DNA of 38,555 bases, taken from the NCBI GenBank assembly GCA_021793275.1, contig JAJYTC010000024.1, positions 1 through 38,555 on the forward strand, in the 5' to 3' direction. Positions 1-38,555 of this stretch are shown in pieces (within the stretch, counting starts at the first letter, position 1; each line of letters begins with the position of its first letter). The notes below the pieces were generated by a model, which searched no databases, was not told the origin of the DNA, and saw only the letters and a program-made list of their open reading frames with translations. This stretch comes from Deltaproteobacteria bacterium. Its GTDB lineage: Bacteria > Desulfobacterota > Syntrophobacteria > Syntrophobacterales > Syntrophobacteraceae. The translations under genes and the position numbers were made by a program.

Positions 1-94
1 GGGTAACCCAGGTCAGACAGTTTCATCACACCATTAGGGCAACAGGATAAATAAGAATATTCTGATCAAAGCAACCGGAAGAAGCAATGTTTTT

Positions 95-217
95 CTAAGG
101 CTTAGCATCCTTCACTGCATGAGCGGAAAAATCAGGGTCACGATTAATGTTGCACAGAGCCTGAACGGCATGATAGCTGGCAAATTTGGCTTTACTGAAA
201 AGCACAGTTTCCCGCAT
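95..217 (-). CDS. possible 40-residue small protein
   Basis: A 40-codon reading frame runs from ATG at 217 to TAG at 95. The peptide is mixed and soluble-looking, ending in D-A-K-P, and I do not recognise it. It points the same way as the other element genes but lies beyond the minus-strand terminator at 513-549, so it would need its own promoter. A purine-rich AAAGG stands just before the start but is a poor ribosome site. A competing plus-strand frame covers the same bases. Low confidence; it could be non-coding. Confidence 0.2.
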   Translation of the reverse strand: MRETVLFSKAKFASYHAVQALCNINRDPDFSAHAVKDAKP

Positions 218-278
218 AGACCTTTAGTGGATTGTTCTTTTGCAACCAAAAAGGGCAAAGAACATGGACTGATTAGAG

Positions 279-500
279 ATTGCGGCGGCAGCCTTTCTTG
301 TCCTCATCATTTGGCTTTGCACGAAGCTCTGGTTCCGGCTTATCGTGCTTTCCCTGAGCGCTTTGGCTTCGTTTTTCACAGTGGTTGCCTGTGTTATCTA
401 TTTTCAAATCTTTGCTGCAGTAGGATTCACCTTGTTGACATGGGTTCTTTATCTTCTGGCGGCCTCGGTTTGGGAGCGGATCGAAGAGAAAGGGCTTTGA
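279..500 (+). CDS. possible small membrane protein, start not found
   Basis: The plus-strand frame opened by the TGA at 270-272 runs to TGA at 498-500. It encodes about 74 strongly hydrophobic residues forming two or three membrane segments, ending with the charged tail W-E-R-I-E-E-K-G-L, which looks like a real C-terminus. No ATG exists at the 5' end of this frame. The first GTG is at 345, inside the hydrophobic part, so the gene may be broken or use a rare start. It converges on the minus-strand operon and stops 13 bases before that operon's terminator. Function unknown. Confidence 0.3.
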   Translation: MAAAAFLVLIIWLCTKLWFRLIVLSLSALASFFTVVACVIYFQIFAAVGFTLLTWVLYLLAASVWERIEEKGL

Positions 501-512
501 ATCGCTACAGCG

Positions 513-549
513 AAAAAACAAAAAACCCGGCCCCACGGTGGGAGCCGGG
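513..549 (-). terminator. rho-independent terminator of the element operon
   Basis: Read on the minus strand, a G+C-rich hairpin at 549-526 (CCCGGC/CCGGG outer stem, CCCA/TGGG inner stem, 3-base loop, one bulge) is followed by a run TTTTTTGTTTTTT at 525-513. This is a strong intrinsic terminator for the minus-strand genes that start near 4,708. Confidence 0.85.
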
Positions 550-781
550 CGCATTGTGTTATCTGACGCGCCAGGATGGCCTACAATCGATTTTCTCAGG
601 TCAACCCATATCAGACACGTCCGGTGAAATGCGGCTTCCCTTCGTTCGCGCTAGGCCCGAAGCTTCGAGCAGCAATCCGCACAGGAACAACCGCGCCCCC
701 GCGTGCCATCCCTCATTGCATCTCAGACAGGGAGAACGCTTTAAATTCTGAGGCTCTACAATGGCATTAGAATCCGTCTTC
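550..781 (-). other. stretch without a convincing gene
   Basis: This lies between the last small element gene and the terminator. A minus-strand frame from ATG at 804 to 601 could encode 67 residues with two close cysteines (C-L-R-C), but it has no ribosome site and no recognisable family, so it is not called. It may simply be the 3' untranslated part of the operon. Confidence 0.4.
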
Positions 782-1042
782 TCAAGTCCTCCTGTGTGAT
801 CCATCGCATTGGAGCCGGCCTCCATTCCCGTCGGACTTCACAAAGCGCACATTGACGGCCTCCAACTCCGGGTCTCGCCCATTGCGCGGAATGGAGAATA
901 TCACCGCATCGCCGCCGTGGATCTCGTTAAGCTCCGGAATATCGCCTCCGTCAACATCGTAAAATCGAAGCACGACGGATGTTTTCTTCTGCTCGCTCGA
1001 CTGTTTTTCCAGGGCTTCAATGCGCCTTTCTATACCTTTCAT
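782..1042 (-). CDS. small element protein with N-terminal coiled coil (86 aa)
   Basis: An 86-residue protein of unknown function. It begins with a short coiled-coil helix (I-E-R-R-I-E-A-L-E-K-Q) and continues with a beta-rich part (V-V-L-R-F-Y-D-V-D-G, then A-V-I-F-S-I-P-R). The ATG overlaps the TGA of the preceding 33-codon frame (ATGA at 1042-1039), so translation is probably coupled. It is the last clear gene of the minus-strand element operon before the terminator at 513-549. Nothing shows a catalytic role. The size and order resemble accessory genes of phages and phage satellites, which is inference. Confidence 0.6.
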   Translation of the reverse strand: MKGIERRIEALEKQSSEQKKTSVVLRFYDVDGGDIPELNEIHGGDAVIFSIPRNGRDPELEAVNVRFVKSDGNGGRLQCDGSHRRT

Positions 1043-1140
1043 TTCATCCCTTTCGTAAGTGCTGCCTCAAGCGCTGCAACACGCTTTTCAAGTTCACTAC
1101 CCTCTACCGCCCGGACCATGATCGATGCGATATGAGCCAT
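1039..1140 (-). CDS. very small coiled-coil protein (33 aa)
   Basis: ATG at 1140 is preceded by a purine-rich AAGGGCGG, and the frame ends at TGA 1041-1039, overlapping the start of the next gene by ATGA. The peptide is almost entirely a predicted helix containing E-L-E-K-R-V-A-A-L-E-A-A-L, closely resembling the first helix of the following protein. The frame stays open upstream without an ATG to near 1190, so the true start could be a non-ATG codon nearer the preceding gene. Function unknown. Confidence 0.45.
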   Translation of the reverse strand: MAHIASIMVRAVEGSELEKRVAALEAALTKGMK

Positions 1141-1184
1141 TCTGCCGCCCTTCGCCGGGTCTATCCGGTCGGCCCCGATTCCCG

Positions 1185-1424
1185 TTAACTGGTTCCATCG
1201 GAAGACTCCCCCGTGAAGCGGTCGATCACGGTTACTATCACGTCATTTTCTCCGATCTTCCCGTGCGACTGTTCGTAGTCGTGGATCGCCGCATCAACGA
1301 CCGTCTTTTTGTCGACTTCGGCCCCGTCTGCCGGATAATCCCGAACTACGACCACATGCAAACGGTTCTTTGAATTGCTCATGATTTCGATTTTGTGAAG
1401 TCGGTTCTCGAGCGAGGATGACAT
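1185..1424 (-). CDS. small element protein (79 aa)
   Basis: A 79-residue protein of unknown function. It starts with a short helix (L-E-N-R-L-H-K-I-E) followed by an alternating beta/alpha pattern (L-H-V-V-V-V-R-D-Y, then D-V-I-V-T-V-I-D-R-F). A second ATG at codon 15 (M-S-N-S) is also possible. It sits four bases after the 69-residue gene on the same strand, as expected within one transcript. No catalytic motif is visible. Confidence 0.6.
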   Translation of the reverse strand: MSSSLENRLHKIEIMSNSKNRLHVVVVRDYPADGAEVDKKTVVDAAIHDYEQSHGKIGENDVIVTVIDRFTGESSDGTS

Positions 1425-1428
1425 GGTT

Positions 1429-1638
1429 TTATCTCCTGTTCAGTAGTTTTTCCCCAAGGGCACGTACTCGCTGCTCGATATCAGCGTCTTTGATCGCGCC
1501 CAGGAGAATGTTTGAAATGTACGCCAGGCGTCCGGCAACCGCCGGGTCAAGTTCGTCGCCTGCGCTCTCTTCGAGACGGTTAATCAGTGTTGACAGGTAT
1601 CGTCTCACATCTGCTATTGTCTTCAATCGCCTCGCCAT
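1429..1638 (-). CDS. small helical element protein (69 aa)
   Basis: Start chosen at ATG 1638 (M-A-R-R-L-K) because GGAG lies nine bases upstream. The frame is open further up to a TTG at 1758, but those residues look untranslated. The protein is all-helical, with a central D-E-L-D-P-A-V-A-G-R-L-A-Y-I segment and a C-terminal I-E-Q-R-V-R-A-L helix. I recall similar short proteins in phage-like islands of proteobacteria but cannot name a family with certainty. It belongs to the run of small genes 782-2,325. Confidence 0.6.
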   Translation of the reverse strand: MARRLKTIADVRRYLSTLINRLEESAGDELDPAVAGRLAYISNILLGAIKDADIEQRVRALGEKLLNRR

Positions 1639-1759
1639 CGTGCCAAACTCCAAAAGTTGATGGTTTGTAATCAAAGGACCTCGTTTTTGAGGCTTTTTGT
1701 ATTCAATTCCGGCCCGGGAACCTCGCCAAATAAGATTTTGATAATACCGTCTCCCCAAC

Positions 1760-2131
1760 TCAATTCATCCCCGGTTGAGGCGCCAGGCTATATGTCCTTC
1801 CGTGAATATCTCCGTCCGGGTCTATGTCGAGCGTTCGCAAAGTGAATCCGGCTGCCTGCTTTGCGGCTTCTTCTTCGATAGTCCGCATTACCTCGGACCA
1901 ACGCTTTTCCGCACACTCGACGCAAACATAGTACGGGAAAGAGAGCCGCCGGCCATCAGGGGCGTTGTAGGCTTCCTGTTCTTTCGGTGTGAAAACGCCC
2001 AGGGCTTCGGGAGGACCGCCGCACAGAATGCAGGTATCTCGAGCCGCATGAGCGAATGCCGCCAGCGCCTTCACCATCCTTTGCCTTTCTTCCATGGAAA
2101 TGGACCTCTTTTTGATCTTCGGTCTACTCAT
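1760..2131 (-). CDS. zinc-finger-like element protein (123 aa)
   Basis: A 123-residue protein. A basic N-terminus (R-P-K-I-K-K-R) is followed by two cysteine pairs, C-I-L-C near residue 36 and C-V-E-C near residue 74, spaced as in a treble-clef or zinc-ribbon domain, so zinc and perhaps nucleic-acid binding is inferred. The start ATG at 2131 overlaps the stop of the upstream gene (ATGA), and GGGGGA five bases ahead serves as ribosome site. Its position directly after the DUF3987 gene group suggests a role in element replication or regulation, but this is not shown. Confidence 0.65.
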   Translation of the reverse strand: MSRPKIKKRSISMEERQRMVKALAAFAHAARDTCILCGGPPEALGVFTPKEQEAYNAPDGRRLSFPYYVCVECAEKRWSEVMRTIEEEAAKQAAGFTLRTLDIDPDGDIHGRTYSLAPQPGMN

Positions 2132-2325
2132 TTACTTCCCCCTATCAGTGGATCCACGGTGGCCTGTTCTTGTGGCGTTCGTGGGACACATGGCGTCCTG
2201 CATGTCCGGCATTTTCCGTTACAGTCAGGAATGTCGCTTGGGGCATCGGACCTAACAGGATCACCGTCCACCGCCTGAGTAGTTTGAACTGCATCCATCT
2301 TTTTCAGCCTGTCCAACCAGTCCAT
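2128..2325 (-). CDS. small cysteine-cluster protein (65 aa)
   Basis: A 65-residue protein with a tight cysteine group, C-N-G-K-C-R-T-C-R-T-P-C, near residues 35-46, plausibly a metal site. The rest is acidic and probably disordered. Its stop overlaps the start of the 123-residue zinc-finger-like gene. The 5' side carries the long inverted repeat 2364-2416. Function unknown. Confidence 0.5.
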   Translation of the reverse strand: MDWLDRLKKMDAVQTTQAVDGDPVRSDAPSDIPDCNGKCRTCRTPCVPRTPQEQATVDPLIGGSK

Positions 2326-2363
2326 AACGGCCTCGAAATATTTTTGGATGTGTAAGATTACGA

Positions 2364-2416
2364 ACTGTCAAAACTGTCAAAACTATAGAAAAGGGGGTTT
2401 TGGCAGTTTTGACAGT
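2364..2416. repeat. 20-bp inverted repeat built of TGTCAAAAC words
   Basis: Left arm 2364-2383 reads ACTGTCAAAACTGTCAAAAC. Right arm 2397-2416 is its reverse complement with one mismatch, and the spacer is 13 bases. Each arm is itself a tandem direct repeat of a nine-base word. It lies in the only sizeable gap between the DUF3987 gene and the small-gene run. It could be a regulator-binding or replication iteron site, or a transcript hairpin. No T-run follows on either strand. Confidence 0.85.
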
Positions 2417-2424
2417 GCCCCGTC

Positions 2425-3996
2425 TTAGGAATCTGAAAATATTTTGGGGTTCAGACGGACGATTTCGGACGGACGACCACCGCGTTCACCCGTCGCCGAT
2501 TTTTCGAGATTCAACCAGTCGTATTGCTCCAAAACTTCCAGGCCCGCTTTGACCTCATCCGACGTCGCCAGCTTCGACCATTGTGGCCTCCACAACTCCC
2601 GGACGCTGCAACTGTCCTTTATGTCGCCCCGCCGGATATGCTTGATGATTTCCCGCGCTGCCTGCACACCCGGCATAGTTGCCCCGGCATACAGCCTGTG
2701 GGCGTGGCTTTCCAGGTAGTCACACCATGCAGCCGCCATAACCGCCGCGCGTTCTGATACCGGCCCAGGCTCCGTCGTACCGTCTACCACCTCGACAAGA
2801 TGGAATATCAGGGCAAGAGTGGGCATAAGGGACCGATATTTTGCCAGGTGGCTCTCCATCTCCGGGGGCATCCCGTGTTCACCCCTTAGCCTGATTTCAA
2901 GTTCTCCGCGCCAGTCGTCGAATATTTCTTGCGCCGAGGGTGAAAAACGCAGAGACGGGAGATCGTCACCCTCTTGGACCGTTGCGCCCGGTATCGCACC
3001 TGACAGAGCTTTGAATATCGCCCATGTTCTCTTTTTCTCTGAGGTGTCGGGGAAACGGTCGATGTTTACCCATTCGTCGGAATTATCCGGCCACACGAGA
3101 ACCTGGAACCGCTGCAACAGTCCGTCATCACCATTGCCGCCTCGTTGTGCCTGATATGCGTAGTCGGACAGCCGTCCCGGCGTCATCGCGCCGAAAACCC
3201 CCAGGCAAAGCGCCGGTATATCCAACGTCCCGCGCCCTATGCGGTCATAGGTGAAGCCCCGAGTGCCGTTCCATGCCTCCAGGTAAAAGGCCCGGTCGCC
3301 TTCCCGGCCGTCGCGGTCCAGGGACCGGAACCAACCTATCAACTCATCGCGGTTCACCAGAAAACCACGGGGGTTTTGGTTCAACAGTTCCCCGATTTTT
3401 TCCGTTGTGCCGTCTTGGGTATAGAATCGCCGCCTGACAGCTTCCTCCAGCTGCAACGCTTGCATCTTCGCTCGCGCATCGTCGGTAGGCGTCCCGTTCT
3501 TGACGGCGCGCTTAAGCTCTTCGCCAATGGCGGTCTTTGTGGCCTTCATCACCTCTTTGTCAAATTCGTAGTCCTGCGCTTTCGCCTGGTGCGCTTCCCG
3601 CGCCTCAGCCTCCAATCTGGCAAGCGGGCGCTGCGCCTCGGTGATGGCAGGGGTTTTCATCAGAGAGGGTCGCCCAACCACCATGCCCCATAGATTCGGG
3701 ATAACCAACCAATCGTCGTGCCGTTTTGGATGGATGCCGCTGCCTCGACCAATGACGCTTCCAAGCGCGACGACAGCCGCAGCCGCCGAAAAGTCCGGTG
3801 GTATCTGCATTCGGTCCGAGATATCCATCAACCACCCGCGCAAAGGCGCAGGAATCATTCCCTGTTCAAGTTTTTTCACTGAGGGCAGTTCATCGGGTAG
3901 CTCAGTGGGGTCCGGCCAGTCGGGGCCAGTCCCCACGCTGGTCTGCTCCGGCTCCTTGTTCTTCAATTTTTCGCGCAGGTCGCTAGGCAACGGCAT
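2425..3996 (-). CDS. DUF3987-family primase/helicase-like ATPase
   Basis: A 523-residue protein of the DUF3987 type, found in prophages and integrative elements and often linked to DNA replication. Visible signs are a variant P-loop G-R-P-S-L-M-K-T at residues 108-115 within I-P-N-L-W-G-M-V-V-G-R-P, and an acidic strand motif N-R-D-E-L-I-G-W-F about 110 residues later that fits the Walker B region. The C-terminal part looks like a winged-helix-type DNA-binding segment. There is no separate TOPRIM or primase core here. The start overlaps the end of the preceding gene by 14 bases, so translation is probably coupled. Replication of the element is the likely role; the precise reaction is unproven. 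Confidence 0.8.
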   Translation of the reverse strand: MPLPSDLREKLKNKEPEQTSVGTGPDWPDPTELPDELPSVKKLEQGMIPAPLRGWLMDISDRMQIPPDFSAAAAVVALGSVIGRGSGIHPKRHDDWLVIPNLWGMVVGRPSLMKTPAITEAQRPLARLEAEAREAHQAKAQDYEFDKEVMKATKTAIGEELKRAVKNGTPTDDARAKMQALQLEEAVRRRFYTQDGTTEKIGELLNQNPRGFLVNRDELIGWFRSLDRDGREGDRAFYLEAWNGTRGFTYDRIGRGTLDIPALCLGVFGAMTPGRLSDYAYQAQRGGNGDDGLLQRFQVLVWPDNSDEWVNIDRFPDTSEKKRTWAIFKALSGAIPGATVQEGDDLPSLRFSPSAQEIFDDWRGELEIRLRGEHGMPPEMESHLAKYRSLMPTLALIFHLVEVVDGTTEPGPVSERAAVMAAAWCDYLESHAHRLYAGATMPGVQAAREIIKHIRRGDIKDSCSVRELWRPQWSKLATSDEVKAGLEVLEQYDWLNLEKSATGERGGRPSEIVRLNPKIFSDS

Positions 3997-4459
3997 TGTC
4001 GGCCTCCTCGAATACGGCGCGGAGCAACGTTTCGTCGGCTTCGCCGGTCCAGTCCCTCAGAGCATCGGCCAGCATGTCCCACTGCCAATCATCTGAATAT
4101 CCCATGTCCCGGAGGTGATCCCGCCGGTTCCGCAGCGCAGCCGTCAAGTTTCCTCTTGGTCGCCGCCAGAACCACGGGCCGACTTCCTTTTCGGATAAAT
4201 TTTTGATTCTTTCGAGTGAAAGCTTCCGGGCTGATTCGCTGGACTCTTCCAAAAAACAAGACAGGGCTTCGAAGGTCAACTTGCGCAGGTGCATCGCCTG
4301 CCGCAGGTCGAGTCGAGCCTGCTCGGAATAGACCCGAAGCCGGTCAACCATTTCCTCGATGCGAAACATGGCGAAAACGGGCGTCAGGCACAGTTCAACG
4401 CCCTGCTGGTCGTCAACAGGTAAGGCTTGCTTTTTCTGTGTTATTTTGGTACCTTCCAT
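3983..4459 (-). CDS. helical element protein upstream of DUF3987 (158 aa)
   Basis: Start taken at ATG 4459 (M-E-G-T-K) with GGGAG nine bases upstream; a TTG three codons earlier is the alternative. The predicted protein is largely helical and charged, with a W-F-W-R-R-P segment in the middle and an acidic C-terminus. I do not recognise the family. Its 3' end overlaps the DUF3987 start, so the two products are probably made together and may work together, for example as a loader or regulator of the ATPase. That is inference from position only. Confidence 0.6.
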   Translation of the reverse strand: MEGTKITQKKQALPVDDQQGVELCLTPVFAMFRIEEMVDRLRVYSEQARLDLRQAMHLRKLTFEALSCFLEESSESARKLSLERIKNLSEKEVGPWFWRRPRGNLTAALRNRRDHLRDMGYSDDWQWDMLADALRDWTGEADETLLRAVFEEADNAVA

Positions 4460-4483
4460 GCGTATCAACTCCCATGTGTTGCC

Positions 4484-4512
4484 GCCGCTTGGTTGCCGCC
4501 AGCGGCTTTTTT
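4484..4512 (+). terminator. plus-strand hairpin plus T-run, antisense to the element operon
   Basis: On the plus strand GCCGCT (4484-4489) pairs with AGCGGC (4501-4506) and is followed by TTTTTT (4507-4512). It is oriented against the surrounding genes and lies between the AlpA-like gene and the 158-residue gene. It could stop antisense transcription. The long 11-base loop makes it weaker than a textbook terminator. Confidence 0.45.
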
Positions 4513-4525
4513 GTTTGAGCCGCGC

Positions 4526-4708
4526 TCACTTGGTCCCGCCCTTTGCAATGACCGCATCGAGCTTGTCCAGGTTCACGAACACACCGCCGCCAAGCTGGAC
4601 AAACAATTCCTTGTGCTTTCCAAGGTGCTTCCATTTGTAAAGGGTACTGGCTCGAAGCGGGAATCCGGGTGTTTCATTGACTTTTGCGAGTCTTAGCAGG
4701 TTCGCCAT
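4526..4708 (-). CDS. AlpA/excisionase-like helix-turn-helix protein (60 aa)
   Basis: Start taken at ATG 4708 (M-A-N-L-L-R) behind AGGAAAGG; frame upstream of this overlaps a terminator and is not coding. The 60 residues contain a MerR/AlpA-like pattern: an N-terminal helix, then L-R-A-S-T-L-Y-K-W-K-H as recognition helix, then G-G-G-V-F-V-N-L-D-K-L-D as wing and final helix. Proteins of this type act as excisionases or as activators of integrase and replication genes in satellites. It is the first gene of the second element transcript (4,708 to about 550). Its exact target is unknown. Confidence 0.6.
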   Translation of the reverse strand: MANLLRLAKVNETPGFPLRASTLYKWKHLGKHKELFVQLGGGVFVNLDKLDAVIAKGGTK

Positions 4709-4736
4709 TGCTGTTTTCCTTTCCTGTTCTGAACGA

Positions 4737-4768
4737 ATAAAAAAAAGCCACAACCGTTAGGTCATGGC
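4737..4768 (-). terminator. rho-independent terminator after the 388-residue gene
   Basis: Minus-strand hairpin GCCATGACC / GGTTGTGGC (4768-4747, two G-U pairs, loop TAAC) followed by a T-rich tail at 4746-4737. It separates the integrase-HicAB-388-residue transcript from the next one. Confidence 0.75.
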
Positions 4769-4804
4769 CTCATGTTTTCAAAACTCGGAAAAGTTTTCCT
4801 GCCA

Positions 4805-4844
4805 TTTACGCCACGTAATTAAAAGTGGCGTGGCGTGGCGTAAA
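4805..4844. repeat. 11-bp inverted repeat with three GTGGC iterons
   Basis: TTTACGCCACG (4805-4815) is repeated inverted and exactly at 4834-4844. The right side also contains three back-to-back copies of GTGGC (4825-4839). The spacer is A+T-rich. It stands between the 388-residue gene and the terminator preceding the AlpA-like gene. Such a compact iteron-plus-palindrome is typical of binding sites for a regulator or replication initiator, which is inference. It may instead fold as an RNA hairpin. Confidence 0.8.
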
Positions 4845-4846
4845 GG

Positions 4847-6013
4847 TTATCGAAAGAATTTGTTGAGTGCTTTTTGACTTTTCGTCCCGAAACCTTCTCT
4901 TGCCAAGACAAGTTGAGCGAGTCGGCCCTTGAGTCTTTCCTTGTGCTCGGAAACAGCATGCGCCGCGAAGTCCACCGCTTGCACGTCCTCAGGCTTTACG
5001 ACTTCATTCCATGCGCCCTGTTCTTCGGCCAAAGTAAGCGCTTCTTTTTGCCAGTCTTTGGCTTCGGCATGCGTTACCGTCCCGTGTTCCTGTTTTATCG
5101 ATGCGCTGAGCGTCTGGCAAAAGTTTTTGACGACAGGGACAATTTCTTCCAGCCGTTTTTGGGCTTGCCTGGTGAGAGCGGTTGCTTTCTTGCCCGCGCC
5201 CTTTTCAGCCTTCGCGGGATCTCGTTTCTGAGCTTCGGTCGGCGGTGTCCCGGCAAGGTTCGGGTATCTCTTGGCCAGGTTTTTGAAATCGTCTTCGAGA
5301 TAGCGCCACTCTTTGAACTGTTCCAGCGCAAGGGTAGTCACGCGGTCATTTTTTCCCCGCCACGGTTTTGCCTCGCCCTCCGTCACAGCAAATTTGAGAA
5401 TAGCGCCCGTCTTTTCTAATTCTTCAAAGAGCGGCATGAAGTCTTCTTTTGTTACTTCGCAGTCGAAGGGGTCGAATATCTGAAGATCGCCGCGAAGGCA
5501 CTCCCCGGCCAAAAGATGGATAAATGCTTCTGGCGAAATCTTGAAGCTTTCGAATAGGTCACTTCCCGGAATTGTCCGAAGTTTGTGAGATATCACGCGC
5601 CCTTCCTTTGCGCTTCCTGAATGTGGTCCAGGGAAGGCCGCGTTTACTTCTTCCTCTTCAAAAACACATTCTTTGAGCCGGCGGATAACTTCTTGCCGTT
5701 CCTCTTTTGAATCAGGCATTACCAAACAGCGCCAATCGCCCAAGCGAGGTGTTAATTCATGCAGCTCTCGCTCTAGGCCAGCAAAATGGTCTTTCACGGA
5801 TTCAGGATGCTCCGAAAGATTTCCCGGATAACTCTCCCGAAGATGTTTAAAGTGCGCCATTTTTTTGCTGTGCAAGTGCCACTCATACTGTATGGGCACG
5901 TAGTCCCCCGTATCTGGATCGAGAGGCTTCAGAGACCCATCCGCCACTTTGTCTTTCAGTTCGAAGGGTTGAAGTTTTCGAGTCTCTATGATTTGCTTGC
6001 CGGTGAGTTTCAT
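4847..6013 (-). CDS. large element protein of unknown function (388 aa)
   Basis: A 388-residue, highly charged, mostly helical protein with no signal peptide or membrane segment. The middle has a patch W-R-C-L-V-M-P-D-S-K. The region around residues 260-285 is a Lys/Ala-rich linker, and the C-terminus is long and helical. GGAGG precedes the ATG at 6013. I do not recognise the family and see no nuclease or ATPase motif. It follows hicB and precedes the iteron site and a terminator, so it is probably co-expressed with the integrase. Candidate roles such as element-encoded replication or defence factor are guesses. Confidence 0.7.
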   Translation of the reverse strand: MKLTGKQIIETRKLQPFELKDKVADGSLKPLDPDTGDYVPIQYEWHLHSKKMAHFKHLRESYPGNLSEHPESVKDHFAGLERELHELTPRLGDWRCLVMPDSKEERQEVIRRLKECVFEEEEVNAAFPGPHSGSAKEGRVISHKLRTIPGSDLFESFKISPEAFIHLLAGECLRGDLQIFDPFDCEVTKEDFMPLFEELEKTGAILKFAVTEGEAKPWRGKNDRVTTLALEQFKEWRYLEDDFKNLAKRYPNLAGTPPTEAQKRDPAKAEKGAGKKATALTRQAQKRLEEIVPVVKNFCQTLSASIKQEHGTVTHAEAKDWQKEALTLAEEQGAWNEVVKPEDVQAVDFAAHAVSEHKERLKGRLAQLVLAREGFGTKSQKALNKFFR

Positions 6014-6144
6014 TATACGTGCGCCTCCTGTCTGGCGTCCCGTGTTCGGTGAGTCCGGGAAGGTCCGTCACAGGAAACGGACTTTTCAAGCAGGTTCATG
6101 ACGCCCGCTCTATCCCCGGAAACCGGCTTATCTGTCAAATTGAG

Positions 6145-6354
6145 TTACGCAACGTCCTTGTATCTTTTGGGCTTGGGGATAGGGTCTCCGTGCTCTCGTG
6201 CAACCTGAAGCCATAGTTCCATCGCGGTCTTTAATTCCTTAAGGGCTTCTTCCCGAGTTTCCCCCCATGCGGAACAACCTTCGAGTTCATCAACCACGGC
6301 AATATAGGCATGGTCTTCATCGCTCCAAAAGATAGTAACCGTGTATCGGTCCAT
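6145..6354 (-). CDS. hicB: HicB-family antitoxin
   Basis: A 69-residue protein with the short HicB fold: Y-T-V-T-I-F-W-S-D-E-D-H-A-Y-I-A-V-V-D-E near the start, then G-C-S-A-W-G-E-T-R-E-E-A-L and a helix. In this family the antitoxin binds and inhibits the HicA mRNA interferase. There is no extra C-terminal DNA-binding domain, so self-repression would need another factor. It begins one base after hicA ends, the usual toxin-first order. The pair sits just downstream of the integrase, consistent with stabilising the element. Confidence 0.85.
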   Translation of the reverse strand: MDRYTVTIFWSDEDHAYIAVVDELEGCSAWGETREEALKELKTAMELWLQVAREHGDPIPKPKRYKDVA

Positions 6355-6355
6355 T

Positions 6356-6607
6356 TCATTTGCTCCCTGAGTTTAGTGACTCGATGAGCCTGATTGCTTG
6401 TTTTACCTGGTATGCCTTGGCCTTGCCCGAGCGCTCCGGCTGAAAGTTCAATTTAGCTTTCGTCGCCGGATGTCTGAAAACGTGGTGACTCCCTGCTATA
6501 CGCTCCAACTGGAAGCCGAAGTCACGCAGCCACGGTTTAACATCGTCGAAATCAACATTCGCCGAATTGTTGACTATTCTTTCATGTCTCTTTTCGCGCT
6601 GTGTCAT
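6356..6607 (-). CDS. hicA: HicA-family mRNA interferase toxin
   Basis: An 83-residue protein matching HicA: D-V-K-P-W-L-R-D-F-G-F, then the signature G-S-H-H-V-F-R-H-P carrying the catalytic histidine, then a C-terminal helix. HicA toxins have a double-stranded-RNA-binding-like fold and cut mRNA. The first 15-20 residues are longer than in most HicA proteins, so a later start is possible, although no other ATG is available. It starts 13 bases after the integrase stop and is followed directly by hicB. Confidence 0.85.
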   Translation of the reverse strand: MTQREKRHERIVNNSANVDFDDVKPWLRDFGFQLERIAGSHHVFRHPATKAKLNFQPERSGKAKAYQVKQAIRLIESLNSGSK

Positions 6608-6620
6608 GGAACGTCCATAA

Positions 6621-7760
6621 TTATTTTACGATTTTCAATACCTGTCCCTGCTTCGGTGTGAGCAGTTCGCCGGACATTCTCGCCGCTTCCTTCAGTGCGC
6701 CGGGTGAAAGGTGCGCGTATCTTTGGGTTGTGCTCAAGTCTTTATGGGTGAGCATTTTTGAAACTACGGCCATGTCAACGCCATTGCTCACAAGGGTTGA
6801 CGCGAAATGGTGTCTCAGGCCATGAAACCGGAAGTCCACCGGAAGTCCCGCCGCCTTGCGTATCCTTTGCCACGGTCCCTTGAAATCATACCGGGTCATT
6901 CCGCCTTTGCCGGGGAAAACCAGTTCCGAAGTTACCGGCAAGTCCCGGACTGTATCGAGTGCCTGTGTGCTCACAGAGATTGTCGTTGTCTTCCCGCCTT
7001 TCGGGTTCCTGAGAGTTACCGCGCCGCGCTCGAAGTCAACGTCATTCCACGCAAGGCGCATAAGCTCGCCGCGCCGCATTCCTGTGAACATGGCGAATTT
7101 GATAAAAGCCGCTGACTCTTTGTTCGGCCACGAGTCCAGGGTATCGAGCAACCTTCGGGCTTCTTCGTCGGTGAGCATTTCGGTTTTCTGGTTATCGACT
7201 TTCGGCATGGATACCGAGTCAACCGGGTTCTTACCGTCATACAGGTTCCATTTCCGGGCAAGGTTGAACAGTCGCCGAATAATTACAAGCTGGTGCTTTA
7301 TCGTCTGCGCCGCGAAGGGCTTACCGCGTGCGTTCTTGCCCTTCTTCATTTCGGTTTTCATTTTTTCAATGTCGAAAGCGGTAATGTCTGCAAGGGGCTT
7401 CGCGCCGAAGCGCGGTTCGATATGCGCCCGGTAATAGTACTCGTCGTCCCGCCATGACTTCTTGTGTTCCTTGGCCCAGGGAAGGTACTTTTCCCAAACG
7501 TCCGCCAGAGTGAGCGGCCTTTCCTGTGGCTTGTGGTCGGCAATTTCGAATTCGTCCCGCACTAAGTCGCCTTTGAGCGCCGCTTCCACTTCCCGCGCAA
7601 TGGTCAAGTTGTCCACTACCCGGCTAATGCGCTTGCCTTTAACCTGGACGCGGACGCGGTATTTCTTATCTCTGGTGAATGCGGCCCCGCACTTCGAGCA
7701 TTTCTTAGCGTCCAAGCCGTTACTCGTGTAGCAGCTCGAGCAGTGAATTTCGATTGCCAT
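6621..7760 (-). CDS. tyrosine-recombinase integrase with N-terminal zinc ribbon
   Basis: A 379-residue site-specific recombinase. Residues 7-24 hold a zinc ribbon (C-S-S-C ... C-S-K-C). A SAM-like core-binding domain follows (about 80-175), then the catalytic domain with R229 (T-G-M-R-R-G-E-L), H313-x-x-R316 (H-G-L-R-H-H), H339 and the nucleophile Y348 (T-Q-R-Y-A-H). All expected active-site residues are present, so it should be functional. AGGAAAGGGA lies just ahead of the ATG. It sits about 150 bp from the tRNA-derived attachment site and transcribes away from it, the classic layout for an element integrated in a tRNA gene. Confidence 0.93.
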   Translation of the reverse strand: MAIEIHCSSCYTSNGLDAKKCSKCGAAFTRDKKYRVRVQVKGKRISRVVDNLTIAREVEAALKGDLVRDEFEIADHKPQERPLTLADVWEKYLPWAKEHKKSWRDDEYYYRAHIEPRFGAKPLADITAFDIEKMKTEMKKGKNARGKPFAAQTIKHQLVIIRRLFNLARKWNLYDGKNPVDSVSMPKVDNQKTEMLTDEEARRLLDTLDSWPNKESAAFIKFAMFTGMRRGELMRLAWNDVDFERGAVTLRNPKGGKTTTISVSTQALDTVRDLPVTSELVFPGKGGMTRYDFKGPWQRIRKAAGLPVDFRFHGLRHHFASTLVSNGVDMAVVSKMLTHKDLSTTQRYAHLSPGALKEAARMSGELLTPKQGQVLKIVK

Positions 7761-7783
7761 AGCTTCCCTTTCCTGTGATTTTC

Positions 7784-7804
7784 CCTGTCCACGTCCTGTC
7801 CACG
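7784..7804. repeat. tandem 11-bp repeat ahead of the integrase gene
   Basis: CCTGTCCACGT (7784-7794) is followed at once by CCTGTCCACG (7795-7804). It lies between the integrase ribosome site and its likely promoter. Arm-type integrase binding or autoregulation are possible uses; neither is shown. Confidence 0.6.
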
Positions 7805-7847
7805 AAAACAGAAAAAGTTATCAAAAACCGTCCTGGCGAGCAACATC

Positions 7848-7877
7848 ATGATTACCCGAAAACCGTTGCCCTGTCAA
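7848..7877 (-). promoter_or_regulatory. candidate integrase promoter
   Basis: On the minus strand TTGACA (7877-7872) is followed after 18 bases by AATCAT (7853-7848). The -35 box is perfect and the -10 box matches 4 of 6. The predicted start lies about 80 bases upstream of the integrase ATG. Confidence 0.4.
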
Positions 7878-7915
7878 GAATTATCTTAAGGAAGGGAAAA
7901 TTAGGAAAAGATATT

Positions 7916-7968
7916 TTGACGGACTTATAATCCGTAGGTCTAGCGTTCGAATCGCCCCAGGCGCGCCA
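7916..7968 (+). other. attR-type tRNA 3' fragment, right end of the element
   Basis: The bases from about 7916 read as the 3' half of a tRNA: an anticodon arm ACGGA / TCCGT closing a loop CTTATAA (anticodon would be UAU, isoleucine), a T-loop TTCGAAT, and an acceptor end finishing GCGCGCCA at 7961-7968. No 5' half stands upstream; nothing complementary to the acceptor strand is found there. The T-stem has two mismatches, as expected for an unused copy. This is the duplicated 3' tRNA end left by integration, so the intact tRNA should be at the left end of the element outside this window. Confidence 0.75.
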
Positions 7969-8159
7969 ATAATTCCAAAGGATTGCGGAGATTACTCTGC
8001 GGGTCTTTTTTCTTGCGTGCATGGGCGGGAATTGAAATTATTTTGCGTGCACGACTGAAAACAAAAAGCCCGGACTGGTCGGGATCGACCTTTCCTAAAA
8101 GGTAATGTCCTACAGTAGCCGCCCGTGGAATCCCGGTGGACAATTCTCAGAAACCAAAT

Positions 8160-8804
8160 TTAGCTAATGGCATGTGCTGCAGGTAGGATAGTATCGTCCA
8201 TCCCCTCCAATTCCTCCATGGTTTGGAGAACTTCGAGCCTGTCTAATTTCCTACTGCAAGATTCGCGCAAGACACCAAGCGCATTCCGCCGCAGGGCCTT
8301 TAAAACTTGCGGCAGGCAGTTGCTGAGAGTTGCCAAGCCGGAGGCAAAAATAAACACCACGCTGAATATCGGACACCTCAAAAGAGAATATTTCAGCAGA
8401 GCCCGCCGGCTTTGGCATTTAAGGGAGTACAATGCATCGAATTGCTCCTGGGGCAAAGAATGAGCCGCCTCCTCCCACAGTCTGCTAGCAGCCGCATTCC
8501 AACGCTTAAAGTCCCTTTCCGGGATAAGCGGCATAGTAAAAACCATCCGTAATATGCTGATCTTGGAAGCATTTGTGATCAATATCTCAAAAAATCCTCT
8601 CAAGTATTTGACTGTTCGTTCATCTTCGGGGATTCTAAGCCTTTCAACGCGCTCCTCAAGTTCTGCACGCAGGTCGTCGATTCTGTACTTGAAAAAATCT
8701 GCAACTGTGTCCGGATATAGGAAGATATAGCAGTATGCAAGGCCAATAACGCCAATCACACTGAAACTGTATGCAAGAATTTGCGAGGTAGTTTCACAGG
8801 TCAT
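8160..8804 (-). CDS. small membrane protein of unknown function (214 aa)
   Basis: Start placed at ATG 8804 because GGGGAGGAG stands eight bases upstream; an upstream in-frame start is unlikely. The protein has an N-terminal membrane helix of about 23 residues (ending A-Y-C-Y-I-F-L-Y), a long charged cytoplasmic helix with D-D-L-R-A-E-L-E-E-R-V-E-R-L, a middle part with two or three helices, and a second hydrophobic segment near residue 150 (F-S-V-V-F-I-F-A-S-G-L). I do not recognise the family. It is the first gene outside the element border and has no obvious partner. Confidence 0.6.
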   Translation of the reverse strand: MTCETTSQILAYSFSVIGVIGLAYCYIFLYPDTVADFFKYRIDDLRAELEERVERLRIPEDERTVKYLRGFFEILITNASKISILRMVFTMPLIPERDFKRWNAAASRLWEEAAHSLPQEQFDALYSLKCQSRRALLKYSLLRCPIFSVVFIFASGLATLSNCLPQVLKALRRNALGVLRESCSRKLDRLEVLQTMEELEGMDDTILPAAHAIS

Positions 8805-9169
8805 AGTCCAACTCCTCCCCAGCCGCAGGGTTGGATGCGGGGTTCCTTTCTTTCCGAGACGCAAACTTCTCTAACTTCTTCTCCGCTTTTTTCCGCAGCC
8901 TCTTTTGTAAGAATCCGCAGCCACCTCCAGCGGCCGCGCCCGAAAGTCAAAAAAATTTCCAATCGACAAAGGATACCAGACCTAGGGACGCAACGGTGGT
9001 CTTTCCGGTCCAACATTCGAAAACACTCCCGAATACGTGAATGCCATAAACAACGACGGCCGCGAGGAATTGGCCGGCTGGTTTCGCAAGCATGGCGTTA
9101 TGCGAGAAGGATAAAAGATGGAGACGCATCCTGGTCCGAGACTCATAAAAGGAATCTCCGGAGCAGACG
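8805..9169. other. scar region without an intact gene
   Basis: No complete gene is visible. A minus-strand frame (8794-8946) ends by overlapping the start of the 214-residue membrane protein and encodes a basic helix (L-R-K-K-A-E-K-K-L-E-K-F), but it has no start codon, so it may be the 3' remnant of a lost gene. Together with the broken transposase to the right, this suggests past rearrangement. Confidence 0.4.
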
Positions 9170-9349
9170 GTGCTCAGCCGGACCGGGGAGTTTCGCATGG
9201 TTTGGCGGGCAAGGATCATCCTCAAGTGCCTGCGGGACGACCTGGCCCATCAGATCGCAAAACTTCTGCATCTACGCCCAAACACCCTGATTAAATGGCG
9301 ACACCCTTTTGCCAAAGAAGGCATGTGCCTGAGTCGGCAGCGCAGTTGA
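9170..9349 (+). pseudogene. IS630-type transposase fragment
   Basis: The plus-strand frame 9170-9349 encodes about 59 residues with the N-terminal helix-turn-helix pattern of IS630-family transposases: R-A-R-I-I-L-K-C-L, then H-Q-I-A-K-L-L-H-L-R-P-N-T-L, then K-W-R-H-P-F-A-K-E-G. It ends at a stop right after this domain; the DDE catalytic part is absent. It is therefore a dead fragment. No inverted terminal repeats were recognised. Confidence 0.6.
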
Positions 9350-9374
9350 TGTGTTAGTGCGAAAACTTTTGCAA

Positions 9375-9899
9375 TTACGCCGCAGGGGCGGCATAACTCC
9401 CCCCGTTTTTACCACTCTGCAGGTTTTCCATGATGAGCCGACAAGCCTCTCCAACCGCTTCTCGAATAGGCCCGGAGAGCCCCGGCCTTACTTCGGTCGG
9501 CATCGCTTCGACCTGCGCCGCCAGGATTTTTATCTCTATACCGGTGTGGTCCCTAAGTTCCTTTAATATGTTTACTGTCGGGAACTGATGAAGGGAAAAA
9601 TCCGCGACCTTTTCGGCCGGTATTCCTTCCACCGGTATTTCAAAAAGCTCCCCCGGCCTGCGGTTCGGATAGTCAACGGCATCTATGACGATGAGTTTTT
9701 CCGGCTTCGTGTCGCTCAAAGCCAGATCGAACAGTATCTCTCTGATGCTTGTGCCAACATCCATTACCAGCACATGGGGCGGAAGGCTGCAGTTTTGTTG
9801 CAGGTGATCGGCGACTGCCGGTCCGAAGCCGTCATCGCCAAACAGGATATTGCCGCACCCAAAAATAAGAACGGATTTGTCGAAGAGATTTTGCAGCAT
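9375..9899 (-). CDS. [NiFe]-hydrogenase maturation protease (HycI/HyaD/FrhD type)
   Basis: A 174-residue endopeptidase that removes the C-terminal tail of a hydrogenase large subunit after nickel insertion. Family features: N-terminal L-I-F-G-C-G-N-I-L-F-G-D-D-G-F-G with the metal-binding acidic residue, V-I-D-A-V-D-Y with the second, and L-H-Q-F with the histidine. It is the last gene of the hdr-mvh operon, 84 bp after mvhA, separated by a strong hairpin that may set its level. The C-terminal tail A-A-P-A-A and weak ribosome site are unremarkable. Its evident substrate is the MvhA encoded just upstream, with the 25-residue tail described there. Confidence 0.9.
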   Translation of the reverse strand: MLQNLFDKSVLIFGCGNILFGDDGFGPAVADHLQQNCSLPPHVLVMDVGTSIREILFDLALSDTKPEKLIVIDAVDYPNRRPGELFEIPVEGIPAEKVADFSLHQFPTVNILKELRDHTGIEIKILAAQVEAMPTEVRPGLSGPIREAVGEACRLIMENLQSGKNGGSYAAPAA

Positions 9900-9932
9900 A
9901 TGTTTTCCGGTAAAGCCGCTTTCGGCGGAAAT

Positions 9933-9974
9933 CGATCCGCCCTGCCGCCGTGAGAGCGGCGGCGGGGCGGATCG
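9933..9974 (-). promoter_or_regulatory. 18-bp intercistronic hairpin between mvhA and the protease gene
   Basis: Arms 9933-9950 and 9957-9974 are inverted repeats of 18 bases with one non-Watson-Crick position and a 6-base loop. No T-run follows on the minus strand, so it is not an intrinsic terminator. Such hairpins often protect upstream mRNA from 3' exonucleases and lower expression of the next gene, which fits much hydrogenase and little protease. That role is inferred. Confidence 0.8.
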
Positions 9975-9983
9975 AAATTGCGG

Positions 9984-11435
9984 TTACTTGGTTAACCGTT
10001 CGATTATATGCGAATCGGAATCGTAAATGGAGCATTCAACGGACAAACCGCCATCCAGGCGGTGAGTGGCGCAGGCCAGTCAGGGGTCGTAGGCGCGTAT
10101 GGCCATTTCCACCTTGTTCAGGATTCCCTGGTCATATTTGCCTCCCTTGATCAGTTCGCTCGCAGCCTGCTTGACCGAAAGGTTCATGGCCGCATTGTTA
10201 TGAGTGGTGCCTACAATCAGGTTGAGGCTCTTGATGAGGCCCTCGCCATCGCTCTCATAATCGTGAATCAAAGTGCCGCGCGGCGCCTCGACACAACCGA
10301 CTCCGCGAGCCGCTCTCGGTGCGATCTTCTCCCTCACATCCCTGCTGGTGATCTCCGGGTCTTCCAACAGCTCCACGGTCTGCTCGGCGCACTGCAGCAT
10401 TTCGATCAGCCTGGCATAGTGATAGAGCAGGGTATAATGTGCGGGCCGCCCGAAAGCCCCCCGGAATTCTTCCAACTCGGCCTGCGCAAGCGGAGTAGCC
10501 ATTTTGTCCACCACGTTGATGCGGGCCAGGGCGTTGGTCCTGTACACTCCGGAGGGATTGGCGAGATCCATCGACGGCCCCTCGCCATTACCCCACCTTT
10601 TCGCATAAGGGAACTTCTGGTAAGACCAGGGCTCTACCCGTTCACCGATGTAGTCCAGATAATCGGCCGCACTGAAGTCTTCATATGCGCCGTCGGGCTG
10701 CATCAGCCTCAACTTGCCGTCGTAAAAGTCAAGGGCGCCATCCTCGGCCACCGTCCCCAGGTACCCTACCCTGATTACCCCGATATTTTTGATCGCGTCC
10801 ATGTATTTGGGAAACACATTTTCTTTTGCGAACTTGAGAGAGAATTTGGAGAATTCGAGTAGCTCTTTGGCCGATGGCAGCATCGCCTGACGCTCGGTTT
10901 CGGTCATCGGCTTGCTCACACCGCCGGGAAGAGAAAAAGTGGGGTGGATGGCGCGGCCGGAAAAACCTTCCAGCAGCTTGGCCCCCAGATGGCGCATGTG
11001 CACCACCTGCTTGGCGATCTCAGGCGCTGCGTTGACAATGCCGATGACGTTGCGCACCGAGTAATCGGCGTCCGGGCCAATTACAAAATCCGGGGCTGCC
11101 AAAAAGTAAAAATGCAAGATTTTGTCACTGACATAAGCAATATTTTGCATCAAACGCCGCAGCTTTACTGCGGCCGGGGGCGGCGTTACGCCGAAAACCG
11201 CATCGGCGGCTTTCGATGAGGCCAGGTGATGCGCCCAGGGGCAGATGCCGCATATATGACAGACAATCCGGGGCATTTCTTCCGCCGGCCGACCTTCACA
11301 GAACTTTTCGAAGCCCCTTAAGCTTTGTATGTGCAGCTTCGTGTCGGCCACATTTCCAGCATCGTCCAGATGAATGGCCACCCTGCAATGACCTTCGATC
11401 CGGGTAACCGGCTGAATATTGATTACGTTTTCCAT
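9984..11435 (-). CDS. mvhA: F420-non-reducing-type [NiFeSe] hydrogenase large subunit with in-frame UGA (selenocysteine)
   Basis: Large catalytic subunit of the Hdr-associated hydrogenase (group 3 [NiFe]); it binds the nickel-iron site and splits or forms H2. Start at ATG 11435 behind a perfect AAGGAGGT. The N-terminal nickel motif is I-C-G-I-C-P-W-A-H-H (C62, C65). A TGA at 10082-10080 follows D450-P451, but the frame stays open: U452-L-A-C455-A-T-H458, then 25 residues to TAA at 9986-9984. This reproduces DPCxxCxxH exactly, with TGA in place of the first cysteine, so I read it as selenocysteine. A hairpin of bacterial SECIS geometry follows. Total 483 residues. The tail after H458 is the expected target of the maturation protease encoded next. 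Without readthrough the protein would lack two nickel ligands and be inactive. Selenoprotein homologues exist in methanogens (VhuU). Confidence 0.93.
10047..10079 (-). promoter_or_regulatory. putative bacterial SECIS element in mvhA
   Basis: Downstream of the UGA on the minus strand, ACCGCC pairs with GGCGGT (10063-10047) around a five-base loop TGGAT. The loop starts 22 bases after the UGA. This fits the bacterial rule of a short stem-loop 16-37 bases after UGA with a G among the first two loop bases. Further pairing of AC with GU is possible across a small internal loop. Direct SelB binding is not shown. Confidence 0.7.
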
Positions 11436-11448
11436 CAACCTCACCTCC

Positions 11449-12399
11449 TTATCTTGCCGGCCTGGCCGGAAGGGGCGTAAGAAAACCATGTCCGCCTATG
11501 TAACGGTTCATTATGGCCCGACGGTCGACCACGGTTTTGGGGTCGAGGCCCACCGAAGTCAACGATCCCATCATGTCCACCATCGGCCGCGCACCTTTAC
11601 GGATCGGTCCGAAACAGCCCCGGCAAGGAGTGCGGGCCTGGATGCAGCGCGGCACGCCGCTCTTGCCCGCGCAACCCGCCAGGGTGACCGGCCCGAGACA
11701 CAGAACGCCCTGTTCGTTGATGCAGCGCATCTTGTCCAGGCCTTCTTCGGGGTTGAATTCGAGGTTCTCGAAGCATCGCTTTACCGCACCGCCGCCCGAC
11801 TTCTGCTCACGAATCACCGGGCATGTGTCACAAACACTGCGTTCGGGCAGACTCCAGGAAGTCTGGCCGTTCAGCACTGCCGTGAGGGCCTCGACAATCC
11901 AGTCGGGATGCGGCGGGCAGCCCGGGATCCTGATATCCACATTCACCACCTCATCGACTGCCGTACAGGTCGGGATCCACGGCGGAACGTTCAGGTCCTG
12001 CTGGTCTGGTGCGGGGGTCGTTGAACTGCAATGGCGATTAATCTTTTCGAATACCTCGTCATTCTTCCACATGTTGGCGTGAGCCGGAATTCCGCCGTAC
12101 GTCGCACAACTTCCCAGAGCAATCAGCACTTTGACGTGCTTTCGTATTTGTTCCAGTTCATGTTTTTGCTCCTCGTTGCGGACTCCTCCCGAAACAATGC
12201 CGACCGTCGCCTCGGGTATCTCCATCTCCGTGACCGGTTTCTCACCCAATTGCCCGTAGAACTTGTGATCAACCAGTGCGGTCATGTGGACAAATTCCAA
12301 GTTCGGCAGCAAGTCCAGCAGAGGATCTCCAATATTTAGAATGGAGATCTCACAGCCGGAGCAGGCATTCAACCAATCTTCGACCACTTTTACCGGCAT
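11449..12399 (-). CDS. mvhG: F420-non-reducing-type hydrogenase small subunit
   Basis: A 316-residue small subunit carrying the iron-sulfur relay between the nickel site and MvhD. It starts with D-W-L-N-A-C-S-G-C-E-I-S, whose two cysteines bind the proximal cluster. It continues with A-L-G-S-C-A-T-Y-G-G-I-P, R-I-P-G-C-P-P-H-P, and a cysteine-rich C-terminal half (C-D-T-C-P, then P-C-R-G-C-F-G-P) for the medial and distal clusters. There is no twin-arginine signal, so the enzyme is cytoplasmic, as expected for Mvh. It ends 13 bases before mvhA. The order mvhD-(small ORF)-mvhG-mvhA matches methanogen mvhDGA apart from the extra small gene. Confidence 0.93.
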   Translation of the reverse strand: MPVKVVEDWLNACSGCEISILNIGDPLLDLLPNLEFVHMTALVDHKFYGQLGEKPVTEMEIPEATVGIVSGGVRNEEQKHELEQIRKHVKVLIALGSCATYGGIPAHANMWKNDEVFEKINRHCSSTTPAPDQQDLNVPPWIPTCTAVDEVVNVDIRIPGCPPHPDWIVEALTAVLNGQTSWSLPERSVCDTCPVIREQKSGGGAVKRCFENLEFNPEEGLDKMRCINEQGVLCLGPVTLAGCAGKSGVPRCIQARTPCRGCFGPIRKGARPMVDMMGSLTSVGLDPKTVVDRRAIMNRYIGGHGFLTPLPARPAR

Positions 12400-12429
12400 C
12401 TTTGTCCCCTCTCCACGACATGTTCAGGT

Positions 12430-12624
12430 TCAATTCTGCGAATGCACGGCCGATACCCTCCTCGTATAAACCAGGTACCGGTCACCCTCGGCCACCGTTT
12501 CAATCTCAAAGCCTTCCTTCTTATAGGTTTCAGCCGCCTCCAGGGCCGCCTCGCCTGTTTCGTAGCTCTGCCCGTCCCACATGAATTTTTTCCCATGACA
12601 TTTTTTTGATAAAGCCGGCTCCAT
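12430..12624 (-). CDS. 64-residue unknown protein between mvhD and mvhG
   Basis: Start at ATG 12624 with GGGGAG just upstream. The peptide has one cysteine near the start (K-K-C-H-G-K-K-F-M-W-D-G), a Glu/Ala-rich helix (A-A-L-E-A-A-E-T-Y-K-K) and a short strand-rich end (D-R-Y-L-V-Y-T-R-R-V). It looks like a compact alpha/beta domain, is properly spaced in the operon and ends 30 bases before mvhG, so it is probably translated. I do not recognise it. A small accessory subunit or an assembly helper of the hydrogenase are candidates from context only. Confidence 0.65.
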   Translation of the reverse strand: MEPALSKKCHGKKFMWDGQSYETGEAALEAAETYKKEGFEIETVAEGDRYLVYTRRVSAVHSQN

Positions 12625-12721
12625 TTTCTGCTCCCCTCTTTTCTGCCCCCCCACTTTTCAGAAATCCATCGCCCGGGCCGGGAAAATCCCCGCGCCCGGC
12701 TTTGCAATGACTTTCAAGGCC

Positions 12722-13183
12722 TCAGTCCGTTCTATACGGGCTGGGAGGCAGATCCTGGATCTGCCTGGTCATATCCCGCATCACGTGGGCAAACTTAACG
12801 CCTTCGGAAGCCCCGACCCATTCGAGCCTGAACCTCTCGGGTTCGAGTCCGAAGTCTTCGAGCATCAGCTCAATCGCTTCGGCCCGGCTTTTCATCCTCA
12901 CATTGCCCTCGATGTAGTGGCAATCGCCGGGGTGACAACCACAGACGATTACCCCATCAGCACCTTTGGTCAAAGCATCGATGATCAGATTGGGATGAAT
13001 CATGCCTGTACACATGAACCTTACGATTCTTACAAACGGAGGATACTGGAGGCGGGAAGTTCCGGCCAGGTCCGCAGCAGTATAGGCGCACCAGTTGCAG
13101 CAAAACGCCAGCACGAGTGGGTCGGGGTTTTGTACCATCGCATCCTGCTCGACCCCGGCTTGACATACGGTTGATTCCGACAT
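12722..13183 (-). CDS. mvhD: MvhD-type [2Fe-2S] electron-transfer subunit
   Basis: A 153-residue adaptor that passes electrons between the hydrogenase and HdrA. Start at ATG 13183 behind GAGGTGA; an earlier in-frame ATG at 13213 overlaps the hdrA stop and lacks a ribosome site. Cysteine pattern of the family is complete: C28-C29-N-W-C32-A-Y, F-M-C58, and V-C81-G-C83-H-P-G-D-C88-H-Y. All positions are cysteine; there is no selenocysteine here, unlike VhuD of some methanogens. The placement between hdrA and the hydrogenase genes supports a physical Hdr-Mvh complex. Confidence 0.93.
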   Translation of the reverse strand: MSESTVCQAGVEQDAMVQNPDPLVLAFCCNWCAYTAADLAGTSRLQYPPFVRIVRFMCTGMIHPNLIIDALTKGADGVIVCGCHPGDCHYIEGNVRMKSRAEAIELMLEDFGLEPERFRLEWVGASEGVKFAHVMRDMTRQIQDLPPSPYRTD

Positions 13184-13209
13184 AGCGCTCACCTCATATA
13201 ATCTTGAGA

Positions 13210-16200
13210 TCACAACGTCGCTCGGGTCTGCACGTCGGCAGTCTCACGCACCAGGGCCGCCTCGATTACCGCATTCAACTGGTCCATGGTGAATCCCTTT
13301 ACATAGATTCCCTTCTTCGGGCAGGTTGCCTGACAATTGCCGCAGCCCTTGCACACCGCTTCATTGGTCTCGACGGTCTTCTTGATTCCCCCTTTAAACT
13401 TGTATTCCAAAACATGGATCGCCTTGAACGGACAGGTATCCACACAGAAGGCGCAGCCGTCGCAGTTTTCATCTACAACCTGAGAAATGTTTGCATCCAG
13501 TGCGATCCGCTTGCGGCTAAGAATGGCTCCGACGCGCGCGCCAACTGCTTCCGCCTGGGCGATGCAGCTTTGCGCCAGCTTGGGCAGATGCGCCAGGCCG
13601 CAAACAAATACGCCGTCCACGGCGAAATCGACCGGCCTCATTTTTAAGTGGGCTTCGAGGAAAAAACCGTCCGGGGCAATAGGGAGTTTAAGCATCTCCA
13701 TCACTGCCTTACTCTCCGGCCTGGGATCGATGGCGGCCGAAAGCACCAGGAGGTCGGCGGGAATGGAAACAGGCATGTCGAGCACAAGATCCCGCATGGA
13801 TACCGACAAGGCCCCGTTGCCGACGACAACCGACGGTTCCTCCTCCTGCTCGTATCTAAGGAAAATAACACCCTTTTCTCTTGCCTTCTTGTAATAGGCC
13901 TCCTTGAAGCCATAGGTCCGCATGTCCTGATAGAGCACGAAAACCTCGGTTACAGGCGAAATCTCCTTGATCCTCAGTGCGTTTTTGACCGCAACGGCAC
14001 AGCACATGCGGCTGCAGTAGGGGCGATCTTTCGTTCTGGACCCGACGCACTGGATCATGACGACGCTCTTAAGACCCCGCACCCGTTGCTCATCCTCCAG
14101 GATCGCCTCCAGTTCGAGCTGAGTCGCCACCAACCCGCTCTCCCCGTAGAGATATTGTTTCGGCGAATGCTCGACAGCTCCCGTGGCGACTACCACAGCG
14201 CCGTGGCTCAGCTCTCTTTGCCCGTTCGGCCCCGTGATTGTGCTCTTGAAGTTGCCAACGAAGCCATCCAGCGAGGAAACAAAACTGCCCGTATACACAC
14301 TTATCCTGTCGTTTCGGTGCACCTTTTCAACCATGTCCTTGAGCTTGCTTCTGGGGTCATCGGCACCCAAAAGCGAGCTGACCCTGCGAAAGTTGCCGCC
14401 CAGCAGGGGCTCCTTTTCAACCAGATGAACATCGAAGCCCTGGGCGGCGATGGCAAGAGAAGCGGCCATGCCGCTGACTCCGCCCCCTATGACCAGGGCG
14501 TTGCCGGTCACTTCGATCGACTGTCGTTCGAGCGGCTCGAGAAGACGCGCTTTGGCAACGGCCATCCGAACCAGGTCCTTGGCCTTGCGCGTTGCCAGCA
14601 GAGGCTCTTCTTTGTGAACCCACGAACACTGGTCGCGGATGTTGGCCATTTCGAACAGGAAAGGATTAAGCCCCCGTTCAGGAAGAGTTTTACGGAACAG
14701 GTTTTCGTGCGTACGCGGAGTGCAGGAAGCAACGACAACACGGTTAAGGCCGTGCTCTTGGATACTGCTTTTGATCGCTTCCATCGCATCGTTCGAGCAC
14801 GCGTATGCGAAGTTTTCCGCATGCACTACATCCGAAAGACCCTGTGCATATTCCACCACTTCCGGGACGTTCACCACTCCCGCGATGTTGGTGCCGCAAT
14901 GGCAGACAAAGACGCCAACGCGGGGCGCAGCGCCCTTCACGTCCAACTCGGGAGGAATCTCGCGGGGCGCAGGCAGCCTTGTATTGCGCGCTTCCGAAAG
15001 GATCCCGAGGGCTTTTGAAGCCGCACCGCTCGCCTGCGTCACCGTCTCGGAGATGTCCCTGGGCTCGGAAAAAGTCCCGCACACAAAAACCCCCTCGCGG
15101 CTGGATTCCACGGGCGAAAAGACGGAAACGGCGCAAAAGCCGTATTCGTTACTATCGACTCCAAAGACCTCCATGAGCCTGCCGGCATCCTTGGGCGGGC
15201 GAAGGCCAACGGAGAGCACGACCATATCGAATTCCTCGCTCAAAATATCGCCGTTTTCGGCGAAATACCTTATCTTGAGGTTCTTGGTCCCGGGGACTTG
15301 CTTTATGGACGAGGGGCGGCATCGCACGTACCGGACTCCAAGCCTGCGGGCTCGTTCGTAATAAATGCCGAAAGACTTCCCGAAGGCCCTGATGTCGATG
15401 TAGAAAATGGTGGCGTGAAGGTCGGGATCGTGCTCTTTTGCTACAAGGGCCCCTTTGGTCGCGTACATGCAGCACACCGAGGAACAGTAGTTTCTCTCTT
15501 CGTCCCTTGATCCCACGCACTGAATGTAGGCAAGCTTTTTGGGATGCTCCCCGTCCGATGGCCTTACGACTTCGCCTCCGGTCGGGCCCGAAGGACTGAG
15601 AAATCTTTCGAATTCCAGGGCCGTCACCACGTTGGGGAAGCGCCCGTAGCCCAATTCCTGCCGCTCTCTGGCGTCGAAAATCTCATAGCCGGGGGCTAGA
15701 ATTGCTGCCCCCACATCGAGGGTGATTTCTTCGTCCTTCATGTCGAAATCGATGGCCTTGGCCTTGCATAATTTTTCACAAATCCTGCACTTCCCGGTCT
15801 GGAAATAAAGGCAGCTCTCCCTGTCCAGGGTCGCAATGTTCGGAATGGCCTGCGGGTAGGGCCTGTAGATCGCGCTGCGCCTTACAAGCCCGGCGTCGAA
15901 CTCCGAGGGCGGCCCATGCTTTTTCTGGGGACATTTTCCCCAGCAGTCTCCGCACCCCACGCATTTCTTTTCGTCCACGTAGCGCGCTTTTTTTCTGACA
16001 ATCGCTTTGAATTTGCCGGGCTCACCCGCAAAACTCTTTACCTCCGCATAGCTTATAAGCTCAATGTTAGGGTGTCTGCCCACTTCCACCAGCCTGGGGG
16101 CGAGCGTGCACATTGAGCAGTCGCCGGTCGGGAAGGTCTTATCCAATTGAGGCATCACACCCCCGATGCTCGGCCTGCTTTCGACGAGATAGACCATGAT

Positions 16201-16305
16201 TCCGTTTTCGGCAAGGTCCAGGGCCGCCTGCATGCCCCCAACGCCCCCGCCTACCACCAGGGCCGCGCCGATCGGGTTTCCTTTAGCTGCATTGTCGGTA
16301 CCCAT
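13210..16305 (-). CDS. hdrA: double-module HdrA, flavin- and iron-sulfur-containing bifurcating subunit
   Basis: A 1,031-residue cytoplasmic HdrA made of two HdrA-like modules. Module 1 (about 1-450): FAD motif V-V-G-G-G-V-G-G (17-24), a 4Fe-4S set C115/C118/C121/C125, C173/C176/C180, and C-V-G-S-R ... C-C at 263-279. Module 2 (about 463-920): the usual HdrA opening V-F-V-C-H-C-G-T-N, S-C-T-P-R-T-H-E-N, second FAD motif I-G-G-G-V-S-G (606-612), and C-V-G-S-R ... C-C at 753-769. Two ferredoxin motifs close the protein (C948-C958, C985-C995). HdrA is the flavin subunit that couples low- and high-potential electron flow. Single HdrA proteins are about 650 residues, so this is a fusion or duplication, as known in some bacteria and archaea. 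GAGGT precedes the ATG. Confidence 0.93.
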   Translation of the reverse strand: MGTDNAAKGNPIGAALVVGGGVGGMQAALDLAENGIMVYLVESRPSIGGVMPQLDKTFPTGDCSMCTLAPRLVEVGRHPNIELISYAEVKSFAGEPGKFKAIVRKKARYVDEKKCVGCGDCWGKCPQKKHGPPSEFDAGLVRRSAIYRPYPQAIPNIATLDRESCLYFQTGKCRICEKLCKAKAIDFDMKDEEITLDVGAAILAPGYEIFDARERQELGYGRFPNVVTALEFERFLSPSGPTGGEVVRPSDGEHPKKLAYIQCVGSRDEERNYCSSVCCMYATKGALVAKEHDPDLHATIFYIDIRAFGKSFGIYYERARRLGVRYVRCRPSSIKQVPGTKNLKIRYFAENGDILSEEFDMVVLSVGLRPPKDAGRLMEVFGVDSNEYGFCAVSVFSPVESSREGVFVCGTFSEPRDISETVTQASGAASKALGILSEARNTRLPAPREIPPELDVKGAAPRVGVFVCHCGTNIAGVVNVPEVVEYAQGLSDVVHAENFAYACSNDAMEAIKSSIQEHGLNRVVVASCTPRTHENLFRKTLPERGLNPFLFEMANIRDQCSWVHKEEPLLATRKAKDLVRMAVAKARLLEPLERQSIEVTGNALVIGGGVSGMAASLAIAAQGFDVHLVEKEPLLGGNFRRVSSLLGADDPRSKLKDMVEKVHRNDRISVYTGSFVSSLDGFVGNFKSTITGPNGQRELSHGAVVVATGAVEHSPKQYLYGESGLVATQLELEAILEDEQRVRGLKSVVMIQCVGSRTKDRPYCSRMCCAVAVKNALRIKEISPVTEVFVLYQDMRTYGFKEAYYKKAREKGVIFLRYEQEEEPSVVVGNGALSVSMRDLVLDMPVSIPADLLVLSAAIDPRPESKAVMEMLKLPIAPDGFFLEAHLKMRPVDFAVDGVFVCGLAHLPKLAQSCIAQAEAVGARVGAILSRKRIALDANISQVVDENCDGCAFCVDTCPFKAIHVLEYKFKGGIKKTVETNEAVCKGCGNCQATCPKKGIYVKGFTMDQLNAVIEAALVRETADVQTRATL

Positions 16306-16455
16306 ACATACCTCGAAATTGATAGAGTTTCAGTCCGAACGGACCTACCGGTTGAGTCGATCAAAACGCTTCGATCGTTTTCGCCTGTTGAGGCCAATGC
16401 TATTGCGCTTGTTATAGAGACGGGAAAAAGGCTCCCATGCCTCTTAACCCCGCGC

Positions 16456-17334
16456 TCATGCCAGTCCGTAGCGTGCCAGAACGGGCATCGGGTCCACGAT
16501 GTGCTTGCGCAGGCCGAGTTTTTTTGCGCCAATTCCCAGCGTGAGGCCTAAAAGCTGGCTGAAATAAAGAATCGGGATATGAAAGTCCGTGGAATACTGC
16601 GCGTTGATCCGGGCCTGTCTCATGTCCAGATTGGCCTGGCAGAGCTGACAACCAACGGCTATCACTTCCGCGCCCGACTCTACCGCGTCTTCGATAATGT
16701 CTTTTGCCAGCTTGACCACGATATCCGGTTCGTTCAGGGTCAAAGACGCCCCGCAGCAGTCCACCTTGTAAGACCACTGCACCGGAGAGCCCCCGATGGC
16801 GCTGATGAGTCTATCCATGGTCAAGGGGTCTTCGGGTTGATCGAACCCCATGATCTTGGGAGGACGAACAAGCATGCAGCCATAGTAGCACGCCACCCGC
16901 ATCTGGCCCAGATTTCCGATAAGCATATCCTTTGCCGCACCGCCCGAAACCAGCTTCTCCACTATTTCCAGGGGATGTCTTACTGCGACCGAATATCCGT
17001 ACTTGCCACCGAGGATCTGTTCCACGCGCCGCTCGGTTTCGGCGGATTCTTTCATCTCGTGGACCGCCGTTTTAAGACGCTGGAAACATGCTGCGCACGG
17101 GACCACGACTTCACCGAGTCCCATTTTCTCGATGCTGCGCAGGTTCTGCACGGGCAGGGATACGGCAAGGCTCTCATCGATACAGTAGGTCGCTGAAGCC
17201 CCGCAGCATACCCACCCCTTTGGCTCCTCGAGTTCAATGTTTAACTTGGCGAAAACGGCTTTGAGCGAACGGTCGTATTCTTTGGCGCTCGCGTGCAGCG
17301 AACAGCCGGGGTAGTACGCGTATAGGTCTGCCAT
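16456..17334 (-). CDS. hdrB: HdrB-like subunit with two CCG domains
   Basis: A 292-residue homologue of the catalytic subunit of heterodisulfide reductase. Start at ATG 17334 with GGAGG nine bases upstream. Both cysteine-rich CCG domains are complete: C11, C43-C44, C80, C83 and C149-x3-C153, C193-C194, C229, C232. In methanogens these hold two non-cubane 4Fe-4S clusters that cleave CoM-S-S-CoB. A deltaproteobacterium should lack that substrate, so the natural disulfide or other acceptor is unknown. The gene lies 109 bp after hdrC, and a 150-bp gap precedes hdrA. Confidence 0.92.
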   Translation of the reverse strand: MADLYAYYPGCSLHASAKEYDRSLKAVFAKLNIELEEPKGWVCCGASATYCIDESLAVSLPVQNLRSIEKMGLGEVVVPCAACFQRLKTAVHEMKESAETERRVEQILGGKYGYSVAVRHPLEIVEKLVSGGAAKDMLIGNLGQMRVACYYGCMLVRPPKIMGFDQPEDPLTMDRLISAIGGSPVQWSYKVDCCGASLTLNEPDIVVKLAKDIIEDAVESGAEVIAVGCQLCQANLDMRQARINAQYSTDFHIPILYFSQLLGLTLGIGAKKLGLRKHIVDPMPVLARYGLA

Positions 17335-17443
17335 GATCCATGCCCTCCTGAGTTTCTTCGCTCCGCCCGGCCCCGGGCAAGCTCGTTTCCACCCAAACCG
17401 CAATAGGAAAAAACCTCTGCCCCGCTTTCAAACCGGTCGACGA

Positions 17444-18061
17444 TCAGGAGTCCAGCCCTTCTTTCGCCTGCCGCTCACCGGCCTTCCCACACGCCTTCGC
17501 ACGGGACTTCAAACGGCGCATGCCGAAAAAACCCGCCAGCGAGGGCAAAAACTTGATTTTCCCCTTGAAGATCATGGGCATGGCGAGCTCACTGTCCTGC
17601 CGGAAATTCCGTGTCGCCATCCTCAGCTGATTGATCAACCCGAATTCGTACACACGGCCGAAGATCGTCATGTTCCGGGCAAACGCCCTGTCGAAGGCTG
17701 TTACACTGGGCAATTTGGAGGGTATGCCGCGCCGATGGGCCAGGGACCTTAGCACGAAGCTGACCTTGGCGATGTCCACCCCCTGGGGGCAGCGGGCGGT
17801 GCAGGTGGCGCATTTGGTGCAAAGCCAGATGGATTTCGAACCGAGAGCCAAATCATCGAGACCGAGCCGCACAGCATGGACGATCTGAGTCGGATTGAGA
17901 TCCATCAAATCGCTCGCCCAGCATCCTGAAGCGCATTTCCGGCATTGGAAGCAAAGATCGACGTTTATGCCCTTTTCGAGCAAAAGCCGCCGCGATTCCG
18001 TATTGCGGAACCCGGGCATCAGGCTGACCACCGGATTCAATCCCTCGCTTGCTGAGAACAT
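17444..18061 (-). CDS. hdrC: HdrC-like iron-sulfur subunit
   Basis: A 205-residue subunit with two classic 4Fe-4S motifs: C37-F-Q-C40-R-K-C43-A-S-G-C47 and C81-T-K-C84-A-T-C87-T-A-R-C91-P. It wires HdrA to HdrB. There is no haem or membrane anchor of the HdrE kind, so the complex is soluble. Start taken at ATG 18061 (M-F-S-A-S) behind AGGGAGA; an in-frame ATG at 18097 is the alternative. It is the first gene of the operon, about 190 bases downstream of the promoter start. The basic C-terminal tail is longer than the iron-sulfur core requires. Confidence 0.92.
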   Translation of the reverse strand: MFSASEGLNPVVSLMPGFRNTESRRLLLEKGINVDLCFQCRKCASGCWASDLMDLNPTQIVHAVRLGLDDLALGSKSIWLCTKCATCTARCPQGVDIAKVSFVLRSLAHRRGIPSKLPSVTAFDRAFARNMTIFGRVYEFGLINQLRMATRNFRQDSELAMPMIFKGKIKFLPSLAGFFGMRRLKSRAKACGKAGERQAKEGLDS

Positions 18062-18256
18062 AGGTCTCCCTTTCCACAAGCAGCATTCGCTAAACATGTC
18101 ACCCCTACCGCTTTTACTGTAACAACAGGACCAACCTTGGATTCTTCCAGCGCATCACTCCGACTGGAACCGCAATCGGGGAAAATTCGCCAGCTTGAGA
18201 TGGATAGTCAACATAATGATCACAATGAGTGACATGGAGGAAATAAAACATTACTT

Positions 18257-18285
18257 CTTATATAGAAAAAGACTAAGGGGGTCAA
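18257..18285 (-). promoter_or_regulatory. sigma-70-type promoter of the hdr-mvh operon
   Basis: On the minus strand TTGACC (18285-18280), 17-base spacer, TATAAG (18262-18257). Each box matches 5 of 6 consensus bases with ideal spacing. Predicted leader is about 190 bases to hdrC. Confidence 0.7.
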
Positions 18286-18389
18286 GCTTTTTTGTGACGG
18301 AAACCGCCTTAAATTATCTAGTGCCGCACTCTAGTATTTGCATAGCTACGATATAGCTTCGCTAACACACTTCCGCCACAACACGATCA

Positions 18390-18722
18390 CTATTTGAAGC
18401 CATCATACATCATTGACACAATTCCAGTAGATATTTTAAATAAACATGCCACCTCATCACTGCAGATGCTCTCCCATCGATAGCATCCAGTCTCCTCAAC
18501 CTGTTTTGGCTGGTCCGATTTAATCCTACCGCTTCGGTAGACAATATGGACAGCCTGTTCTTTCCACTCGACGTCTAGAGTAACAATAGCCGTATTGTTA
18601 AATGCGCCATCGTGAGTCAGTCGGAAATAATCCATACCGTTATAGTAGGAATAGACCGGCAGCCTGTTCTTTATACTCGACTTGATAGAATACCAACGGT
18701 TCCTTCTATGTTCGGTAATCAC
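18390..18722 (-). CDS. possible 110-residue protein in A+T-richer DNA
   Basis: A minus-strand frame of 110 codons upstream of the hdr promoter. The sequence has a natural amino-acid mix with strands such as A-I-V-T-L-D-V-E-W-K and V-H-I-V-Y-R-S-G-R. Base composition is lower in G+C than the neighbours, and no ribosome site is clear. A DNA word of about 20 bases (CAGCCTGTTCTTT..ACTCGAC) occurs twice within it, near 18553 and 18660. It could be a transferred orphan gene or a decayed one. Not recognised. Confidence 0.3.
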   Translation of the reverse strand: MITEHRRNRWYSIKSSIKNRLPVYSYYNGMDYFRLTHDGAFNNTAIVTLDVEWKEQAVHIVYRSGRIKSDQPKQVEETGCYRWESICSDEVACLFKISTGIVSMMYDGFK

Positions 18723-19038
18723 TTTCGGTTTCGAATGGAAACACTATTACGCGCGCTTGCATCGAATTCTTTGTTATTCCTTATTGTTGTCCGGAATAGG
18801 AAATGCGGAAAAAAAAGCGTGATCGAACGCCCGCGGGAGTGAAAATTTTCTGGCCGCAACATCACCTTCCATAACCAGCCCGGGCTAAAAATAGCTTTTG
18901 CCGGGCCGGGTCGCATAACGAGCAAACTAAAGCGATGGTTCATACGGAGGATCACCGGTACGGAAGGCAGACATCCATAGACTTCTCCAGGCACACCACA
19001 GCGGTGGGCAATGTGGTTGTAGCATGCGAGGACGGACC

Positions 19039-19113
19039 TTGGCGCCAGCGGCGCCTGCGTCCCGGTCGCGGGGCACGTCTCCGCGATCCGGCCCCCGTGG
19101 GGGTGCGCATAGA
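19039..19113. repeat. G+C-rich intergenic repeat, copy 1
   Basis: Begins TTGGCGCC, contains TCCCGGTCGCG and ends GTGCGCATAG. The same order of words recurs at 19668-19758. The tail continues as ACCTCAACTTACCGTGCCCC, resembling the 23345-23371 sequence. Confidence 0.6.
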
Positions 19114-19667
19114 CCTCAACTTACCGTGCCCCGTCAATCTTGATACAAGGGCAACCCGGATTCCCCGATCCGGACCGCTTCCGGCTGCCTTTTCCTTTCT
19201 GCCTTTTACCTCAAACTTTTGCCTTCGCGAAGCGTTTGCCTTTTCTCGTTGCCGCTTCTATTGCCGCTTCTCGTTTCCGTTTCACGTTGCCGCTTTGCGG
19301 CTAAAAAAACCTGCGTGGTATAAGCTTTGTGGATTCAAGCGGAATCGAGGGACAGGCGTATCGCCCGCCTCACTCGGTAACGCCGCTCTTTGAAAACCGC
19401 ATACAGAATAGCCCAGCTCTTCTCTTCACTCCACCATCTTCACTCTTCACTGCTCACTGTTCACCGCTCTTATCACTGCTGTTCCCTCGCTGTTGTCGCA
19501 TGCTGTTATTGGCTGTTATTTTCGACCCCCAAATCCTGAAATATCAATTAAATCAACATAATATGGAAAATCAAAAATAAAAAACCGCTGTATTAACAGA
19601 GATAACAGCATGGCCGGGCTTCCGGTAAATGTAACATAGAAAGACCAAGAGCATAGGGGGAAAGGTT

Positions 19668-19758
19668 TTGGCGCCAACGGTGCCGGCCTCCCGGTCGCGA
19701 GGCGCGTCCTGTGCGGCACGGCCGCCCCGCGGTCCGGACCCCGCGGGTGTGCGCATAG
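19668..19758. repeat. G+C-rich intergenic repeat, copy 2
   Basis: Shares TTGGCGCCA, the block CTCCCGGTCGCG and the end TGTGCGCATAG with copy 1 at 19039-19113, with one insertion of about 15 bases in the second half. Same orientation. Confidence 0.6.
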
Positions 19759-20425
19759 CCGTCTACCTGAAGACGTTCCGGGCCTTCATTTCTTCGTGCG
19801 TTTACTGCGGCTTCGCTTTGCCCAACTACCGGGCAGGACCGTTCTCACCACGAGGAAGAAGGGCCACGAAGGCAAAATGTGTGGATCGAGAATGAATCGA
19901 TGGCATCGAATGCCTTTTCTGTATTCCCTCGGGATCTTCGCGTCCTCTGCGGTAATAAAATCACGCTCGTGTGTATCATCCCCGCCGGGCGCAACCGATC
20001 GCCCGTTGATACAGGTCTTTGGTTGCGCCCATGCTGCTCCGGGATTCTTCGCGCGCTTCGTGGTTGAAATATCGCATCCACGAGAAAAGAAGACGAAGAA
20101 AACCGAGAAATGGAACCCGGGGCTGAAACGGCGTATCAGGCTGCCAAGTTGACGACCATGCGCGGGGGGCGGGGGTTGGGGAACTGCTTTTCCGGATTCA
20201 CTGTAGCAGAAAAAACCTACGATTTTAAGATCGGACATTCAAGAGATATTTTAGAGTGATCCCGGTGCGTATCGGCCCTCCGTCAGCCTCTCAAGGCGGC
20301 TGCACGGAACCGGTCGAGAAAAATCCGCTCTTTCGCCTCGAGTCGACGGATGTCTGAACGCTTATGGACTAAGACAAAATAGGGGGGCCGCTGTCAAAAA
20401 ATAAGCCTATCGAGCTGGAATTATG

Positions 20426-20460
20426 TTATGCGATAGTTCGAATTTGTTTTAATCGCATAA
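20426..20460. promoter_or_regulatory. 35-bp palindromic site upstream of the LysR gene
   Basis: TTATGCGAT (20426-20434) is repeated inverted and exactly (ATCGCATAA) at 20452-20460 with a 17-base spacer. Size and A+T character fit a LysR-type recognition and activation region. It lies about 180 bases before the LysR start, so autoregulation is the simplest reading. Confidence 0.5.
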
Positions 20461-20642
20461 ATCGTCGCAGGACCGGACATCATGGCTCGCCGCGCGGCTC
20501 CTTAAGAGCAGGCCGGGCCCTTTGCGGGTGCACAAGGCCACACAGAGGGGAGAAGCCAAGGCATTAGCGGGATGCCGGTCCCGAGGAAAAGACGGTTTTT
20601 CGAGTATCCCGGTTCTGATCCCGGAACTCGCGAGGAGTTATC

Positions 20643-21587
20643 ATGCTTAACTTCAATCAACTCAGAGCCTTCTATCACGCCGGCAAATCGCAGCATTTCA
20701 CCCAGGCCGCAAAAGAGCTCTTCATAAGCCAGCCGGCTGTTACCGCCCAGATAAAATCCCTGGAAAATATGTTCAACCTGACACTGTTCAGGCGAAAGGG
20801 GCGAAAGCTCTATCTCACCAGCGAAGGACGCATACTGTTCGAACAGGTCAGCAAAATCTTCGAATATGAAAAAACGATAGAAAAAACCATCAAGGACATG
20901 AGGAATCTGTCCGTGGGGATGCTGCGGATTGGAACGACAAAAACCTACGCCCGCCACCTCATGCCTTCTCTTTTGTCATATTTTTTCAAAGTCCATCCCG
21001 AAATCAAAATAACTGTAAACGAAGGCAGTGCGCAGGAGATGATCCTGGATCTTCTCGAGTTCAGAAACGACGTCGCGGTAATGAGCAAGGTCATAGCCCG
21101 GGAAGAGTTGACTTTCACGCCGTTCAGGCGGGAGCCCATTGTGCTGATCCTATCGCCTGCTCATCGGCTGGCCGCCTCCGGGTGGATAACCTTCGAGCAG
21201 CTTGCAAACGAACCTATCATCATGAAGGAACCGGGATCGGGGACCCGTAAGGAGGTCGAAGCCCTCTTCGAAACCCACGGGCGTCTGCCACACATCCTCA
21301 TGGAAAGCGGCAATATCGAACTCATCAAGCAACTTGCAATGCAGGGAAAGGGGCTTTCGTTCCTGGTCAATTCCGCCGTTGCCGAGGAGATTTCAGCGGG
21401 CAAACTGGCAAAGCTCCAGCTCAAGGGATTCGAGGTTTCATTGGATGTAAATATCGCATATCTCAAAAACCAGCATCTTTCGCTTCCCGCCAGGGCCTTC
21501 GTGGAAATGTTGGAACAATTCCGCGCGAACGACCGTACGCCTGGGGATGTAGGCGGACCGGCGGGAAGGCTGCTTTCCCCCATGTAG
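20643..21587 (+). CDS. LysR-family transcriptional regulator
   Basis: A 314-residue LysR regulator. The N-terminal winged helix is typical: F-N-Q-L-R-A-F-Y-H-A, F-T-Q-A-A-K-E-L-F-I-S-Q-P-A-V-T, then L-E-N-M-F-N-L-T-L-F-R-R-K-G. The linker helix and a periplasmic-binding-protein-like effector domain follow (V-G-M-L-R-I-G-T-T from about residue 91). GAGGAG stands five bases before the ATG. The effector is unknown; the sequence is nearest in feel to the CysB/CbbR kind, but I cannot place it. No gene is divergent from it closer than hdrC 2.5 kb away. It converges on the five-repeat membrane protein, a possible target. Confidence 0.92.
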   Translation: MLNFNQLRAFYHAGKSQHFTQAAKELFISQPAVTAQIKSLENMFNLTLFRRKGRKLYLTSEGRILFEQVSKIFEYEKTIEKTIKDMRNLSVGMLRIGTTKTYARHLMPSLLSYFFKVHPEIKITVNEGSAQEMILDLLEFRNDVAVMSKVIAREELTFTPFRREPIVLILSPAHRLAASGWITFEQLANEPIIMKEPGSGTRKEVEALFETHGRLPHILMESGNIELIKQLAMQGKGLSFLVNSAVAEEISAGKLAKLQLKGFEVSLDVNIAYLKNQHLSLPARAFVEMLEQFRANDRTPGDVGGPAGRLLSPM

Positions 21588-21621
21588 GGGGGAGGCGGCA
21601 ACCGTGTCGCGGCCTCCTCCC
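21587..21621. terminator. G+C-rich hairpin between convergent genes
   Basis: GGGGGGAGGC (21587-21596) pairs with GCCTCCTCCC (21612-21621) with one mismatch. It lies between the convergent LysR and membrane-protein genes. There is no T-run, so terminator function is tentative. Confidence 0.4.
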
Positions 21622-21633
21622 GGGGGCGCCGGT

Positions 21634-22761
21634 CTATGATTGTGCCGGGGGTGCAGGCGTTGGCGGCAGCGGCCAGAAGTCGAAGAAATCGGAATACGCG
21701 GCCAACGCAGGAAAGGTAATTCCGAGCATCATGGTGGCAAGTGTGAAGATATCAACCGGATATTTCTGCATGGCGCCGCCGAAGTGCCGGAATGCAAATG
21801 CGCGGTAACCATAGTATGCGATAAAGCCAAGGCCTACGGCAAGAACGATGTTGACCACTCCCCACAGGGGTTGTTTGAAAAGACGCCCCGGCCACATCTG
21901 GAACATGGTCATGATCACCAGGACACCGAAGAGCCAGCATACAGCCAGGAGCAGGAACATCAAGGGCTCCATACTCAAGACCGCTATGCCGATATAGACG
22001 GCGACCAGCGCGAGTATGACGCAAACTGCGGTCAGAACGAAGCCGAAAACCGGCTGCCTCATCAAGCCCGGCGACTTGCAGAAGGGCCACATCCCCAGGT
22101 TGGCAAATACAAAAAGGAATGTGACCGCCCAGATCCAAAAGGAGATCGCCTCTTCCCACGGGAACGGGCCGTGAGGAGCAAGCCCTGCGAACGCGGCCAA
22201 GGGCCCGCCTTTTGCGTAGAAGGCAACGGGAGCCACAGCCGAAGGATTGGTTCCCGAGGGAAAGGAGAGCAGGCTGAAATTGAAAAGCTTGAATAGAAAC
22301 CAGGTCAAAATAAAGGCGGTAAGAAGGGTAAGCCACCCTGCAAGACCGGCTGGAAGCTTGTTATACGGCCACATCCCGAAGGCGATTATAAGAAAGAATG
22401 TAGTAATGACCGTGGAGATCAGGTACAGAATAATAAATGGCTGGGCAACGCCGTCAGCGAGGAAGTTCTTGGCGGCAAAAGCTATCATGGTCCCGATCAG
22501 TACGATAAAACCCACGAGAAGGAGGCCGCGCCACGGTTGGGCCACCCCCTGCGTCGCCGGATATTGCGCCTTCCAACCCAGGCCCACCATCACCAAAAGA
22601 GGCACCATGGCCATAATGAGCAGCGTGTAGAAGCCGTTGAAATAGTTGGCGCCGAAAAGCGATGTCATGGTCAGGACATAAGCCAGCACGACTGCTGTAC
22701 CAAACAGCCCCCGCCACGGTTGGCCTATCGACCATCCAGTTGTCTGAGACGATTGCTCCAT
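21634..22761 (-). CDS. polytopic membrane protein with five repeated two-helix modules (375 aa)
   Basis: Start at ATG 22761 with AAGGAG seven bases upstream. About ten membrane helices are arranged as repeats: each unit opens with Q-P-x-x-G or a relative (Q-P-W-R-G-L at about residues 14 and 75, Q-P-V-F-G, Q-P-L-W-G) and most close with M-W-P (G-M-W-P-Y, G-M-W-P-F, Q-M-W-P-G). A longer loop with P-H-G-P-F-P-W-E-E lies in the middle. The C-terminus is Pro-rich. There is no signal peptide and no known transporter motif. I do not recognise the family. Function unknown; a channel or carrier built from internal duplication is plausible. It is monocistronic and convergent with the LysR gene. Confidence 0.75.
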   Translation of the reverse strand: MEQSSQTTGWSIGQPWRGLFGTAVVLAYVLTMTSLFGANYFNGFYTLLIMAMVPLLVMVGLGWKAQYPATQGVAQPWRGLLLVGFIVLIGTMIAFAAKNFLADGVAQPFIILYLISTVITTFFLIIAFGMWPYNKLPAGLAGWLTLLTAFILTWFLFKLFNFSLLSFPSGTNPSAVAPVAFYAKGGPLAAFAGLAPHGPFPWEEAISFWIWAVTFLFVFANLGMWPFCKSPGLMRQPVFGFVLTAVCVILALVAVYIGIAVLSMEPLMFLLLAVCWLFGVLVIMTMFQMWPGRLFKQPLWGVVNIVLAVGLGFIAYYGYRAFAFRHFGGAMQKYPVDIFTLATMMLGITFPALAAYSDFFDFWPLPPTPAPPAQS

Positions 22762-23420
22762 TGCATTTCTCCTTTGTTTGAGTCCGAACAATTAAACTAC
22801 ATGCCTTAAATCAAGGAATCAAAGACCCCAAGTCCAATATTTTGGCTTATAGATCTAATGAACAATGATCTCAGCGTATGGAGCGGAATGGCTTTTGTAC
22901 CGGCGGCGCGTTAGGCTGGTTTGATATTGAGCTGAACTAATTAAAGGGTTGCGAACTTGAAAAGATGCATTATTTTCAGCACTGAACTTATCGTACCGGA
23001 GACACTAATGCTTCAACGAAAAGCAATAGTCAACTCATTTAAATTTATGGTTTTAATAACCTGACATTATAATAAAAGGGAAAAGCCACCGAATGTCAAT
23101 CCCGCGTGGAAACTCCTGTTGTCTTTAGGCTTCCACAATCTCATAGATTTTTCCCTCCTCCGGCCTCTTCTCCGGGCAGAGAATAAAAAATCCCTCCACT
23201 CCCATTGACATGCGCGTTGGGAACTTTTACCTGTAAAGTGCTGCGTTCAAATGAATTATCTTCTGTTTTCCACCCGGAAAGCCGAGTTGGGAGGGTGTCA
23301 GGCGCAATGATACTCGCACCCTTCGCCGGGTGCGGCTCCAGGTAGGGTGGGCATAAGCCTTATCGTGCCCCCGGGAAGTTTCCGGATGGACACCGACTAT
23401 TTCCAAACGAGGAGGAGAAC
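22762..23420. other. 660-bp intergenic region with a peptide remnant and a repeat tail
   Basis: No full gene. A minus-strand frame at 23125-23211 encodes 28 residues (M-S-M-G-V-E-G-F-F-I-L-C-P-E and ending E-I-V-E-A) that look like a real protein end, but it has no ribosome site, so it may be a gene remnant. At 23345-23371 lies a sequence resembling the tail of the repeat at 19039-19132. A TTGACA at 23205-23210 faces the next genes, but the -10 match is poor. Confidence 0.45.
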
Positions 23421-23699
23421 ATGGCGCTCGTTGAGGATGGACTGAAAATCGGGACCCCCGTTCTGATCGGGATCGGGGCGCTGCTTCTCGCCCCGGTGGT
23501 TCTTCCCGCGGCAGGGGCCGTCGTAAGGCCTTTGATCAAAGCAACGGTCAAAAGCGGAATGCTTTTCGCTCAGAAGGGAAGAGAACTCATATCGGAAGCC
23601 ATGGAATCGCTCGAAGACATCACCGCTGAAGTAAAGGCCGAGCTGATAGCCGAGCGCAAAGGCCCGGCCCCGAGCCCGCAACCCGATGAGGCCCAATAA
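23421..23699 (+). CDS. DUF5132-like small membrane protein (92 aa)
   Basis: A 92-residue protein: a short N-terminus, a hydrophobic segment with Gly/Ala/Pro (V-L-I-G-I-G-A-L-L-L-A-P-V-V-L-P), then an amphipathic helix with K-G-R-E-L-I-S-E-A-M-E-S-L-E-D, and a disordered Pro-rich tail. This order matches my memory of the DUF5132 family, whose role is unknown. GAGGAGGAG gives a strong ribosome site. It begins a same-strand group of three; the next gene starts two bases after its stop. Membrane association is likely. Confidence 0.75.
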   Translation: MALVEDGLKIGTPVLIGIGALLLAPVVLPAAGAVVRPLIKATVKSGMLFAQKGRELISEAMESLEDITAEVKAELIAERKGPAPSPQPDEAQ

Positions 23700-23700
23700 T

Positions 23701-24243
23701 ATGCCTGCGCATGACGCAGCCTCCCGGCAGGGCATCCTCGCAGACCAGTTCCTTTACTTTTTCCTCCGCCTGCGCAAGGATCGCATCCGATCAGTGGTGG
23801 AGGCGGTGAACGCGCGTTATCCCGGCGAAAGTACGGAACAAAAAGCTCGCAGGCTTATATCGGTCCAGACGCCCATGTCCTTTCTCAGCGGCACTCTCAT
23901 GCACCTGCCGAGGCTGATTCCGGGACTCGGGTACGCATTCGAGTTTCTAGGCGTTGTGGGAGGAGCTTCCGTCCTCAGCCGCATGCACCTTTATCTCATT
24001 CTCGAAATCGCCCTCCTTTACGGTAAAAATATAGACGACGAGGCGCGCGTTCCAGAAATGCTCTCGGTTGTTGCCGCCACCGGCCTTGCCGCCGGTGTTT
24101 CACTTCTCTCCGGCGCACTCGATATTCACACGCTCCTGCCTCTGCCTGTCGGGGGAATAACTGCTTCAGCGGCTGCCCGCATGATAGGCGAAGAAGCTAT
24201 TCGCCTTTATTCGGCTCCTGTCGAAAAAATCGCCACCCATTGA
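23701..24243 (+). CDS. EcsC-like or related membrane-associated protein (180 aa)
   Basis: Start taken at ATG 23701, two bases after the preceding stop, with GAGG inside the end of the upstream gene; an ATG at 23686 is possible. The protein has a charged N-terminal third (L-R-L-R-K-D-R-I-R-S-V-V-E-A), then hydrophobic helices rich in Gly (P-R-L-I-P-G-L-G-Y-A, then L-A-A-G-V-S-L-L-S-G-A). The pattern I-L-E-I-A-L-L-Y-G resembles EcsC-family proteins, but this is uncertain. Tight spacing suggests translation coupling to the DUF5132 gene. Function unknown. Confidence 0.65.
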   Translation: MPAHDAASRQGILADQFLYFFLRLRKDRIRSVVEAVNARYPGESTEQKARRLISVQTPMSFLSGTLMHLPRLIPGLGYAFEFLGVVGGASVLSRMHLYLILEIALLYGKNIDDEARVPEMLSVVAATGLAAGVSLLSGALDIHTLLPLPVGGITASAAARMIGEEAIRLYSAPVEKIATH

Positions 24244-24438
24244 GGACCCTGGCCGGCCTTCTCAAGCCCTGCAAAGGAAGATGCATGTACAGAGGGCGGG
24301 TCTTATAAAGAGTGACAAAGCACACAAAATCCTTAAGTTATCGATTGGAGCATCTTGAAGCGGCAAACGCCGGCGCGCCTGAATGTGCGAAAGGCCGCCG
24401 GTTTTCGATTCGTAGTTCGTTAAGAGAAGGAGTCCAAG

Positions 24439-25056
24439 ATGGGTCCCGAAGAAAAGCATGAAGAAATACCCCGGGAAATTACTCCGTCCCCTGCCAGGGC
24501 CGGGACTGCAGTGAAAGAAGGAATCATCAACAGCCTCAAGGGGATCAACGAGATCGAAGCCCAGATGGTGAGCCTCATAAGGAATACCGTTTCCGACACC
24601 CTCAAAGCCACCGGGGCCGTAGCCGATGAAACCGTCAACGTCACAAAAGGCGTCCTGACAGGGACCTTCAAAGCGGCCGAGGAGGTGGGCAACGGTCTTT
24701 TGCTAAGCGCCGGCAGTGTCGCCAAGGGGCTCATATTGGGGGTGAGCGACGTTGGTGGCGACGTGCTGGGCGTTGCGAAGCAGCTAGCCGTTGGAACCGT
24801 AAGGGAGAGTGCTGCGATCGGGGCCGACATCGGGCAGGTTGCTCGCACAGTGTTGGACGGAGTGATCGAAGCGGCGAAGCAGACGGGCGCAAACGTCGAA
24901 GAAATGGCTAAGGTGACCGTAAACGGCGCCATTGACGCGGCCGGAAGCATCGGCAATAACGCTGTTAAAAATGTAAGGGAGGTTCTTACTAATGCGGTAG
25001 AAGGCGTGAAGGAGATTGCAGGCGCGGCCCTGCCAAAGACCAAAGGCAACCCGTAA
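24439..25056 (+). CDS. long amphipathic helical protein (205 aa)
   Basis: A 205-residue protein with a strong ribosome site (AGAAGGAG). After a charged start it is an almost unbroken series of amphipathic Gly/Ala/Val/Thr-rich helical stretches in loose 11-residue-like repeats (for example V-T-K-G-V-L-T-G-T-F-K-A-A and A-A-I-G-A-D-I-G-Q-V-A). Cysteine is absent. This resembles lipid-surface or phasin/LEA-like proteins in style, but I cannot assign a family. It follows the DUF5132 and EcsC-like genes by 195 bases and probably acts with them at a membrane or granule surface; this is inference. Confidence 0.7.
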   Translation: MGPEEKHEEIPREITPSPARAGTAVKEGIINSLKGINEIEAQMVSLIRNTVSDTLKATGAVADETVNVTKGVLTGTFKAAEEVGNGLLLSAGSVAKGLILGVSDVGGDVLGVAKQLAVGTVRESAAIGADIGQVARTVLDGVIEAAKQTGANVEEMAKVTVNGAIDAAGSIGNNAVKNVREVLTNAVEGVKEIAGAALPKTKGNP

Positions 25057-25288
25057 TGGTGAAAGAGGCGGAAGTTTTCCTCATCCTGGCGTGTGGGTCG
25101 CGCTCTACGAGTTCATCGTTCCGGCGCCGCATCTTTCAGGCTCGAACGACAAGGCGGTCGCGATAACTTCAACGTCCCGGTCTTTCTTTCAGAGGCTGCT
25201 GTCAATTCTAAATAACCCGTGACGTATCGGGAAGCCGGTTACCCCCTACTAGCCACGTCTGCCGTGCTCCCTGCACTGTTCTTATCTG

Positions 25289-25317
25289 TTGAGGGGGGAC
25301 GGGCGCCGTAGTATAAT
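25289..25317 (+). promoter_or_regulatory. candidate sigma-70 promoter upstream of tRNA-Gly
   Basis: TTGAGG (25289-25294), 17-base spacer, TATAAT (25312-25317). The -10 box is perfect. It could start a longer tRNA precursor, or a short RNA from about 25324. The region 25057-25288 before it shows no gene. Confidence 0.5.
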
Positions 25318-25411
25318 TAAAAAGGTGGGCAAAAAGAGATGCCCCTTGCATCCGGCGCACCTGTCCCTTTTGCGCTCGGGATCGCTTTTAGGGCAAGGTC
25401 TTTAATTTCGC

Positions 25412-25441
25412 TTGACCCTGTTGGCGGGCATCCGGTAAAAT
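25412..25441 (+). promoter_or_regulatory. promoter of tRNA-Gly
   Basis: TTGACC (25412-25417), 18-base spacer, TAAAAT (25436-25441). Both boxes match 5 of 6. The predicted start is about a dozen bases before the tRNA. Confidence 0.7.
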
Positions 25442-25460
25442 AACATATTCTGACTCACTT

Positions 25461-25536
25461 GCGGGTGTAGCTCAGTTGGTAGAGCACAAGCTTCCCAAGC
25501 TTGGGGTCGCGGGTTCGAATCCCGTCGCCCGCTCCA
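25461..25536 (+). tRNA. tRNA-Gly (anticodon CCC)
   Basis: A 76-base cloverleaf with acceptor GCGGGTG / CGCCCGC (one G-U), D-loop AGTTGGTAGAG, anticodon stem CAAGC / GCTTG closing loop TTCCCAA (anticodon CCC, reading GGG), T-arm GCGGG-TTCGAAT-CCCGT, and an encoded CCA end. All stems are intact. It lies just upstream of rimP, reminiscent of the tRNA that precedes the nusA operon in enterobacteria. Confidence 0.96.
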
Positions 25537-25688
25537 GGTCGAAATGTTCCCTTCATGAAGGAAGGGTTTCCCTTTTTGAGGGGGCTTGGAAGTCCAGGCC
25601 CGCTTCGATGAGTGGATGACAACTATTCTGGATTCTGAGTTAAAGTTGTTTCCTAACTGGAATTTGAACATTGTCGGTCTGCTAGGAG

Positions 25689-25717
25689 AAGTGGGTTCAG
25701 TGACCCACTTTTTTTTT
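25689..25717 (+). terminator. intrinsic terminator or attenuator just before rimP
   Basis: AAGTGGGT (25689-25696) pairs exactly with ACCCACTT (25703-25710), loop TCAGTG, followed by nine T residues. It ends about 33 bases before the rimP start. It must end tRNA readthrough transcripts, or it acts as an attenuator in the operon leader if the promoter is upstream. Confidence 0.85.
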
Positions 25718-25749
25718 GGCATGCGCCCTTGACTGGAAGAGGCTGCAAG

Positions 25750-26250
25750 TTGGCTCAGGAGTTGAAACAAGAGGAAGGCGAACTGATCGGGCGGATATGG
25801 AATCTTGTTGAACCCGTGGTCGCCGCAAGGGACATGGAGGTCCTCGACATCGAATATCGCCGTGAATCGCTCGGGTGGGTTCTGCGAATCTTTCTCGACA
25901 GCCAACGGGGAATAAGGGTAGAGGACTGTGCCGAAATCAGCCGGGTAGTGGGTGAGATGCTTGATGCAGCAGATTTGATCCCGATTGCGTACAATCTGGA
26001 GGTTTCCTCGCCGGGTATAGATCGGCCGTTACGAAAGCTGGAGCACTTTCAAAAGCACATTGGCGATATAATTGAAGTCAGGACGATATCTCCGGTGCAA
26101 AACCGCCGCAATTTCCGAGGCGCGTTAAAGGAGGTTTCCCCGGAGGGTGTGACAGTCCAATGCGATTCGCAAGACTACTCCATAGGGATGCCGCTTATCG
26201 AGCGGGCCAGGCTGTTATATTTTGAATCATTGGAGCGTAAATCGCGCTGA
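25750..26250 (+). CDS. rimP: ribosome maturation factor RimP
   Basis: A 166-residue factor for 30S subunit maturation. Start chosen at TTG 25750 (translated M-A-Q-E-L) because AAGAGG stands seven bases upstream; a TTG at 25729 is the alternative. Family features: L-D-I-E-Y-R-R-E near residue 35, D-C-A-E-I-S-R-V-V-G, and the signature V-S-S-P-G-I-D-R-P-L. Normal length. First gene of the rimP-nusA-ylxR-infB block. Confidence 0.95.
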   Translation: MAQELKQEEGELIGRIWNLVEPVVAARDMEVLDIEYRRESLGWVLRIFLDSQRGIRVEDCAEISRVVGEMLDAADLIPIAYNLEVSSPGIDRPLRKLEHFQKHIGDIIEVRTISPVQNRRNFRGALKEVSPEGVTVQCDSQDYSIGMPLIERARLLYFESLERKSR

Positions 26251-26302
26251 CCGGCGGCGTCAGATAAGGATTATCTTGAATTGATGGAGGTATTTTCTAT
26301 CT

Positions 26303-27691
26303 ATGGCCAGTGAACTCAAACGGTTGATCGAGCAGGTCAGCAGAGAAAAGGGCATTGACCGGCAAACCCTGATACAAACTCTTGAAGAGGCCATTAAGTC
26401 GGCCATCAGGAAAAGGTACGGCGCCAAGTTGGACCTGGATGTCACCTTTAACGAGGAATACGGCGAAATAGAGGCCTTTCAGTTCAAGGAAGTCGTCGAA
26501 GAGGTGAGCGATCCGGATAAGCAGGTGCTTCTTGCCGAGGCGCTCAAACTCGACAGCGAGAGCGAGGTCGGGGACGAACTGGGTATCCGGATGGATACGG
26601 AGATGCTGGGCAGGATTGCGGCGCAGTCCGCCAAGCAGGTCATTATCCAGAAGATGAAGGATGCCGAGCGGGAAGTGGTCTATGACGAGTTCAAAGGCCG
26701 CAAGGGTGAGATCGTAAACGGCATTGTCCAGCGGGTGGATAAGGGCGCCATCCTGGTAAATATAGCCCAGGCCGAAGCGATTCTGCCCCAGAAGGAGCAG
26801 ATCCCGCGGGAAGTTTTTCGACAGGGAGACCGCATCAGGTCGTATGTCCTTGAGGTAAAAAAGATCAGCAAAGGCCCCCAGATCGTCCTTAGCCGGACCC
26901 ATCCCCATTTTTTGATCCAGCTCTTCCATGCCGAGGTGCCCGAGATAACCGAGGGCATCGTCAGCATTATCAGCGCGGCGCGCGAACCGGGGGCCAGGGC
27001 AAAGATCGCCGTCATATCCAAAGATTCCGACGTCGATCCTGTGGGCGCCTGCGTGGGAATGAAGGGAACCAGGGTCCAGAACGTTGTCCAGGAGCTTCGC
27101 GGCGAAAAAATTGATATCATCCCCTGGAACATGGACCCTGCCAAATTCGTGGTAAATGCTCTCGCTCCGGCCATCATTTCCAAAGTGATAGTAGACCAGG
27201 CCAACCGGAGCATGGAAGTCATCGTGCCCGACGATCAGCTTTCTCTTGCCATTGGCAAAAGAGGACAGAATGTAAGGCTTGCCTCCAAGCTGACCAACTG
27301 GCGCATAGACGTGAAGAGCGAAAGCCGTTACGAACGGCAGAAGCAGGCGGGCTACCAGGCGCTTCTGCGAATCCCGGGGCTTTCCTCTGAAATGGCCGAT
27401 AAGCTCTATGAAGCGGGGATTGGTTCTCTTGAGGAGTTTCTCGAAATTTCGCTGCTCGAACTGGAGGACACGACCCGCCTTTCCGCTTCGACCCTGGAAA
27501 CGATGAGGACCGAGGCCCGGGCGCTGCTCAAAAGAGACGATCAGCGACGCCCCGATGTTGAAGGGGCGCCCGAAGCCGAGGGGCAACCCGAGGAGTTGGA
27601 AGCCGGTTCGCACCCCGCGGAGGAAGTCGCCCGGGAAGCCGCGGAGCGACAGCAAATCCATGCCGACTCCGATCAGAGTCAGGAAGGATAG
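26303..27691 (+). CDS. nusA: transcription termination/antitermination factor NusA
   Basis: A 462-residue RNA-polymerase-binding factor for pausing, termination and antitermination. N-terminal domain (about 1-130) starts M-A-S-E-L-K-R-L-I-E-Q. An S1 domain follows (G-I-V-Q-R-V-D-K-G-A), then two KH domains with G-M-K-G-T-R-V-Q-N-V and I-G-K-R-G-Q-N-V-R-L-A. After these comes a single helix-hairpin-helix-like part (I-P-G-L-S-S-E-M-A-D) and an acidic, probably disordered tail. The long C-terminal acidic repeats of E. coli NusA are replaced by this shorter end. GGAGG lies 12 bases before the ATG. Confidence 0.97.
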   Translation: MASELKRLIEQVSREKGIDRQTLIQTLEEAIKSAIRKRYGAKLDLDVTFNEEYGEIEAFQFKEVVEEVSDPDKQVLLAEALKLDSESEVGDELGIRMDTEMLGRIAAQSAKQVIIQKMKDAEREVVYDEFKGRKGEIVNGIVQRVDKGAILVNIAQAEAILPQKEQIPREVFRQGDRIRSYVLEVKKISKGPQIVLSRTHPHFLIQLFHAEVPEITEGIVSIISAAREPGARAKIAVISKDSDVDPVGACVGMKGTRVQNVVQELRGEKIDIIPWNMDPAKFVVNALAPAIISKVIVDQANRSMEVIVPDDQLSLAIGKRGQNVRLASKLTNWRIDVKSESRYERQKQAGYQALLRIPGLSSEMADKLYEAGIGSLEEFLEISLLELEDTTRLSASTLETMRTEARALLKRDDQRRPDVEGAPEAEGQPEELEAGSHPAEEVAREAAERQQIHADSDQSQEG

Positions 27692-27700
27692 GCAGGACCA

Positions 27701-27955
27701 TTGAAGCGCGGCCATATACCTGTGCGAACCTGCCTCGTCTGCATGCGCAAAAGGCCTAAGGAGGAACTGGCGCGACTTGGCCTGGATGTGGAAAGCGGGC
27801 GGATTTTGGAGGACAGCCGCGGAAAAATGAAGGGAAGGGGCGCTTATGCCTGCCGCGAGTGTCTGCCCGGTCTGCGCCTTGACAGGCGAATGCAGCGCGC
27901 TTTCCGAAACAGGGCACGAGAAATTTGCGTGCTGGAGGTCCCGCTTTTAAAATAA
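27701..27955 (+). CDS. ylxR: YlxR/RnpM-family RNA-binding protein
   Basis: An 84-residue protein beginning at TTG 27701. Family signature R-T-C-L-V-C-M-R-K-R near the start, then G-R-G-A-Y-A-C-R-E-C-L and a basic C-terminal helix (R-R-M-Q-R-A-F-R-N-R). The two cysteine pairs may bind zinc. In Bacillus the homologue binds RNase P RNA and modulates it. It sits between nusA and infB as usual; nine bases separate it from nusA. Confidence 0.92.
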   Translation: MKRGHIPVRTCLVCMRKRPKEELARLGLDVESGRILEDSRGKMKGRGAYACRECLPGLRLDRRMQRAFRNRAREICVLEVPLLK

Positions 27956-27966
27956 TAAGTTAGACC

Positions 27967-28033
27967 GGAGGTCGGACGACTGAGGTCGGAAGTCGGAATA
28001 TGTTTCTCCGATACCCCGTCTCCGATCTCCGAG
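27967..28033. repeat. GGTCGGA-word inverted repeat upstream of infB
   Basis: GGAGGTCGGA (27967-27976) and related GAGGTCGGAAGTCGGA words are followed by the inverted partner TCCGATCTCC (28021-28030). It is the same word family as the repeat at 32661-32812. It lies in the ylxR-infB gap and would fold into an RNA hairpin. Confidence 0.6.
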
Positions 28034-28101
28034 GCCGGTCGCATCGGGCCGGCTGGTAAATGAATATAGAAGAAAGAAGCGTTTCAGAGGGGGAATCTTT
28101 A

Positions 28102-30990
28102 ATGACGAGACTTAGGGTGCATGAACTCGCAAAAGAGTTAAACATTGACAACAAAGGCCTGATTGAGCGAATCGAAAAATTGGGCTTCCCGGTGAAAAAT
28201 CATATGAGCCCGCTGTCCGAAAGCGCGGTGCTCAAGATCAGGCAGCAATTCTCCGAGGCGAGGCTTGGGGCCGAAAAGGTTGAAGAAAAACGCATTGGCC
28301 GGGAAGTAATCCGAAGACGAAAGAAAATTGATGCGCAGCCTGAGCCTGAAGCACCCCGGGCGCCGGCGGCTGAAGAAATCCCTGCTGAAACGATAGCCGA
28401 AGCCCTTGAAAAGCCGCCCGTCGAAGTTTTTCCCGCTGTTGACGTCCAACTCGGCGCTCCAGAAGAGCCTCAGGAAGCCCCCACAGAAACAGCTCTACCT
28501 GTGCCCGAGCCGGTTGTATCGGTCGAGGCTGCTGAGGCTCCTGAGCCGGTTGAGACAAAAGAAATCCCGGAGAAAGTGAAACCCCTTGTTCATCCTGAGC
28601 GCAAATTCGAAGCGGCAAGGATCATCAGGCCGGCGCCTGTCAAGGTGGAACCGGTTGTACCGCCGCCTGTTCCGCAGGAAGAGCTGAAACCCGCGGCAAA
28701 GCTCGAACCGGTCCAACCTGTTGGGACGCCCGTCGCGCCGCCTCCGGCCGCCGCCGCTCCCCTGCCTGAGACAAAGGCGGCCAAAGTGGTCTTGCCCAAG
28801 GCCGGTGCGACCACTGAGGAGGAAGAGGAAGAGGAAGACAAGGGACGGAAAAGAGGCAAGAAAAGAAGGCGCAAGAAGGCCAAAAGGGAAGAGCCTGCAA
28901 GGATCATTAAGCTTCCTGAATTGATGGGCGAGGAGGCCGAAGAGGAGCAGGAACCGGACCTCACCGAACTGGCCGCTCGTTTTATGGCTAGAGGGACTGA
29001 AATTGTCGAGCCCGCCTTAAAAGAACAGAAACGCAAAAAACCCGAGGAGGCGGAAAAGGCCAAAACGGGCCGCCGCAAGGAAGTCTTTCAGAAAGAGGAC
29101 CTTTACACGAAAAAAGAGCTTGCCGCGCAGGACGACCGTGGCAGGGCCAAAGCGGGCAAACAGGTGTTTAAGGAGCCGCCCAAACCTGAGCCGGTCGTGC
29201 AGAAGGTTGGCCGCAAGCGCATAAAGATCGATGAGGCCATTACGGTAGCCAACCTTGCCCGGCAGATGGGCATGAAGGCGGGCGAAGTTTTAAAGAAATT
29301 GCTGCTGCTCGGGCTGCAGGCCAACATAAATCAGGCCCTCGACTTCGACACGGCGGCGCTCGTTGCTTCCGATTTCGAGTATGAAGTGGAGAAGACAGCT
29401 TTTGAAGAAGATGAAGTTCTCCAGGTCAAGGAAGACCGGGCCGAAGAGTTGCTCCTAAGACCCCCGGTCGTCACCGTGATGGGCCATGTCGATCACGGCA
29501 AGACTTCCCTACTCGATGCTATCCGGGATACAAAGGTGATCGAAGGCGAAGCCGGAGGCATTACCCAGCATATAGGGGCCTACCACGTAAGACTGGATAA
29601 AGGAGACATCGTATTTCTCGATACTCCCGGCCATGAGGCCTTTACTTCGATGCGGGCCAGGGGCGCCAAGGTTACCGATACGGTTATCCTCGTAGTTGCG
29701 GCCGACGACGGCGTAATGCAGCAAACCGTGGAAGCGATAAATCACGCTAAGGCTGCCGAGGTCCCCATCATTGTCGCCATAAACAAGATCGACAAACCTA
29801 ACGCGAATGTCGACAGAGTTAAGCGCGAACTCTCCGAACATGGGCTGGTTCCTGAAGAATGGGGCGGCCAGACCACCATGGTCGAGATATCGGCAAAGAA
29901 GCGCATCGGGATAGAAGAACTCCTTGAGATGGTGCTCCTGCAGGCCGAACTGCTCGAGCTCAAGGCCAACCCCAACAAGATGGCCAGGGGCAGAGTCATC
30001 GAGGCCAAGCTGGACAAGGGCCGGGGACCGGTTGCCACTGTCCTGGTCCAGGAGGGAACGCTCAAGGCGGGTGACGTCTATGTCTGCGGAATTTATTCGG
30101 GCCGGGTCCGAAATATGTTCGATGGACGAGGCCACCGTGTGGATGCCGCCTCGCCGTCCATTCCGGTAGAAGTTCTCGGTTTCTCGGGTGTTCCCAATGC
30201 CGGTGACGACTTTATCGTTCTAGCCGATGAAAAGCAGGCCAGGACCGTTGCCGAGCACAGGCTCCTCAAGCTCAGGGAAAAAGAACTCTCCAGATCGAGC
30301 AAAATCACCCTCGAAAACCTGTTTACTCAAATTCAGGAAGGCGAGGTCAAGGAACTCAAACTCATCGTCAAAACCGACGTCCAGGGCTCTTTGGAGGCAA
30401 TCATCGATTCACTGCTCAAGCTTTCGACTTCGGAGGTCAAGATCAACATCATCCACAACGGCACCGGAGCGATCACCGAAACCGACGTTATGCTCGCTTC
30501 GGCCTCCAACGCAATCGTTATCGGTTTCAATATCAGATCGGACGCCAAGGTGCAGGAGTTGGCCGACCAGGAAACCGTGGATATTCGCTTCTATGATGTT
30601 ATCTATCAGCTGCTCGATGACATCAGGAGCGCCATAGTCGGAATGCTCAAACCCATTTACAAGGAAAACGTCATTGGCAGGGCGGAAGTCAGGCAGACTT
30701 TCCATGTTCCCAAAATCGGAATGATCGCGGGCTGTTCGGTTCTCGATGGCCACGTGGAAAGAAACGCCAGGGCAAGAGTTTTGCGCGACAATGTAGTAGT
30801 CTATGACGGAAAGATAAGTTCTCTAAAACGGTTCAAGGACGACGTAAAGGAAGTCAAGGCCGGGTTCGAATGCGGCATCGGGATCGAAAACTTTAACGAT
30901 ATCAAGGAAAGGGACATCCTCGAAGCTTACGAGATCCAGGAAATAAAACAGGTCTATGAACCCGAGCATGAACGCAGGGCTGGTTCGTGA
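28102..30990 (+). CDS. infB: translation initiation factor IF-2
   Basis: A 962-residue GTPase that brings initiator tRNA to the 30S subunit. Start taken at ATG 28102 ([10 protein letters not shown]) behind GAGGGGGAA; an ATG at 28060 in frame lacks a site. The N-terminal IF2 domain is followed by a long Pro/Glu/Ala-rich linker and a Lys/Arg-rich stretch ([10 protein letters not shown]). The second IF2N domain contains N-L-A-R-Q-M-G-M-K. The G domain has G-H-V-D-H-G-K-T (near residue 461), D-T-P-G-H-E and N-K-I-D. Domains II-IV are complete. Somewhat longer than E. coli IF2 because of the linker. Confidence 0.97.
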
Positions 30991-30997
30991 GGCGATC

Positions 30998-31285
30998 ATG
31001 ACCGTCGGTGTGGCCCTCGTGGTTTTCAGACTGCACGACATTCACTCTCTAAAGGACAAGCGGAGAATCGTCAAAAGCCTGGTCGAAAAGAGCCGCAGCC
31101 GCTTCAATGTGAGCGTTGCCGAAGTCTCGGACCAGGACCTCCACCAGCAGGCGTCCATCGGCATTGCCGTCATCGGAAACGACGGACGCGTATTGAATTC
31201 GCTGCTGGACCGGATAATCGATTTCATGGACTCGCTCGGCTTGGCTGAACTGATAAGCCGGGAAATGGAATTGATAAGCATCTGA
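30998..31285 (+). CDS. ylxP: YlxP (DUF503) family protein
   Basis: A 95-residue conserved protein, usually found between infB and rbfA. Start at ATG 30998 with GAGG seven bases upstream. Typical pattern: V-V-F-R-L-H-D-I-H-S-L-K-D-K-R-R-I-V-K-S-L, then F-N-V-S-V-A-E-V, then S-I-G-I-A-V-I-G. Its role, probably linked to ribosome assembly or translation, is not settled for the family. Seven bases separate it from infB. Confidence 0.9.
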   Translation: MTVGVALVVFRLHDIHSLKDKRRIVKSLVEKSRSRFNVSVAEVSDQDLHQQASIGIAVIGNDGRVLNSLLDRIIDFMDSLGLAELISREMELISI

Positions 31286-31327
31286 AGACGCTCGGCTTTT
31301 AGCCCGTAAAAAAGGGACCCGTGATTT

Positions 31328-31690
31328 ATGACAATGGAATATAAACGCTCTGACAGGGTGGCCGACCTGCTTCACCGGGAAATAGCCGAACTTGTATTTC
31401 GGCGCTTGAAAGACCCTCGTGTTGCAAACATTACCATAAGCGGAGTTAAAGTTACGGGAGATCTCAGGCACGCCAGGGTTTTTTTTTGCATCATGGGGCG
31501 GGATGCCGACGAAGCCGCAAGAAAAAGCGCACTGTCGGGCCTCGATAAGGCCAAGGGTTTCATGCGGCAGGAGCTGGGCCGCAGGCTGAGCCTCAGGTAT
31601 GTTCCTCAGCTCGAGTTCGAATACGATACGTCTTTCGAATACGGAGATAAAATGGAAAGACTGCTGAAAGATCTGCACAAAGATGAGTGA
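31328..31690 (+). CDS. rbfA: ribosome-binding factor A
   Basis: A 120-residue KH-like factor for late 30S maturation. It begins Y-K-R-S-D-R-V-A-D-L-L-H-R-E-I-A-E-L, with the conserved I-T-I-S-G-V-K-V-T-G-D-L-R-H-A-R-V and the C-terminal R-Y-V-P-Q-L-E-F-E-Y-D. Normal length. Its 3' end overlaps nrnA by eight bases, indicating coupled translation. Confidence 0.95.
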   Translation: MTMEYKRSDRVADLLHREIAELVFRRLKDPRVANITISGVKVTGDLRHARVFFCIMGRDADEAARKSALSGLDKAKGFMRQELGRRLSLRYVPQLEFEYDTSFEYGDKMERLLKDLHKDE

Positions 31691-32687
31691 CCTGAAAACC
31701 CTGAAAATCAGGGAAGTGATCTCTGCCATCCGAAATTACGAGCGGTTTATGGTCCTCACTCACGTCCATCCGGACGGTGACGCGATGGGCGCCCTTGTTG
31801 CCATGCAACTCATTGTCCGCTGGCTCGGCAAAAGAGTCGATGCATTTACGCAGGACCCCTGTCCTCCCGAATACCGGTTCCTGCCCAATGTGCAGCAAAT
31901 CCGCAACAAGCCTCCGGAATCCATAGAATATGAAGCGGCGATTCTCGTTGACTGCGGCGATCTCGAAAGAGTGGGAGAAAAATTCCTCGATGCCGTGAAG
32001 GCAACGCCTTTTCTCATAAATATCGATCACCATCTCGTAAGCAATCCGTTTGGAAACGTAAACTGGGTGGAAACGACGGCAAGCAGCACATGCGAGATGC
32101 TCTTCGACCTTTGCATGAGCCTGTCGCTTGCCCCCGACAAGGCTTTGTCAACCGCGCTCTACACCGGGATTCTTACCGACACCGGTTCGTTCAGATACTC
32201 AAACACGAACGCGCGCGTTTTCGAAATAATCTCCGCGCTGGTCGCCTTCGGGGCTGACCCGGCTCGTATAGCGAGCAACGTATACGATTCCGCGACCCCG
32301 GAAAAACTCAGGCTGCTTGCCAGGGTGCTCGAAACCATGGAATTCCATGCATCATCGAGGATAGTGAGCGCCGAGCTGAGCAGATCGATGCTTTCAGACT
32401 CCCCGTCCACCCACATTGAAAGCGAGGGATTCATCAATCACCTGCGTTCGGTCAAATCGGCGGAAATGGCCATACTTTTCAAGGAAACCGGTGACGGATT
32501 GATACACGTCAGCATGAGGTCCAGGGGAGACATCAATGTGGCCAGGCTTGCGCAACGCCATGGAGGAGGCGGACACAAGCAGGCGGCGGCGTGCAGAATT
32601 CAAGGCGACCTCGGTACGGTCCGCTCCATGTTTATCGCAGAGGCGGTCAGCTATATTGACGGAGATCGGAGGTCGCAGGTCGTATGA
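31683..32687 (+). CDS. nrnA: DHH-family bifunctional oligoribonuclease/pAp phosphatase
   Basis: A 334-residue manganese-dependent phosphoesterase that degrades nanoRNA and pAp. Motifs in order: H-V-H-P-D-G-D-A-M-G-A (about residues 25-35), D-C-G-D, N-I-D-H-H (about 116), T-G-I-L-T-D-T-G-S-F, and the DHHA1 signature G-G-G-G-H-K-Q-A-A near the end. The last residues (G-D-R-R-S-Q-V-V) are encoded by one arm of an intergenic-type repeat. The TGA overlaps the truB ATG. rbfA-nrnA-truB order is common in many bacteria. Confidence 0.93.
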   Translation: MSDLKTLKIREVISAIRNYERFMVLTHVHPDGDAMGALVAMQLIVRWLGKRVDAFTQDPCPPEYRFLPNVQQIRNKPPESIEYEAAILVDCGDLERVGEKFLDAVKATPFLINIDHHLVSNPFGNVNWVETTASSTCEMLFDLCMSLSLAPDKALSTALYTGILTDTGSFRYSNTNARVFEIISALVAFGADPARIASNVYDSATPEKLRLLARVLETMEFHASSRIVSAELSRSMLSDSPSTHIESEGFINHLRSVKSAEMAILFKETGDGLIHVSMRSRGDINVARLAQRHGGGGHKQAAACRIQGDLGTVRSMFIAEAVSYIDGDRRSQVV

Positions 32688-32812
32688 GGGAAGACAGAAA
32701 ACAGATGACTGAGGAAGAAATACGGAACGGGCGAGAACCTTTCTGCGCCTCCTTTTCTTCCGAGCTCCGACCTCCGATGTCCGACAACCGACATCCGACT
32801 TCCGTAGGCGGC
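32661..32812. repeat. inverted repeat spanning the nrnA/truB junction
   Basis: A 22-base left arm at 32661-32682 (starts GGAGATCGGAGGTCG) and right arm at 32761-32782 are reverse complements with three mismatches. Further CCGACATCCGACTTCCG words run to about 32806. The core spacer is rich in AGACAGAAAACAG-type text. The same word family occurs upstream of infB. The unit overlaps both the end of nrnA and the start of truB. Confidence 0.75.
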
Positions 32813-33697
32813 GTTCTAATTTTGGACAAGCCCGAGGGAATAACCTCGGCAAAGGCTGCCGCCAAGGTTAAGAAATTGCTCAAGCCCCGCAAGATCGGCC
32901 ATACCGGCACTCTCGATCCGTTTGCCACGGGCGTGCTCGTTCTGTGCCTCGATGAGGCGACCCGCGCCTCCGATCAGATTGTCGGGCTCGATAAGGTCTA
33001 CAGGGCGACCATCTATTTCGGGGTTGAAACTGACACCCTGGATAAAACCGGAAAAGTTATCGGGCGAAGTGATCTCACTTTCTCCGAGAAGGATTTGCTC
33101 GAGGTGCTGGGCACTTTTTCCGGTGTTTGCGTGCAAACTGTTCCCAGGTTTTCGGCGGTAAGAGTCGATGGCCACAGGCTCTATGAACTCAGCCGCAGGG
33201 GCATCGAGGTCGAGCAGCCCGAACGTGAGATATGCATTCACTCGATAGCGCTGCAATCTTTCAAATGGCCTGAGGCCGTGGTCGAAGTCTGCTGTTCGAA
33301 GGGCACCTACATCCGGCAGCTCGCCTCCGACATCGGATCGAGGCTGGGAAGCCGAGCGCACCTGTCGGCCCTCAGGCGCACGAGGGTCGGACCTTTTACT
33401 TTGGATCGGGCGCTGCGGCTGGAGGAAGATTTTTCCGCCGCATTCGCCGAGGGATGGATTATACCTCTCAATGTGGCCCTTTCTCATCTGCCGGCTGCCT
33501 CGATGATCGATGGCCGGTCTCTCGGCCTGCTTAGAAACGGGCAGCTCGACCCTGAATGGGAAACAAAACAGAAAGGGATTTATAACACCTCTACCAACGC
33601 TGTGCGGATCGTAACCGGCACGGATCGGCTCGCGGCTTTGTGGTGGCCGAATTCGTCACCGGGCGCAGCTCGCCGCCTGCGTGTGTTCCCTTTCTGA
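32684..33697 (+). CDS. truB: tRNA pseudouridine-55 synthase with repeat-derived N-terminus
   Basis: Makes pseudouridine 55 in the T-loop of tRNAs. The normal TruB body starts at G-G-V-L-I-L-D-K-P-E-G-I-T-S (about residue 44 of the frame) and contains G-H-T-G-T-L-D-P-F-A-T-G with the catalytic Asp, and G-T-Y-I-R-Q-L-A near the middle. The 3' third holds a short PUA-like end. The first 43 codons come from a repeat sequence and have no TruB similarity. The ATG at 32684 overlaps the nrnA TGA, and GGAGGTCG in the repeat can serve as ribosome site. An ATG at 32777 is the alternative start, with no good site. Total 337 residues if 32684 is right. Confidence 0.92.
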   Translation: MREDRKQMTEEEIRNGREPFCASFSSELRPPMSDNRHPTSVGGVLILDKPEGITSAKAAAKVKKLLKPRKIGHTGTLDPFATGVLVLCLDEATRASDQIVGLDKVYRATIYFGVETDTLDKTGKVIGRSDLTFSEKDLLEVLGTFSGVCVQTVPRFSAVRVDGHRLYELSRRGIEVEQPEREICIHSIALQSFKWPEAVVEVCCSKGTYIRQLASDIGSRLGSRAHLSALRRTRVGPFTLDRALRLEEDFSAAFAEGWIIPLNVALSHLPAASMIDGRSLGLLRNGQLDPEWETKQKGIYNTSTNAVRIVTGTDRLAALWWPNSSPGAARRLRVFPF

Positions 33698-33716
33698 GAC
33701 GCATGCTTTACGAAGG

Positions 33717-33773
33717 CAAAAGTAAAAAGGCAAATAATAGAACTATTTCTGAACTTTTTCCTTTTTACTTTTG
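33717..33773. repeat. 14-bp A/T-rich inverted repeat upstream of rpsO
   Basis: CAAAAGTAAAAAGG (33717-33730) has an exact reverse complement at 33760-33773. Related GACTTTTTACTTC text follows. It lies in the truB-rpsO gap. It may end truB transcription partly, because the right arm is T-rich, and resembles the other word-type repeats in structure. Confidence 0.7.
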
Positions 33774-33842
33774 ACTTTTTACTTCTCGCTCCTCAAAGGA
33801 GCGAGCTGAAGAACTGGTGAAACATCAAGGAGGAATACAGCC

Positions 33843-34112
33843 GTGGTAATGACCCCAGAGAAGAAAAAAGAAATTATCGATGGTTTTCGAGTTCACCCGA
33901 CCGATACGGGTTCTCCCGAAGTGCAGATTGCTCTTCTCAGTGAGAGAATCTCTTATTTGACCGAGCACTTCAAAAGCCACCAGAAAGACCATCATTCGCG
34001 CAGGGGGCTCTTGAAACTGGTCGGACAGCGCAGGCAACTGCTGAACTATCTGAAGCGAAAAAACGTCGAACGCTATAATACCGTGATAGAACGGCTCGGA
34101 TTGCGCCGGTAG
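33843..34112 (+). CDS. rpsO: 30S ribosomal protein S15
   Basis: An 89-residue ribosomal protein. Start GTG 33843, nine bases after AAGGAGG; the ATG two codons later is too far from the site. Family signature [15 protein letters not shown] and [14 protein letters not shown] present. Normal length. Followed 67 bases later by pnp, the usual pair. Confidence 0.97.
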
Positions 34113-34179
34113 CACCCGTGCCAGGGCGCCCGCTTCCGGATGGAGTCGGGCAAATATCTTTCGATATAAAGGAAAATAG

Positions 34180-36279
34180 ATGAAACATACAGTAGAAGTC
34201 CAGGTTGGCGGACGCATCCTCCGGTTCGAGACCGGAGAGGTGGCCAGGCAGGCCGGCGGTTCCGTCTTGATGAGATACGGGGATACGGTCGTAATTGTCA
34301 CTGCGACAAGGGAGGACCGGCTAAGGGAAGGAATCGATTTTGTTCCGCTTTCGGTGGATTATCAGGAAATGAGCTATGCCGCCGGACGGATTCCGGGAGG
34401 TTTTTTTCGCCGGGAAATTGGCCGCCCGAGCGAAAAGGAGACCTTGACCTCCCGCCTGATCGACCGACCCGTTCGCCCCCTGTTTCCTAAAAAATGGGCC
34501 TTTGAAACCCAGGTAATCGCCACGGTCATGTCGGTGGACATGGAAAACGAACCTGATGTGGTAGCTCTAACCGGCGCCTCGGCTGCCTTGCACATCTCAT
34601 CGATTCCATTCGCCGGGCCGGTTGCCGCCGTGCGTGTGGGCAGGGTTAACGGCGAATTCGTTATAAATCCTTCGGCGGCCCTGCTGGAGCAAAGCGATAT
34701 GAACATCGTTGTGGCAGGCAGCAGGGAAGCCGTCGTTATGGTTGAAGGCGGCGCCGAATTTGTCCCTGAGGAAGACATTGCCGATGCCGTCATGTTCGCT
34801 CACCAGGCCATAGTGCCTCTAATCGACGCCCAGGACGAACTGCAGAAGCTGGTGGGAAACGTGAAAGAAGCCGCACCCGAGGCCGCCAGCGACCAGACCC
34901 TGGTTGAGAGGATTTCCGATATGGCCCTGGTCGAGATGGGCGAAGTCATGACAACGGCGGATAAACTCGTCAGGCGTGACCGCAAAAAGGCCCTCAAAAC
35001 TCGCGTCAGGGAAGAACTGGCTGTTGAATATGAGGGCAGGGAAAAAGAAATCGACGCGGCCCTCGACGACCTTGAAAAGAAAGTGGTCCGCGCCATGATG
35101 GTCAAAGAACGCCGAAGGATCGACGGACGCGCTTTCGATGAGATCAGGCCCATTACGATCGAGGTGGGAAAGCTGCCCCGAACCCACGGTTCAGCCCTTT
35201 TTACCCGGGGCGAAACGCAGGTGATCGCCGTTGTAACCCTGGGCTCATCCTCCGACGAGCAAAAAATCGAGGCCCTTGCCGGCGAGACCTTCAAGTCCTT
35301 TATGCTCCATTACAACTTTCCGCCCTTTTCGGTTGGCGAAGTGAAACCGCTAAGGGGCCCCGGACGCAGGGAAATCGGTCATGGAGCGCTGGCCGAACGG
35401 GCCATAAAGCCTTCTCTGCCTAAAAACGGCCAATTCCCTTATACCATCCGGGTCGTTTCCGAAGTGCTCGAATCGAACGGGTCCAGTTCGATGGCCACGG
35501 TCTGCGGTTCATCCCTGGCCCTGATGGACGGAGGAGTGCCGCTTAGCGGCCCGGTGGCGGGCATCGCCATGGGGCTCGTAAAAGAAGGCGATCAGTTTAT
35601 AGTTCTTTCCGACATTTTGGGTGACGAGGATCACCTCGGAGACATGGATTTCAAAGTAACCGGAAACGATCGCGGCATCACCGCCTTCCAGATGGACGTG
35701 AAGATATCCGGCATAAACAGGGAAATTTTGAAAAAGGCCCTCGATCAAGCCAGGAGCGGCCGGCTTCACATCCTGGAAAAAATGAAGAATGCCATCGAAG
35801 TACCAAGGCTCCAACTTTCTCCCTATGCCCCAAGAGTTGTGACGATTCAGATCAATCCCGATAAAATTCGTGACGTTATCGGTCCGGGAGGCAAAGTTAT
35901 CCGTGCTATCGTCGCTGAAACCGGGGCTAAAATCGACATTGACGACAGTGGTCGAGTCGTTGTAATGAGCCCTGATGCAGAGGCATGCGACAGGGCGATA
36001 GAGAAGATCAGGAATATCACTGCGGAGCCTGAAATCGGCCAGCTCTATATGGCAAAAATTGTCCGGGTCACCGATTTCGGGGCGTTTGCCGAAATACTGC
36101 CAAACACCGAAGGCCTGATTCATATCTCGCAGCTCGAACACAGGCGGGTGCGCAAAGTTACCGATGTCGTCAACGAGGGTGATGAGGTACTGGTAAAGGT
36201 GATCGATATCGACAAGGACGGCCGGATTCGACTCAGTCGAAAAGCCGCCCTGCCCCCGGAGCAAAAGGAATCTAACTGA
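34180..36279 (+). CDS. pnp: polyribonucleotide nucleotidyltransferase (PNPase)
   Basis: A 699-residue 3'-5' phosphorolytic exoribonuclease of the degradosome type. Two RNase PH domains flank a helical domain; the second contains the active-site area [17 protein letters not shown] domain ([11 protein letters not shown]) and an S1 domain ([19 protein letters not shown]) close the protein. Length is normal. AAAGGA precedes the ATG. The frame ends with a polar tail. Confidence 0.97.
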
Positions 36280-36653
36280 TTTTCCCTCTGCTTTGGGGTC
36301 TGTGGAAAAGGGGCGTTCCACCCACCCGAGAATCATGCGCCCGTCCATCCGATACCTCGGAGGGACATGGGCGGTTACCGGTTTGATGCAGTTATGGCGG
36401 GGAAGCCCGGTGTCCCTTGGGGACAATCGGGTGTTCCACCCCTCCCTGACCGGGGGATGGCGCTTTTTATCCCTTTTCATGTGTGGCCCGGGATCGACTA
36501 TTAAGATGTGGTCGATCTCAACGCTACCCCCCCTTGACCGGCTGGAAATTGCTCCTGTCTCATTTATTAACTCCTGTCTCATTTATTAAACTGTAATTTC
36601 ACCGGAAGCCGGCAGGGGCGGTTAAATCCTTCGGCTTTGCATAAGGGGGAAAA
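36280..36653. other. 374-bp spacer with hairpin and tandem repeat
   Basis: No gene is called. A plus-strand frame (36293-36589) and a minus-strand frame cross it, but neither has a ribosome site or known family. A perfect 15-base hairpin TGTCCC-TTG-GGGACA occurs at 36411-36425. A 19-base unit, CTCCTGTCTCATTTATTAA, is present twice in tandem at 36552-36570 and 36571-36589. Confidence 0.6.
36552..36589. repeat. tandem 19-bp duplication upstream of the M16 gene
   Basis: Two exact adjacent copies of CTCCTGTCTCATTTATTAA, 64 bases before the peptidase start. Each copy ends with an A+T-rich TTATTAA. It may be a slippage product or duplicated regulatory site. Confidence 0.85.
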
Positions 36654-37916
36654 TTGTACCAAAAAACGGTTCTCGGCAATGGGATCAGGGTGGTAACGGA
36701 AAAAATTCCTTTCGCTCATTCGGTTTCCACCGGAATATGGGTAAATACCGGCTCCCGCGATGAAAAACCCCATGAGCGGGGGATCACCCATTTCATCGAA
36801 CATATGCTCTTTAAGGGAACCAAGCGCCGAAGCGCTTTGGACATCGCCAAGGAATTCGATTCCGTAGGCGGTTTTGCCAATGCGTTCACTTCCAAAGAGC
36901 ATATCTGTTTTCACGCCAAAGTACTGGCCGCCCATCTTCCATTGTTGACCGACCTTCTCACGGACCTTTTTCTCGAATCGGTCTTCGATCCCGCGGAAAT
37001 CGCGCGCGAACAAAGCGTAATCGTACAGGAAATCCGCATGGTCGAAGATACGCCCGACGAATTTATCCATGTGCTTTTCCAGGAAGAGTTCTGGAAACAA
37101 AACCCCCTTGGCCTGCCCATCTACGGGACGGTTGAAACCGTCGAAAAAGCCGGCAGAAAGGAGATGCTCGACTTTATAGCCGGACGCTTCAGCCCATCGA
37201 AAATCGTCATATCGGCGGCCGGGAACCTCGAACATCAGCACTTTATCGACCTGATAGGCCCTTCGATGGAAAAGGTCGGCAATGCAAACAACCAGCCGGA
37301 GCGATTGCCTCCGAATTCCCATTTTTTCTACAGAGCCCAGAAAAAGGATCTCGAGCAGGTCCACTTGCTCATCGGGATGCACGGCACATCGCAGAGGGAT
37401 GAAACCAGGTTTGCATCGCATCTGCTGAACGTCATTTTGGGAAGCAGCATGAGCAGCCGTCTTTTTCAGGAAATCAGGGAAAAACGAGGCCTTGCCTATT
37501 CCGTCTACTCCTTTTCCCACAGCCATGAAGATTCCGGGATGACCGGCATCTATGCCGGGGTCTCTCCCGAAAACGTGCGGGAAGTTTTGGCGCTCATTAA
37601 CGAACAGCTATCCAAACTCGCCCGGGAACACATTCCGGAAGCCGAACTCAATTCCGCCAGAGAATACGTTAAGGGCAATATGTACATTAACGCGGAGAGT
37701 AACGATTACCGGATGAACCGGCTTGCCAAAAACGAATTCCTGTTCGGCGACTATATTTCGTTCGAAGAAATCGAAAAAAAAATAAATGCGGTTACCTCTG
37801 AAGACATACGCGCCTGGTTTAGAAGCGTCTACAGCCCGGAAAAGATGGCCGTAATGCTCTACGGGCCCGTGGAAGAGGAACTCGAAGACCCGAAAGCCAT
37901 TTTGCACCGGGGATAG
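36654..37916 (+). CDS. M16-family zinc metallopeptidase (pitrilysin/MPP-like)
   Basis: A 420-residue insulinase-superfamily peptidase starting at TTG 36654 behind AAGGGGGA. The inverted zinc motif H46-F-I-E49-H50 is present in I-T-H-F-I-E-H-M-L-F-K-G-T, with the downstream Glu in the E-Q-S-V-I-V-Q-E-I region. The C-terminal half shows R-E-K-R-G-L-A-Y-S-V-Y-S-F. This matches YmxG/PqqL-type processing peptidases that in many bacteria follow pnp. No signal peptide, so probably cytoplasmic. Confidence 0.93.
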   Translation: MYQKTVLGNGIRVVTEKIPFAHSVSTGIWVNTGSRDEKPHERGITHFIEHMLFKGTKRRSALDIAKEFDSVGGFANAFTSKEHICFHAKVLAAHLPLLTDLLTDLFLESVFDPAEIAREQSVIVQEIRMVEDTPDEFIHVLFQEEFWKQNPLGLPIYGTVETVEKAGRKEMLDFIAGRFSPSKIVISAAGNLEHQHFIDLIGPSMEKVGNANNQPERLPPNSHFFYRAQKKDLEQVHLLIGMHGTSQRDETRFASHLLNVILGSSMSSRLFQEIREKRGLAYSVYSFSHSHEDSGMTGIYAGVSPENVREVLALINEQLSKLAREHIPEAELNSAREYVKGNMYINAESNDYRMNRLAKNEFLFGDYISFEEIEKKINAVTSEDIRAWFRSVYSPEKMAVMLYGPVEEELEDPKAILHRG

Positions 37917-38026
37917 AGGGCGGTGGGATCGCCAGCAGAGTTTGCCACGCCCGCACTGCGGGGTTTTCATCGTTAAGGGCTGCGGTGGATTCTAGGATGT
38001 AAACGTCCAACCGGGATAGTGGACTG

Positions 38027-38555
38027 ATGTCTCTTTTCTTTCAGGTGCTTGCAAGCGGTTCAAAGGGAAACTCGATCCTTGTGTGCAGCGCTAAGACTCG
38101 GCTCCTTGTCGATGCAGGAACTACCTGCAAAGAACTGGTCCGACGTCTGGCAAAGACGCCCGTAGAGGCCGGGGACCTCGACGCACTCCTCATAACCCAT
38201 GAACACACCGACCATGTCAGCGCTGCGGGGACCCTGACCAGAAGGTTCGATCTGCCGGTCTACATGACCAGGGGCACCCTGGACAACCTTCCCGCCAAGA
38301 TCGGACCCGCGCTTCGCGGGGTTACGGTCTTCGAGACCGGAAAGCGTTTTGAGATAGGCGATCTGGCAATTCTCCCGTTCGCAACCTCCCACGACGCCGC
38401 TGAACCCGCAGGCTTTATTATCGAAAGCAAGGGGCTGCGCCTCGGGATATGCACGGACCTCGGAGTCGCCACAAATCTTGTCAAAGTCAGGCTCAAAGGC
38501 TGCCACGCCCTGGTTCTCGAGGCAAACCACGACGTGGAAAAGCTCCTTAGCGGCC
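38027..38555 (+). CDS. metallo-beta-lactamase-fold hydrolase (YycJ/WalJ-like), cut by window end
   Basis: ATG 38027 opens a frame running off the end (176 residues seen). The start is typical: F-Q-V-L-A-S-G-S-K-G-N-S, then L-L-V-D-A-G, then the metal motif H58-E-H60-T-D62-H63. Later T-S-H-D-A-A-E-P-A-G-F. This is the YycJ/WalJ-type branch of the MBL fold, reported as 5'-exonuclease-like in Bacillus. The start site lacks a strong ribosome sequence. Confidence 0.85.
   Translation, partial: MSLFFQVLASGSKGNSILVCSAKTRLLVDAGTTCKELVRRLAKTPVEAGDLDALLITHEHTDHVSAAGTLTRRFDLPVYMTRGTLDNLPAKIGPALRGVTVFETGKRFEIGDLAILPFATSHDAAEPAGFIIESKGLRLGICTDLGVATNLVKVRLKGCHALVLEANHDVEKLLSG

Follow-up and report, generated by a model that had tools for sequence, protein, structure and literature searches.

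When a repeat lies across the border between two genes, does it create new protein sequence and a new link between their translation, or does it only fill a space that was already there? The question is raised by the nrnA/truB junction in the 38,555 nt stretch of DNA analysed here (the window; contig JAJYTC010000024.1, assembly GCA_021793275.1), which comes from a genome of 4.65 Mb in 278 contigs, designated G000 in the comparisons below. In it, nrnA (DHH/DHHA1; 31,683–32,687, forward strand) and truB (32,684–33,697, forward strand) share an ATGA overlap. The product of truB was assigned with TIGR00431 (228 bits vs. a cut-off of 151.45), and residue 43 of the query corresponds to chain residue 4 of the solved TruB 1ze1, whose core is near the N-terminus, with three residues ahead of it. 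A search of the whole window against Rfam, at the gathering threshold, gave a tRNA as the sole match and no known RNA element at the junction; likewise, no paper on the junction word family or on a repeat at nrnA/truB appeared among the matches listed from the open-licence literature.

The junction (32,657–32,803) is made of degenerate 7-base units in a single phase, with around ten units at the left, four in the middle and seven, inverted, at the right. This phase runs from 32,657 up to the TruB core, and the array is therefore longer than the inverted repeat first noticed; its identity at lag 7 is 0.52, a value reached by none of 1,000 shuffles. According to the phase and periodicity tests, the left array (32,657–32,726, forward strand) comprises the units TGACGGA, GATCGGA, GGTCGCA, GGTCGTA, TGAGGGA, AGACAGA, AAACAGA, TGACTGA, GGAAGAA and ATACGGA, of which just three match NNNCGGA exactly. 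The right array (32,755–32,803, forward strand; phase test) comprises TTCTTCC, GAGCTCC, GACCTCC, GATGTCC, GACAACC, GACATCC and GACTTCC, conforming to the type GACNTCC, and the four middle units (32,727–32,754) are unlike either word; a narrower word scan delimits the left array to 32,657–32,684 and the right one to 32,759–32,800. Repeat finding and a shuffle test placed the arms of the inverted repeat, of 32 nt, at 32,656–32,687 (forward strand) and 32,756–32,787 (reverse strand), with 81% complementarity and 68 nt between them. The arms pair at 26 of 32 positions, vs. a maximum of 22 in dinucleotide shuffles (0 of 300 reach 26), and this repeat is the top of the 96 blocks in the window. A preliminary description of this DNA had proposed that the inverted repeat supplies the C-terminus of NrnA, the ATGA and some 40 codons of truB, and that the TruB core starts only after it. 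Both points are borne out: the array contains nrnA codons 328–334 (DRRSQVV; 32,664–32,684), the nrnA stop TGA (32,685–32,687), the overlap and truB codons 1–41 (32,684–32,806), and residue 42 is the first of both the conserved core and the TIGR00431 match.

We found truB in 58 of 59 genomes, and the comparison of junctions included 30 loci, all of them covered by the shuffle test for period 7, 26 by the test for inverted arms and 23 by the test of the 7-base phase; the three named relatives are Syntrophobacteraceae or Deltaproteobacteria MAGs. Period 7 was significant in five junctions, those from G000, G004, G006 and G009 (0 of 1,000 shuffles each) and from G007 (2 of 1,000), and in another 24 the value was matched by at least 142 of 1,000 shuffles. 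The junction from G025 (L022), belonging to another genus of the family, was borderline (13 of 1,000) and was classed as negative given that 30 tests were done. An origin of the array by chance or as an artefact of composition could be argued from the exact 10-mer GGAGGTCGGA, which is not enriched genome-wide, but is refuted by the shuffle tests and by the independent recovery of arrays in five genomes, and we consider it practically impossible.

A tree of nine genomes grouped the five carriers and the array-free G010 in a clade with a bootstrap value of 100. G010 is nested among the carriers, with supports of 62–89 for the inner nodes, and this position demands either one loss or several gains; the simplest account of the array distribution is one gain, in the ancestor of the six-species clade, and one loss, in G010. 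The word is not constant among carriers, because the same junction uses GTCGAA and TTCGAC in G006 and GTCGGA in G000. Convincing inverted arms were present only in these two genomes; the arrays from G004, G007 and G009 are periodic but without convincing inverted arms (in G004, 12 of 300 shuffles reach the score). Each of G000 and G006 shows complementarity of 15 of 16 between its own arms, with cross values of 13. The left arm from G000, however, shows a complementarity of 14 with the right arms from G007 and G009, so that a concerted change of both arms is at most suggested.

On the nrnA side, the deduced product ends in FING, YIN, YMG or YIG in four of the five array-free congeners compared, and runs on in the fifth (G003); NrnA from the window ends in YIDG followed by the DRRSQVV supplied by the array. 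Separately, the G009 locus (L008, around positions 1,332 and 1,503 on the truB strand) has 9 nt inserted at the end of nrnA, within a stretch complementary to the first part of the truB core (15 of 18; 0 of 60 shuffles); a templated insertion might look so.

Three in-frame ATGs precede the TruB core, at 32,684, 32,705 and 32,777, and all of them are within the array. From the sequence, initiation at 32,684 appears the likeliest, because a Shine-Dalgarno-like GGAGG (32,668–32,672, forward strand) occurs 11 nt upstream, at the meeting of two units, and because the alignment reads an ATG as homologous in G004, G007 and G009, followed there by a similar charged stretch. In G004, only two in-frame starts precede the core, an ATG 26 codons ahead of it, in the array, and a TTG at a distance of 217 codons; use of the ATG is thus very likely. 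If truB started instead at 32,705 or 32,777, much of the extension would be an untranslated leader. Both are in-frame ATGs, and solved TruB chains carry little sequence ahead of the core, as seen in 1ze1, but the GGAGG and the ATGs read as homologous favour 32,684, and G004 has no later plausible start; we thus regard this later initiation as unlikely, and both codons would still be inside the array. The array therefore encodes the end of NrnA and, very likely, also the beginning of TruB. Additionally, a predicted mRNA hairpin pairs the GGAGG (fold z −2.03; 3 of 200 shuffles fold equally well), so the array hairpin could possibly affect the translation of truB.

The preliminary description had gone further, proposing that the repeat became a protein extension and originated a new translational coupling. 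Indeed, the ATGA, the GGAGG and every ATG before the core are within the array, and a ribosome translating nrnA would open the predicted hairpin, as would suit an innovation retained for its usefulness. Nevertheless, array-free junctions have comparable features: an in-frame ATG overlaps the nrnA stop, or precedes it by less than 30 nt, in 15 of 25 of them, and in 23 of 25 an in-frame ATG stands 20 or more codons ahead of the core (the exceptions being G002 and G033), with the near-identical pair L018 and L019 included among the 25. Moreover, the nrnA/truB overlap exists in only three of the five array-bearing junctions and in neither G006 nor G007. These starts at the stop codon and at extension length, occurring without any array, indicate that a variable linker was already there and that the repeat filled it anew. 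The part of the proposal that stands is that repeat DNA is now coding; neither the extension nor the coupling was newly created, and their origin from the repeat as a useful novelty seems to us very improbable. The comparison of truB starts among relatives, put forward as a check, was divided in the same way, since extensions are present by length and position and their sequence is not conserved. In ten species pairs, the extension showed pN of 0.32–0.49 and pS of 0.36–0.71, over 21–40 poorly aligning codons, and the TruB core pN of 0.06–0.13 and pS of 0.38–0.61. These values hint at a weak amino-acid constraint on the extension at most, which also speaks against a useful novelty, although its pN/pS of 0.57–0.93 makes some constraint possible.

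We consider it likely that a heptad array was gained in a pre-existing, fast-changing linker between nrnA and truB and was passively captured there as coding sequence. The junction would hold one member of an inverted heptad array family, acquired by the ancestor of the six-species clade, and the array would most likely have grown in a permissive spot by slippage or by hairpin-templated copying before its capture. NGTCGGA and GTCGAAA, the consensus words, lack stops in all six frames, so that arrays can be read through at any length; drifted units, such as TGAGGGA, do carry stops, and one drifted unit terminates nrnA. In this process, the array would have displaced the stop codon of nrnA by a few codons, provided anew the overlapping ATGA and the GGAGG, and turned into truB codons 1–41, outside the conserved fold, leaving an extension that is presumably unstructured and without a selected function. 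As many array-free relatives possess a similar overlap and an extra stretch, the array looks like a tolerated filler and not like an invention. The junction is a clear example of repetitive DNA turned into the stop of one gene, the probable start of another and a protein tail within a housekeeping operon, in a setting where array-bearing and array-free sisters can be compared; start-codon annotation and differences in protein length in such genomes can stem from repeat turnover and not from function.

Arrays of this period are not confined to the junction. A sample of 437,763 bases, around a tenth of the genome (the window and 20 stretches taken, not at random, from seven large contigs), contained 16 strict arrays of period 7, vs. 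0–2 for each of periods 4–6 and 8–12, and one Markov replicate contained none. Their words include AGTGAAC, GTCGAAA and GTAAAAA, together with their reverses; none of the 16 carries the exact word of the nrnA/truB array, which falls outside the strict list because of its degeneracy and is present at a laxer cut. A looser scan of the same sample for NGTCGRA retrieved 12 arrays, vs. 0–11 for 20 permuted words, a control that may contain rotations of NGTCGRA and would then be strict; from these figures, the word is weakly supported in the sample. Over all the stretches, many of them picked by word searches, the scan retrieved 38 arrays at 28 loci. The genome-wide word search advised in the preliminary description gave a mixed outcome: the tandem TCCGACNTCCGAC is enriched in the genome (9 vs. 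0; 51 vs. 36 when one mismatch is allowed), and the exact GGAGGTCGGA is not, as it occurs at 18 sites vs. 20 for the reversed control and was discarded as a family marker. In the other ten genomes of the genus, pooled, TCCGACNTCCGAC is not enriched (7 vs. 13), and TCGACNTTCGAC is enriched in G000 (15 vs. 1) and G006 (18 vs. 4), with little or no enrichment elsewhere in the genus.

The same word family had also been described as non-coding sequence upstream of infB, and related words are indeed found between ylxR and infB (27,967–28,034, forward strand), within a stretch that exceeds its G006 counterpart by 64 nt. The repeat finder identified there a direct repeat and no inverted pair, and in the word scan two arms were recognised, with no perfect unit in the right-hand one. 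In five further relatives compared there by eye, a related degenerate copy exists in G007 and none in G002, G004, G009 and G010.

Both arms were called in ten of the 28 loci, and the GTCGRA arm comes first in all ten. By analogy, this repeated and paired layout on opposite strands could correspond to a site where a chromosome-organising protein or a regulator binds, its coding use being incidental, and binding of IHF/HU or of a regulator was proposed for paired sites from Geobacter metallireducens (PMC2700814). The words vary among loci and even among species at one locus (GTCGGA in G000 and GTCGAA in G006), however, and the array is missing from 25 of the 30 junctions, making a binding site doubtful.

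For a captured heptad array, the nearest precedents are the paired heptanucleotide sites from G. metallireducens and the TAACTGA repeats from Beggiatoaceae. The former include paired tandem sites on opposite strands, at variable spacing and in several copies (class 3), and the element GGACCGG, with 49 copies within and between genes (PMC2700814). The junction array resembles them in its tandem 7-base units and in its two arms on opposite strands, but their words are MTYCTGA and GGACCGG, whereas here we found NGTCGRA and others, in one array spanning a whole gene junction. Neither published word is among the units of the nrnA/truB locus, as judged by inspection of this locus, and we therefore did not file the array under the G. 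metallireducens family. TAACTGA arrays are found at gene borders, with 13 sets overlapping the stop of the upstream gene, and their coding cases are mainly protein ends (PMC4679880). The junction array is similarly a heptanucleotide array at a gene border overlapping a stop codon; however, TAACTGA is a single fixed word in direct orientation with forward-strand stops in all frames, whereas our array is inverted and its consensus words are stop-free in all frames. Inspection of the units revealed no direct TAACTGA tandem at the nrnA/truB locus. Rickettsial elements are palindromic and belong to another lineage than that of the junction array. They are likened to it by description, not by sequence, in being repeats within protein-coding genes (PMC2635572), and enterobacterial RU elements in being intergenic repeats read as part of annotated proteins, although the latter are fixed MITE-like units of 103–168 bp, in contrast to heptad arrays (PMC2759123). 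Heptanucleotide arrays at or in genes are thus already described, and the NGTCGRA-type array spanning the nrnA/truB junction is a new variant.

Arrays also overlap coding sequences elsewhere, namely a family-4 glycosyltransferase (L046) at its C-terminal tail, a DegT/DnrJ aminotransferase (L127) at its N-terminus and a methyltransferase ORF (L047, 1,237–2,259), where the array (1,501–1,528) is read as a linker ahead of the methyltransferase domain. The alignments included 11 of 12 loci for the methyltransferase, seven of 12 for the aminotransferase and eight of 12 for the glycosyltransferase, with second and distant matches omitted. Compared with the window species, the methyltransferase linker is 10–12 residues shorter in eight of ten orthologues, five shorter in G006 and equal in G007; therefore, its length varies also without this array. 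GGTCGGA, AGTCGGA and GTCGAAA lack stop codons in all six frames, and AGTGAAC and AGTAAAA have stops on one strand. Stop-free words should be captured as coding more readily than those of the AGTGAAC/AGTAAAA type, and our coding examples come from a scan for the stop-free class, which is no test of capture bias. It would be a bolder claim that this lineage repeatedly draws protein termini and linkers from heptad arrays open in six frames, with both arms switching word together through hairpin-templated copying (at this junction, to GTCGGA in G000 and to GTCGAA in G006), and with DNA mechanics, not protein selection, rewriting start, stop and terminus together; we rate it as quite improbable.

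REP/BIME sequences with a RAYT transposase were considered as a candidate origin of the arrays; their hallmark is a palindrome of 20–40 bp with a GTAG or CGTC tag (PMC3733652). The RAYT-type Y1 transposase domain PF01797 has four matches in the genome, one of them with seven stops, and period-7 runs occur near one of the four loci (L121). Other repeats were seen in the window: a heptad array with the word TTCACTG (19,434–19,469) is located downstream of ORF 18,935–19,393, and the second-best inverted repeat among the tested blocks (2,352–2,428; 25 of 32) contains repeated CTGTCAAAA words. Finally, the truB-rpsO gap contains an inverted heptad array, TTTTTAC/GTAAAAA (33,713–33,786), with a word different from that of the nrnA/truB array; among nine genomes compared by eye, it occurs in the window only and is absent in the eight relatives viewed.
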